Part shown: piece by piece, positions 1-50,338 of the stretch
How positions within the stretch are numbered: position 1 is the stretch's first letter
Layout: each line of letters starts with the position of its first letter
Assembly: GCA_945860955.1 (NCBI GenBank)
Contig: CAMATH010000054.1
Coordinates: 1 to 50,338 of the forward strand
Direction of reading: 5' to 3'
DNA from: Planctomicrobium piriforme
GTDB lineage: Bacteria; Planctomycetota; Planctomycetia; Planctomycetales; Planctomycetaceae
Length of the DNA: 50,338 bases
The notes under the pieces: generated by a model
Told to the model about the DNA's origin: nothing
Databases searched by the model: none
Seen by the model: only the letters and a program-made list of their open reading frames with translations
Position numbers and translations under genes: made by a program

Positions 1-35
1 AAGCGACTGCGACCCCCGCACCCGAGACCGGATAA
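1..35 (+). CDS. Possible 3' end of an upstream gene (partial)
   Basis: One plus-strand frame is open from the edge and reads ATATPAPETG before a TAA at 33-35. An Ala/Pro/Thr-rich tail like this is common at the C-termini of exported planctomycete proteins, so this may be the last residues of a gene lying mostly outside the window. Only eleven codons are visible and the other two plus frames are also open for a while, so the call is weak. Confidence 0.2.
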   Translation, partial: ATATPAPETG

Positions 36-346
36 TGGCAGCGGCCTGAGGCAACTTCTCCACCTCCGTAAACTCGCGCACTCAATCGACGCCTGCGACG
101 AGCGCCGCCGGACCGCGCGCCGACCGCGGGGTTATTGAGCAGTTACGAATTCTCGGTGCGTGGATCACCGTTTGCAATGGCTCAACTTCTCCGAGTGAGG
201 GACGCAAACCACAAGATAATTCATGGACGCCTCCTAAGCCACTTGTTATTCCTGATGTAGATGTTACAATAAGCCACGGATCGGAAGACTGAATCGATAG
301 CAACCAGTTGCCGCTGTGAGCGGTGCCGGGGAGCTTGATACGAAGT
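36..346. other. Gene-free stretch before a strong terminator
   Basis: No plus-strand frame stays open long enough for a convincing protein. The minus-strand frame that is open across 82-510 lacks family resemblance and would read through the strong plus-strand terminator hairpin. The stretch ends directly at that terminator, so it may be the 3' untranslated part of an upstream transcript, a decayed gene or a small RNA. Nothing in it identifies which. Confidence 0.3.
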
Positions 347-397
347 AAGCCGGCGTGCGATGCCATTTTCGAGTGGCACTGCACGCCGGCTTTTTTA
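347..397 (+). terminator. Strong rho-independent terminator
   Basis: A perfect 12-bp stem pairs 347-358 (AAGCCGGCGTGC) with 381-392 (GCACGCCGGCTT), and the T-rich run TTTTTTATTT follows at 391-400. The loop is 22 bases. It terminates plus-strand transcription before the small ORFs at 475-773 and implies that a transcript enters from the left. Confidence 0.8.
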
Positions 398-474
398 TTT
401 GTCTCTCCCCCAAAACGCGACATGCCTCGTTCACGCGACTGTCGTCTTAGCACCTCAGGAAGGGAAACGAGATC

Positions 475-549
475 ATGGCACATTTGAGCCTGTGCGTCAC
501 CCGGTTTCACTCGAAGCGAGCGAATGAAGTCAACGGGGTGATCGCATGA
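475..549 (+). CDS. 24-residue ORF coupled to the next ORF (possible leader peptide)
   Basis: A purine-rich ribosome binding site (AGGAAGGG, 457-464) lies ten bases before an ATG that opens a 24-codon frame, MAHLSLCVTRF... to ...NEVNGVIA. Its TGA overlaps the ATG of the next ORF in the arrangement ATGA, the usual layout for translational coupling. The peptide is basic and has no recognisable domain. It could be a leader peptide controlling the downstream ORF or a chance frame. The good ribosome binding site and exact overlap are the only support. Confidence 0.4.
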   Translation: MAHLSLCVTRFHSKRANEVNGVIA

Positions 550-773
550 CGATCACGCATACTGAGACGATTGAAGAGTCGGAGGAGCCTCCCATGAAGG
601 ACGCCAAGATCATTGTCCTGATGGAGGATCTCGAACAGTTGCAGGCGAAAGGACTGGAAAACGCCGCTGAGCAACTGGATCTGACAAAGTCCATCGGGGC
701 CGCGTTAAAGGACGCCCATGATGTCCGTCAAAAAGCGGTCGAACAAAAGAACGATGTGGGGGGCGAGGGGTAG
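546..773 (+). CDS. Small acidic hypothetical protein
   Basis: This 75-residue frame begins at an ATG that overlaps the preceding stop, with GGGGTG about six bases upstream. It contains no signal peptide or membrane segment. Residues 17-70 are charged and should be largely helical, beginning MKDAKIIVLMEDLEQLQ, with Leu/Ala/Glu/Lys periodicity typical of a short coiled coil. I do not recognise a family. It sits about 140 bases upstream of csrA on the same strand, so co-transcription is possible. A later start at the internal Met-17 would remove the poorly conserved-looking N-terminus. Confidence 0.45.
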   Translation: MTITHTETIEESEEPPMKDAKIIVLMEDLEQLQAKGLENAAEQLDLTKSIGAALKDAHDVRQKAVEQKNDVGGEG

Positions 774-914
774 ATATCGGAATCCCTGGTGTGATTCACG
801 CAAGTGTCTCCGCACCCGCGAAATCGATCATTGTCGACACGGAGCTATTCCATCGCAATTCCTCCTTATGGCGGGAGTTGCGAAGTCATTACGTCTCGAG
901 TCGGGAGTCTGCTT

Positions 915-1145
915 GTGTTGGTCCTTTCAAGGAAGAATCGCGAATCCATCTTGATCGGCGGAGCCGTCAGCAATCTGGGGGGGATTACAGTCACAGTCCT
1001 CGAGATCCACCACGGCGTCGTCAAACTGGGAATCGAAGCCGATCCCAGCATTCCCATCCTCCGTTCCGAAGTCGGCGATCGTCGGCCGTTCGCTCCGTCG
1101 CCCGACAGTCCCTTGGGCCGTCGTCGTATTGTTAAAGCTCGTTAA
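915..1145 (+). CDS. csrA: CsrA-family carbon storage regulator with an insertion
   Basis: CsrA is a dimeric RNA-binding protein that blocks or stabilises mRNAs by binding GGA motifs in leaders. The frame starts at a GTG with GGAG about nine bases upstream and reads MLVLSRKNRESILIGG, the CsrA N-terminus, then GITVTVLEI and KLGIEADPSIPILRSEV, matching beta strands 2-5 and the helix entry. Arg-50 occupies the position of the conserved RNA-contacting Arg-44 of E. coli CsrA. Unusual points are five extra residues (AVSNL) between strands 1 and 2 and a 20-residue basic tail, giving 76 rather than about 61-70 residues. A hairpin terminator follows. Family assignment is secure; activity with the insertion is inference. 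Confidence 0.85.
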   Translation: MLVLSRKNRESILIGGAVSNLGGITVTVLEIHHGVVKLGIEADPSIPILRSEVGDRRPFAPSPDSPLGRRRIVKAR

Positions 1146-1148
1146 CCG

Positions 1149-1178
1149 CCAGGGGCGACAGGCCCTTGGTGTTGTTTC
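1149..1178 (+). terminator. Hairpin after csrA
   Basis: CCAGGGGC (1149-1156) pairs with GCCCTTGG (1162-1169), including one G-U pair, across a five-base loop and is followed by TGTTGTTTC. It is a modest terminator placed just after the csrA stop. Confidence 0.45.
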
Positions 1179-1224
1179 ACTCCGCTGTTGCGGGAAGCGT
1201 TTCTTTTTCTAAGGAGAAGTCGTC

Positions 1225-1572
1225 ATGTGTCGTCATTTGCTCACTTTGGCCGCCGCGTTTGTCGCCGTCGTTTCGCTCACTCTGGGGAGTGCCGCAGCCG
1301 AGGCGCGGCATTGCGGAGGATATCACCGGAGTCGCTGTGGCGGACACCAGCGGCGATGTGCGACGCATGACCGCGGCGATTGTCGCTGGGGTGCGAACTA
1401 TGGGTCAGCCGGCTCGTGCGCGGGGCCGATGTCCTGTGCGGCTCCGCAACCAACCTGCTGCGGGGCGCAGTCGGCGGGGGCGACGATGGCCCCGGTTTAC
1501 GGCCCGCCGATGCCGGCGGTTGATGCGCCTCCTCCCGCGCCCGCTGCCGTCGCACCCGCTCCGGGAATCTGA
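1225..1572 (+). CDS. Small secreted Cys-rich protein
   Basis: This 115-residue protein starts at an ATG with a strong AAGGAGAAG site (1211-1219). It has a Sec signal peptide (residues 1-26, hydrophobic core LAAAFVAVVSLTLG, cleavage likely after the Ala-rich stretch). The mature part has about ten cysteines plus His, Gly and Arg between residues 29 and 80, then a Pro/Ala tail (APPPAPAAVAPAPGI). Spaced Cys pairs suggest disulfide cross-linking outside the cytoplasm. No family is recognised. It opens a run of exported proteins. Role unknown; a cell-surface structural protein is a guess. Confidence 0.75.
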   Translation: MCRHLLTLAAAFVAVVSLTLGSAAAEARHCGGYHRSRCGGHQRRCATHDRGDCRWGANYGSAGSCAGPMSCAAPQPTCCGAQSAGATMAPVYGPPMPAVDAPPPAPAAVAPAPGI

Positions 1573-1636
1573 GATTCCGCCAGCCGCCTAGAGTCCTTTC
1601 CGGCCGCGTGCGGCCCCTTCGAAAGTCAGGTTCCCC

Positions 1637-2719
1637 ATGCGTGTCGCATTTTTGCTGTCCGATGTCGTTCTCGCGCTCGTGGTGATAGTGTTCGCCGCGA
1701 GCGACGACGCCCCTCGTCCGCAGACTTCCACTCCATCGGCCTCAGCGAAGGCGAACACACCGCCTAAGCCCAAATCCGGTGACAAAGAGCAACAGTCGGC
1801 GGCAACACCCGAGGAGACACCGGCTGCTGCCGCGGTGACAGAGACCGCCCCGCCGTCCCCCTACGTGAAAGAGGAGGCGGCGATCCGTGAGACCGGCGTG
1901 ACGTTCGCCAAGGCATACAACGCGGGGGACGCGGCCGCGGTCGCCGCCCATTTCACTCCCGACGCGGAATATGTTGATGAGGAGGGAAATCTCTTTCAGG
2001 GTCGGAAAGAGATTGAAGAGGCACTGGCCGACTACTTTGAAGAGAACCCCGACAGTCAACTCGAAGTGACCGTCGACTCGATTCGGTTTGTCAGTGCCGG
2101 GGTGGCGATTGAGGACGGTTCGACCACCGTTGTTCATTCGGAGGGAGGCCTGTCGGATGAAAGCTTCTATACCGCGATCCATGTGCTGGTGGACGGCGAA
2201 TGGTTGACCGCCAGTTCCCGCGAACATGCCCCGAAAAACGAACGTCAGCATTCGACCCAACTGGAGCAACTCGACTGGCTGCTGGGGGACTGGGTCGACG
2301 AGGACGATGACGCTGTGGTGGAGTTCTCGTGCCAACTTGTCGACAACGGGAATTTTCTGTTGCGGCACTTCGTTGTGAAAATTGCCGGCGAAGAGGCGCA
2401 GAGTGGCACACAGCGTATTGGCTGGGATCCGGTGACGGGCAAATTGCGGACCTGGATCTTCGATTCCGATGGGGGTTACGGGGAGGGAACCTGGCGTCGC
2501 GACGGCGAGAACTGGGTTTTGAAGACGACCGGGGTGACGGCTGACGGCCAAAGCGTCTCGGGAACCAGTATCTACACGCTGGTCAACGACCATCTGATGA
2601 CGTGGCAGGGGGTCGACCATGAAATCGCGGGGGAATCGTGCGAAGACAGCGAAGTGATCACGATCGTTCGCAAGCCGCCAACGCCGGTCGTCGAAGGGAA
2701 TCCGTTGGCCCAGGAGTGA
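1637..2719 (+). CDS. Exported protein with SnoaL-like and DUF1579-like domains
   Basis: The 360-residue protein begins with a hydrophobic segment (residues 4-21, LALVVIVFAAS) that may be a signal peptide or anchor, then a Pro/Ala/Thr linker. Residues about 78-190 resemble the SnoaL-like fold of the SgcJ/EcaC group (FAKAYNAGDAAAVAAHF, TPDAEYVDEEGN, FQGRKEIEEAL), a cone-shaped domain often in stand-alone sensors or isomerase-like proteins. Residues about 208-345 start LEQLDWLLGDWV and run through several beta strands (WDPVTGKLRTWIFDSDGGYG), like lipocalin-type DUF1579 domains. This pairing is seen in planctomycetes without known function. The start follows a weak AGG site; a slightly different start is possible. 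Confidence 0.8.
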   Translation: MRVAFLLSDVVLALVVIVFAASDDAPRPQTSTPSASAKANTPPKPKSGDKEQQSAATPEETPAAAAVTETAPPSPYVKEEAAIRETGVTFAKAYNAGDAAAVAAHFTPDAEYVDEEGNLFQGRKEIEEALADYFEENPDSQLEVTVDSIRFVSAGVAIEDGSTTVVHSEGGLSDESFYTAIHVLVDGEWLTASSREHAPKNERQHSTQLEQLDWLLGDWVDEDDDAVVEFSCQLVDNGNFLLRHFVVKIAGEEAQSGTQRIGWDPVTGKLRTWIFDSDGGYGEGTWRRDGENWVLKTTGVTADGQSVSGTSIYTLVNDHLMTWQGVDHEIAGESCEDSEVITIVRKPPTPVVEGNPLAQE

Positions 2720-2848
2720 ACGTACGTCGTTCACAACGCCTTGAGACGAAGCAATCCCGATCGAGACCGCGACGATTGTTGGGCGAAACGCAGATTCCTC
2801 TCCGCTCGTGACACACAAACAAAACATTCAGCTCTTGAGAGCCACGAC

Positions 2849-4783
2849 ATGACACGCACTTCCTGGAAATTTCTCGTTGTTTGCCTTGTGACGTCCGCGA
2901 TTGGCGCGGGCGACTTGTACGCGCGGGGCTTCGCTGGTGGAGCCGGTATCGGGGGGGGCGGCCGTGGAGGACATGGCGGCGGCGGTGGCGGTCGACCCGG
3001 AGGGGGCGGTGGAGGCGGGGGCCACCCAGGGGGCGGTGGGGGTGGCGGAGCTGGTCGCGCCGGCGGGGGTGGGGCTCCATCCGGACCGCGCGGAGGCGGG
3101 GGCCACCCAGGAGGCGGCGGAGGGGGAGGACGACCCAGCGGCGGGGGCGGTCGTCCGGGAGGTGGCGGAGGAGGAGGTGGTGGTGGTCGACCGACGGCGG
3201 GTCCGCCGGCAGGCAGGCCTTCGGGAGTGAGAGGCGGGCCGCCCGCAGCAGCGCCCCGATCCCCAGCGATCAGTCGCTCACCCGCGATGAGCCCTCCCCG
3301 TATCACGGGGCGACCTGCAGGAGGGCCGCCACGTACCGCAGATCGCCCGGGATCCGCCGGTCGTCCCCCCGTGGGGATTCGCGCCGGTGGGGCAGCGGGA
3401 GCGCGCACGCCAGGCGGCAATCCCCGTCGCCAACAGACGGTCGGCGGACGGGGACACCGCCCGGGACTCGCTCCGGGAGTGAACGCGGTTCCCGGTGCCA
3501 TCGGCCGAGGGGCGAATCCCTTTCGTGCCGCCAACCGCGCGGGAATCACCAGCCGGCCCTATTCGGGCAACGCACTGCACTTCGGCAATCGGAACTTCCA
3601 CCTTGCCCAGGGAGGTTATCGACCCGCGTTCTACGGACATCGAATGTACCACGGGTACTGGAACGGCAATTACGGATTCGGCGGCGGTTACCGTGGTGGT
3701 TGGGGAGGGGGCAATGGTCCCGGTTGGGGTTACGGTCCCGGCAACGGACGGGGGTTTGGCCGCGGACTTGGGATTGGTTTCGGACTCAGCCCACTGGGCT
3801 GGGGTAACGGAGGCTGGGGTTTGGGATCGCTGGCCTATCACAGCGGCTACCTGGGTTATTCGAACCCGTACTATGGCAATTCGGTCGGCGGGTACAACTA
3901 CGCTCAACCGATTCCCGTGGATTATGGGGTCGCACAGCCAGCGATCACCGCGGAAGGGAATCCCGCCGACACGCTGCTCGAATCGGCTGTCGCTCTCTTC
4001 CGACAGAATGACTACGAGGCGGCGCTCGACGTCGCCAACCGGGGGATCGCGCAGTACGCCACAGATTCCGTGCTGCACGAATTTCGCGCCCTGGTGCTGT
4101 TCGCCAAGGGGGACTATCAGCAGGCGGCGGGGACGATTCACTCGGTCCTGGCGATTGGTCCGGGTTGGGATTGGACCACGCTGGCGAGTCTGTACTCCGA
4201 CGTTGCGATTTACACCGCCCAGCTTCGCGCACTGGAAGCGTTCACTCGTGGAAACCCTCAAGACGCCGGCTCGCGGTTTCTGTTGGGATATCACTACATG
4301 AGTACCGGTTATGCCGCCGCGGCCGCCAAGCAGTTTCAGAGCGTTGTCACGTTACTTCCGACCGACCGGGTCGCGGTCGATCTGTTGAAAATGCTGCCAC
4401 AAACGCCGGCCGCGACCTCCGTCGGCACGCCACCGAACCCCAGTCCTCAGCCTCCCGTGGAAACCGCGTCGGCGGCGACACCCGAGGCGGCTCCGATTGA
4501 CCCGGCGACCCTGGTGGGGGCCTGGAAGGCGGTCCGCGACGACGGCTCGACGTTTGAAATGATGCTGACGCCCGAGAACACGTTCCGCTGGAAATTCACG
4601 TCGAAGCAGCAGCCAGTCCAGGAATTCACCGGAACCTACACCGTCGAAATCAATGTGCTGGCCCTGGAACGAACGACCGGCGGATCGTTGATCGCCGAAG
4701 TCCGGCCCAAGAACGCCGACGAATTCAACTTTAAACTGGTGGGTGGCCCCTCCGACGACCAGGGACTCGACTTCCGTCGATGA
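2849..4783 (+). CDS. Exported glycine-rich protein with TPR region and C-terminal beta domain
   Basis: The chosen ATG gives a clean signal peptide (MTRTSWKFLVVCLVTSAIG, cleavage near residue 20-25); the frame is open further upstream but without signal or ribosome site. Residues about 27-125 are almost wholly glycine with Arg, Pro and His; 125-250 are Pro/Arg/Gly-rich; 250-350 are Gly/Tyr/Trp/Asn-rich. Residues about 370-515 form tetratricopeptide-like helices (LFRQNDYEAALDVANRGI, LVLFAKGDYQQAAGTIHSVL). Residues 551-644 (LVGAWKAVRDDGSTFEMML) look like a lipocalin-like beta domain. TPR domains bind proteins, so an extracellular scaffold is plausible. Function is unknown. The very high GC produces long false frames on the opposite strand. 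Confidence 0.8.
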   Translation: MTRTSWKFLVVCLVTSAIGAGDLYARGFAGGAGIGGGGRGGHGGGGGGRPGGGGGGGGHPGGGGGGGAGRAGGGGAPSGPRGGGGHPGGGGGGGRPSGGGGRPGGGGGGGGGGRPTAGPPAGRPSGVRGGPPAAAPRSPAISRSPAMSPPRITGRPAGGPPRTADRPGSAGRPPVGIRAGGAAGARTPGGNPRRQQTVGGRGHRPGLAPGVNAVPGAIGRGANPFRAANRAGITSRPYSGNALHFGNRNFHLAQGGYRPAFYGHRMYHGYWNGNYGFGGGYRGGWGGGNGPGWGYGPGNGRGFGRGLGIGFGLSPLGWGNGGWGLGSLAYHSGYLGYSNPYYGNSVGGYNYAQPIPVDYGVAQPAITAEGNPADTLLESAVALFRQNDYEAALDVANRGIAQYATDSVLHEFRALVLFAKGDYQQAAGTIHSVLAIGPGWDWTTLASLYSDVAIYTAQLRALEAFTRGNPQDAGSRFLLGYHYMSTGYAAAAAKQFQSVVTLLPTDRVAVDLLKMLPQTPAATSVGTPPNPSPQPPVETASAATPEAAPIDPATLVGAWKAVRDDGSTFEMMLTPENTFRWKFTSKQQPVQEFTGTYTVEINVLALERTTGGSLIAEVRPKNADEFNFKLVGGPSDDQGLDFRR

Positions 4784-4837
4784 CCGGGCGCTCGGAGCGC
4801 GGAAGCCACACGACGACATTTGATGGAGCGACTGGAG

Positions 4838-5263
4838 ATGTTGCGATTCGCGATGCTGTCACTGATTTGTGCGATCACCTGCGGCGTGTCGGGGTACCCC
4901 GGGACGATGCCCTTCGCCTGGAATGGGGAGATCGTCCTGTTCGTACTTTTTCTGACGCTGTCGATCGCGGGGTTCGTGGGAGGAACCCTTCCCCGCCCGA
5001 GACACCGCCCGTCACCGGAACCGGTATTGAATCCTGAAACTACCAAGGCATCGATACGGTCTGCGGTCGGGGCCAAACGACCGCGGGCCTTGCCGTCGCC
5101 CATCCCTGGCCGGGGAGCGAATGGGGGTGACTTGAAACCCATTCAGCTCCCGCACCTCACGCGAAGTCGACATGACGCCGCGCGTCACTTTGAGAGTGCA
5201 TTGGGTCGTTCCTCGGTGCGAGCGACGACGGCGATGCCCGACACGGTGACTGTCGGCGGCTGA
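4838..5263 (+). CDS. Small membrane protein, DUF1328-like, with long C-terminal tail
   Basis: From the ATG at 4838 (GGAG ten bases upstream) the protein starts MLRFAMLSLICAITCGVSGY and continues with a second hydrophobic segment (GEIVLFVLFLTLSIAGFVGG). Two short membrane segments joined by a Gly/Pro turn resemble the DUF1328/YtjA family of roughly 55-residue membrane proteins. Here, however, about 85 further polar, Pro/Arg-rich residues follow with no recognisable fold. Either the tail is a real extension or a frameshift has run the gene into non-coding sequence. An ATG at 4823 would add five residues. Confidence 0.5.
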   Translation: MLRFAMLSLICAITCGVSGYPGTMPFAWNGEIVLFVLFLTLSIAGFVGGTLPRPRHRPSPEPVLNPETTKASIRSAVGAKRPRALPSPIPGRGANGGDLKPIQLPHLTRSRHDAARHFESALGRSSVRATTAMPDTVTVGG

Positions 5264-5340
5264 TAAACCGGAGAGGTCGTACCGCCTGAATGCGTTGTTC
5301 GTTTTCGATTCTTGAGTCTTCAACGGAAGAACCGTGACTT

Positions 5341-5976
5341 ATGAAGAAGTTTACGTTCGCTCTGATGGCCTTCGCGTGTTTGTGCGTTCCCACAATGGCC
5401 AGCACGATCAACACCACGTTCGACGCCTGGACGTTGGCTCCCGTGGTGTTGGGGGACAAACAGTTCACGTACATCGCCGGCGGGAGCAATTTCAACAATG
5501 CCGCGATGACGTTCACAAGTACCGTGTTTCCCACCCAGACTGTCTATGATCTCGATGTGGACTTCGCACCGGGACTCACCGATACCACCATCGACCTGGA
5601 CTATTCGATTCTCGTCCTCGATCCGCTGTCCTATATTAGTGGCATGGGACTCGACGCGCAAATCGGTGCCTTGGGTACGAACTTTGACCTGACGAAGACC
5701 TACTACAATGCGCCTGGCCACGTCGGCCAGATCGCGCAACTGACCAGCCTGAATGGCGGGAATGTGTCGGTCCTGGGGGATTTCGGACAATTGGTCTATG
5801 TCCACGTCTTTTCGATTGTTCCCATCGGGAACGAGATTGACTCGTTACGTGACGGCTACATCCAGTCGAGCGTCCCCGAGCCGACGTCATTCCTGCTCGC
5901 GGGAGTCGGCGTGCTGGGCCTGGTCTCGTTGAAATGGGTCCGCCGGCGCGTGACGGCGAAATCTGACCAGCTTTAG
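5341..5976 (+). CDS. PEP-CTERM sorted exported protein
   Basis: The 211-residue protein has a signal peptide (MKKFTFALMAFACLCVPTMA, cleavage about residue 20) and a beta-strand-rich, Asn/Thr/Asp-rich middle. It ends in a canonical PEP-CTERM signal: VPEP, a hydrophobic helix (TSFLLAGVGVLGLVSL) and an RRR cluster. In established PEP-CTERM systems such tails are recognised by exosortase, which cleaves and anchors or releases the protein, often linked to exopolysaccharide. No exosortase is in this window. Start supported by GGAAGAA about 13 bases upstream. The body does not match a family I can name. Confidence 0.85.
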   Translation: MKKFTFALMAFACLCVPTMASTINTTFDAWTLAPVVLGDKQFTYIAGGSNFNNAAMTFTSTVFPTQTVYDLDVDFAPGLTDTTIDLDYSILVLDPLSYISGMGLDAQIGALGTNFDLTKTYYNAPGHVGQIAQLTSLNGGNVSVLGDFGQLVYVHVFSIVPIGNEIDSLRDGYIQSSVPEPTSFLLAGVGVLGLVSLKWVRRRVTAKSDQL

Positions 5977-6019
5977 ATCGATGTCTGCAGGCGCCGATTC
6001 GATGAATCGAGTGACTTGC

Positions 6020-6076
6020 TGCCTGGACTCGCCTCATTCACACAATATGCCTGTCGGAGTGTGAATGAGGCAGGCA
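6020..6076. repeat. Long inverted repeat, possible terminator
   Basis: GCCTCATTCACAC (6031-6043) is perfectly complementary to GTGTGAATGAGGC (6059-6071), and the outer bases TGCCTG (6020-6025) pair with CAGGCA (6071-6076). The loop is 15 bases. There is no T-run, so factor-independent termination is uncertain; it could also stabilise the 3' end of the PEP-CTERM mRNA. Confidence 0.55.
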
Positions 6077-6102
6077 GTGCGTTGGCGAATGGGTGTGCGT
6101 CG

Positions 6103-6120
6103 CGTGGATTTCAATCCACG
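6103..6120. repeat. Short perfect hairpin
   Basis: CGTGGATT and AATCCACG form an 8-bp stem around a two-base centre. Only one copy was found here. Confidence 0.35.
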
Positions 6121-6468
6121 TCATCTTCTCGAGGCTCGGTTCTTCCCTACCAATCGTCGCGGGCAGCGACTGTGATTGTATTGAGGGATCCTGGGGCGTG
6201 GACAGTCGGCGAGGCCGTTACAAAAAAGCGACGCCAACGCCAATCTCTGGAGTAGATGGCCGGCAAGCAGGGAATCCAGGCGTGGCACGCCGCCATCCGA
6301 AGCGTAGTCGAAAGCACCGGGCAACAGTTTCTGACGAACCCGCTTTCCGCTAAATTGTGATGACCACAGGACAGTTGGAACAGGTCGCTTGCTGCCCCAC
6401 GCGTCGTCTGCGATGGATCGACACTCGCGATTCGGTTGCCGGCCCACACATTTCTCACAAAGTGCCCC

Positions 6469-6903
6469 GTGCCCCCAGCCGACAATCTTGCCGTATCCGT
6501 TTCATTCGGGGTGCTGCTGTTCCTGGGCGGGGCGTCACTGGCGGTCTGGCACTTCCGCTACTGGTCCTCACGCCGGCGCGATCCACAACTTGCGGAACCC
6601 GAACGCCATCATCTCCGTCGCCAGCTCTACCGCCGCTCTCAGGTCGCCGGCCTGTTGATCCTCCTGGGGATTGGCATACCGGCCGGGGACATCTGGCTCT
6701 CGCACCGTCGCGACCCCAAAGCGTTCGCCTGGTACGTCGCCGGGATTCTTGTCTTGTGCCTCTGGCTGTTCGCCCTCGCGGGGCTGGACTGGCTTGCCAC
6801 CCAGGCGTGGAACCGCCGGCTCCGCAGTTCTCTGCGTCAACTGGAACGCAAACGCCACGAACTCGAAGCCGAGGCGGCCCGACTCCGACAACGGAAATCC
6901 TAG
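6469..6903 (+). CDS. Small membrane protein with C-terminal coiled coil
   Basis: The protein has three hydrophobic segments (start region around FGVLLFLGGASLAVWHF; VAGLLILLGIGIPAGDIWL; YVAGILVLCLWLFALAGLDW) and ends in a charged helix (LRQLERKRHELEAEAARLRQ) likely to be a cytoplasmic coiled coil. I do not recognise a family. The start is uncertain: the GTG at 6469 gives 144 residues and a TTG at 6436 gives 155, neither with a strong ribosome site. Its TAG is shared on the opposite strand with the stop of tex, so transcription of the two genes converges with no spacer. Confidence 0.6.
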   Translation: MPPADNLAVSVSFGVLLFLGGASLAVWHFRYWSSRRRDPQLAEPERHHLRRQLYRRSQVAGLLILLGIGIPAGDIWLSHRRDPKAFAWYVAGILVLCLWLFALAGLDWLATQAWNRRLRSSLRQLERKRHELEAEAARLRQRKS

Positions 6904-9401
6904 GAGTTCTCTTCCGACGGCCGCTCTTTCCATAGATCCTTCAGTTGATCAAAGGATCGAAGCGGCAGACTTCCGGGGTTGGGAGCTGGCTTGCGGGGAG
7001 GGGCAGGGGTTCCCATTGAACCGGGCGTTGGGGGGGAACGCTTCGGTTCTGCAGTGCGATTCGTTGACGATGCCGGCGGGGGAGACGGTCGCGCCGGAGG
7101 CTCGCGCGACGCCGACGCGCTGGGGGCGTCGCCACTGGGTTTGGTCGACGGGGTCGGAGTGCGCGGGGGAGTCCCCTGCGGAGTCATTTCGGACCGCCGC
7201 GGTCGCTGTCCACTCGTCGTTCCAGGCGGCAGCATCGACAGCGACACCCGTTTCCGGTCCACGTCGATCGACTGCACCCAGACCGTGACCACATCCCCCA
7301 CACTCACTCGGTCATGCGGACTGCGGATGAATTCGGTCGACATCTGGCTGATGTGCACCAAACCGCTTTCCTTCAACCCCACATCCACAAACGCGCCAAA
7401 GTCGACCACATTCAGAATCGTTCCCCGCAACTCCATGCCAGGGGTCAGATCAGAAAGCTTGAGGATGTCCTGACGAAAGATCGGGCCGGGAAGATCGGCC
7501 CGGGGATCACGTCCCGGTCGAGCGAGCGCTTCGACAATGTCGCGCAACGTCGGGATGCCGGTCTGCAACTCCGCGGCCAATTGCTCAACGTCCAGGCTGG
7601 AAAGCCGATCGCGTGTTGTCGCGGCGTCGTCTCTCTCGCTTGTGCCCGTCGTTCCATGATCGAACGACAGTCGCGCCAGCACTTTCCGCGCGACGGGATA
7701 GCTCTCTGGATGAATCCAGGTCGCGTCGAGTGGCTCGCTGCCATCACGAATCTTCAGGAAGCCGGCCGCCTGCGTATACTTCGCCGGGCCGATTCCCGGA
7801 ACGTCACGCAACTGCGCGCGGGTCTGAAAGGCACCGTGCTCGGCTCGATATTCTACAATGCGTTTCGCGGTCAACTGATTCAGCCCCGAGACGTGACTCA
7901 AGAGTGGAGCGCTCGCGGTGTTGAGATCGACCCCCACGAAGTTCACACACGACTCGATCACCTGATCGAGCGATTCGCGGAGCGTCTTCGCATCAAGATC
8001 GTGCTGGTACATTCCCACACCAATGTGCTGCGGCTCGATTTTCACCAGCTCGCTCAATGGATCCTGCACGCGCCTTCCGATTGACACAGTCCCCCGCACC
8101 GTCGCGTCGAGTTCGGGAAATTCTTCCCGCGCCGCGTTGCTGGTGGAATAGATGCTCGCCCCCGCCTCGTTGATGATCAGATAGCGCACATCGGGAACCA
8201 GCGTCGCGATCGTCTCGGCGACCAGTTCCTCCGTCTCCCGGCAGGCGGTCCCATTTCCGATCGCGACCAACCGGCAGTCGTACTGTCGCAGCAGACTGGC
8301 CAGCCGCTCGCGGGTTCCCGCCCGTTTGTCATCCGACCCCGTACAGTAAATGAGGTCGTTCGCTTTGAGGTTCCCGTTCGCGTCCAGAACAACAATTTTG
8401 CAACCGGTCCGAAAGCCGGGGTCGATCGCCAGCACTGGCTGACCGGAAAGCGGCGGCTGCAACAGGAGGTTCCGCAGGTTGCGGGCGAACACCGCGACCC
8501 CCTGCTCTTCCGCCCGCTCGGTCAGCTCCCGGCGAACTTCCCGTTCCATGCTGGGATGAATCAATCGATCAATCGAGTCGGAGATCGCCTCCGCGAAGAA
8601 CGCCCGAAACTTTCGGCGGTCCAGGTGATAATGCGATTCAATCGAATTTCGGACCTGCTGGTCGTCCCATTCGAGTTTGATTCGCAGAGCCGACGCGTTT
8701 TCGCCCCGATTGAACGCCAGAATGCGATGCGCGGGGATCTTGCCCACCGCTTCCGAATGCTGGAAGTAATCGCGGTACGGCTGCGCCGCCTCGGCCGCAG
8801 GATCAACGGCAGCCGACACCAGTCGTCCCGATCGCCAGGACTGCCGTCGCGCGAGTTCACGGACCTCGGCATCTTCGCTCACCTTCTCGGCGAGAATGTC
8901 GTGGACTCCCTGCAACACCTCAGTGGTCGTCGGGAGTTGTTTGTCGTTCGAGACGTACGCCTTCGCCGCTCCTTCGAGTGTTGTGACCAGCGGATCTTCG
9001 TTCCAAATCTGGTCGGCGAGTGGTCCCAATCCCCGCTCGCGCGCCGCTTGCGCGCGGGTCTGCTTCTTGGGTTTGAACGGCAGATACAGATCTTCGAGTC
9101 GCTTGAGCGAGTCGGCCGCGCGAATCGCCCGCGCGAGGTCCGGTGTCAGTTTTCCCTGGGCTTCGATCAGCCGCGAAATCGTACTGGCTCGTTCGACGAG
9201 CGCCCGGTCCGCGGTGACGCGGGCCAAGACCTGACGGATTTGCTCTTCGTCGAGATTGCCCGTGTATTCCTTGCGATACCGTGTAATGAAGGGAACTGTG
9301 TTGCCAGCGTCGGCGAGTTCGACTGTGTGCGCGACCTGCGTCGACGTCAGCCCCAGATCAGCCGCGATGCGGTTGAAGTCTACTAATGGGGATTCAGGCA
9401 T
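6900..9401 (-). CDS. tex: Tex-family RNA-binding transcription accessory protein
   Basis: Tex (YhgF) binds nucleic acid and is linked to transcription and RNA metabolism. The 833-residue protein shows the expected order: helical Tex N-domain (1-310, with VPFITRYRKEYTGNLDEEQI at 36-55), YqgF/RNase H-like domain (320-445, LAIDPGFRTGCKIVVLD), helix-hairpin-helix region (480-555, GVDLNTAS, VPGIGPAKYTQA) and an S1 domain (653-725, GTILNVVDFGAFVDVGL). Residues about 726-833 are an added Pro/Ser/Thr/Arg-rich tail ending LKDLWKERPSEENS, beyond the usual length of about 720-780. Start ATG at 9401 matches family N-termini. It stands alone on this strand, with a 102-base gap to the permease gene. Confidence 0.95.
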   Translation of the reverse strand: MPESPLVDFNRIAADLGLTSTQVAHTVELADAGNTVPFITRYRKEYTGNLDEEQIRQVLARVTADRALVERASTISRLIEAQGKLTPDLARAIRAADSLKRLEDLYLPFKPKKQTRAQAARERGLGPLADQIWNEDPLVTTLEGAAKAYVSNDKQLPTTTEVLQGVHDILAEKVSEDAEVRELARRQSWRSGRLVSAAVDPAAEAAQPYRDYFQHSEAVGKIPAHRILAFNRGENASALRIKLEWDDQQVRNSIESHYHLDRRKFRAFFAEAISDSIDRLIHPSMEREVRRELTERAEEQGVAVFARNLRNLLLQPPLSGQPVLAIDPGFRTGCKIVVLDANGNLKANDLIYCTGSDDKRAGTRERLASLLRQYDCRLVAIGNGTACRETEELVAETIATLVPDVRYLIINEAGASIYSTSNAAREEFPELDATVRGTVSIGRRVQDPLSELVKIEPQHIGVGMYQHDLDAKTLRESLDQVIESCVNFVGVDLNTASAPLLSHVSGLNQLTAKRIVEYRAEHGAFQTRAQLRDVPGIGPAKYTQAAGFLKIRDGSEPLDATWIHPESYPVARKVLARLSFDHGTTGTSERDDAATTRDRLSSLDVEQLAAELQTGIPTLRDIVEALARPGRDPRADLPGPIFRQDILKLSDLTPGMELRGTILNVVDFGAFVDVGLKESGLVHISQMSTEFIRSPHDRVSVGDVVTVWVQSIDVDRKRVSLSMLPPGTTSGQRPRRSEMTPQGTPPRTPTPSTKPSGDAPSASASREPPARPSPPPASSTNRTAEPKRSPPTPGSMGTPAPPRKPAPNPGSLPLRSFDQLKDLWKERPSEENS

Positions 9402-9503
9402 GCGGAAAGCGACGCAAGATGGGGAACGATTGTCGGAATCAATCTATCGTAGCGACTCGTGCGAGCGCGACAAGCGGGAACGTTTCATTCGACAAGTTGA
9501 AGC

Positions 9504-10934
9504 TCAACCGGCTTGACGGCCAGATGCCGCGCGGCGGACGAGAAAGTACACGAGCAGTCCGCTCGTCAATGTCACCGCGGTCCACGCGGCGGCCGTCGGC
9601 CGTTCCTTCAATGTGTACGCGATCATCCACCACTCAAGCGCCAGAAACACCAGCGGAGTGAAGGGGTAGCCCCAGGTGCGATACGGCCGAGGCGTCGCGG
9701 GCTCACGGATTCGCAACACGAACAAGCCGCCGACGGTCGCCGTCGAGCTGAGTGCCAGTGTGATTCCAATATAGGACGACAACGTTTCGAAACTGGCCGA
9801 CACCAATAACCCAATCGCCGCCAGCGCCTGCAACGCGATCGCGAAAATCGGGCCGCCTCCCGCCCGCCGCAGTGTGAGAAATCGAAGCGCCTCGTACTCT
9901 CTGCCCACCGCTTCGTAGACCCGCGGACCCGAAATCAGATTCGCCGACGCGGTCGATAACAATCCCCCCGCGATGAGCGCCGTCACCAGTCGCCCGCCGA
10001 CCGGTCCAAACAAACTGGCCGCCGCGATTCGCGCGACATCCTCCTTGCCGGCAATCTCGGCCGCCGGTGCCGCCGTCAGAAACGCCGCGTTGAGCGCCAC
10101 ATAGAGCGCCATCACGATCAAGGTTCCGATCAGCACGACGCGCGGCACGTCGCGTTGCGGGTGTTTGAATTCCCCCAGCAAGTAAGCTGCCGCGTTCCAG
10201 CCGGAATAGGCGAAGGAGACATACACCAACTGCACGGCGAACGAAGATTGAAACACCGCCGGCCCGATCGGCGTGTCCCCTTCGGTCAGCAGCCGAGGCT
10301 CGCCATGGAAGAGCGCCGCCATCGCGAAGGCCGCGATCAACGCGATCTTCCCCACAGTGATCACGTTGTGCAGTCCGGTCCCCCCCCAAACGTGCAGAGA
10401 ATGCAGCGTGGCGAAGAAAAGTATGAGTGCGATACCCGTCGCCAGCGGATTGAGTTGGGGAATCAGTTCCGAGAGATACTTTCCAAAGACGTGTCCGTAC
10501 AACGCGAGTGGTGCCGAGAAGCCCACAAACAGTGCCACCCAGCCGGCGATGAACCCGATCGCAGGATGGTAGATCCGAGAGAGAAGCTGGTATTCGCCAC
10601 CATTCCGTGGGAACGCAGCCCCGAGTTCGGCGTAACAGAGCGCGCCTGAAATGGCGGCCACGCCGCCGACAACCCACGCCAGGAGGACTGCCGAGGGTGA
10701 CTTCAGGGCGGCGAGCATGTAACCCCCCGAAGTGAACACGCCGACCCCCACCATGTTTGCGACAATCAACAGCGTTCCGGAAAAAACGCCAATGTGTCGA
10801 TGATGAGCGTCCGGTGACGTGGCATCGTGTGGAGTGCCCGCCGAGGTGTTTGGATGAGAGGAATCTACGCTCACAAAGACCGCCTGAGGGGATGTGGGAG
10901 GAGTGCGGGGCAGTTTCGGAGGGGCAGTATACAT
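9504..10934 (-). CDS. APC-superfamily amino acid permease
   Basis: Amino acid/polyamine/organocation transporters move amino acids with protons or by exchange across the inner membrane. After a Pro/Ser/His-rich cytoplasmic N-terminus the protein reads IGVFSGTLLIVANMVGVGVF, the family's first helix with the unwound GVGVF substrate loop, then about eleven more hydrophobic helices (GGVAAISGALCYAELGAAFP, helices 2-3; SFAYSGWNAAAYLLGEFKHP, helix 6). Substrate is not readable from sequence. The start is uncertain: ATG at 10934 and 10946 and GTG at 10991 are in frame, all upstream of the conserved part. It is divergent from the secreted-protein gene at 11135. Confidence 0.85.
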   Translation of the reverse strand: MYTAPPKLPRTPPTSPQAVFVSVDSSHPNTSAGTPHDATSPDAHHRHIGVFSGTLLIVANMVGVGVFTSGGYMLAALKSPSAVLLAWVVGGVAAISGALCYAELGAAFPRNGGEYQLLSRIYHPAIGFIAGWVALFVGFSAPLALYGHVFGKYLSELIPQLNPLATGIALILFFATLHSLHVWGGTGLHNVITVGKIALIAAFAMAALFHGEPRLLTEGDTPIGPAVFQSSFAVQLVYVSFAYSGWNAAAYLLGEFKHPQRDVPRVVLIGTLIVMALYVALNAAFLTAAPAAEIAGKEDVARIAAASLFGPVGGRLVTALIAGGLLSTASANLISGPRVYEAVGREYEALRFLTLRRAGGGPIFAIALQALAAIGLLVSASFETLSSYIGITLALSSTATVGGLFVLRIREPATPRPYRTWGYPFTPLVFLALEWWMIAYTLKERPTAAAWTAVTLTSGLLVYFLVRRAASGRQAG

Positions 10935-11120
10935 CGTCGGAATCATTCCGGGGACAACCCGCACATCCGCTACCGACGGCAAGTCCGCCACCGACCGCGG
11001 TCGGGGTGAGTTCGTCAGCCGATTCCCCTAGTGATTCCTCCGCGACCCGTCAGGAAAATCACGGGATGCGGATCGCGTCCCCACTTTGGTCGCCGGGGTT
11101 CTCACATCCCCGCCGATCGC

Positions 11121-11131
11121 AGGAGTCTCCT
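11121..11131 (+). promoter_or_regulatory. Ribosome binding site inside a small palindrome
   Basis: AGGAGTCTCCT contains the Shine-Dalgarno AGGAG nine bases before the ATG at 11135 and can fold AGGA with TCCT over GTC. The site fixes the start of the next gene. Sequestration is possible but the stem is very short. Confidence 0.4.
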
Positions 11132-11134
11132 TCG

Positions 11135-11971
11135 ATGCGTCGATTCTTGTTGAGTTGTGTCTGCATGGTTTCCATTGTCGCCGGGGCGTCAGCCGACGAG
11201 GCTCCCGCGCTCCGCAGCTATATTTACTTCTCGAAGGGGACCGTTCCCGAAGGGACGGCGCGGATGGAGGCAGGCGAACTTGATTCCGACGCCAGCTCCG
11301 CCCGGAAGTCGCGCGATCGCGGCACGACTCGGAAAGCGAGTTTTGAGTCGGTCGACGAACTCGGGTACGACTATCCCGACCCCTTGCCGGCGTATTCTTC
11401 GCGTTACGCACCCGTCTATGGCGGGGCGACGGCGACACGTTTGTACGGCACCCGCTATGGCTTCAGCTACGCGGGTCGGCGGTATGCGTCGCACTGTTAC
11501 ACCGCCCCCGGTTACGAGTCGGCCTGTTGTGAGTCGCCCGTTTACGTCGCCTCTCCGCAGTATCGGATTGTCTGCCGAAACCCGGGACTGATCGCGTGTC
11601 TGTTCGGATGCCACGAGCCGCGCTGTCACATGGTGAAAGTCCGCCCGCCGCGGGTTCATCATACGGTCTGTTCCGCCCGCGCGTCGGCCGCTGCGCTGCC
11701 GGCGTTTTTGCTGGCGGACATTGAGCGGTATGAATTGCCGGAAGAAGGAGGAACGACACGATCGGCGATGCCCCAGGGACTCGCCGTCGAAGACGAATAC
11801 GATTTGCCGCCAGCGAGCAACACTGGCCGCAAGATCGTACCGGCGACTCCGGTCAACCCGGCTCCAAACAAATCGACCGCCCCAGCTCCCGCGCCGCTTC
11901 CTCCGTCCCCCGCGCCGCTACCGATGGCGGAAGACGTGGGAGAGATTCCCGAACTGTCGCTGCCAGAGTAA
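11135..11971 (+). CDS. Secreted Cys/Tyr-rich hypothetical protein
   Basis: The 278-residue protein begins with a signal peptide (MRRFLLSCVCMVSIVAGASA, cleavage before DEAP). The frame is open upstream, but only this ATG has a ribosome site and signal. The middle (about 95-190) is rich in Tyr and Cys: repeated Tyr-Xaa motifs (YAPVYGGATATRLYGTRYGF) and paired cysteines (SACCESPVYV, CLFGCHEPRC). The C-terminal third is acidic, then Pro/Ala-rich. Such proteins are frequent in planctomycete envelopes, but no domain or function is known. It is divergent from the permease. Confidence 0.7.
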   Translation: MRRFLLSCVCMVSIVAGASADEAPALRSYIYFSKGTVPEGTARMEAGELDSDASSARKSRDRGTTRKASFESVDELGYDYPDPLPAYSSRYAPVYGGATATRLYGTRYGFSYAGRRYASHCYTAPGYESACCESPVYVASPQYRIVCRNPGLIACLFGCHEPRCHMVKVRPPRVHHTVCSARASAAALPAFLLADIERYELPEEGGTTRSAMPQGLAVEDEYDLPPASNTGRKIVPATPVNPAPNKSTAPAPAPLPPSPAPLPMAEDVGEIPELSLPE

Positions 11972-11990
11972 AGGGGCCGCGCGAGCTGAA

Positions 11991-12020
11991 TGTCGCATTT
12001 TACCCCGCCCGCAGTATAAT
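11991..12020 (+). promoter_or_regulatory. Possible promoter for trpS
   Basis: A consensus -10 TATAAT lies at 12015-12020, 87 bases before the trpS start. The best -35 at the right distance (TGTCGC, 11991-11996, spacer 18) is poor, so the call rests on the -10. Confidence 0.35.
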
Positions 12021-12106
12021 CCGCCCGTCATTCCCCCCGACCCCGTTCGTGTCGGGGGCCAGCACCGGCGATTCCCCGGAGGGACGCCACCTCATCTAGG
12101 CGGAAC

Positions 12107-13090
12107 ATGCGAGTTCTTTCCGGCATTCAGCCCACCGGGCGATTTCACTGGGGCAACTACTTCGGTGCCATCCGGCAATACATCGCGCTGCAAGGCAATG
12201 AGCAGGCCTTTTTCTTCATCGCCGATCTGCATGCCCTGACTACGATTCGTGATCCCAAACAACTTCTGGAACTGCGGATCGACGCGGCTCTCGACCTCCT
12301 GGCGCTGGGGCTTAACCCTGCGAAGGCGGCCCTCTATTTCCAGTCCGACGTTCCCGAAGTCACCGAACTCACCTGGCTGCTGATGACGGTCACGCCGTTG
12401 GGACTCTTGGAAAAATGCCACGCGTATAAGGACAAGAAGGCCAAGGGGCTGCCTGCCGACGCGGGACTCTTCACGTACCCCGTGTTGATGGCCGCCGACA
12501 TTCTGTTGTACGACAGCGACATTGTCCCGGTCGGGGTGGACCAGGTGCAGCATATTGAAGTCACCCGCGACGTCGCGTTGAAGTTCAATCATCTCTTCGG
12601 CGAAGTCTTCGTCCTTCCCGAAGCACGCGTTCTCGACGACAGTGCCAAGGTTCCCGGGACCGATGGCGAGAAGATGTCAAAAAGCTACGGCAACACAATC
12701 GACGTCTTCGAGCCCGAAAAGAAGCTGCGGAAAAAGATCATGGCAATCAAAACCGACTCAACGCCGGTCGAGTTGCCCAAGGATCCGGAAGCCTGTTCGG
12801 TCTTCACGCTGTACAAGCTGTTCGCCACGGTCGAACAGCAGACGGCGCTCGCCGACCGATACCGGGCGGGGGGAATGGGATATGGCGAGGCGAAGCAGGC
12901 GCTGTTTGAGGCGGCCAACGCCTCTTTCGCTCCGGCGCGGGCGCGTCGTGAGGAACTCGCCGCCGACCCTGACAAAGTTCGCGACATTCTCGCGGACGGC
13001 GCGCGACAGGCGCGTGCGAAGGGGGCCGAGGTGCTGGCGCGCGCGAGTGACGCGTGTGGTCTGGCACGGTGGAGTCGGGCGGTCCGATGA
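12107..13090 (+). CDS. trpS: Tryptophanyl-tRNA synthetase
   Basis: This class I enzyme charges tRNA-Trp with tryptophan using ATP. The 327-residue length fits bacterial TrpS. The N-terminus [20 protein letters not shown] holds the HIGH-equivalent motif (HWGN, residues 14-17) and KMSKS is at 189-193 within [11 protein letters not shown]. Other family signatures are [34 protein letters not shown] (split over 124-146) and [10 protein letters not shown]. Start is clear. Its TGA overlaps the ATG of the next ORF, so the two are likely translationally coupled. Confidence 0.96.
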
Positions 13091-13749
13091 AACCGGACTC
13101 GACCGCCGACGATGCGGCCGCTTCATTCGCCGAGTTGCGAACCCGCTGGCTGGAATGGTTCGTCATCGCGGCGTTGGTGAGCGGATTGCTGTTTCTGGGG
13201 GCGGCCCGGCTGCCGCAACAGATGAAGATCCCATTCGTCGTCACCACGGGTCTCGCCGCCGGTGTGGGATTCGCGATGGGACGGCTGGCACATCATTGGA
13301 AAATCGGTTCTGCACGACTCGTCAGAGCGGGGCTCGCGGCGCTGGTCGCTGGCGGAGTCACGCTGGGCGCGTGGGACACCCATCGCCGGCTCGCCGAATT
13401 CACCCGCCTGGAACCGATCCCTCAGATCGCCGACGTGGGCGCGATCGACGACGGGATTGAAGCGATGTTGAAGCAGGGAGACGTTCCCGAGGGGGCGACC
13501 AACGTCAATGCGGCGGAGTTTCGCGCGGCGCAGGAGAAACGCCGCGAGATCCAGAGCGGCCGGGTGCGCGAGCGGGAGTTCCGTCAGACGTTTGTCGGTT
13601 ACCTGGTGTTTCGGGTTCCCCGGCAATGGGGACGCTGGTCCCAGCCCGCCGCCATCGCGTTTTGGCTGGCGGAAGTGGTGGTCGCTGCGGGACTGGCGGG
13701 GAAGCTCGCCGGGCGCGAAGTCTATCCCTCATCGACAAACCCGATATGA
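13087..13749 (+). CDS. Membrane protein of unknown function, coupled to trpS
   Basis: The ATG overlaps the trpS stop (ATGA). The 220-residue protein has four hydrophobic segments: [59 protein letters not shown] and, near the C-terminus, [21 protein letters not shown] polar region of about 95 residues lies between segments 3 and 4, with a charged helix ([20 protein letters not shown]). I recognise no family. The overlap suggests co-expression with trpS but gives no functional clue. Confidence 0.65.
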
Positions 13750-13812
13750 TGCATCAATCGCGCCCGAAATCGACTTTCGGGAAATCATCCTCTCTGCGTC
13801 CTTCGTCGCGAA

Positions 13813-14232
13813 ATGCCCGTTCCTTCTGACCCCGCTCCGCGATCCCCCAATCATGTCATCGGCCTGGGGACCGATATCATCGAGACGGTCCGCATCGGCC
13901 AGATGATTGAGCGGCATGGCGAGACGTTTCTGCAACGGGTCTACACCGAAGCCGAAGTTCAATACTGCCAGAAGAAGCGGGAATACACCCAGCACTTCGC
14001 CGGGCGCTGGGCGGCCAAGGAAGCGGTGATGAAAACCCTGGGGACGGGATGGGCGAAAGGGGTTTCGTTCCGCGACATCGAAGTCTGTACCAGTCGCAGC
14101 GGGCGTCCGTCGATTGAACTACGCGGCGGTGCCCGCGAAGTCGCATTGGGATTGGGAATCACCGACATCCTGATCACCATTTCGCATTGCCGGGCGTACG
14201 CCACCGCCACCGCGATCGCCGTGGGGGAATGA
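13813..14232 (+). CDS. acpS: Holo-[acyl-carrier-protein] synthase
   Basis: AcpS transfers 4'-phosphopantetheine from CoA to the serine of acyl carrier protein, needed for fatty acid synthesis. The 139-residue protein has the family motifs GLGTDIIETVRIGQMIERHG (Mg-binding Asp early) and FAGRWAAKEAVMKTLGTG (the conserved Glu after WAAK), then ISHCRAYATATAIA at the C-terminus. The first 13 residues (Pro-rich) are extra to the family and a start nearer HVIGLG is possible, but no other start codon has a better site. The stop overlaps the murG start. Confidence 0.93.
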   Translation: MPVPSDPAPRSPNHVIGLGTDIIETVRIGQMIERHGETFLQRVYTEAEVQYCQKKREYTQHFAGRWAAKEAVMKTLGTGWAKGVSFRDIEVCTSRSGRPSIELRGGAREVALGLGITDILITISHCRAYATATAIAVGE

Positions 14233-15374
14233 TGCCGTCAGCGCCGACGTTTATTCTCGCGGGGGGAGGAACGGGCGGCCATTTGACTCCGGGATTGGCT
14301 GTCGCCGAGGCGCTACGGCGTCTCAGTCCCGGTTGTCGCATCGTCTTCGCGGGAGGGGACCGCCCGATTGATCAATTGCTCCTCGCCCGGGAAGAACGCA
14401 GAATTCTCCCGTCCGAACCGCTGCGAAACATCTGGCGGCATCCGTGGCGCTTCATGGTGGCGCATGGCCGCGCGTGGCGGCTGGCCAAAGAGATGGTGGC
14501 CGAACTTTCGCCCCGATCCGTCTGTGGTCTGGGAGGAATCACTTCGCTCCCGCCGATCTACGCCGCTCATCGCGTCAAGATTCCCACCTTCGCGTTGGAG
14601 CAAAACGTCGTACCGGGCCGGGCCAATCGGTTCTTATCCAAGTCCATCGGGGCGATCTGTACGAGTTTCGCCGAAACGCAGCCGCTGTTGCCGCCAAATG
14701 TTTCCATTGTGCAAACGGGGAATCCCGTCCGCGGCGACATTGCGAAACTGACTGCGAGCCCGTCGAAGCCAATCCATCGACGGACGACAGTACTGGTCTT
14801 GGGTGGGAGCCAGGGAGCTCAGCCGTTGAACGATGCGATCCTGGCACTCCTCGCGAATGCCCCCCCGGAATTCAAGAAGTTTCGTTGGGTGCATCAAGCC
14901 GGTCCGAACCGAACCGGACCAAAGTCTCGCGCCGCGCCGAGCGCGTCCGGACAGGAGATCTCCGACGCGTCGGCAATTCTAAGTCAGGCCTACAAGCAAG
15001 CCGGCGTGTCGGCGGAGGTCGCCCCGTTTTTTAATGACCTGGATTCGCGTCTCCCCAACGCGGCGCTGGCGATCACGCGGGCCGGCGCAACGACACTGGC
15101 CGAACTCGCCTGCGCCGCGACTCCCGCCGTCCTGATACCGTATCCACAGGCGACCGACCGCCATCAGGAGGTCAATGCACTCTACTACGCCGCCGGTGGT
15201 GCCGCGCTGATCGTGCCGCAAGAACCCGATTTGAACCAGTTTGCCAGTCAGCTCGCGGACACGTTGCGGCCATTGCTGCTGGATACGGGGCGACTGCAAC
15301 ACTTGAGCGACGCGATGCGACTGCTGGCGATCCCGGGAGCGGCAGATGAGGTGGCGCGGCTGTTGATGCGGTGA
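14229..15374 (+). CDS. murG: MurG-like lipid II-forming GlcNAc transferase
   Basis: MurG (GT28) adds GlcNAc to undecaprenyl-PP-MurNAc-pentapeptide on the inner face of the membrane, making lipid II. Residues 5-17 show the glycine loop (ILAGGGTGGHLTP) and the donor site appears as ITRAGATTLAELACAATPAV with IPYPQATDRHQEVNA, both MurG signatures. Length 381 fits the family (about 355-370). Two in-frame ATGs (14229, 14232) follow GGGGG; the first overlaps the acpS stop. Planctomycetes vary in peptidoglycan genes, so a clear MurG supports a peptidoglycan wall here. The gene converges on acnA. Confidence 0.9.
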   Translation: MMPSAPTFILAGGGTGGHLTPGLAVAEALRRLSPGCRIVFAGGDRPIDQLLLAREERRILPSEPLRNIWRHPWRFMVAHGRAWRLAKEMVAELSPRSVCGLGGITSLPPIYAAHRVKIPTFALEQNVVPGRANRFLSKSIGAICTSFAETQPLLPPNVSIVQTGNPVRGDIAKLTASPSKPIHRRTTVLVLGGSQGAQPLNDAILALLANAPPEFKKFRWVHQAGPNRTGPKSRAAPSASGQEISDASAILSQAYKQAGVSAEVAPFFNDLDSRLPNAALAITRAGATTLAELACAATPAVLIPYPQATDRHQEVNALYYAAGGAALIVPQEPDLNQFASQLADTLRPLLLDTGRLQHLSDAMRLLAIPGAADEVARLLMR

Positions 15375-15408
15375 GACCAACAGTTTTAAGACACATTGAG
15401 CCTGGTTA

Positions 15409-15451
15409 GGTTGAACACGTTCGTGCGTCGCGGCGACGAACGTATTCAACC
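15409..15451. terminator. Hairpin between convergent murG and acnA
   Basis: GGTTGAACACGTTCGT (15409-15424) pairs with ACGAACGTATTCAACC (15436-15451) with one mismatch in 16. There is no T-run on either side, so it may be a bidirectional, factor-assisted terminator. Confidence 0.5.
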
Positions 15452-15501
15452 CTATGGCAACTCAGCCGAATCGGAAAACTCGTCCCGCTTTCCGCGGCGA
15501 A

Positions 15502-18174
<2,673 letters not shown>

Positions 18175-18273
18175 GGTCTCGTGGCTCCGAAGACGCGCTG
18201 GAAGGAGGTGCGGAAATGGATGGGAGTGAGGTCCGCGATGCTATCACGCCGGGAATCGCAAGAGAAGCGCCCG

Positions 18274-18290
18274 GGAAGTTTCGAACTTCC
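18274..18290. repeat. Small hairpin in the acnA leader region
   Basis: GGAAGTT (18274-18280) pairs with AACTTCC (18284-18290) over TCG. On the minus strand it lies about 100 bases before acnA, where it could be part of the 5' untranslated region. Role unknown. Confidence 0.3.
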
Positions 18291-18334
18291 GGACAGGACT
18301 GACGGGGAGATAATCCGCACCACGGTGTAACTCA

Positions 18335-18373
18335 AGAAAAATGGCGTCTCGCGAATGTCGCGAGACGCCATTT
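18335..18373 (-). terminator. Strong rho-independent terminator of the blaI-M56 operon
   Basis: A perfect 16-bp stem (18339-18354 with 18358-18373) has a three-base loop. Read on the minus strand it is followed by a run of five T. It lies 55 bases after the M56 stop, so the BlaI/M56 transcript ends here and is separate from acnA. Confidence 0.85.
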
Positions 18374-18427
18374 GCGTTGCTGCAATGCCCCGAAAGGCGA
18401 GCGGGGAGCGTCAGCTCCCTGTCCTTC

Positions 18428-21400
18428 TCAGCGTTGCGTGGCCGTTGCCTCTTCAGGTTCCGCAAGAACCAACCGCGGGGTGATCACCAAATACGTTCGT
18501 TCCGCGGGCAGATTGGGGCCGGCATTTTTGAACAGGCGGTCGACATGCGGAAGTTTGTTCAAAATCGGAACCCCGACTTCGCCTTGGTCGGCACGTCCCT
18601 GGCGGAACGCCGTCAGGTCGACGACCAGAGACTCTCCGACCCGAAGGGTCTTCTCAAACTGGCGACTCGCGGCACCCGTCGCCGACTCTCTCCAGCTCAG
18701 TTGCAACTGAAGCTTGTGCAGCGTACCGCCCGTCAGGGGTTGTATCCGCAATCGCCCCTCGTCTTGGGCGAATTGCGTTCCCAGAGCGCTCGCCAACAGA
18801 TCAGCCGCCTGACCTCCCTGGAGAGTCAGCTTGACCGGTTCGGACTTCGGCGTTTTCGGGGAAAGACTCGCCAGCAGTCGGCGTGAATCGACAGCGGCCA
18901 CGGCGACGGCGACTTTCGCGTCGGCTGCCGTCAGTGGCCGCAGCGCAGGCGAACCACTCTGCTCGACGGCGGTGGCGAACGCCTCGGTCGACAGTTCAAA
19001 CCGATTCAGTTCGATGGCCACCTGCAAGTCCTGCAGAGTTCGCAACTGCTTCAACAAATCGGCGATCTGTTGATGAACGCCGGAGGATTGTCGAATGACC
19101 AGGGATAGCGAACTGACGTTTGGCCGAATCGATCTACCGGCGTCAGTGTCCCACGAATCGGGCGCGATCGTGGTGGAGATGAGTTCCGCCACGGAATCAA
19201 GGTCCGACTCTTTGAATTCAGGGGCCATTTTCTGCGTTTCGAGATCGTTCGTTTGCGGATCCCCCGCGACCACAACGGTCTGGGGGGAGATCACCAGATC
19301 CGCGACCGCATAGGTTCGCACCTGCATTTCGTCCCCCTTCGCCCCCGCGTTCAGAACGGGAACGCGAATCCTCTGCTCAGTGCCAATCGGGACGCGAATC
19401 GTCTCGCCCGGTTTCACCCGACCTTCAGCCGGCGTATGACTCTGGTTCGATGTCAATCCGCCGCTCAATTGGACGACGCCGCGCAATTCTGAAAACGGCA
19501 GATTGAGTTGAACCTGGTCGGCGTCAAATTTGTCCTTATCCTCGCCGTCAGGGGTGAGGCTGACCATTCGCACACCGCCGCTCAGCAGGAGTTCCATCGT
19601 TGGCGCTGGCTTCGCGGTCGGGGACTCCTGAATCCTCGAATCCGCGATGACGAACTGGGCTGCATCGCAAGTGGCGTGCAGTTTCTGGACGGCCAAGAAT
19701 TTCACGCTTCCCCGAGCTTCGATTTGAAACCGTTTCCGCCCCGGCTGATCGACGGCCTTCACTCGGGTCGGCACGGTGATCGAAATGTTGTCCGCCTGCA
19801 AAGCGTAGGCAGTTTCGTCATCTTCCGTCGACCCCGGGGGATCAAGTGTCAGAACCACTTCGCCCGACGCCACATACGATATGCCATTGTTGTCAGCTTC
19901 CATTCGAATCCGGCTCCCCACTTTGCCGGTACCCCGGAACGCGATTCTCCAGCCATCGACCGACACGGAGTGGACTTCGGGCGTCGCCCCCGGTTGCGAC
20001 GGGTTCGCCAGCGTCGCGGAATTTCCGTCCGCGGACTTCGACACCCCCCGGGCAGGCTCCGGTCGCGGAGGCGCTTCCTTTTGATCAACCTCCGCGGGAT
20101 TCACCTGTTTGACGGTCACCAGGAACAGCAAGTCCTCGGGTTCACCCTTCGCGGGAATGCGGGTGGCCCCCTCAAGCAGCAACGTACTTCCCGGTTTGAT
20201 TTCCACCGTCGACTGAATTCGCGTCTGGGCGACTTCAGGAACCTGGATCGTCAACGGCTCTTCCCCCTCCGCTCCCCGCAGCGTCGTCGTCGTGACGTCG
20301 GTGATTTCGCTGACGTTCGCCATCACCTCCAACCGCACGCGGTCGTCAGTCATCTGCAAGGGACGCAGCCGCAGCCAGACTCCCGATTCGATCACACGGA
20401 TTGTCGGTTTGCGAGTGCCGTCAGGTTTGACCGTCGCTCCCACAACGAACGGCCGCTGCGCGGACGAGTTGACATTCACCGACTGCGCGTTGAAGGTCGT
20501 CACTTTCGGAGCCATCAGGATATTGCCTCTGGCCGTAGCCTGAACCGCCTCTCGCAATTTCTTCAAATGTTCGGGCGTGAGAATGGTCACGGACGACGGA
20601 GTCCGGCGTTCCGTCCGCGTGACAGTCGCGTCGGCGTCGGCCTCTTTCGCCTGAGTCGAGGGTTCGCCGTCCCTCCAGATCGTCACACTCTCATTGGCAC
20701 CGACGTCCGGGATCGCTTTCGGAAGCGGCTGTCCGGGCAGTCCCAGCGTTTCGACAAACCCTTTGGGCGTGCTGATGAACAGAACTTCGACCACGTACTG
20801 TTGCAGCCCGAACCGTCGGCACGAATCCAGCAGTTCCGCCACCTCACGGTGACGGTCTGCGGACGCCCGCACGTACAACATCTCCCCCGCCAGCGTGACT
20901 GGTTGAGCTTTCGGCACGTGCGCGGTCGCGGCTCGAGCGTCGTTCGCGTCGGCCGGTTGAGCCGCCGGCGGTAAGGGTTTCGGTTCTCCGTCGCCGGTTG
21001 CGTCGGCTGTCCACAAGGAATTCACGAAATTGAAGAGAAGTTCGCGATTGGCCTTGGCCTCCGCCCCCTTGGGCCGATACGGCTGTTTCGGATTCAACTG
21101 CCGGTGCAGCTTCAGGGTGATGTCGCTCAAAGCGTAGACCCGCAGTGACTCGACCTCGAGCGATTGTTTCCGCGCGTCGTCCGCGACTGGCTGCGGAACG
21201 GGTACCGCCTGGCGGTCTGGCGACTCCTCTCGCGCAACCGGTTCCGCCCGAGTTACGACGGGTTGCGGTTCCTTCAGTCGATCTTCAACGACCGGTTCCG
21301 GCTCCTTCCAGGCGAGCGCCGCTCCGGGCAGCACCCCTCCCGCGAACACCACCACTGCGAGTCGGCACCACAGCGGCGCGCGACGATGACCTCCCTGTCC

Positions 21401-22444
21401 AATCTGCATGATTCGCTCCAAGCGTTGTGAAGTGATTTCCACGGGACGAACGCCCGGGAACGCGGGAACCGGCGTCAACGTCGACTTCAGTTCCAAGACA
21501 TCCAACAGGCTGCGGGCGTAACCAGCCGGTTCGCAGCCCAATTCGGCCAAAACTTCTTCATCGCAGCAGCGCTCGGCCTCGCGGCTGAGTCGTCGGCTGG
21601 CGAGTCGCACCAGCGGGTGGAACCACCACACGCCAACCGCCACCGTCTGCAACAATCCCATCCACAAATCGCCCCGCCGCACATGCACGAGTTCATGAGC
21701 CAAGAGCGGCGTCAACTCTTCCGCGGATTTCCGTTCGACGAGTGCCCGGGGCAGGATGATCGTGGGACGGAACAGCCCGATCACCGCCGGCCCGACCGCC
21801 TCCCGTGTCACCAGGACCGACACGGGCCGCCAGATTCCGAGTTGCCGACACAATCGCGTCACCAGGGGGACCACCACCGGATGCTCCCGATCGGCCCCCA
21901 CCCGCCAGCGCCGTCGACATCGAATCAACCGCACCGCGGTCCAAGAGATCCACCCTAGGGTTCCCAGAATCCAGGCACCCGCCAGTGATCCTCCGACGAT
22001 CGTTGACCACGGTCGTCTGGTGGGTATTTCCGATCGTTCACCAAATTCCGGGGCCACCCACGAGAGACTGTCTGGTTCGGATTCCCCCATGCCCGCTTGA
22101 GGTATGCTCACGCGAATTTCCGAACCTTCGGTCGATTCCACCTGTGTTCGAAACTCGGCCAATTGACGCAGTCGATTCAATGTCTGTTCATTGTCACGAG
22201 TTTGATGAACCTCGACCGAGACAGTCGTCGGCTGCAACCAGCAGAACACTCCGCCCGAACTGCTCCACAGGGGGGGCGTCACACATTTGAGCGCCACCAC
22301 AAACCAGACACCGTACGCCAGATGCGGTCGATTCCTGCCGACCATCCGCAAAAATCCGACCGCCGCGACGATCAGCAGCGTCACCTGCCACAGTTGCGTC
22401 CACACCAGTTGCCAGCCGTTGAGTCCGTGCGTTTGCATGCTCAT
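18428..22444 (-). CDS. M56 (BlaR1-like) metallopeptidase fused to secretin-like and LptA-like modules
   Basis: The 1338-residue protein starts with a BlaR1-type M56 unit (1-380): hydrophobic helices near 17-33, 43-58, 148-170, 260-276 and 361-378, and the zinc site HELVH at 250-254 with Glu-289 (REAERCCDEEVLAELG). In BlaR1 this unit cleaves the cognate repressor from inside. The remaining 960 residues should be periplasmic. About 545-780 is secretin-like (NILMAPKVTTFNAQSVNV, STVEIKPGSTLLLEGATRI). About 820-1000 is an LptA/OstA-like beta repeat (ASGEVVLTLD, LSGGVRMVSL, QLSGGL). About 1040-1330 is a planctomycete-type secretin half (STTIAPDSWDTDAG, LSLVIRQSSGVHQQIADLL; end GVPILNKLPHVDRLFKN, TYLVITPRLVL). 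BlaR1 itself carries a penicillin-binding sensor there, which is absent. ATGA overlap with the repressor indicates coupling. Sensor function is inference. Confidence 0.88.
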   Translation of the reverse strand: MSMQTHGLNGWQLVWTQLWQVTLLIVAAVGFLRMVGRNRPHLAYGVWFVVALKCVTPPLWSSSGGVFCWLQPTTVSVEVHQTRDNEQTLNRLRQLAEFRTQVESTEGSEIRVSIPQAGMGESEPDSLSWVAPEFGERSEIPTRRPWSTIVGGSLAGAWILGTLGWISWTAVRLIRCRRRWRVGADREHPVVVPLVTRLCRQLGIWRPVSVLVTREAVGPAVIGLFRPTIILPRALVERKSAEELTPLLAHELVHVRRGDLWMGLLQTVAVGVWWFHPLVRLASRRLSREAERCCDEEVLAELGCEPAGYARSLLDVLELKSTLTPVPAFPGVRPVEITSQRLERIMQIGQGGHRRAPLWCRLAVVVFAGGVLPGAALAWKEPEPVVEDRLKEPQPVVTRAEPVAREESPDRQAVPVPQPVADDARKQSLEVESLRVYALSDITLKLHRQLNPKQPYRPKGAEAKANRELLFNFVNSLWTADATGDGEPKPLPPAAQPADANDARAATAHVPKAQPVTLAGEMLYVRASADRHREVAELLDSCRRFGLQQYVVEVLFISTPKGFVETLGLPGQPLPKAIPDVGANESVTIWRDGEPSTQAKEADADATVTRTERRTPSSVTILTPEHLKKLREAVQATARGNILMAPKVTTFNAQSVNVNSSAQRPFVVGATVKPDGTRKPTIRVIESGVWLRLRPLQMTDDRVRLEVMANVSEITDVTTTTLRGAEGEEPLTIQVPEVAQTRIQSTVEIKPGSTLLLEGATRIPAKGEPEDLLFLVTVKQVNPAEVDQKEAPPRPEPARGVSKSADGNSATLANPSQPGATPEVHSVSVDGWRIAFRGTGKVGSRIRMEADNNGISYVASGEVVLTLDPPGSTEDDETAYALQADNISITVPTRVKAVDQPGRKRFQIEARGSVKFLAVQKLHATCDAAQFVIADSRIQESPTAKPAPTMELLLSGGVRMVSLTPDGEDKDKFDADQVQLNLPFSELRGVVQLSGGLTSNQSHTPAEGRVKPGETIRVPIGTEQRIRVPVLNAGAKGDEMQVRTYAVADLVISPQTVVVAGDPQTNDLETQKMAPEFKESDLDSVAELISTTIAPDSWDTDAGRSIRPNVSSLSLVIRQSSGVHQQIADLLKQLRTLQDLQVAIELNRFELSTEAFATAVEQSGSPALRPLTAADAKVAVAVAAVDSRRLLASLSPKTPKSEPVKLTLQGGQAADLLASALGTQFAQDEGRLRIQPLTGGTLHKLQLQLSWRESATGAASRQFEKTLRVGESLVVDLTAFRQGRADQGEVGVPILNKLPHVDRLFKNAGPNLPAERTYLVITPRLVLAEPEEATATQR

Positions 22445-22836
22445 TGTCCCTCCGGCTTGCGTTGTTTTTCGAGTCGGGTGATCAACCGCCGCAGTTCGGC
22501 GAGTTCATCGGTCGAGACATCCCCTTCCTCGATTAACTGCCGCACGAGGGGGAGGGTCTCGCCTCCAAACAGTCGATCGACGAAGTCGTGAATCGACTCG
22601 CGGATGACGCTTTGGGGCTGAACACACGGAGTGTAGACCCGCGTTCGGCCCTGTATCTCCCCCGTGACGTACCCCTTCGTTTCCAGCCGGCGTAAATACG
22701 TCTGCACCGTGGCGAAGTCGATCTCACGATCCGGGGGAAATGCCTCGTGGACCTGACGGACGCTGGCCCTTCCCAGCGACCACAGCACGCGGGCCACCTC
22801 CATTTCCCCCTTTGACAATCCCGGTCGGTCCGTCAT
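22441..22836 (-). CDS. BlaI/MecI/CopY-family transcriptional repressor
   Basis: The 131-residue protein has the winged-helix N-domain of the family (LSKGEMEVARVLWSLGRAS, ATVQTYLRRLETKGYVTGE at about 44-62) and a C-terminal helical dimerisation part ending in a charged tail. BlaI-type repressors bind TACA-N2-TGTA operators as dimers and are cleaved in the linker when the partner M56 peptidase is activated. Here the partner follows with an ATGA overlap, and matching operators lie in the promoter, so autoregulation is very likely. The start ATG has an AGGAGGG site. The usual reading as beta-lactam control is not supported, since no beta-lactamase or PBP gene is present. Confidence 0.93.
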   Translation of the reverse strand: MTDRPGLSKGEMEVARVLWSLGRASVRQVHEAFPPDREIDFATVQTYLRRLETKGYVTGEIQGRTRVYTPCVQPQSVIRESIHDFVDRLFGGETLPLVRQLIEEGDVSTDELAELRRLITRLEKQRKPEGQ

Positions 22837-22881
22837 TCGGTCCCTCCTGTTCGCGTGGTTCCGTCGTCAATCCGTCGCGAC

Positions 22882-22893
22882 GTACAACTGTAC
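22882..22893. promoter_or_regulatory. BlaI-type operator, proximal
   Basis: GTACAACTGTAC fits the BlaI/MecI core TACA-N2-TGTA, extended by one base each side. It lies just downstream of the -10 on the minus strand, about 50 bases before the repressor ATG, so a bound dimer would block initiation. Confidence 0.75.
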
Positions 22894-22897
22894 GCGA

Positions 22898-22926
22898 ACC
22901 TTACACGTACAGTTGTACTTGGTCAA
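22898..22926 (-). promoter_or_regulatory. Promoter of the blaI-M56 operon
   Basis: On the minus strand TTGACC (22921-22926) and TAAGGT (22898-22903) are separated by exactly 17 bases. The spacer contains one operator and the other follows the -10. The fit is good for a sigma-70-type promoter. Confidence 0.6.
22907..22918. promoter_or_regulatory. BlaI-type operator, distal
   Basis: GTACAGTTGTAC is the exact reverse complement of the proximal operator and sits within the -35/-10 spacer. Centre-to-centre distance is 25 bases. Confidence 0.75.
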
Positions 22927-23351
22927 GTCCAGCCCGGTACGGATTTGCGAAAATCGACTTATACTCCACTCGGCCAAAAACGAGACGGTTACTTGGATTG
23001 TGTTCCGTTTCAGATGTCGCTGGCCCCGGCCGGGTCAGAGAACCGTCCCACGGCGGGTGGAGCTTACCATCTGAATTCAGGCCGCGTAGAGCATAGATCT
23101 CGCCCTCCAGAAGAAGTCCGTTTCCAACTCAGTTCAATTAGATTTTATCCAGCGAGCGGAAATGGCGAGTGAGTCCATCCTGTTCATCCCTTTCATCCTC
23201 TTCATCCTGTCAAATTCTTTCCGTCCGTCTGCCCCATTCTCCAAGCCGCACAACCACACATCGCGGATCAGAAGAAGTTTTTGACAGGATGAAAGGGATG
23301 AAGAGGATGAACAGGATTCCTAAGGCGGCGGTCGCTCGTGCGGAGTAACGC
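22927..23351. other. Intergenic region with an inverted 9-mer repeat
   Basis: About 425 bases between the repressor promoter and purQ. Apart from the repeat pair annotated separately, no gene or RNA was recognised. Confidence 0.5.
23177..23317. repeat. Inverted pair of degenerate TTCATCCT-type 9-mer repeats
   Basis: The left arm (23177-23215) is made of tandem units like TTCATCCCT, TTCATCCTC and TTCATCCTG, ending in GTCAAA. The right arm (23278-23317) is the same composition inverted, starting TTTTTGACAGGATGAA. The two arms carry the middle units in swapped order, so they are not a simple stem but two related modules facing each other across about 62 bases. They could still fold, and may act as terminator of purQ or as a dispersed repeat. 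Confidence 0.6.
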
Positions 23352-24131
23352 TCAGCCGAAATACTCGACCGCGTTGCGAAACAGCTTGACCCCCGCCCCT
23401 TCGCCCGCCGGGTCGTGCGTCTCCCGGCGGCGCGTCCATTGCGGATGCTGCGTCGCCTGAATGAACCGCTCGGGGTGCGGCATCAACCCCAGCACCCGCC
23501 CCGTCGGATCGCACAGCCCCGCGATATGCGCAACCGACCCGTTGGGATTGTCGTTGGGGTCATACGCCAGCGCGATCTGCCGCCGTGTACGCCATCGTGC
23601 CAGGACTTCGTCCGACGCGACGGCGATCCGCCCTTCCGCGTGTGCCATCGGCAGCTCGATCTCGGTGATTCCCCGCAGGAAGACTGAGGGATTCTCGGGA
23701 ACGGTCATCTTCACCCAACGGCAGGTGTATCGGCCGTTCACATTCCAGGTGAGCGTCGCATCGGCCGGCTCCTCTGCCTTCGGGGGCCAAGCCTCTCCCC
23801 CACCAGGAAGAATCCGTGATTTCATCAAGACCTGGAATCCGTTGCAGATCCCCAGCGCCAACTTGTCTTCCGTTAGGAACTCGCCGATCACGTCGGCGAG
23901 GTGCGACCGCAGTTGCGCGCCGAAGATCACCCCGGCCCCCACGTCGTCCCCGTAACTGAAGCCACCGGGAATGCACAGGATCTGGTAATCGCGCAAGAGT
24001 TCGGGCGATTCCAGCAGCCGGTACAGATGGACCCGGTCGGCCTGCCCGCCACAACGGTCAAAAATCCAGGCGGTCTCCACATCGCAGTTGGTCCCGGGGG
24101 CACGCAAGACGAGAACACGTGGAGCAGCCAT
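23352..24131 (-). CDS. purQ: Phosphoribosylformylglycinamidine synthase subunit I (glutaminase)
   Basis: PurQ supplies ammonia from glutamine to PurL in the fourth step of purine synthesis. The 259-residue protein starts at the ATG at 24131 with AGGA seven bases upstream; the frame is open much further but without coding character. Motifs: VLRAPGTNCDVETAW, IPGGFSYGDDVGAGVIFG, nucleophile Cys-96 in LALGICNGFQVL, and the His/Glu of the triad in LGLMPHPERFIQ. Length is close to stand-alone PurQ (about 225-270). PurL and PurS are not in the window. It is divergent from rsmB. Confidence 0.93.
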   Translation of the reverse strand: MAAPRVLVLRAPGTNCDVETAWIFDRCGGQADRVHLYRLLESPELLRDYQILCIPGGFSYGDDVGAGVIFGAQLRSHLADVIGEFLTEDKLALGICNGFQVLMKSRILPGGGEAWPPKAEEPADATLTWNVNGRYTCRWVKMTVPENPSVFLRGITEIELPMAHAEGRIAVASDEVLARWRTRRQIALAYDPNDNPNGSVAHIAGLCDPTGRVLGLMPHPERFIQATQHPQWTRRRETHDPAGEGAGVKLFRNAVEYFG

Positions 24132-24431
24132 GGAAAATCCTGCGGCGGGAGAGGCTCTCGCGACGCATTGTGAGGTGATGGAATGGGGAGGAACAGCCAA
24201 CGGGGCGATTCTAGCCAACCGTCGCGACGAAAGACACACTCCCCCCCACCCTTGGCGAACTCCCCTCCGACCGTCTAAAGTGTCCCTACGTCGGCGATAC
24301 TTCGCTCGGCGGGAAATGCGACATCCGCGTGCCCGGTCCCTGTCCCGTTTTCCACCGTCGAAATCGTAACCGTCGCGGCCCGCGATTCGCGCGCCACACC
24401 TCCCCTGGGCTTCCCACACGACCGAGCCTGC

Positions 24432-25832
24432 ATGGCTGCCCCCGAAGCGCGCTGTCTTTCTGCCCGTGAACTCGCCCACGACGTGCTTGACCGCGCGCCG
24501 GGCAGAGGTCAACCCCCCACGCGACATCTCGACGAACTTCTCCCCAAAAGCGGTCTCTCTCCCGCAGAGCGGGGGCATGCTACCGAGCTGGTCCATGGCG
24601 TCATCCGTCGGGAACACACACTCGATATGCTCCTGCGGCAGCATGTCCGCCGACCGTTGCGACAGGTTGAATCGGGGGCGCTCAACTGGTTGCGTCTGGC
24701 CACCTGGGAATTGCTTTTCTCCCACACCGCCCCCCCTTATGCAATTCTCAATGAAACGGCCGAGGCGGTGAAGCGGTCGGGGAATCCGCAATGGACCGGG
24801 TTCATCAACGGCGTCCTCCGCGCCATCTCGCGCGACTTGACCCCCGACTTCACCGACCAGCCCGGCCCGAGCGCTGTACCCTGCGAAACCGGGCGGTATC
24901 GGCTGCTGAATTCCCCGGTGTTTCCCGACCCCGCCTCCGATCCCCGGGGCTACTTCCGCGACGCGTTCAGCTATCCCGACTGGCTCATCGAACGCTGGGT
25001 CACGCGGTTTTCGCGCGAGACTCTGTGGCAGATCGGCTTCTGGTTCAACGCGGCTCCCATCCCCACCCTGCGTGTCAACACACTGCTTTCCACCCGCGAA
25101 TCGCTCCTCGAAAAACTGACCGCCGCGGGGTTTGAGGCGCTCGCCGGTCGACACCCTCACGCCATCCACCTCACTCGAACGGCCCGGATCGCTGAGCTTC
25201 CTGGGTTTGAGGAAGGACTGTTCGCGGTACAGGATGAGTCGGCGATGGAGGCGGCGACGCTGCTGGCACCGACGGGCGAAGAACGGATTCTCGACTTGTG
25301 TGCCGCGCCAGGCGGGAAGACGATGCACATGGCCGCGCTGCTGCAGAATCGTGGTCAGATCGTCGCGGTGGATGTCGATCCGCATCGCCTGAAACTGATC
25401 GAAGATTCGTCCCGCCGACTGCACGTTACCAACGTGAAGTGCGAACTTGTCCCCCGCGATTCGGCGCGACTTCCCAAAGGACCGTTCGACGCTGTTTTGT
25501 TGGATGTCCCCTGTTCCAATACCGGAGTTCTGGGGAAGCGCCCCGAGGTCCGCTGGCGACTTACCCCCGCCGACCTGACGGAACTCGCCGAGATTCAGTC
25601 GCGGCTGTTGCAGGCGGCTTTGGGAGCGGTTCGCATCGGTGGTCGGGTGCTGTACTCGACGTGCAGTGTCGAACCCGAAGAGAACGAACAGCTTGTGCGA
25701 AGTGTGATGGAAGACTATCCCGGATTCGAGATTGTCGCGGAACGAAAGCACGTGCCCTCGCAGCCGGCGGATGGCGGGTACCAGGCTTTGCTGCGCTCCA
25801 CCTCGGGGGGGCCGGTGGGAGTCGAGACATGA
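24432..25832 (+). CDS. rsmB: 16S rRNA (cytosine-967-C5) methyltransferase
   Basis: RsmB methylates C967 of 16S rRNA using S-adenosylmethionine. Residues 10-145 form the NusB-like RNA-binding domain (SPAERGHATELVHGVIRREH, TWELLFSHTAPPYAILNETA). The Rossmann methyltransferase domain follows with ILDLCAAPGGKTMHMAALL (SAM loop), FDAVLLDVPCSNTG (Cys-361) and YSTCSVEPEENEQL (nucleophile Cys-411); the 50-residue spacing equals that between Cys-325 and Cys-375 in E. coli. Length 466 is slightly above the usual 430. The TGA overlaps the ATG of the kinase gene. Confidence 0.93.
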   Translation: MAAPEARCLSARELAHDVLDRAPGRGQPPTRHLDELLPKSGLSPAERGHATELVHGVIRREHTLDMLLRQHVRRPLRQVESGALNWLRLATWELLFSHTAPPYAILNETAEAVKRSGNPQWTGFINGVLRAISRDLTPDFTDQPGPSAVPCETGRYRLLNSPVFPDPASDPRGYFRDAFSYPDWLIERWVTRFSRETLWQIGFWFNAAPIPTLRVNTLLSTRESLLEKLTAAGFEALAGRHPHAIHLTRTARIAELPGFEEGLFAVQDESAMEAATLLAPTGEERILDLCAAPGGKTMHMAALLQNRGQIVAVDVDPHRLKLIEDSSRRLHVTNVKCELVPRDSARLPKGPFDAVLLDVPCSNTGVLGKRPEVRWRLTPADLTELAEIQSRLLQAALGAVRIGGRVLYSTCSVEPEENEQLVRSVMEDYPGFEIVAERKHVPSQPADGGYQALLRSTSGGPVGVET

Positions 25833-27973
25833 CCGGTGGATCTGGCGAATCGGGGGTGGAACGGTCGGCGGACAACACGTTGCCGCAAGACGACCCCGCA
25901 CTCGCCCGGTCCGCGGCTCTGAGCGCCCCCAGGCTGCAACCGCCGGCGGAGGTGCCCGGGCATGAGTTTGTGAGACATCTGGGAACCGGCGCGTTCGGCT
26001 GCGTCTGGCTAGCGATTGAGCGGAATACAGGGAAACAGGTGGCGATCAAGTTCTACAGCCACCGCCGGGGGATCGACTGGTCGCTGTTGAATCGCGAGGT
26101 CGAAAAACTCGCCGCCCTGCACACGTCGCGCGACGTGGTGGGCTTGCTCGAAGTGGGCTGGAACGCCGACCCGCCCTATTACGTGATGGAGTATCTGCCC
26201 AATGGTTCTCTCGCCGCCCAACTGACCGATGGTCCGCTGTCGCCAGCCGAAGCGGTACGAATCGCGTCGGTAGTCGCCAGCGCCCTGGTGCATGCGCACG
26301 ACGCAGGGATACTGCATTGCGACGTCAAGCCGGCCAACGTGCTGCTCGACACGGAATTTGGCCCGAGGCTGGCCGACTTTGGCCAGGCGCGACTCTCGTC
26401 GGAACAAAGCCCGGCACTGGGCACGCTCTTTTACATGGCCCCCGAACAGGCCGACCTCAACGCGATTCCCGATCCACGGTGGGATGTGTATGCGCTGGGG
26501 GCGTTGCTGTATCACATGCTGTGCGGAGAGCCGCCTTTTCGAACTCCGGAAACCGAGCGCAAGATTCAGTCGGCACCGAAGCTGGTGGACAAACTCGCCG
26601 CGTATCGCGATGTGGTCCAGGCAGGACCGGCAGCGGCGAAACACAAATCAATCCGCGGGGTGGACGGCCGGCTGAGTTCGATTGTCGATCGGTGTCTGTC
26701 GGCCGACCCGCAAACCCGGTACGCCAACGCCAAGGAGGTGGCCGACGCACTGGCGGCGCGCAGCCGCTATCGGTCGATGTGGCCCGTGATCACTCTGGGC
26801 ATCGTCCTGCCGTTATTGCTGTTGGCGGGACTGATTCCACTGGCGGTGCAGGCGATCCAGGGAGCGACCGCGTCGATTGAACGCAACTTGGCGCAGCGGG
26901 CGCTCGACGGTGACCTGGTGACGGCGAAACTCCTGTCGTATTCGCTGGAAGATGAATTGCAGTTACGAGTGCGCTACCTGGTGGACCGGGCCGAACTTCC
27001 CGAGGTCGTGGCAGCCGCCGTCGCGGCCGACTCCCAGCCATCGACTGACACGCGCGCGGCGCTCGCCCAGGTGCTGGGACAGATTCGCCACGAGATCGAC
27101 GAGTTGCGACTGGCGCAGGGACTGGAGCCGGATGAGAGCTGGTTTTTCACCGACGCCCGGGGAGCGTTGACGTGGCGGGATCCGATGGAGGGGGCCTCGC
27201 TGGGGGACAATTACTCCTGGCGCGACTACTTTCACGGAATGCAAAAGGATCTTCCGGAATGGCGCGGCCGGACCGATGTCGCGCCGATTCAGGAACCCAG
27301 GATCTCCATCCCTTTCCGCAGCGAAATCAGCGGCAAACTCGTGATCGCGATCTCGGCTCCGGTCATTCGGCCCACCGACAAAACGGTGGTCGGCATCCTG
27401 GGGCGAACCATGGGTGTCGAAAACCTGCTCAACCCGTATAAAGGGCGAATCATCGATCTGGAATCGCTGACGGCGGAAGATCGGATGACCATCGCGCTGA
27501 TCGATGCCAAATCGGGATTGATCCTGGACCATGTCCACTTGACGACCAACGCGCCACCCGCCTCCGACGACACCCCCATCATCGAACATCCGCGAATCGA
27601 CGAGTCATTGCGAATTCAGCTCGACCGGTTGCGGTCGGCGGTCGAGTCGAAACTCGATCTGCAAGGATCGCAGTTCAGCTACGAGCATCACGACCCAGTC
27701 GATCTGCTGGTCGCGCGAGAAGGAACCAGACCCCCCGCCCGACTGGCCGCGTTCTGGCCGGTCAAGGGAAGCGAGTGGGTCTCGGTTGTTCAGGAGCGGC
27801 GTGACGTGGCGCTGAGTCCAGTCCGGCAGATTCGTAATGGCATGCTGACGTACGCGCTCGCGGGATTCGCCTTGACGCTGGCGATCGCCGGGGGGGCGTG
27901 GTGGTTCGTGCGACGGGCGATTCTGGCCACGGTCACCGAGCGACGTCAGCCGGTGGTCAAATCAAGCACTTGA
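25829..27973 (+). CDS. Membrane Ser/Thr protein kinase with a Cache-like sensor domain
   Basis: The ATG overlaps the rsmB stop and follows GGGAG. Residues 46-310 are a Hanks-type kinase: glycine loop LGTGAFGCVW (51-60), Lys-74, Glu-90, catalytic HCDVKPAN (163-170, Asp-165), DFG at 183-185, APE at 204-206 and Asp-219. The HCD in place of HRD makes it a non-RD kinase, less dependent on activation-loop phosphorylation. A membrane helix (318-340) leads to an external domain of about 330 residues, resembling a double Cache sensor (DESWFFTDARGALTWRDP, SWRDYFHG, ISIPFRSEISGKLVIAISAP). A second helix (672-693) returns to a short basic tail. The layout suggests sensing of an external ligand to control an internal kinase. 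Targets unknown. Confidence 0.9.
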   Translation: MTGGSGESGVERSADNTLPQDDPALARSAALSAPRLQPPAEVPGHEFVRHLGTGAFGCVWLAIERNTGKQVAIKFYSHRRGIDWSLLNREVEKLAALHTSRDVVGLLEVGWNADPPYYVMEYLPNGSLAAQLTDGPLSPAEAVRIASVVASALVHAHDAGILHCDVKPANVLLDTEFGPRLADFGQARLSSEQSPALGTLFYMAPEQADLNAIPDPRWDVYALGALLYHMLCGEPPFRTPETERKIQSAPKLVDKLAAYRDVVQAGPAAAKHKSIRGVDGRLSSIVDRCLSADPQTRYANAKEVADALAARSRYRSMWPVITLGIVLPLLLLAGLIPLAVQAIQGATASIERNLAQRALDGDLVTAKLLSYSLEDELQLRVRYLVDRAELPEVVAAAVAADSQPSTDTRAALAQVLGQIRHEIDELRLAQGLEPDESWFFTDARGALTWRDPMEGASLGDNYSWRDYFHGMQKDLPEWRGRTDVAPIQEPRISIPFRSEISGKLVIAISAPVIRPTDKTVVGILGRTMGVENLLNPYKGRIIDLESLTAEDRMTIALIDAKSGLILDHVHLTTNAPPASDDTPIIEHPRIDESLRIQLDRLRSAVESKLDLQGSQFSYEHHDPVDLLVAREGTRPPARLAAFWPVKGSEWVSVVQERRDVALSPVRQIRNGMLTYALAGFALTLAIAGGAWWFVRRAILATVTERRQPVVKSST

Positions 27974-28061
27974 CTTACTTTTGGGCTTCGAGCAGGATGG
28001 AAAAAACAAGCGGTCTATTGAATCTGCGTCTGCTCACACAACGTCCGCGAGAACCGGCCCC

Positions 28062-28832
28062 ATGTCCACATCCGCCGATCCGGAATTGAACCCAGGCAAT
28101 GACACGCCGCAGCCCACGCGACGTTTTGGCTGCACGTTCTGGTTAATTCTTGCGGGTATGGGATTCGTCGGTGTGTTGTTTCTACTCTCCGAGGTTTTTC
28201 GAGATAGCCACCCTGCGACGCGCAGGTTGGCGTGCAAGGGCAATCTCAAGCAAATAGGGCTCGCGTTGCTGAACTACCACGACGATTTCGATGCCTTTCC
28301 CCCCGCCTATACGGTCGATGTGAACGGCAAACCGCTGCACAGTTGGCGCACACTGATCCTGCCGTACCTCGACCAATTACCGCTTTACAATTCGATCGAC
28401 CTGACCAAGCCCTGGGACGATCCGGTGAATTCCGAGTTCCGCGAATTGAGCCTGCCGGTTTATCGTTGTCCATCGTTGCCCAGTCGCGACTGCCCGACGA
28501 ACCACACAAACTACCTGGCCAGCGTGGCCCCCAACGGTTTTTTCCGGCCCACAGAGCCCCGCCAGCAATCAGAAATCACCGACGGATTAGCCAATACTCT
28601 GGCGGTGGTCGAGGTCCCATTCGATCATTCCGTTCCGTGGATGTCCCCCCAGGATGCGGACGAAGCGCTGGTTTTGTTGAGTATCGGCCCGAATCCGAAG
28701 CTCGTTCACACCGGGGGACAACACAGCCTGCTGGGTGATGGAGCGGTTCGATTTTTGTCCGAGAAACTTCCGACGGCAACGCGCCGTGCGCTGATTTCGA
28801 TCGACGGCGGAGACGATGCGCATGGCTTTTGA
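28062..28832 (+). CDS. DUF1559 (pilin-like H-X9-DG) domain protein
   Basis: DUF1559 proteins are abundant in planctomycetes and usually start with a type IV prepilin signal. This one has a short polar N-terminus, one membrane helix (FWLILAGMGFVGVLFLLSEV) and then the DUF1559 core: CKGNLKQIGLALLNYHDDF, AFPPAYTVDVNGKPLHSWRT, ILPYLDQLPLYNSIDL, and near the C-terminus HTGGQHSLLGDGAVRFLSEK. The typical GFTLIELL processing motif is missing, so the helix is probably a permanent anchor and not a cleaved pilin leader. The start ATG is the nearest before the helix. It overlaps the next gene by 11 bases, indicating an operon. Confidence 0.85.
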   Translation: MSTSADPELNPGNDTPQPTRRFGCTFWLILAGMGFVGVLFLLSEVFRDSHPATRRLACKGNLKQIGLALLNYHDDFDAFPPAYTVDVNGKPLHSWRTLILPYLDQLPLYNSIDLTKPWDDPVNSEFRELSLPVYRCPSLPSRDCPTNHTNYLASVAPNGFFRPTEPRQQSEITDGLANTLAVVEVPFDHSVPWMSPQDADEALVLLSIGPNPKLVHTGGQHSLLGDGAVRFLSEKLPTATRRALISIDGGDDAHGF

Positions 28833-29679
28833 CGATTCGAATGGCTTTGAAACCAATTCCGAATTCGAAACGACGTCGCCCCGCCTCGTACCGGCCTGGT
28901 TGGGTTCGTTCGTTGGAATAGGGCTGATCGTGATCGCGGTCCTGGCGATCAAACTCACCTCGGATCCATTCCCGGGAACGGCCATTGCCTGCAGCAAACT
29001 CGGATGGAGTGATTTTCGTTTAGCGTTCTGGGTTCGCCACCGCGACCCCGACAAAGGGCGGGGGCGATCACTGTTCTGGTTTCTGTTGGCTGCGGGAATT
29101 TGCCGGGTGATGGTGTGGTCGGTCGTTCTGTCCGTGGGGCTCATTGTGGTTGTCTGCACGACCGTCCTTTTTGTGTTGCCGCGTTTCGGGGCCGCAGGCA
29201 ATGCGCTGGCGAGTCCAATGCACGATGCGGATCTGGCGTCGTCGCTCGTCCGCAGCGGCATCATCGGGATCCTCGCCTTCGTGCCGGCGGTCGGCCTGAC
29301 CGCCATCGGTTGTTTTACGGCGAAGCGACACGGGGTCAAGATCTGGATGGATGCCTCGCTGGGGCGCGCCCGCCGGGAGGGATCTTGGCCACCTCAAAAT
29401 GACGGCGCGACAAACCGCTGTGACCACCTGTTTCTCATCGTGGCCTCCGCAGGTGTTTTTGTGACGATCCAATGCGTTGTCTTGGCCATCATGACGCTCC
29501 CCCCACCCACTGGGAGTCTTGTGGCGGTTTCCGTGACGGTGTTTGTGCTGCTGGTCAGCTACTTCCTCGGTCGGTCGATTGTAGCCCCCTGCGCTCGGGA
29601 TTGCTGGGATCCGGCTTTGCCAAACGGCGGGAATTTGTCGAATTCCGACCCCGACTATATTCCGCGCGGTCCGCGTTGA
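28822..29679 (+). CDS. Multi-pass membrane protein of unknown function
   Basis: The protein of 285 residues has about five hydrophobic segments (WLGSFVGIGLIVIAVLAIKL, SLFWFLLAAGICRVMVWSVV, IIGILAFVPAVGLTAIGCF, LFLIVASAGVFVTIQCVVL and LVAVSVTVFVLLVSYFLG) separated by short polar loops. GGAG nine bases before the ATG at 28822 favours that start over the ATG six bases earlier. It overlaps the end of the DUF1559 gene, so translation is likely coupled. No family recognised. Confidence 0.65.
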   Translation: MAFDDSNGFETNSEFETTSPRLVPAWLGSFVGIGLIVIAVLAIKLTSDPFPGTAIACSKLGWSDFRLAFWVRHRDPDKGRGRSLFWFLLAAGICRVMVWSVVLSVGLIVVVCTTVLFVLPRFGAAGNALASPMHDADLASSLVRSGIIGILAFVPAVGLTAIGCFTAKRHGVKIWMDASLGRARREGSWPPQNDGATNRCDHLFLIVASAGVFVTIQCVVLAIMTLPPPTGSLVAVSVTVFVLLVSYFLGRSIVAPCARDCWDPALPNGGNLSNSDPDYIPRGPR

Positions 29680-29690
29680 GACATTTTGAT

Positions 29691-29716
29691 GTAGCCGCGC
29701 TCGGCAGGAAGCGGCT
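29691..29716 (+). repeat. GTAG-headed hairpin, REP-like
   Basis: GTAG at 29691 overlaps the stem AGCCGC (29693-29698), which pairs with GCGGCT (29711-29716). The GTAG head followed by a palindrome is the form described for REP elements mobilised by RAYT transposases. Only six base pairs are perfect. Confidence 0.35.
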
Positions 29717-29773
29717 CCCCGAAATTGTTTCGTTTCCGGCCGTACGAGGTATAAACGTGTTGTCGAAGCGGCA

Positions 29774-29812
29774 GCGCCCGGGGTCGTTCGCATGGCCCCG
29801 GGGCGCGTTTTT
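29774..29812 (+). terminator. Rho-independent terminator
   Basis: GCGCCCGGGG (29774-29783) pairs with CCCCGGGGCGC (29796-29806) with one bulged base and is followed by GTTTTTTTT. It lies about 95 bases after the membrane-protein stop and is the likely end of that transcript or of a small RNA from the intervening sequence. Confidence 0.75.
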
Positions 29813-29837
29813 TTCGCATCGGGCGCACATCGGGGCA

Positions 29838-29860
29838 GGCACTCAGAAAGTGCCGCCTAC
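29838..29860 (-). repeat. GTAG-headed hairpin, REP-like (inverted copy)
   Basis: On the minus strand it reads GTAGGCGGCACTTTCTGAGT, then GCC: head GTAG, stem GGCACT with AGTGCC, loop TTCTG. It is related to the copy at 29899 and faces it. Confidence 0.5.
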
Positions 29861-29898
29861 GTTGTTTCAGTCGTTGCACGACGGACGATTCCCGCAAA

Positions 29899-29921
29899 GT
29901 AGCCCGCATTTTCTAAATGCG
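29899..29921 (+). repeat. GTAG-headed hairpin, REP-like
   Basis: It reads GTAGCCCGCATTTTCTAAAT, then GCG, with stem CGCATTT paired to AAATGCG over TCT. The C to T and G to A differences from the inverted copy at 29838 keep the stem paired. Confidence 0.5.
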
Positions 29922-30013
29922 CGGTCCGCTGTGCGTGCGGCGGTCGAGAGACGTACTGGGGGCGGTCCACGACGTTGACCGAACGGCGGGTTCGCGGCTG
30001 GTGTTGGCGACGG

Positions 30014-30038
30014 CCCCATCCGCCTTGAGCGGATGGGG
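30014..30038. repeat. Perfect 10-bp hairpin
   Basis: CCCCATCCGC (30014-30023), loop CTTGA, GCGGATGGGG (30029-30038). Related to the hairpin about 70 bases downstream. Confidence 0.6.
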
Positions 30039-30084
30039 AGAAAGATCGATGGCTAGCCCCAAACCACATTGCGCGGTCCAGACC

Positions 30085-30106
30085 CCATCCACCTTGTGTG
30101 GATTGG
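30085..30106. repeat. Diverged copy of the preceding hairpin
   Basis: CCATCCAC, loop CTTGT, then GTGGATTGG. It keeps the CTTG loop and replaces a C-G pair of the first copy by an A-T pair on both arms; the outer stem has decayed by one extra base. Confidence 0.5.
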
Positions 30107-30395
30107 TGAATCAGATCTTCGCTCTGTCTGCCACACTCGACGTCGGTAACCAAGTCAATGGGCACCACCGGAGATGTCGTGTATGTAGTATGGAACGCTC
30201 TGGCAATCCCTTGAAAACCTATCTGGACCTTCCACCGGCATCCACTTCGCACGTCGACACTCACCGAGCCGACTTTTTATTCTCCACCCCCGATTTTACA
30301 CACCATGTCATTGTCAAGTGACCGGACACCGCCGTCGGAGACTTGGGCGAACCGCTGATCATTCGCTTACCGGAATCACTCCGTTGACCCCTGAA

Positions 30396-30427
30396 TTGAC
30401 AGAATTGGTACCAAACAGCGATATACT
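30396..30427 (+). promoter_or_regulatory. Probable promoter of the phosphodiesterase gene
   Basis: A consensus -35 TTGACA (30396-30401) is followed by GATATACT; -10 GATATA gives an 18-base spacer and TATACT gives 20. Either would place transcription start only a few bases before the ATG at 30437, implying a very short leader. Confidence 0.45.
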
Positions 30428-30436
30428 GCCGACATC

Positions 30437-31207
30437 ATGACACTTCGCATCCTGCAACTGACCGACTGTCACCTGTTCGTCGACCCCAAGGCGGAACTCA
30501 AGCAGATCTGCACGCGGGATCGACTGGAACGCGTGCTGGCCACCCTTCCACCGGAATTCGATCGGGTCGATCGGCTGATCATCACGGGCGATCTCACGCA
30601 CGACGATCTCCCCGAGACCTACGGAGCCGTCCGGTCATTGTTCGACTCCTGGTGGCCGCGGGTTCGGCTCGTGCCGGGCAACCACGATGTGCGCGACGGC
30701 CTGTATCTGCACTGCGGTGACCGGGTCGAGCGGGTCGCTGAGCGGATTGTGTTTCGCGAGACGCTGGGAAATTGGAAGCTGATCGGGCTTGATTCCCACT
30801 GGCCCGGTGAGGTGCGCGGGGAATTGGGGACCGCTCAGTTGGAATGGCTGGATGGAGAGTTATCGGCCGGGGCTTCGACACCCACGGCTCTGTTTCTGCA
30901 TCACCCTCCGATACTGGCGGGGAGTGCCTGGATGAACGAAGTCGGACTGGTCGATCGCGAGGCATTCTGGAGCGTGATCGAACCCCATCCGCAGGTTCGT
31001 GTGATCTGTGCGGGACATGTCCACCACGAACTGACAACTTATCGTCACGGAGTTCTGGTGCTGACCACGCCGTCGACCGGTGTACAATTCGTGCCCGAAT
31101 CGGAACAGTTTCAGATCGACGTCGCCGAACCGGGATATCGAATTCTCGAGCTGGAAGAGGACGGTACCGTGAGAACACGGGTGGTTCGAGTTTCGTTGTA
31201 TGCGTAG
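30437..31207 (+). CDS. CpdA-like metallophosphoesterase (cyclic nucleotide phosphodiesterase family)
   Basis: The family uses two metal ions to hydrolyse phosphodiesters; CpdA cleaves cAMP. The 256-residue protein has all metal-binding blocks in order: LQLTDCHL (Asp-10, His-12), ITGDLTHDD (Asp-52), VPGNHD (Asn-82, His-83), LFLHHPP and ICAGHVHHEL. Length and the C-terminal block (LTTPSTGVQFVPES, typical of CpdA) favour a cyclic nucleotide substrate, but related enzymes act on other phosphodiesters. The ATG has no strong ribosome site, in keeping with a very short leader. It stands alone between a repeat-rich gap and the mutase gene. Confidence 0.88.
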   Translation: MTLRILQLTDCHLFVDPKAELKQICTRDRLERVLATLPPEFDRVDRLIITGDLTHDDLPETYGAVRSLFDSWWPRVRLVPGNHDVRDGLYLHCGDRVERVAERIVFRETLGNWKLIGLDSHWPGEVRGELGTAQLEWLDGELSAGASTPTALFLHHPPILAGSAWMNEVGLVDREAFWSVIEPHPQVRVICAGHVHHELTTYRHGVLVLTTPSTGVQFVPESEQFQIDVAEPGYRILELEEDGTVRTRVVRVSLYA

Positions 31208-31392
31208 CCCGCCGCGACTTCGCGCGATCTGTTGCGGTTCGCAGTCACGACGCATCTTGAGCTGGTCCCTCGAAGCGTTCTGCCCGAGTTGTTAAAGTCA
31301 TGGCGCGGGAAACTCCACCGCGAGTACGCCGTGAGTGACTCGAGAAAACGAATACCACGCCGGTCGCACCGCGCTGGCCGCCAGAAAGTCGC

Positions 31393-33279
31393 ATGAACGA
31401 ATCCGCAGAGTCCGCATCCTCCCCTGTTCCGTCCGCGGAGACGACCCCCGCTTCCACCGTGAGTTCCGGTCCGATTCTGTCGGCCGTCGAGGAGGCTGGC
31501 CAAGCCGGGAATTTGACTCCGGGAGCGGTTCGCAATCTCAGTCGCTGGCTCACCGAGTCGGGGTTCGCCGACTACGTCCCCCAAATCGCCAGTCTGGTCG
31601 AAGCCGGGCGGTTCGATGAGTTGGAGTCGCTGTTCTGGGAAGTTCTGCCGTTCGGCACGGGGGGGCGCCGCGGCCTGATGGCGGACCTCGGTTCCGCCAC
31701 GATGAACGCCCGCACGGTCGCCGAGTCGGCGAGCGGGATCGCCACGTATCTGAAAACCGTCAAGGGAACGACTGGCGGCCGCGCTGTCATCGCGCACGAT
31801 ACCCGCTTGCGGTCGCGGGAATTTGCCGAGTTGTCGGCCCGCGTTTTCGCGGCGGCGGGGCTGAAGGTCTTTCTGTTTGATTCGTTCCGTTCAACCCCCG
31901 AACTCTCGTTCGCGGTTCGACATCTCAAGTGCGATGTCGGCGTGATGATCTCGGCGTCGCACAACCCGCCATCGGACAACGGCGTGAAGGCCTACTGGTC
32001 GACTGGTGCGCAAGTTTTGCCTCCGCACGACAAGGGCATCATCGATTGCGTCTACCAGACGAACGAGATTCCGCTGGTTGACTTCGCGGCGGCGGTGGAA
32101 TCGGGTCAGATCGAGTTGATCGGCGAGGACGTCGACGATTCGTTCATTCGGGCGGTGTGTATGCTGAGCCTCTCGTCGGCTCGAAGTTTGAGCGTGATTT
32201 ACACTCCGCTGCATGGCGTGGGAGAGACCTCGGTCTACCGGGTTTTGGACGACGCGGGTTTTGAGAATGTGCAGATCTTCGAGCCGCATCGCGCGCCTGA
32301 TGGAAACTTCCCCAATGTGCCGAAACAGCTTCCCAACCCGGAATTGACCGCGGTGTTCGGCCCGCCGATTGAGGCGGCCAAGGCGGTTTCCGCCGACCTG
32401 GTTTTGGCGAGCGACCCCGACGCTGACCGCTTGGGGGCGGCCGTTCGTGACGGACAGGGGAACTACGTGACGATCTCTGGAAACCGGATCGGCGTGCTGC
32501 TGGTCGATTACGTGTTGCGTAAGCGCAAGGCGGTGGGGACATTGGGCAAAGGGAACTTCGTCGTCGAGACGATGGTGACCACGCCCTTGATCACCGCGAT
32601 CGCCAACACCTACAAGGTGCGGGTCTACAACGACCTGCTCGTGGGCTTCAAGTACATCGCCCAGGTGGTCGACCGGGAAGGGGCCGAGCGGTTTCTCTTG
32701 GGGTGTGAAGAGTCCCTGGGGTATCTCGCCGGCGGGTACGCCCGCGACAAAGATGCCTCGATCGCGGCGTTGTATCTGTGTGAGTGCGCTGCCGAGCTGA
32801 AGCGCCAGGGAAAAACCCTGCTCGACCGGCTCGATGAACTGTTCATCGAATATGGCTACCACACCGAAACGCAACGATCGGAAACCGCCAAGGGGGCGCA
32901 GGGGCGGGCAATGGTCGAACAGTTGTTGAAGGCGTTCGCCGAGAAGCCGCCGGTGGAATTGGCGGGAGTGAAGCTGGGGCGGGTTCGCGACTACGCGAAG
33001 CACCAGATTCGGCGGCTGCCCGAAAATACCTGGCAGGCGGAGCTTCCGAGTCCGTCGGGCGACTTGGTGTTTTTCGAATCGGTTCCGGGCGACTTCGAGA
33101 TGAGCTTCGCGGTGCGTCCCTCGGGAACGGAGCCGAAAATCAAGTTCTACTTCTTCGCGAAAAAGAAACTCGCCAGCCCCGAATTGCTGCCGACTGCGAA
33201 GGCTCAGGCAGACGCCAAGCTGCACGCTGTCGAAGAGGCGCTGTCGGCGTGGGTCAAGGGTGTGTGGGGACAGGGGTAG
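31393..33279 (+). CDS. Phosphoglucomutase/phosphomannomutase
   Basis: Phosphohexomutases move phosphate between C1 and C6 of hexoses. The 628-residue protein contains the phosphoserine loop ISASHNPPSDNGVKAYW (Ser-189), the metal loop DPDADR (341-346), the sugar-binding loop GCEESLGYLAG and the phosphate-binding loop AVRPSGTEPKIKFYF near the C-terminus. It belongs to the long PGM type (about 560-630), as in Gram-positive PgcA-like enzymes. The first 50 residues are Ser/Pro-rich and additional. Whether glucose or mannose is preferred is not readable. An upstream start is not supported. Confidence 0.92.
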   Translation: MNESAESASSPVPSAETTPASTVSSGPILSAVEEAGQAGNLTPGAVRNLSRWLTESGFADYVPQIASLVEAGRFDELESLFWEVLPFGTGGRRGLMADLGSATMNARTVAESASGIATYLKTVKGTTGGRAVIAHDTRLRSREFAELSARVFAAAGLKVFLFDSFRSTPELSFAVRHLKCDVGVMISASHNPPSDNGVKAYWSTGAQVLPPHDKGIIDCVYQTNEIPLVDFAAAVESGQIELIGEDVDDSFIRAVCMLSLSSARSLSVIYTPLHGVGETSVYRVLDDAGFENVQIFEPHRAPDGNFPNVPKQLPNPELTAVFGPPIEAAKAVSADLVLASDPDADRLGAAVRDGQGNYVTISGNRIGVLLVDYVLRKRKAVGTLGKGNFVVETMVTTPLITAIANTYKVRVYNDLLVGFKYIAQVVDREGAERFLLGCEESLGYLAGGYARDKDASIAALYLCECAAELKRQGKTLLDRLDELFIEYGYHTETQRSETAKGAQGRAMVEQLLKAFAEKPPVELAGVKLGRVRDYAKHQIRRLPENTWQAELPSPSGDLVFFESVPGDFEMSFAVRPSGTEPKIKFYFFAKKKLASPELLPTAKAQADAKLHAVEEALSAWVKGVWGQG

Positions 33280-33369
33280 AGTCGAGCCGGTCGCGAAATC
33301 CCGACCCACCCGGTATCCCGCCAGATTCGGATTGTCGGATCGAATTCGCCATTCGCGCAGGTTTTCAGC

Positions 33370-34320
33370 ATGTTCCGCCCACTCGTTCCCTACCTGCAAT
33401 TGTGCCGGCTTGCCGCTGTGTTCACGGCGGTCTCAGACATCTGCGCCGGGTTGGCGCTGACGGGACAGCTCACACCCTGGAAGTGGGAGAATGTCTGGCT
33501 GATTTGCGCATCGGCTGGGTTGTATCTGTCGGGGATGGTCTTCAATGACTATTTCGATCGGCGGATTGACGCGGTCGAGCGCCCCAAGCGGCCGATACCC
33601 TCGGGGCGGGTCAGTGCGCCGGCCGCAGCCCGGTTGGGGGTGATGTTGCTGATCGCCGGTCTGGTATTCGCTGGTCTGGCTGCGTTTCAATCGGGCCGAA
33701 CCGAGCAACCGGTGCTGGTCGCGATTTTGCTGGCCGGGGCGATTCTGGCCTATGACGGCGGGGGCAAGGGGACGGCGTTCGGCCCCGTGATCATGGGATC
33801 GTGCCGATTTTTGAATCTTCTGCTGGGGGCGAGTCTCGCGTTGCCCGTGGTGAATGCGGCAGGAGTCGCGCCGAGAAATTTCGGCGCCGTCTGGCAGAAT
33901 CCGCAGTTGTTCGTCGCGGGCGCGCTATGGGTCTACATCGCGGGGGTGACACTGTTCGCGAAGAACGAGGCGGGGGCGAGCCGGCGGGGTGAACTCGCAT
34001 CGGCGATCGGAGTGATCAACGCGGGGTTGTTGCTGCTGGGGCTGTATTGCTGGTTCCACTCCGATCCATTGGGTCGGGGAGGGAGGGCTGTGCTGGCGTT
34101 GGGGATGATCGCGCTCGTGATCAATCGGGCGGCGGTATCCGCCTGGAGAGATCCGCGCCCGATGCGTGTGCAGTTCGGAGTAAGGACGATGCTCTCGTGG
34201 CTGATCTTGCTGGACGCGGTGCTGGTGTTTCATTCGCATCCCAATCCCTGGGTCGCGATCGCCGTCGCGCTGTTGATATTGCCAGCGAAGTGGATCGGTA
34301 AGTCGCTGGCGATCACATAA
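33370..34320 (+). CDS. UbiA-family prenyltransferase
   Basis: These integral membrane enzymes join a prenyl chain to an acceptor such as a quinone precursor or heme. The 316-residue protein has eight to nine hydrophobic helices and the first Asp-rich motif as NDYFDRRID (59-67), followed by ERPKRPIPSGR, a strong family mark. The usual second DxxxD motif is not evident: the equivalent loop reads FAKNEAGASRR. That pattern suggests a subgroup with unusual substrate or mechanism. The acceptor cannot be named. It is 75 bases upstream of a VTT-domain gene on the same strand. Confidence 0.88.
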   Translation: MFRPLVPYLQLCRLAAVFTAVSDICAGLALTGQLTPWKWENVWLICASAGLYLSGMVFNDYFDRRIDAVERPKRPIPSGRVSAPAAARLGVMLLIAGLVFAGLAAFQSGRTEQPVLVAILLAGAILAYDGGGKGTAFGPVIMGSCRFLNLLLGASLALPVVNAAGVAPRNFGAVWQNPQLFVAGALWVYIAGVTLFAKNEAGASRRGELASAIGVINAGLLLLGLYCWFHSDPLGRGGRAVLALGMIALVINRAAVSAWRDPRPMRVQFGVRTMLSWLILLDAVLVFHSHPNPWVAIAVALLILPAKWIGKSLAIT

Positions 34321-34394
34321 GCGGGGATGATTGGGCAAATTTCCGCGAATCGGGTTCGAAGTGCCCGCCACTGAAATTCGACAGGTCCCCCACG

Positions 34395-35012
34395 ATGTGC
34401 CTCCCCCCGGAACTCTCTCCCGCAACTCCGCCTGAATTTGCGCGGTGGAGACGGATCTTGATCGTCTGCTGGCTGGCGGGCATTGCGTTTGGGCTGGCGT
34501 GTTACGTGGTGAAATCCGATCAGTTCACTCCAGTACAACTCGCCAGCGATTTCCGAAGGTTTGGCAACCTCATGCTGCTGATCTACCTGCTCGCCTCGAT
34601 CTCCCGGGCGTTCGTGTTGATTCCCAGCACTCCGTTCGTACTCGCTGGCTGTGCGTTGTTTCCGGATCAGCCACTCGTCGTGCTGGGAACCAGTCTGCTC
34701 GGAATCGCGATTTCCGCGAGCCTCATTTACTACTGCGCCGAGAGTCTGGGGCTCGATACCTACTTCCAAAAACGGCACGCCATTCAATTCGCGCGACTGG
34801 AATGCGTATTGCGGAGCCGCTGGGGGTTTTGGGGACTCGTCGGATGGGCCGGTTTTCCACTCGCCCCCACCGACCTCGCCTGCTATGTCGCGGGGACGCT
34901 TCGCATGCCGTACTGGCGTTTTCTGGCGGCGGTCTGTCTGGGTGAACTGCTTGTCTGCTCGTTCTATGTGTACACCGCCGACATCACCCGGAGAAATCTG
35001 TTCGAGATCTGA
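34395..35012 (+). CDS. VTT-domain (DedA/TVP38-like) membrane protein
   Basis: The 205-residue protein has a hydrophobic helix near residues 23-39 and then the VTT core: LIYLLASISRAFVLIPSTPF, VLAGCALFP, LGTSLLGIAISASLIYYCAE, and the GWAGFPLAPTDLACYVAG re-entrant region. DedA/TVP38/TMEM64-type proteins include lipid scramblases, with undecaprenyl phosphate recycling shown for some DedA members. The pro-rich re-entrant loops fit that fold. The role here, next to a prenyltransferase, might involve prenyl lipids, but this is only context. A possible terminator stem lies at 35022-35058 (CGACCCG with CGGGTCG). Confidence 0.82.
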   Translation: MCLPPELSPATPPEFARWRRILIVCWLAGIAFGLACYVVKSDQFTPVQLASDFRRFGNLMLLIYLLASISRAFVLIPSTPFVLAGCALFPDQPLVVLGTSLLGIAISASLIYYCAESLGLDTYFQKRHAIQFARLECVLRSRWGFWGLVGWAGFPLAPTDLACYVAGTLRMPYWRFLAAVCLGELLVCSFYVYTADITRRNLFEI

Positions 35013-35241
35013 CGGATAAGCCGACCCGGGGTGGTGAATCGAGAGGCCCGTCGGGTCGACAAGCGGTTAGCCATCGATCTCCTTCACCTGCCGGGCGAGC
35101 CGGCAAGGGGTCGCTCTATGAACCTCCGGTTTCACCCCGCTCACGGTATCAAGGCGATCAATCCTGCGGACTGGCGCGGGAGCATTGCCCTTGGTAGGAT
35201 GAACCATTGATTCATTCTCCACCCGATCTCGCACCCATTCC

Positions 35242-37824
35242 ATGCGCCACACGTCATTTCCCCTGCGCGGTCTGCTTTTAGCGATCGCGCTGTTTCTGGC
35301 CGCCGCTCCCTTGTCGCACGCGCAGGTTCTGGACAAACAGCGGCAACTCGATCGGCAGACATTCTGGGACAATCGCGACTGGAATTGGTACCACGAACAG
35401 ATTCCCTTCTTCGAATGTCCCGATGAAGATCTCACCACCACCTGGTATTACCGCTGGGAGTTGCTGACCAAGCACTTCACCTACGGTTCGCCCAACAGCG
35501 GATATTCGTTCACCGAATTCATCGACCGGCCGTTCTGGTCGGGGGCGTACGGCGCGATCAGTTGCCCGGCCGGACATCAATTGTACGAGGCCCGCTGGCT
35601 GCGGCAGCCGCGCATCGCCCGCGATTACGCCCGCTACTGGTTTCGCACCCCGGGCGCTCAACCGCGGAACTACAGCACCTGGCTGGCCGACGCAGTGTGG
35701 GCCACCCATCAAATTCACCCGGACGACGCGTTCACGACCGATCTGCTCAAGGATCTGATCCTCAACTACGAGAGTTGGGAACAGCGGCAGTTTGTCCCCG
35801 AAGTGGGGTTATTCTGGCAGAACGGTCACGACGATGGCATGGAATTCAACATCAACAGCCGGCAAACGAAAGACATTCTCCGGGGTGCCCCCGGGTTCCG
35901 ACCGTCATTCAACGCCTACATGTGGGCCGACGCGCAGGCGATCGCCCGGATCGCCGACCTCAATGGCGACCGCGAAAGCCGCGAAATCGCCAAGAGATTT
36001 CGTTCCAAGGCAGATCGTCTCAAGGAACGCCTGCAAGCGCTGTTGTGGGATTCCGATCGCCAGTTCTTTTTTCCCATGTATCGCGACGATGAGGAACGTG
36101 AAGGGCACAAAGTGAAGGCCCGCACGCTCACCTACCAGTCCGGTCAGTTCGCAGGCGACGCCCATGGACGGGAGCTGATTGGCTATGTTCCCTGGCAGTT
36201 CAACATGCTCGATACCGACAAGGGTTTCGAGAAGGCCTGGAGCAAACTGATGGATCGCGAGGCGTTTTTCGCCGATTTCGGCCCGACCACGGTCGAACGC
36301 CACGACCCGATGTTTCTACTCCAAAAATCGTGCTGTTGGTGGAGCGGTCAGTCGTGGCCCTATGCCACCACCCAAACGCTCAAGGGATTGGCGAACCTGC
36401 TGCACAATCAGCGGCAGTCGGTTGTCTCTGCCGCCGACTACGTCCGGCTGTTGCAGATCTATTCTCGCTCCCATCGCAAAGGGGGGCGACCGTATCTGGC
36501 CGAAGCGTGCCATCCCGACACTGGCTCGTTTGAAGGGCATGACGGATACAACCACAGCGAACACTACTTCCACTCGGGGTTCTGCGATCTGGTGGTGACC
36601 GGACTGGTTGGCCTGACCCCTGTCGACGGGATGCATTTTGTCGTCGCCCCGCTGGCCCCTGCCGAATGGGACTGGTTCGCACTGGACGATGTCCCGTACC
36701 AAAACCGTCGCGTCAGTATCGTGTGGGACCGTCTGGGAACCCGCTACGGCAAAGGACAAGGGCTGTCGGTCATCGCCGACGGCGAAGTAGTGGCCGCCTC
36801 CCGTGAACTGGCGCGACTCACCGTGACATTGCCTCAAGCGAAACAGCCGCAGCGACCCGCCACGAACGAAGTGGCGGTGAATTTCGCGGTGAACAACGAC
36901 GGAACCTACTACCCCAGACTCACCGCTTCCCACACCGCGCCCAACACATCGATCAGCAAGGCGAACGACGGGAATTTTTGGTACCACCCGCACCCGCCCA
37001 ATCGGTGGACCTGCGAAGGATCTCCCCGCGACAGCGATACGGTGCTGTTGGAATTCGGTGTTCCCCGAGCGATTCACACGGTGAAGCTCTTTTTTCTCGA
37101 CGATTCCAGCGAACCGGGTGGCACGATTCGCGCCCCGCGCCGTGTGGAACTGGAAGCCTGGGTGGAGGGACACTGGATGCCGATCGAGCTGTCGGGGTCG
37201 CAACTCGCGCAGCCTGCGGGGCATCGGGCGAACGCGGTTCATTTTCCGACATTCAGTACCAGCAAGTTGCGTGCGACGCTGCATCACCACAGCCCCGCGC
37301 GATCGGGGCTGACGGAGTTCGAAGCGTGGGGTGATGCCCCGCTGCCCGTGGAAGTCGCCGCCCCCCCGGCCGGCAACCTCGCTTACAGCGCCAAGCCGGA
37401 AAGTTATCCGAAAGCGTCCGCCTCGTTCACTGATCGGTTTGGGGGAAAACCTCACAGCGCGATCGATGGCAAGACGGTTTTTCTGCCCACGCCCTTGAAC
37501 CGCTGGACGAGTTACGAATCAAAGACTCCGACGGACTGGCTGGAAATCGATTTCGACAAACAGGTCGCGTTTTCCCGGGTCGAACTGGCGATCTACGACG
37601 ACCGCGGTGGCGTGCAGCCACCAACGTCGTACGTCGTGGAGACCTGGACGGGCGACGCCTGGAAGCCGGTGGAAGACGCCCGCCGGACTCCTGCGGAACC
37701 CGCCGGGGGCGTGTGGAACGAAATCCGCTTCACCCCCATCCAGGCGGCGAAACTCCGCATTGTGTTCACACACAAGGGACAGGCGCGAAGTGGTGTGACG
37801 GAAGTGATGGTTTGGAACGACTGA
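35242..37824 (+). CDS. Exported glycoside hydrolase (GH63/MGH-like) with two discoidin-like domains
   Basis: The 860-residue protein has a signal peptide (MRHTSFPLRGLLLAIALFLA to about residue 28). Residues about 95-475 look like an (alpha/alpha)6 toroid related to GH63/mannosylglycerate hydrolases: NSRQTKDILRG, SFNAYMWADAQAIARIADLN, CCWWSGQSWPYATTQTLKGL. The acids in NGHDDGMEF and NHSEHYFHSG sit where the catalytic pair is expected. Two related galactose-binding/F5-F8-type-C-like domains follow (about 545-690 and 705-860), each with a NRWT motif and an ARSG(L/V)TE(F/V) end. These suggest binding to an extracellular or periplasmic polysaccharide. Substrate unknown. Only 22 bases separate it from the next gene. 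Confidence 0.85.
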   Translation: MRHTSFPLRGLLLAIALFLAAAPLSHAQVLDKQRQLDRQTFWDNRDWNWYHEQIPFFECPDEDLTTTWYYRWELLTKHFTYGSPNSGYSFTEFIDRPFWSGAYGAISCPAGHQLYEARWLRQPRIARDYARYWFRTPGAQPRNYSTWLADAVWATHQIHPDDAFTTDLLKDLILNYESWEQRQFVPEVGLFWQNGHDDGMEFNINSRQTKDILRGAPGFRPSFNAYMWADAQAIARIADLNGDRESREIAKRFRSKADRLKERLQALLWDSDRQFFFPMYRDDEEREGHKVKARTLTYQSGQFAGDAHGRELIGYVPWQFNMLDTDKGFEKAWSKLMDREAFFADFGPTTVERHDPMFLLQKSCCWWSGQSWPYATTQTLKGLANLLHNQRQSVVSAADYVRLLQIYSRSHRKGGRPYLAEACHPDTGSFEGHDGYNHSEHYFHSGFCDLVVTGLVGLTPVDGMHFVVAPLAPAEWDWFALDDVPYQNRRVSIVWDRLGTRYGKGQGLSVIADGEVVAASRELARLTVTLPQAKQPQRPATNEVAVNFAVNNDGTYYPRLTASHTAPNTSISKANDGNFWYHPHPPNRWTCEGSPRDSDTVLLEFGVPRAIHTVKLFFLDDSSEPGGTIRAPRRVELEAWVEGHWMPIELSGSQLAQPAGHRANAVHFPTFSTSKLRATLHHHSPARSGLTEFEAWGDAPLPVEVAAPPAGNLAYSAKPESYPKASASFTDRFGGKPHSAIDGKTVFLPTPLNRWTSYESKTPTDWLEIDFDKQVAFSRVELAIYDDRGGVQPPTSYVVETWTGDAWKPVEDARRTPAEPAGGVWNEIRFTPIQAAKLRIVFTHKGQARSGVTEVMVWND

Positions 37825-37846
37825 TCGGAAACGGGTACTCAGTAGT

Positions 37847-39784
37847 ATGTGTCAAAACGAACCGGTCCAGCGCGGCTGCCCTCTCCCGCCTTGTCGCCAA
37901 GGTTTCTTTGCGTGGCCCCCGGTCGCGGTCCTGGGATTCGTCGTTTTCTCCCTGTCCGTGTGGGGAATGCTGTCAACGGGCGGTGCCGACGAGTTGCGGT
38001 CTCGGGCCGGCGGCGTCGCGGCCGTTGATTCACCGCTCCCGGCCACTCCCGCCGCCGACGTTTATCGCAGTCCGGTCGCGGTCGCACTCTCCCCGGACCG
38101 GCGGTTCGTCGCGGTCGCCAATCACACGTCGGCCAGCGTGAGTCTTGTGGATCTGTTTCGTGGGGCGGTACGTGACGAGTTGGTCGTGGGGAGTTCGCCC
38201 GCGGATCTCGCCTGGATTGACGATTCGACGTTTCTGGTCACGCTGCTCAACGCGGATGAGGTGGCGCTGGTCCGCGTTACCGGGGGAAAACTGAGTGTTG
38301 CGGCTCGGATCGCCGTCGGCGATGAGCCACGTGGTGTGGTGGTCGTGAATGACCCGTCCCAGCCGGCCGTGAAGCGGGCCTGGGTCACCCTCACCAATGA
38401 AGACAAACTCGCCGAAATCGACCTGACCGCGCAGACCGTGCTTCGCAAGATCCCCGTGGGAGCGTTGCCACAATACCTGGCGGTCGCCCCCAACGGTCGC
38501 TGGCTGGTGACCGGCTGCAACGGAGTGGGGGACGTGTATGTTCACGACGCCGTCACCGGAGAACAGCTCAATCGACGGGCGGTATTCGACGACCCGTCGA
38601 ACATGGGGCGACCGGTCGTAACCTCCGACTCGGCCGCGGCGATCTTTCCGCATATCGTCAACCGCAGTTTCCCGGTCGATGAAGACAATATCGAAAAAGG
38701 GTGGGTGATCGACAATCGCCTGACCCGGCTCACACTCCCTCAGGGAGAATACTGGCAGCAATCTCAGATCGCGCTCGACACGCGGGGCGACGCGGTCGGA
38801 GACGCGAACGCGGTCGCCATCAGTCCCGACAACCGCTGGCTGGTCGTGACATGCGGCGGAACGCACGAGCTGCTGATTTTCGAACAGGCAGTGCTCCGCT
38901 GGCCGCAATCGGGGCCGGGGGACTTCATTCCGTCGGAATTGCTGGAGGGAGATCGGAAACTCCGGAGGTTGAAGCTGGGGGGTAGGCCGATGGATGTGGA
39001 ATTCATCGATGAAAAGACCGCGGTGATCGCCAATTCGCTGCGAAACGCGGTCCAGGTGGTGGATGTCGTGGAATCGCGCATTCTCACAACAATTCCGTTG
39101 GGAGGCACGGTGGAGCCATCAAGCGAACGACGCGGGGAAGTCCTCTTTTACGACGCGGACCGTTCGTTGAACAGTTGGTTCAGTTGCCACACGTGCCATC
39201 TGGATGGCCACACCAACGGTCGGACGTTCGACACGCTGAACGACAAGAACTTCGATACCTACAAGCTCACTCCGACTTTGCGGGGAGTGGTCGACACCGG
39301 TCCCTGGACCTGGCACGGCTGGCAGGATGATCTCAAGATCGCGATTCGCAAATCGATGAAGGACACGATGCGAACGCGAATGCCGATCACAGACCAGGAT
39401 GTTAACGATTTGTACGCGTTTTTCGCGACATTGCGCCCCGCCCACAGCCCGAGTCGGGGCCAGGACGGAGAACTGACCGAAAGCGCCGGACGGGGCTGGG
39501 CGACCTTCACCGGCAAAGGCGGCTGTGCCGGTTGCCACACCGGAACCACCCTCACATCGACTGACACCTACGACGTGGGGACCGGGTCGCTGCGTTACGT
39601 GATCCAGGAGTTCAATCCACCGTCACTGCGCGGGTTGCAAACCCGACGGCGGTTCATGCACGACGGACGGGCGAAGTCGCTGGTCGATGTGCTGACGAAA
39701 CACCATCAACCGGAAAGCGTCGCTGGCGAAACGCTCGATGACGCTGAGCTGCGGGAGTTGCTGGAATACCTCGGAACGCTGTAG
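37847..39784 (+). CDS. Exported beta-propeller protein with two c-type heme sites
   Basis: After a short cytoplasmic stretch there is a signal or anchor helix (VAVLGFVVFSLSVWGML). Residues about 70-430 are YVTN-type beta-propeller repeats (VALSPDRRFVAVANHTSASV, DEPRGVVVVND, LPQYLAVAPNGRWLVTGCNG). The C-terminal third has two heme-c motifs, CHTCH at 447-451 and CAGCH at 560-564, in the layout of MauG/diheme peroxidase-like proteins. It probably binds two hemes in the periplasm and passes electrons to or from a substrate oxidised there. The substrate is not evident. With the hydrolase 22 bases upstream it likely forms an operon. Confidence 0.85.
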   Translation: MCQNEPVQRGCPLPPCRQGFFAWPPVAVLGFVVFSLSVWGMLSTGGADELRSRAGGVAAVDSPLPATPAADVYRSPVAVALSPDRRFVAVANHTSASVSLVDLFRGAVRDELVVGSSPADLAWIDDSTFLVTLLNADEVALVRVTGGKLSVAARIAVGDEPRGVVVVNDPSQPAVKRAWVTLTNEDKLAEIDLTAQTVLRKIPVGALPQYLAVAPNGRWLVTGCNGVGDVYVHDAVTGEQLNRRAVFDDPSNMGRPVVTSDSAAAIFPHIVNRSFPVDEDNIEKGWVIDNRLTRLTLPQGEYWQQSQIALDTRGDAVGDANAVAISPDNRWLVVTCGGTHELLIFEQAVLRWPQSGPGDFIPSELLEGDRKLRRLKLGGRPMDVEFIDEKTAVIANSLRNAVQVVDVVESRILTTIPLGGTVEPSSERRGEVLFYDADRSLNSWFSCHTCHLDGHTNGRTFDTLNDKNFDTYKLTPTLRGVVDTGPWTWHGWQDDLKIAIRKSMKDTMRTRMPITDQDVNDLYAFFATLRPAHSPSRGQDGELTESAGRGWATFTGKGGCAGCHTGTTLTSTDTYDVGTGSLRYVIQEFNPPSLRGLQTRRRFMHDGRAKSLVDVLTKHHQPESVAGETLDDAELRELLEYLGTL

Positions 39785-39882
39785 GTCCTGCGTTTTCCAG
39801 ACAGGTCGGGATGCCTGGATTTTCGGGATTGGCTATTATCTGTGGATTCCAATCCCCCCGCCCCGCATCGCTTCGGCGTCTC

Positions 39883-41247
39883 ATGCAGCAGATCGATCAA
39901 TACCTGTCCGACAATTCCGCCCGGTTCGAAACGGAACTCCTGGAATTTCTGCGGATCCCCAGTGTGAGTGCCGACTCGGCGTTCAAGGGGGACGTTCGTC
40001 GGGCGGCGGAGTTTGTCCGCAGTCAGTTCCGGTCGATCGACTTCGCTGTCGTGCTGGTCGAGACGGCGGGGCATCCGATCGTATACGCCGAGTCACCCTT
40101 TGTGCTGGGCGCGCCGACCGTTCTGGTGTATGGGCATTACGACGTGCAACCACCCGATCCGCTGGGGGAATGGAAGACGCCCCCGTTTGAGCCGGCGATT
40201 CGCGATGGATACGTCTTCGCCCGGGGCGCGACCGACGACAAAGGACAGGTCTTCACGCACATCAAGTCGGCCGAAGCGTGGGTCAAAACCGTGGGGAGCG
40301 TTCCCGTCAATCTGAAGTACGTGATTGAAGGGGAGGAAGAGGTTGGCAGCAACAACCTCGAGATTTTCCTCAACGCCTCGCGGTCGAAATTGAAGTCCGA
40401 TGTCGCGGTGATCAGTGACACGAGTCAATTTGGTCCCGGGCGGCCCGCGATCACGCACGGGCTGCGCGGGATCGTCGCGTGTGAAGTGACTCTGCGCGGT
40501 CCCAAACAGGATCTTCACAGCGGAATCTTTGGCGGTTCGATCGCGAATCCCGCCAACGCGCTGGCCCGCATCGTCGCCAGTCTGCACGATGTGAACGGCA
40601 AGATCCAGATTCCCGGGTTCTACGACGACATTCCCCCGCTGACTCCTGAGGAGCGAAGTCGACTGGTCGACCTGCGGTTTGACGAGGCGGCCTACCTGCG
40701 AGAGATCGAAGTGTCGGCCCCGTTCGGCGAGCCGGGATACACTACGCTCGAACGCCGCTGGGTTCGGCCGACATGCGATGTCAACGGCATCACGGGGGGT
40801 TACCAGGGGGAAGGACCGAAAACGATTGTTCCCGCGTGGGCCCGGGCGAAGATCACCTGTCGTCTGGTGCCGAACCAGTCTCCCGAAAAGATTGTCAAAT
40901 CGATCGAGCAACATCTGCGGGCAAATTGTCCGCCTGGAGTGAAACTTGAATTCCGGGAGTGGCATGGCTGCCCTGGTTACGCGTTTGACACCAACAATCG
41001 GTACATGCATGCCGCCACCCGGGCGATCGCCGACTCGTTCGGCGTCGAACCGGTCTTCATCCGGGAAGGGGGGACGATTCCCGTCGTGGAGAGTTTCCGC
41101 AGGATTCTCGGACTCGACACGCTGCTGCTCGGCTGGGGCCAGAACACCGACAACCTGCACGGTCCCAATGAACATTTTCTGCTCGCCGACTTCCACCGGG
41201 GAACCAAGGCCAGCGCCCACCTCTGGCAGGAACTGACGCGGTCATAA
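39883..41247 (+). CDS. M20-family dipeptidase
   Basis: M20 metallopeptidases use two zinc ions to cleave dipeptides or amide bonds. The 454-residue protein shows VLVYGHYDVQP (His-85, Asp-87), ARGATDDKGQ (bridging Asp-118 or 119), VIEGEEEVGSNNL (the Glu-Glu pair) and NLHGPNEHF near the C-terminus, with a lid domain in between (HGLRGIVACEVTLRGPKQDL). This is the dipeptidase/carnosinase-like subgroup. The ATG at 39883 fits family N-termini (MQQIDQYLSDNSARFETELL); the open frame begins earlier without a ribosome site. It is cytoplasmic, as no signal is visible. It may share a transcript with the genes upstream. Confidence 0.92.
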   Translation: MQQIDQYLSDNSARFETELLEFLRIPSVSADSAFKGDVRRAAEFVRSQFRSIDFAVVLVETAGHPIVYAESPFVLGAPTVLVYGHYDVQPPDPLGEWKTPPFEPAIRDGYVFARGATDDKGQVFTHIKSAEAWVKTVGSVPVNLKYVIEGEEEVGSNNLEIFLNASRSKLKSDVAVISDTSQFGPGRPAITHGLRGIVACEVTLRGPKQDLHSGIFGGSIANPANALARIVASLHDVNGKIQIPGFYDDIPPLTPEERSRLVDLRFDEAAYLREIEVSAPFGEPGYTTLERRWVRPTCDVNGITGGYQGEGPKTIVPAWARAKITCRLVPNQSPEKIVKSIEQHLRANCPPGVKLEFREWHGCPGYAFDTNNRYMHAATRAIADSFGVEPVFIREGGTIPVVESFRRILGLDTLLLGWGQNTDNLHGPNEHFLLADFHRGTKASAHLWQELTRS

Positions 41248-41312
41248 CTCCCCGACGCCAGTCCCCGTTTCGCCCTTCGAATTTTCCTCGACCATTTTCA
41301 GTCCTCCGCCCC

Positions 41313-42587
41313 ATGCTCGACCTTCAATTCATTTGTGAAAACCACGCCCTTGTCGCCGAGAACTGTCGCAATCGCGGCGTGGCGATCGACATCGAGAGCC
41401 TGCTGGAAGGGCGGAAGCGGCGGAGTGACGTGATCGCGCATGTGGAGAGCATCCGCCGCGAGCAGAACGAACTGTCGTCGCAGATTCCAAAAGAAAAGGA
41501 CGCGGCGGTCAAGCAGCAGTTGATCGCGCGGGGAAAAGAACTGCGGCAATCGGTCGGCGAGACCGAGTCGCAGCTCAAAGAGATCGAGGTGGAATTGCTG
41601 GAGGTGCAGAAACGAATCCCGAATCTGACGCACCCGGCCGCCCCGGTGGGACGGCTCGACACCGACAATAAAGTGGCCCGTACCTGGGGCGAGCCGGCGA
41701 AATTTTCGTTTCAACCGCTCGACCATGTGGCGCTCGCCGACAAGCACGATCTCATCGATCTGGAAGGGGGAGCCCGAGTCGCCGGCCACGGGTTCTACTT
41801 TCTGAAGAACGACGCCGTCATGCTGGAACTGGCTCTGATTCAGTACGCCTGCGAAAAGCTCCGTGCGGAAGGATTCACGCTGCACACCACTCCCGACGTG
41901 GCGCGTGAGGAGGTGCTGGAAGGAACCGGTTACAACCCGCGCGGTGCTGAGACGCAGATTTATTCGATCACCGGGACCGACTTGAGTCTGGTCGCGACCG
42001 CCGAGATCACCCTGGGGGGGATCTACAAGGACCAGATTTTGGATGGCACCAAACTGCCGATCTTGGTGGGTGGCATTTCGCACTGCTTCCGCACCGAAGC
42101 CGGGGCGCACGGCAAGGCGACACGCGGCATCTACCGCGTGCATCAGTTCACAAAGATCGAAATGTTCGCCTTCACCCGGGTCGATCAATCGGAAGAAGTC
42201 CATCAAAAGATCGTGCGGATCGAGGAAGAGCTATTCCAGGGACTTAAGGTTCCGTACCAGGTGATCGACATCTGCACCGGGGATCTCGGTGGGCCGGCGT
42301 ATCGCAAGTACGATCTCGAAGCGTGGATGCCCGGGCGGGGCGAAGGCGGCGAGTTTGGCGAAGTCACGTCGGCTTCGAATTGCACAGACTACCAGTCCCG
42401 CCGACTCGGGATCCGATACAAAATGCCCGAGATGAAAGGGACGCAGTTCGCCCACACGCTCAACGGCACCGCGATCGCCTGCACGCGGGCGTTGATCGCG
42501 ATTCTGGAGAATTATCAACAGGCTGACGGGAGCATTGTGGTTCCCGAAGTGCTGCGTAAATGGGTCGGCAAAGAGAAGATCGGTTGA
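41313..42587 (+). CDS. serS: Seryl-tRNA synthetase
   Basis: This class II enzyme charges tRNA-Ser and tRNA-Sec. The 424-residue protein has the long N-terminal coiled-coil arm (about 25-110, KRRSDVIAHVESIRREQNEL) that binds the tRNA long variable arm. Class II motif 2 is HCFRTEAGAHGKATRGIYRV, followed by HQFTKIEMF; motif 3 is NGTAIACTRALIAILENYQQ. Length and N-terminus MLDLQFICENHALV are normal. A CoA-binding protein gene starts nine bases after its stop. Confidence 0.97.
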   Translation: MLDLQFICENHALVAENCRNRGVAIDIESLLEGRKRRSDVIAHVESIRREQNELSSQIPKEKDAAVKQQLIARGKELRQSVGETESQLKEIEVELLEVQKRIPNLTHPAAPVGRLDTDNKVARTWGEPAKFSFQPLDHVALADKHDLIDLEGGARVAGHGFYFLKNDAVMLELALIQYACEKLRAEGFTLHTTPDVAREEVLEGTGYNPRGAETQIYSITGTDLSLVATAEITLGGIYKDQILDGTKLPILVGGISHCFRTEAGAHGKATRGIYRVHQFTKIEMFAFTRVDQSEEVHQKIVRIEEELFQGLKVPYQVIDICTGDLGGPAYRKYDLEAWMPGRGEGGEFGEVTSASNCTDYQSRRLGIRYKMPEMKGTQFAHTLNGTAIACTRALIAILENYQQADGSIVVPEVLRKWVGKEKIG

Positions 42588-42595
42588 GTGATTCC

Positions 42596-42970
42596 GTGTC
42601 CAAACCCACTGTTGCCATCATTGGGGCGAGCCGCGATCGGGGAAAATACGGGAACATTTCGCTCCGCGCGCATCGCGACGCGGGTTACGAAGTGTTCCCG
42701 ATCAACCCAAGCGCGGGAGAGATCGAAGGCATTCCGGCGTATCGGTCGCTGGCCGACCTACCCGGGCAGCTTGTCGACCGCGTCAGTCTGTACGTGCCCC
42801 CTGAAATCGGAGTCGAGTTGCTCCTCGAGATCGCAGCCGTTCTTCCCAAAGAGGTCTGGCTCAACCCCGGTTCCGAGAGTGACGCGTTGATCGAGAAGGC
42901 CCAGAGTCTGGGCCTGCCGATTGTGGTGGGATGCAGTATTGTCGACGTCAAACTGCGACCTCCCCGCTGA
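42596..42970 (+). CDS. CoA-binding domain protein (YccU-like)
   Basis: The 124-residue protein is a single Rossmann-like CoA-binding domain: VAIIGASRDRGKYGNIS, AHRDAGYEVFPINPSAGEI, AYRSLADLPGQLVDRVSLYV, VWLNPGSESDALIEKA, LPIVVGCSIV. Small proteins of this family, like E. coli YccU, bind CoA, but their role is unknown. It starts at a GTG nine bases after the serS stop, with no clear ribosome site; a TTG at 42584 is an alternative. Placement suggests read-through from serS. Confidence 0.82.
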   Translation: MSKPTVAIIGASRDRGKYGNISLRAHRDAGYEVFPINPSAGEIEGIPAYRSLADLPGQLVDRVSLYVPPEIGVELLLEIAAVLPKEVWLNPGSESDALIEKAQSLGLPIVVGCSIVDVKLRPPR

Positions 42971-43257
42971 ACTGCGGTGTGACGGGGATTTCACACAACC
43001 GGCCGATTCGACGGAATTGTGGACACAAATCGAGCCCGAGGTCAAACATCTGGTGTTCTTGGCCGTATCGGACAGGACTCCGTCGTCCGCAGTCTTTCAT
43101 TCCGATCGGTGAACCGTTAGACTCAGGGGCGACGGAAGAATCTCGCGCCAGTCCAGCCGGGCTGGCTGATTTTTTGCGCTGATGCTGGGGATCTCCACCG
43201 GTCGCGCGTGACCCGCACCAGTTCCCAGTCCGATTCTGCCCCTGCCCCACCCAACTC

Positions 43258-44388
43258 ATGGACTGTCCTGCGAAACTTGTTCTCGAAGATGGAATGATCT
43301 TCACCGGCCGCGCGTTTGGCGCATCGGGTGAAGTTGACGGCGAAGTCTGTTTCAACACCAGCATGACAGGTTATCAGGAAATCCTGACGGACCCGTCGTA
43401 CTGCGGACAAATCGTCTCGATGACCTATCCACAAATCGGGAACTACGGCATCAACGCAGTTGACGCCGAGAGTCGCAAGGTGTTTTTGAGTGGATTCGTA
43501 ATCCGAGAATTGTGTGAGCGTCCCAGTAATTTCCGCTCAACGCAATCGCTGGACGCGTTTCTCAAGGATCAGGGAGTCATCGGGATTGAGGGGGTCGACA
43601 CCCGGCGACTGGTGAGGCACCTGCGGATTCGCGGCGCGCTCAATGGTGTGCTGTCCACCGTCGACCTGGACGACAATTCGCTGATGGCCAAGGCTCGTTC
43701 GAGTCCCGGGCTGGTAGGGCGCGACCTGGTTCGCGAAGTGATTCCCTCGAAACCTTATGACTGGAATGAGGGACTCGGAGAGTTCTCGGAACTCAACCAG
43801 ACACAAACGCTGCCCCTGGGCGCGAAGTCTCCCCATGTCGTGGCGCTCGACTACGGCATGAAGTGGAACATTCCGCGTTGCCTGCGGGCGCGGGGTTGCC
43901 GTGTGACTGTTGTCCCTGGAACGGCGACCGCCCAGGAAGTTCTAGCGCATGAACCGGACGGTGTCTTTCTGTCGAATGGTCCCGGAGATCCTCGGCCACT
44001 CGATTACGCGATCAGCACGATACGCAATCTGCTTGGAAAGAAACCGATTTTCGGAATCTGTCTGGGCCAACAGCTTTTGGGATTGGCGGCGGGGGGCGAG
44101 ATCTACAAGTTGAAATTCGGCCACCGGGGCGCGAATCAGCCGGTTCTGAACAAGGACAGTGGCCGGGTCGAAATCACCACGCAGAATCATGGTTTCGCAT
44201 TGAATTCCGAAACGCTGCCGGGAAATGTTGAGGTGACTCACCTCAATCTGAATGACCAGACCGTGGAGGGAATTCGGCTGACGAATGTACCGGCGTTTGC
44301 CGTCCAGTACCATCCCGAGGCGTCGGCCGGGCCGCACGACAGCCACTACCTGTTTGATCAATTTCTGGGAATGCTCCCGAAGGCATAG
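43258..44388 (+). CDS. carA: Carbamoyl-phosphate synthase small subunit
   Basis: CarA hydrolyses glutamine and channels ammonia to CarB for carbamoyl phosphate, the precursor of pyrimidines and arginine. The 376-residue protein has the N-terminal CPSase domain (FTGRAFGASGEVDGEVCFNT, MTGYQEILTDPSYCGQIV) and a class I glutaminase with nucleophile Cys-268 (FGICLGQQLLGLAAGG) and His-352/Glu-354 (VQYHPEASAGPHD). Length is normal. carB is not in the window. A 287-base region precedes it; I saw no obvious attenuator there. The next gene begins eight bases after its stop. Confidence 0.97.
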   Translation: MDCPAKLVLEDGMIFTGRAFGASGEVDGEVCFNTSMTGYQEILTDPSYCGQIVSMTYPQIGNYGINAVDAESRKVFLSGFVIRELCERPSNFRSTQSLDAFLKDQGVIGIEGVDTRRLVRHLRIRGALNGVLSTVDLDDNSLMAKARSSPGLVGRDLVREVIPSKPYDWNEGLGEFSELNQTQTLPLGAKSPHVVALDYGMKWNIPRCLRARGCRVTVVPGTATAQEVLAHEPDGVFLSNGPGDPRPLDYAISTIRNLLGKKPIFGICLGQQLLGLAAGGEIYKLKFGHRGANQPVLNKDSGRVEITTQNHGFALNSETLPGNVEVTHLNLNDQTVEGIRLTNVPAFAVQYHPEASAGPHDSHYLFDQFLGMLPKA

Positions 44389-44395
44389 AGCCAGC

Positions 44396-45076
44396 ATGGC
44401 CGACCGGCAGGGATTTCTCGACCACATCCAAGAACAGGCGGCGAACGGCCGCGCTTATCGCGTCGCGGTCAATCCCGACGCGACGAGCGCGCAGGCCTAT
44501 GTCGGTGGGGGAAGTGATCTGGTGGGGTCGTTGATCGCCGAGTGGCAGGCGGTCGGAGGGGCGGGAGACCGAGTTCAAGGCGACAACGCGGCTCGTGAGT
44601 ACATCGCCCGGTTCCTCGCGCTTCACGGCTGTTCGCGCGTGTTGCGATGGAAGCATCCGTTGTTGGAGCGATTGCAGCTCGACCCGATTTGCAAGGCGGC
44701 GGGAGCCGCCGTTGATGATTGCAGCGAACTGGCGGAGAAACCGGCGAGTGAACGTTGGCCCGACATTTTCGCGGCGGATCTGGGGATCACCAGCGTCGAC
44801 TGGGCGGTCGCGGAAACGGGTTCGCTGGCGTTGTGCGCCCGGCCCGAGCAGGGACGGGTGGTGAGCCTGCTGCCCCCCAGATATCTGGCGATTGTTGAGC
44901 CAAGCCAGATTGTTCCGGATCTGTTCGACCTGTTCGCCCGTTTGGAATCGATCAAAGCCAACCTGCCGTCGAATGTCGTTCTCGTGACTGGCCCGAGCAA
45001 GACGGGTGACATTGAGTTGAAACTGACGACTGGAGTTCATGGTCCGGGCAATGTGCATCTGCTGGTTGTCGAGTGA
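44396..45076 (+). CDS. LUD-domain protein (LutC/YkgG family)
   Basis: LutC belongs to the LutABC complex for L-lactate oxidation; the LUD domain is thought to bind cofactor or substrate. The 226-residue protein shows family marks: VDWAVAETGSLALCARPEQG, SLLPPRYLAIVEPSQIV and the C-terminal GPSKTGDIELKLTTGVHGPG followed by NVHLLVV. The start ATG lies eight bases after the carA stop. LutA and LutB, the iron-sulfur partners, are absent nearby, so a lactate role cannot be assumed. Cysteines for clusters are also absent, as expected for LutC. Confidence 0.85.
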   Translation: MADRQGFLDHIQEQAANGRAYRVAVNPDATSAQAYVGGGSDLVGSLIAEWQAVGGAGDRVQGDNAAREYIARFLALHGCSRVLRWKHPLLERLQLDPICKAAGAAVDDCSELAEKPASERWPDIFAADLGITSVDWAVAETGSLALCARPEQGRVVSLLPPRYLAIVEPSQIVPDLFDLFARLESIKANLPSNVVLVTGPSKTGDIELKLTTGVHGPGNVHLLVVE

Positions 45077-45165
45077 GTCGCTTGATGCGATTCATGAGGT
45101 AATGCCTAGAGCAGCAGCCGGACTCGGCATTCGTTCCAAAGTGAAATCGTGTTGAGAAACACATT

Positions 45166-45284
45166 CAAAATATTCAATTTGATTTACTCGTGGACACCCC
45201 GTAACGTTGGAATGCTGCGGATTTTACTGACTTTCCCGGTCGTAGATCCTGGTGCAGCTCCACGTTGGACATGAGGTGAATATC
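45166..45284 (+). repeat. Duplicated leader/promoter region, copy 1
   Basis: About 115 bases before the first beta-helix gene are repeated before the second at an offset of 1,619-1,620 bases. Shared blocks include TTTGATTTACTCG, GCTGCGGATT, TCGGTCGT and ATCCTGGTGCAGC. Confidence 0.7.
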
Positions 45285-46589
45285 ATGGCGTTGTGTCGTT
45301 GCTTGGCCGGCTGTTCGATCCTGGTGCTGGTTTTGTTCGTTTCCGGGAAGGAAGCCGTCGCTCAAAAATTCGTTCCCGACCACGGAACTTTCGACAAGGT
45401 CGTGTCGGGTGCCGCTTCGGGGGAAACGGTCATCGTGCGGTCTGGAAATCACGTCGTATCCGCCATGGCGACGTTGGTGGGGAAGACGGATGTGGTGATT
45501 CGAGGGGAGGTTGGGAGTACGATTTATGTCGCCGCGCCGTCCGATACAACAGCCGCTCTCAGGCTTTCACATTGTTCCCGCGTCAAACTCGACGGCCTGA
45601 CCTTTGAGGGAGCGTTTCAAACGATTCGCGGCGTAAAGATCGAGTCCAATTGTAGTTATGTCGCGTTGACTGGATGTGAATTCCGGTATTTTGGCCACCA
45701 TGCGATTGACATTGATGGAAGCAACAATTCGCTCACCGACTGTCGTTCCCACCATAATCTGGCATTTCCGGGAAGAGTTCGGGTCGATGCCCATGGAATT
45801 GTGACCTTGTCGGCTCAACGACTTTCGATCAAGCGGTGCAAGTCCTATGGAAACAGTGGAGACTCGTTCCAGGCTGACCGTGGAGGTTGGAACAACATCA
45901 CGATTGACGATTGTGACTTCTGGGATGAACCCATTCCCAACCTCACCGTTTCCAGCCAATTCGCGGGAGAATTCCCGAATCCGGTGCTGCCAGTCGGCAA
46001 GACGACCTCCGAAAATGCGATTGACACGAAGCATTTGACGACGAGTACGGGAATCTTGACGCTGCGCGATGTGCGGATGACCGGATTCACAATGAATGTC
46101 ACCCCGACGTTCAACGCGTCGGCCCTGGTGCTGAAGGAAAGAGTCCAGGTGACGGCCCTGCGGTGCATCGTCAAGGACTCGGAGATCGGGTGGCGGGTGC
46201 GTGCTTGGGGCGAAAACATGCAGTGCAAGCTCGACATGCTCAATTGTTGGACGGAAAACTGCCCCACAGGATTTCGACTCGAGGACGCGCCGAATACCGC
46301 CGCACAGCAAATTCGGTTGGCTCATAATACATTTAAGAACTGCGCCGACGCCGCAGTCATGGCCCCCTCCAGCAGTGGATTTTACATGAACAGCACAGTC
46401 GTGAACTGCTTGGTCCATGGATCCCCCCTGCCTTCGCAATTCACTAGGGCGTTGGGAAACACGGATATTCCTGGAGCGAAAGGGATCACTATTCCCAGTT
46501 GGGCTATGTCCTACGCCACCAGCGATCTGTTCTTGAAGCCACGTCCAAGGAACGCGCCGACGGCAGGCGCACTGCAGACGTATCCGTAG
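45285..46589 (+). CDS. Exported right-handed beta-helix protein, copy 1
   Basis: The 434-residue protein starts at an ATG with AGGTG six bases upstream and has a signal peptide (CLAGCSILVLVLFVSGKEAV, cleavage near AQ). The body has regularly spaced strands and turns typical of parallel beta-helix (PbH1) proteins: VDGLTFEGAF-like turns, CEFRYFGHHAIDIDGSNNSL, SIKRCKSYGNSGDSF, ITIDDCDFWD. Pectate-lyase/chondroitinase B-like folds of this sort bind or cleave acidic polysaccharides; DAHGIVTLSAQ and SHHNLAF lie in the usual groove region. I see no proven catalytic set. A near-identical copy follows. Surface or periplasmic location is likely. Confidence 0.82.
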   Translation: MALCRCLAGCSILVLVLFVSGKEAVAQKFVPDHGTFDKVVSGAASGETVIVRSGNHVVSAMATLVGKTDVVIRGEVGSTIYVAAPSDTTAALRLSHCSRVKLDGLTFEGAFQTIRGVKIESNCSYVALTGCEFRYFGHHAIDIDGSNNSLTDCRSHHNLAFPGRVRVDAHGIVTLSAQRLSIKRCKSYGNSGDSFQADRGGWNNITIDDCDFWDEPIPNLTVSSQFAGEFPNPVLPVGKTTSENAIDTKHLTTSTGILTLRDVRMTGFTMNVTPTFNASALVLKERVQVTALRCIVKDSEIGWRVRAWGENMQCKLDMLNCWTENCPTGFRLEDAPNTAAQQIRLAHNTFKNCADAAVMAPSSSGFYMNSTVVNCLVHGSPLPSQFTRALGNTDIPGAKGITIPSWAMSYATSDLFLKPRPRNAPTAGALQTYP

Positions 46590-46780
46590 AGGTCCCGGCC
46601 GTTTGGTGTCCGCTTGTGTCTGGGTGTCACACGGCGGTGGAACGGTTGGCCAACACAATTTCGAATTCCCAGGCGTGGTTGTTGGTGCCGTCGACGTGAC
46701 GTGGAAATCCACAGTCGGCGGTACACCCAATTACTCGGCCCTGCTCTCGAATGTGAGAAAATACCGCCGCGCTCACATAT
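46590..46780. other. Spacer between the duplicated genes
   Basis: About 190 bases with no match to the region before copy 1. An open frame of 73 codons (46603-46824) crosses it into the duplicated leader but has no ribosome site or family resemblance. Confidence 0.35.
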
Positions 46781-46783
46781 TGA

Positions 46784-46903
46784 ATCAAAATGTTTCGTTT
46801 GATTTACTCGACGACATGGTGTAGGCTTGGAGTGCTGCGGATTCGATCGACTTCTCGGTCGTGAATCCTGGTGCAGCCTTTCGTAGAACAAGAGGTGCAT
46901 ACC
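46784..46903 (+). repeat. Duplicated leader/promoter region, copy 2
   Basis: This matches the leader of copy 1 with one net base deleted, keeping the ribosome site (GAGGTG) and the blocks listed for copy 1. Confidence 0.7.
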
Positions 46904-48208
46904 ATGGCGTTGCGTCTTCGAGCGGTCGGACGTTGGGTGGCGGTGGTAGGGTTGTTCGTTGGAAGCCGGGAGGTTTTCGCTGAGAAGTACGTTCCCGATT
47001 CCGGAACATTTGACAAGGTGGTGTCGGGGGCCGCATCGGGGGAAACGATTATCGTCCGGGCCGGAAACCATGTTTCATCCGCCATGGCGACACTGGTGGG
47101 GAAGACCGATGTGGTGATTCGGGGCGAGGCTGGAAGCACAATCTACGCCGCTGCCCCTTCCGGGACGTCGGCGGCGCTCAAACTGACCAAATGTTCCCGA
47201 ATCAAGTTGGAGGGACTGACGTTTGAAGGGGCGTTTCAAACGATTCGCGGGGTCAGGATTGAACCCGACTGCAGTTTCGTCGTGTTGACCGGGTGTGAAT
47301 TCCGGTACTTTGGCCACCATGCGATTGACATCGACGGGAGCGACAATTCGATCACTGACTGCCGATCCCACCACAACCTGGCGTTTCCAGGAGGGGTTCG
47401 AGTCGATGCGCATGGCATCGTGACGATGGCGGCTCAACGTCTGGCCATCAAGCGTTGCAAGTCCTATGGGAATAGTGGAGACTCATTCCAGGGCGACCGG
47501 GGAAGCTGGAACAATATCACAATTGACGATTGTGATTTCTGGGATGAACCAATTCCCAACCTCACAGTTTCGAGTCAGTTCGCCGGCAAGTTTCCGAATC
47601 CAGTTCTTCCAGTCGGTAAAACGACATCGGAAAATGCGATTGACACCAAACATCTGACGACAAGTACGGGAATCCTGACGTTGCGCGATGTGCGGATGAC
47701 AGGATTCACGATGAATGTCGACACAACTTTCAACGCGTCGGCTTTGGTGCTGAAAGAAAGGGTCCAGGTGACGGCCCTGCGGTGCATTGTCAAAGACTCA
47801 GAGATCGGGTGGCGGGTGCGCGTCTGGGACAACAACATGCAGTGCAAGCTTGACATGGTGAATTGCTGGACCGAAAACTGCGCGACGGGCTTTCGACTCG
47901 AAGACGCTCCCAGCACGAACGCACAACAAATCCGGCTTGCGCACAATACAATCAAGACCTGTAGCAAACCCACAGTCATGGCCCCCACCAGTAGCGGCTT
48001 TTACAAAAGCAGCACGGTCGTCAACTGCCTGGTTCAGGGGTCCGCGCTGCCGTCGCAGTTCACCAAGGCGCTGGGAAACACGAATGTTCCGGGAGCGAAA
48101 GGAGTTACGATCCCCTCTTGGGCCGCCACCTATGCCGCCACCGATCTGTTCTTGAAGCCCCGGCCAAAAACCACGCCGACCGCTGGAGCGCTGGAAACCT
48201 ATCCGTAG
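46904..48208 (+). CDS. Exported right-handed beta-helix protein, copy 2
   Basis: Same length (434) and same architecture as copy 1; by eye roughly nine residues in ten agree through the mature part. The signal peptide differs most (RAVGRWVAVVGLFVGSREVF). Other substitutions are scattered and mostly conservative (GSNNSL to GSDNSI, NCPTGFRLEDAPNTAA to NCATGFRLEDAPSTNA). The frame is intact, so both copies are probably functional. The two together suggest recent tandem duplication of gene plus leader. It converges on the acetyltransferase gene with eight bases between stops. Confidence 0.82.
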   Translation: MALRLRAVGRWVAVVGLFVGSREVFAEKYVPDSGTFDKVVSGAASGETIIVRAGNHVSSAMATLVGKTDVVIRGEAGSTIYAAAPSGTSAALKLTKCSRIKLEGLTFEGAFQTIRGVRIEPDCSFVVLTGCEFRYFGHHAIDIDGSDNSITDCRSHHNLAFPGGVRVDAHGIVTMAAQRLAIKRCKSYGNSGDSFQGDRGSWNNITIDDCDFWDEPIPNLTVSSQFAGKFPNPVLPVGKTTSENAIDTKHLTTSTGILTLRDVRMTGFTMNVDTTFNASALVLKERVQVTALRCIVKDSEIGWRVRVWDNNMQCKLDMVNCWTENCATGFRLEDAPSTNAQQIRLAHNTIKTCSKPTVMAPTSSGFYKSSTVVNCLVQGSALPSQFTKALGNTNVPGAKGVTIPSWAATYAATDLFLKPRPKTTPTAGALETYP

Positions 48209-48216
48209 TCCACACG

Positions 48217-48960
48217 TCATGATGATGTCGGCGGGATGTTGTTTTCTTGCGGCCGGAACAGGTCGCGCAGCCGAAGCACCTGCTTTCCGTTCGTATCGAA
48301 GTTGGCTGGTTCCAGCCAACTTCGATACGCCTCATTCAAATCGGGCCATTCCCTGTCGACAATGGAGTACCACGCGGTATCGCGGTTTCGTCCCTTGTAA
48401 ATCGTCGCCTGGCGAAAGATTCCTTCGAACGTGAAACCCAACCGTTCCGCGGCCCGGCGCGATGGAAAATTGAGCGCGTCGCACTTCCATTCGTAGCGAC
48501 GGTACCCGAGTTCAAAGGCCTGTCGCATCATCAGGGACATCGCCTCGGTCGCCGCGGGTGAACGCTGCAAACTCGGAGCGTAGTTTAAGTGTCCCACCTC
48601 AATGGAACCGCTGGCGGGACTGATTCGCAAGTAACTTGCCAGGCCGACGGGAGTGTCGTCATCGCGGCGGCAAATCGCGTAGAACTGCGGGTCGCTCCCC
48701 AGGCAAGTGGCGTGCATCCAGTCCCGAAAACTCGCGAGGTCCGCGAACGGACCGTACGCCAGGTAGGTCCAGTTCCGCCCCTCCCGATCTTCCGACAACT
48801 CCTGGAACAATCGGCTGGCGTGTCGTGCCGGGTCGACAGGTTCCAGTCGGCAATAGCGCCCCTCCAACGTGGTCCGCGCGGGGTGGGGTGGGGAATTCCA
48901 GTCTCCGATCGCGAATCCGATCGGTTGGCCCAGGGGGTTCGTTGTTGCTGGCGACGTCAC
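48217..48960 (-). CDS. GNAT acetyltransferase (RimJ/RimL-like)
   Basis: GNAT enzymes transfer acetyl from acetyl-CoA to amines. The 247-residue protein has the family order: GRYCRLEPVDPARH, IEVGHLNYAPSLQRSPAATE (the CoA pyrophosphate loop appears as QRSPAATEAM), YEWKCDALNFPSRRAAERLG, FTFEGIFRQATIYKGRNRDT. This matches the subgroup of N-terminal or small-molecule acetyltransferases with a long C-terminal region (EWPDLNEAYRSWLEPANFD). The GTG start has GGAG eight bases upstream. An 18-bp perfect palindrome lies within the last codons. Confidence 0.9.
   Translation of the reverse strand: MTSPATTNPLGQPIGFAIGDWNSPPHPARTTLEGRYCRLEPVDPARHASRLFQELSEDREGRNWTYLAYGPFADLASFRDWMHATCLGSDPQFYAICRRDDDTPVGLASYLRISPASGSIEVGHLNYAPSLQRSPAATEAMSLMMRQAFELGYRRYEWKCDALNFPSRRAAERLGFTFEGIFRQATIYKGRNRDTAWYSIVDREWPDLNEAYRSWLEPANFDTNGKQVLRLRDLFRPQENNIPPTSS
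48292..48329. repeat. Perfect 18-bp palindrome inside the acetyltransferase gene
   Basis: CGTATCGAAGTTGGCTGG (48292-48309) is exactly complementary to 48312-48329 with only two bases between. It lies about 75 bases before the stop and encodes YRSWLEPANFDT. Confidence 0.8.
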
Positions 48961-49053
48961 GATTCACTCCGGGAAAGCTTCGCAATCCAAGGTTCGCACT
49001 GGTATTGTGGTGATGACCGAGACACCTGACACTCCGCTCTTCGCGACGAAGCC

Positions 49054-49986
49054 ATGTCTGACGCCGACCCAATGCCACATGTCGACGACTGGGAATCATC
49101 ACTTCACGACCGCTATCCCGCAACCGGCACAACAGTTCCCCCAGTGCGACCCCGCTCCGGCGATTTCCCCGCCACCGCCGATGCGCCCGCCAGCGTTCTG
49201 GAAGTCAGTTCCAAATCGGCCGATCAGTTTCGCAATTACGCCGATCCGCCACGCGATACGGTCCGCGAGTTTTATCGGCTGAATCATCGCCACCAAACAC
49301 TCGATTTCGTACTGGGGAAAAAGCGGGAGTATCTTCCTCCCCGTCGCCGCGAAATGAGCGTTTGGGAAGCGATGGAATTCCTGAACACGCTGGTGGACGA
49401 CAGCGATCCGGATGCGGACTTCAGCCAGATTGAACACCTGGTGCAGACGGCCGAGGCGATTCGCCGCGACGGCCACCCGCGTTGGTTCATTCTGACTGGG
49501 CTGATTCACGACCTCGGAAAAATCCTGTGTCTATTCGGCGAACCGCAGTGGGCGGTGGTGGGGGATACATTTCCCGTGGGGTGCGGCTTCTCGCGAAAAA
49601 TCGTGTTTCCCGAGTTTTTCGCGGACAATCCCGATTTGCAGGTGGGTGAATATCAGACTCTCACCGGCATCTATGCCCCGGGGTGCGGGCTCGACAACGT
49701 CCACCTCTCGTGGGGACACGACGAATACCTGTACCACGTCGTGAAGGACCACCTCCCCGAGCCGGCGCTGTACATGATCCGCTACCACTCGTACTACCCG
49801 GGACATCGCGAGAACGCTTACGATCACTTGATGAACGACCACGACCGGGCAATGTTCGCGTGGGTCCGGGCCTTCAACCCGTACGACCTCTACAGCAAGG
49901 GGGCCGCTCGACCCGATGTCGCAAAGCTGAAACCGTACTACGAAGAACTGATCGCTGAGTTTTTTCCAGACCGCATTTTTTGGTGA
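49054..49986 (+). CDS. myo-Inositol oxygenase (MIOX)
   Basis: MIOX is a diiron enzyme that cleaves myo-inositol with oxygen to D-glucuronate. The 310-residue protein matches it throughout: [107 protein letters not shown]. Iron ligands appear as His-128, His-152/Asp-153, His-222, His-245 and Asp-278, with spacings close to the mouse enzyme. The first 50 residues are extra and low-complexity. No other inositol or glucuronate gene is near. Bacterial MIOX is uncommon but recurrent in several phyla. Confidence 0.95.
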
Positions 49987-50296
49987 GCAATCGTCGTCAC
50001 GGCACCAGGAGGCTGTCGGTTTTGTAGCGACGTCGCTCCGGTTGTGGTTCCTGCGATGCGGAACCACAACCGGCTATGGCAAACACTCGACCGGATCGCC
50101 TAAACCGACTGGAAACACTCGTAGTCGCGTTCCGCGACACGAGGTGCCGAGGAACTGGCTGTCGGTCAACGCCTCCGATCGGCACCTGCGGTGCTTTGAG
50201 GTGAGCCGCAGAGCGTCTCGCCAACAACGAGTTCCTAAAAATCCCCCCCGGCAGGCCGTTAAAAAACGATCGGCCGGGCGGGACTCGCTCCCAGAC
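49987..50296. other. Intergenic region with hairpins at the right edge
   Basis: It contains a GTAG-headed short palindrome at 50024-50037, the hairpin at 50038-50073 and GC-rich stems near 50245-50285 that could end the minus-strand gene at the edge. No other gene was seen. Confidence 0.45.
50038..50073. terminator. Hairpin after the MIOX gene
   Basis: CCGGTTGTGGTTCC (50038-50051) pairs perfectly with GGAACCACAACCGG (50060-50073) over an eight-base loop. No T-run follows. It lies about 50 bases after the MIOX stop. Confidence 0.5.
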
Positions 50297-50338
50297 TCAC
50301 TTCGGCGGAGGCGGGGGACCGGGTGGGGCAGGGGGGGG
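50297..50338 (-). CDS. Possible C-terminus of a proline-rich protein (partial)
   Basis: A minus-strand frame open to the window edge ends PPPAPPGPPPPPK before a TGA at 50299-50297. Pro/Gly-rich C-termini of this type are common in planctomycete proteins. Only 13 codons are visible, so this is tentative. Confidence 0.35.
   Translation of the reverse strand, partial: PPPAPPGPPPPPK

Follow-up and report, generated by a model that had tools for sequence, protein, structure and literature searches.

The window analysed here is a stretch of 50,338 nucleotides that holds a pair of coupled genes on the reverse strand: P0002, encoding a 131-residue repressor, and P0001, encoding an M56 peptidase with a large ectodomain, which overlap by 4 nt (Table 1). 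Both frames, their coordinates, and the overlap were already given in the initial annotation and were borne out. The window neighbours that were scanned are an aconitase gene and a GATase_5 (PurL-like) gene, and a search around the M56 loci found no conserved neighbour genes beyond families seemingly common in planctomycetes, at scattered distances.

The repressor–protease pair and its promoter

BlaR1 membrane proteases paired with BlaI repressors sense penicillin, and the bla/mec operators are of the TACAnnTGTA type. The pair in the window resembles the BlaR1/MecR1–BlaI/MecI systems of staphylococci and bacilli in having adjacent repressor and M56 genes, with operators predicted at their own promoter. 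P0002 carries a Penicillinase_R domain (PF03965, E 9.6e-27) and matches MecI (1okr) at 1.1e-9. In the alignment, its Q100-L101 falls on the BlaI/MecI cleavage site N101-F102, and, as in BlaI/MecI, a hydrophobic residue follows the aligned BlaI cut. This residue is L in 24 of the 25 repressors that accompany M56 frames fused to secretin-like modules (‘fused frames’, P0002 included), the 25th having a gap.

Table 1. Features of the locus, in window coordinates
Feature	Position	Strand	Basis
P0002, BlaI/MecI-family repressor gene	22441..22836	-	Pfam PF03965, MecI 1okr, site conservation
P0001, M56 peptidase with secretin-like, LptA-like, and secretin-like ectodomain, 1338 aa	18428..22444	-	Pfam, models
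M56 (BlaR1-type) peptidase domain, residues 23-345	21410..22378	-	Pfam E 8.3e-35
HELVH zinc motif, residues 250-254	21683..21697	-	BlaR1 positions from excerpts of PMC9834060
Last transmembrane helix, residues 360-378 (predicted)	21311..21367	-	Hydropathy
Secretin-like module A, residues about 520-790	20075..20887	-	Pfam, model, VIA, alignment
LptA/LptC-like beta domain (predicted), residues about 830-984	19493..19957	-	Model, VIA Z 12.5 to LptA
Secretin-like module B, residues about 1042-1332	18449..19321	-	Pfam, sequence, XcpQ N-domain Z 6.8
Candidate operator 1, GTACAGTTGTAC on + strand, within promoter spacer	22907..22918	.	Exact pattern search
Candidate operator 2, GTACAACTGTAC on + strand, directly after -10	22882..22893	.	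Exact pattern search
Promoter as read: -35 TTGACC 22926-22921, 17 bp, -10 TAAGGT 22903-22898	22898..22926	-	Reading by eye/sequence
Intrinsic terminator (putative), 15-bp perfect stem 18340-18372, then T run	18337..18372	-	Sequence reading

In the M56 half of P0001, the annotated HELVH is present, and the active-site residues are H250, H254, D259, E291, D295, and Y309. The second ligand motif, E291-x-x-x-D295, lies at a spacing of 41, so that HExxH and ExxxD are spaced identically to BlaR1 as described in excerpts of PMC9834060 and PMC7593790. All 33 fused frames in which HExxH occurs (33 of 33) also have the D, E, and D residues at BlaR1 spacing, and 30 of them keep the active-site Y; the remaining frame, L130, covers the rear portion of a split gene and was left out of this count. 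BlaR1 has four helices, with both its N- and C-terminus outside. Hydropathy segments over threshold number two in P0001, three in the copy from the same genus, and four to seven in each of the 18 further rows of the 20 compared. By analogy with BlaR1, from which the sidedness is taken, P0001 beyond residue 378 is presumed to be periplasmic. PDB sequence searches gave no match under E 0.4 with P0001 alone and none under E 0.01 with its first 384 residues.

Both candidate operators are perfect copies of GTACANNTGTAC, 25 bp apart in one promoter. They had been placed around a 17-bp-spaced promoter; the exact sites and the spacing hold, but operator 1 fills the spacer and operator 2 follows the -10, which places them within and directly behind the promoter. 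The -10 is weak, agreeing with TATAAT in 3/6 bases, and a consensus promoter scan called no promoter at 22898–22926. Allowing one mismatch, the window holds three sites against 0.19 expected by chance. The annotated terminator was likewise recovered as a perfect stem and T run, with no call by a terminator scan at 18337–18372.

Secretin-like and LptA-like parts of the ectodomain

The ectodomain had been read as two secretin-like halves (about 545–780 and 1040–1330) around an LptA-like beta-repeat domain (about 820–1000), and structure prediction was named in advance as a way in which this reading might fail. Instead, both a secretin fold and, with modest confidence, an LptA-type fold were predicted. 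Pfam Secretin matches P0001 at residues 633–761 (E 4.8e-18; 65.8 bits, the cut-off being 27.5; in two stretches), the second stretch being residues 1254–1326 (E 4.4e-5, alone below the cut-off). Module A has four long strands in the model (656–749, pLDDT about 90 across the strands) and lacks the VPxLGxIPxLGxLF segment. Module B, in which a short stretch of secretin C-terminus containing GVPILNKLPHVDRLFKN comes after an N-domain, has this segment but covers only positions 96–168 of the 169 of the Secretin model; a complete secretin C-domain ending in the segment was thus not found in P0001.

The secretin fold is supported by models and sequence alike. In a monomer model of the ectodomain, the secretin regions match solved secretins at VIA Z 7.7–9.8, while TM-scores for the whole-ectodomain model, taken over the model, do not exceed 0.15 and the rmsd is large, because the relative placement of the domains is not fixed. 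A profile of 29 ectodomains run against PDB sequences found 21 solved secretion/pilus secretin sequences (best E 1.2e-17). For the N-domain of module B, XcpQ scores Z 6.8, level with unrelated rows (6.6 and 6.2), and the domain’s kinship to secretins rests on sequence. P0001 shares the beta-domain fold and sequence profile of GspD, PilQ, and InvG (PF00263) but differs from these proteins in having two modules, both incomplete, that follow a membrane protease and are separated by a further domain. Of the secretin genes fetched from the same genome, those closest to both modules encode the large secretin-like proteins L080–L082 (1166–1464 aa), which have a similar C-terminal motif, GVPILNKIPYISRLFKN, but only one module and no M56 match.

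The middle domain was predicted as proposed, with boundaries better set at about 830–984. In the whole-ectodomain model its pLDDT was under 50, and it was refolded alone with ten relatives’ inserts picked by eye (13–20% identity). The resulting single model is of modest confidence (pLDDT 62, pTM 0.61) and supports an LptA-type fold, matching LptA (2r19) at VIA Z 12.5 with an rmsd of 2.4 over 108 residues. By title, 17 of the first 18 VIA rows are Lpt proteins, and row 13 (4q35) is LptD–LptE; from row 20 on, other proteins follow at Z ≤5.2. VIA realigns Foldseek matches only, so that folds outside that list could also fit. Foldseek itself gave no match to the model at E ≤ 0.001 (best, LptC at 0.059), Pfam gave none on the window insert (LptD_N none up to E 2), and hhalign against single inserts of relatives gave none over 20% probability (best E 0.067). 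Weak LptD_N matches occur in two of ten inserts scanned (0.0038 in L090 and 0.004 in L129). The predicted fold is thus like the LptA, LptC, and LptD N-terminal beta fold, unlike which the insert lacks a Pfam match and is part of a receptor. In the own genome, LptD_N (LptA/LptD) was not matched at E ≤ 0.1, which lends no support to an Lpt partner here; the LptD_N model is matched by only 15 of 59 related genomes.

Recurrence in relatives and the search for further targets

Relatives might have kept the peptidase and C-terminal parts as separate genes with no BlaI nearby. Instead, secretin-like modules are joined to the peptidase in one protein in 34 of 105 M56 frames examined, L121 being included on the strength of a 35-residue match only; BlaI lies in front in 32 of these 34. 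Ten have module A alone, four module B alone, 16 both, and four parts. In a careful tree of the M56 domain only, 30 fused rows lie on one side of one branch (95/80); this tree scores L130 as fused and omits ten long rows, four of which (L061, L121, L134, and L160) belong to the 34. A first quick tree needed five changes for the fused label, with L061, L134, and L160 outside on long branches and L130 scored as unfused though its gene is merely split. Relatives split by frame changes or contig ends are L099, L130, and L085.

Among the relatives’ ectodomains, Secretin was matched in 23/29 at E ≤ 0.01 and POTRA in 3/29, and L094 matches a BamA model at 1.2e-24. That some relatives add POTRA at this place fits an outer-membrane theme; the two strong POTRA cases, L094 and L130, are close relatives of each other. 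In 24 sister proteins, neither Secretin, POTRA, BamA, nor LptD_N is among the 25 of 41 families listed. Sister-clade M56 receptors carry TPR, WD40, and carboxypeptidase-like domains, and M56 paralogues in the own genome carry LRR, HEAT, WD40, and other domains; with ectodomains so varied, the identity of a recruited domain does not necessarily tell what is sensed.

The operator pair recurs in the promoters of 20/24 fused-clade frames (module HMM E < 1e-3, counting both the window and its same-genus copy), 11/24 unfused sisters (M56 E < 1e-38), and 1/36 distant M56 frames, against 0.0000–0.0006 in shuffles. The four fused-clade promoters without it are L094, L096, L105, and L108. Fused-clade frames that are cut or split (four) and fused frames from other branches (two) were tallied separately, and each of these groups includes one with the pair. 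Among 54 loci, 21 exact sites occur in 17, all 333–605 bp before the M56 start.

The initial annotation had looked to a regulon, and none emerged from the own genome. In its 8.4 Mb, exact GTACANNTGTAC occurs twice, both times before the pair. The exact operator is not enriched genome-wide (2 against 3 for the reversed pattern), and what sets the two sites apart is their position within one promoter, not their number. With up to one mismatch, 42 sites were found, 2 of them exact and 40 with a single mismatch, compared with 103 when the pattern was reversed. A partner was sought 20–36 bp from 39 of the 40 single-mismatch sites (all but 24021, inside the window), and no second paired site was found among them; the best partner, 8 of 10 at L174, lies inside a 521-codon open frame, and all others reach ≤7.

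Ten other genomes, picked because their loci hold such sites, contain 25 exact sites against 28 for a control pattern. Thirteen of the 25 are blaI promoters already known, and six of the other 12 were examined. One adjoins a further copy of the unit (L231), at L225 an exact site and an 8-of-10 site pair up at 24 bp ahead of an ORF resembling a receiver domain by eye, and four are single sites without BlaI. In the unfused relative G062, a site pair precedes an ORF away from BlaI, and strict self-regulation may therefore not be general.

A possible receptor for outer-membrane assembly

We see about an even chance that the pair is a self-regulated BlaR1-like receptor whose outside imitates, and reports on, outer-membrane assembly machines. 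The initial annotation had suggested the state of the outer membrane or of LPS transport, or secretin assembly, as the possible signal. The repressor would hold down its own operon through the two promoter operators. P0001 would span the inner membrane, its zinc site facing the cytosol and about 960 residues reaching into the periplasm; this outer part would combine a beta-domain of secretin type, an LptA-like groove, and an N-domain together with a C-terminal piece, both again secretin-like. The N- and beta-domains may bind unassembled secretin subunits, and the groove lipid or LPS-like molecules; binding would activate the protease, which, by analogy with BlaI, would cut the repressor near Q100-L101 and open the operon. 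The output would be more receptor, because no other target was found in the own genome, and this receptor may also act on the bound parts. It is odd that the own promoter is the only target found in this genome, leaving a receptor without a known response.

The same observations could describe a working envelope machine, extending from the inner membrane across the periplasm, that forms or caps a secretin-like ring while its LptA-like part carries lipid, with the BlaI–M56 half serving only as self-made expression control. The operators found control the pair alone, which would make the protein its own output; module A keeps the long secretin strands, and conserved neighbour genes are lacking. 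However, the secretin parts form two separate modules, neither of them complete, whose inserts vary, and some relatives have only one module in full (A alone in ten, B alone in four), and we regard a machine as unlikely. We also consider it unlikely, though slightly less so, that P0001 is a BlaR1-like receptor with generic binding modules and another signal, e.g., a peptide, glycan, or antibiotic. The differing ectodomains of own-genome and sister-clade M56 receptors speak for easy domain exchange, but the parts in the fused clade come from outer-membrane machines (Secretin 23/29, POTRA 3/29, and the LptA-type fold), and the secretin modules persist across a divergent clade.

An ordinary BlaR1-type beta-lactam receptor would account for M56, BlaI, and the operators, yet it is very improbable: unlike BlaR1/MecR1, P0001 has secretin and LptA-like parts in place of a penicillin-binding sensor of class D-like type, no penicillin-binding domain appears among Pfam matches up to E 1, and its blaR1_generic score is 64.1 bits against 400 needed. 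Unlike bla/mec, there is no beta-lactamase or PBP target, and the only operator pair found in the own genome is its own. We rejected this candidate, which the domain content contradicts. An assembly or reading-frame artefact might be suspected from the split L099, L130, and L085 and from the same-genus copy, which sits on separate contigs. However, this copy joins M56 and most of module A on one contig (residues 1–719, 91%), and the architecture occurs in over 30 frames of other records; the recurrence contradicts an artefact, which is improbable in the extreme.

More broadly, and only tentatively, the receptor for outer-membrane assembly may belong to a planctomycete class that senses the envelope by imitating pieces of the secretin, Lpt-bridge, or BamA machinery: each member would bind unassembled parts or cargo of the machine it copies, binding leading to cleavage of its own repressor, with sensor and effector in one protein. 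As an assembly backlog grows, more decoy or chaperone would then be made. Beyond beta-lactams, few signals are known to be established for M56 receptors of the BlaR1 kind, and the Psp response is not known to use a BlaI-type repressor. Here, the sensing end may be readable from its parts, which point to outer-membrane assembly. No description of an M56–secretin fusion was found in the open-access literature among the matches listed, mainly titles and abstract openings, and excerpts of PMC10269533 hold nothing on M56. In Psp, the inner-membrane PspBC report on mislocalised secretins, according to PMC5596341; the likeness is one of role. If the proposal is true, a protease wearing copies of outer-membrane machines would be a monitoring route besides Psp and the like, and the two-gene unit with its single promoter lends itself to reporter-strain tests.

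The Repressor-Peptidase Operon

The initial annotation described a coupled repressor and peptidase gene pair with its own promoter, paired operators and terminator, and this anatomy is correct in nearly every part. The two genes overlap by 4 nt; the repressor P0002 matches Penicillinase_R in Pfam (9.6e-27), with MecI as its nearest solved structure (1.1e-9), and residues 23-345 of its partner P0001 form a BlaR1-type M56 domain (8.3e-35, Pfam). The putative promoter reads TTGACC - 17 bp - TAAGGT, and two GTACANNTGTAC operators lie 25 bp apart, one filling the promoter spacer and the other just after the -10 element. The operon ends in a 15-bp stem followed by a run of T. A consensus scan called neither the promoter nor the terminator of this operon.

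Features of the repressor-peptidase region
Feature	Size	Position	Strand	Type
Repressor gene P0002	131 aa	22836-22441	minus	ORF
M56-ectodomain gene P0001	1338 aa	22444-18428	minus	ORF
Inverted repeat between repressor promoter and next gene	43-nt arms, 86% complementary, 55 nt apart	23173-23317		

Composition of the Ectodomain

BlaR1-type receptors are already known, and we rate the secretin/LptA-like ectodomain of P0001 as what is new here; no description of this ectodomain class was found among the matches listed in the open-access literature searched. The two secretin-like halves first proposed, here delimited as module A (residues ~520-790) and module B (~1042-1332), find support in Pfam, in structural searches with a predicted model and, for module B, in sequence. 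Pfam detects Secretin at residues 633-761 (4.8e-18) and, more weakly, in a second stretch at 1254-1326. The whole ectodomain was modeled with 28 relatives, giving a pTM of 0.42 and a pLDDT below 50 for 351 of 919 residues; module A is predicted with a pLDDT of about 90 and contains four strands of 17-20 residues. In Foldseek, every one of the best 39 rows for the whole-ectodomain model is a secretin or secretion-system entry, and 32 reach E <= 0.001; TM-scores to secretins are low because the model domains are not placed relative to each other. VIA returned Z 7.7-9.8 for 28 secretin or secretion-system rows. For the first part of module B, the XcpQ N-domain came next, at VIA Z 6.8, tied with unrelated rows; this part matches the secretin-like protein L081 of the same genome at 6.8e-16, and it is this sequence match that points to a relationship with secretins. 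Real secretins carry a VPxLGxIPxLGxLF segment, whereas module A lacks it; module B has the segment in a form close to that of L080-L082, whose C-terminal motif is of the same kind. These three loci of the own genome encode large secretin-like proteins of 1166-1464 aa.

The insert between the modules (~830-984), initially read as an LptA-like middle domain, has no resolved fold in the whole-ectodomain model. Refolded alone with ten inserts chosen by eye (pLDDT 62, pTM 0.61), it matches LptA at VIA Z 12.5 (rmsd 2.4, 108 residues). Lpt appears by title in 17 of the first 18 VIA rows, the remaining one being LptD-LptE, and other proteins follow from row 20 onward at Z <= 5.2. Foldseek alone ranked LptC first (E 0.059). 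Pfam found no match in this insert, and sequence comparison did not tie it to the inserts used in modeling (best E 0.067). The predicted LptA-type fold is therefore a good but single-model result.

Recurrence and Diversity of the Fusion

Relatives were drawn from a GTDB genome scan, which gave 80 loci, and from loci found by searching 59 related genomes. The initial annotation had called for a check on whether the M56-secretin fusion recurs with BlaI, and it does: module A or B is present in 34 of 105 M56 frames (100 loci), of which 16 have both modules in full, ten A alone, four B alone, and four only parts. BlaI lies directly in front of 27 of these 34 fused frames by a distance rule and overlaps four more because an earlier frame start was taken; L130 is a split gene with BlaI preceding its front frame, L160 has only a weak, overlapping BlaI-like frame, and L135 starts at a contig end. 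In an M56-only tree, computed without ten long rows (including the fused L061, L134, L160, and L121), a branch (95/80; present in 96% of 200 bootstrap trees) sets 30 fused rows apart. In another tree, L061, L134, and L160, the last a Verrucomicrobiaceae record, form long branches outside the main clade and may be separate, independent fusions. Among the genera with fused records are Gimesia, Rhodopirellula, Planctomyces, and Roseimaritima, the last represented for instance by the cultured R. sediminicola JC651 (L129), together with Stieleria, which falls outside the main clade.

Residues H250, H254, D259, E291, D295, and Y309 of P0001 have the spacing, exactly or within one residue, of BlaR1 H201, H205, D210, E242, D246, and Y261 (excerpts of PMC9834060). 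The D, E, and D are kept in all 33 of the 34 fused frames that have HExxH, and the Y in 30 of the 33; judged by these residues, the protease half of P0001 looks intact. As to topology, hydropathy picks out two segments in P0001, whereas 18 of the 20 rows have 4-7. The bond cut by BlaR1 in BlaI, given as N101-F102 in the same excerpts, aligns with Q100-L101 of P0002. At the second position of this bond, 24 of 25 fused-frame repressors have L and one has a gap, but the position is equally constant in the repressors of unfused relatives (L in 24/25, F in 1/25).

Among 29 ectodomains, Pfam detects Secretin in 23, Secretin_N in four, POTRA in three, and STN in three. The POTRA matches are strong in L130 (3.6e-19) and L094 (1.4e-20), whose POTRA inserts are close relatives of each other, and weak in L126 (same as L053; 8e-4); residues 477-633 of L094 match BamA itself (1.2e-24). 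LptD_N matches two inserts below threshold (0.0038 and 0.004). The unfused sister clade (24 proteins) has TPR, carboxypeptidase-like, WD40, HlyD, LTXXQ, and other families, and thus, among the sister families listed (25 of 41), an outer-membrane theme marks the fused clade. The own genome has 14 M56 matches, 13 above the Pfam cut-off, the window's counted. Twelve other M56 frames were examined there (L065-L077), with BlaI in front of ten by the distance rule; paralogue ectodomains include HEAT+LRR, WD40, carboxypeptidase-like, sulfatase-modifying+WD40+LRR, and AhpC-TSA. This set is a radiation of BlaR1-like receptors with widely differing ectodomains.

In the M56 receptors L094 and L130, POTRA stands ahead of the secretin N parts, and their inserts also fall in the LptA-like alignment. 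Eleven fused proteins (L088, L091, L093, L094, L096, L100, L102, L108, L130, L135, and L054) share a linker motif like GVGVNSDAGVTGxIxLDE, which in most cases directly follows module A. The same pattern hits none of the remaining M56 frames examined, P0001 among them.

Proposed Mechanism and Regulation

In the BlaR1 model (PMC9834060, PMC7593790), an external change switches on the protease on the inner side, followed by repressor cleavage and opening of the operon. We read the ectodomain of P0001 as imitating parts of secretins and Lpt, and that of relatives as imitating BamA POTRA too. On the simplest reading, each imitation would share the binding partners of its model, and the signal would be unassembled subunits or lipid cargo; by analogy with BlaR1, this signal would activate the M56 protease from outside, P0002 would be cut, and the operon would open. 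Psp, described in PMC5596341 as forming a complex with mislocalised secretin multimers, is a precedent for inner-membrane proteins reporting on secretins.

Of the 24 fused-clade promoters, 20 have a pair of operator-like sites ahead of blaI, separated by 24-33 bp; such pairs also occur in 11 of the 24 promoters from the sister clade, at a separation of 21-24 bp, and in 1 of 36 distant M56 promoters (shuffles, 0.0000-0.0006). Exact sites number 21 in 17 of 54 loci, each 333-605 bp upstream of the M56 start, the expected place of the blaI promoter. The genome-wide operator scan, suggested initially as a way to map a regulon, led back to the operon: in the own genome (98.9% complete), both exact sites belong to this promoter, a count no higher than the control's three, and inspection of 39 of the 40 one-mismatch sites revealed no further operator pair. 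Ten other genomes have 25 exact sites versus 28 for the control; 12 lie outside known blaI promoters, and among six of these inspected, one is at a further copy of the repressor-M56 unit (L231) and one belongs to the L225 pair described below. No conserved neighbor genes emerged around the M56 loci. The repressor-P0001 pair appears to control chiefly itself, which suggests that the receptor may double as the effector.

In an unfused relative (genome G062), a site pair at L225 1477-1512, one exact and one 8/10, precedes a 131-aa ORF with no BlaI nearby; this ORF, receiver-domain-like by eye, is a possible outside target. In the window, the inverted repeat upstream of the repressor promoter resembles a repeat or a mobile element.
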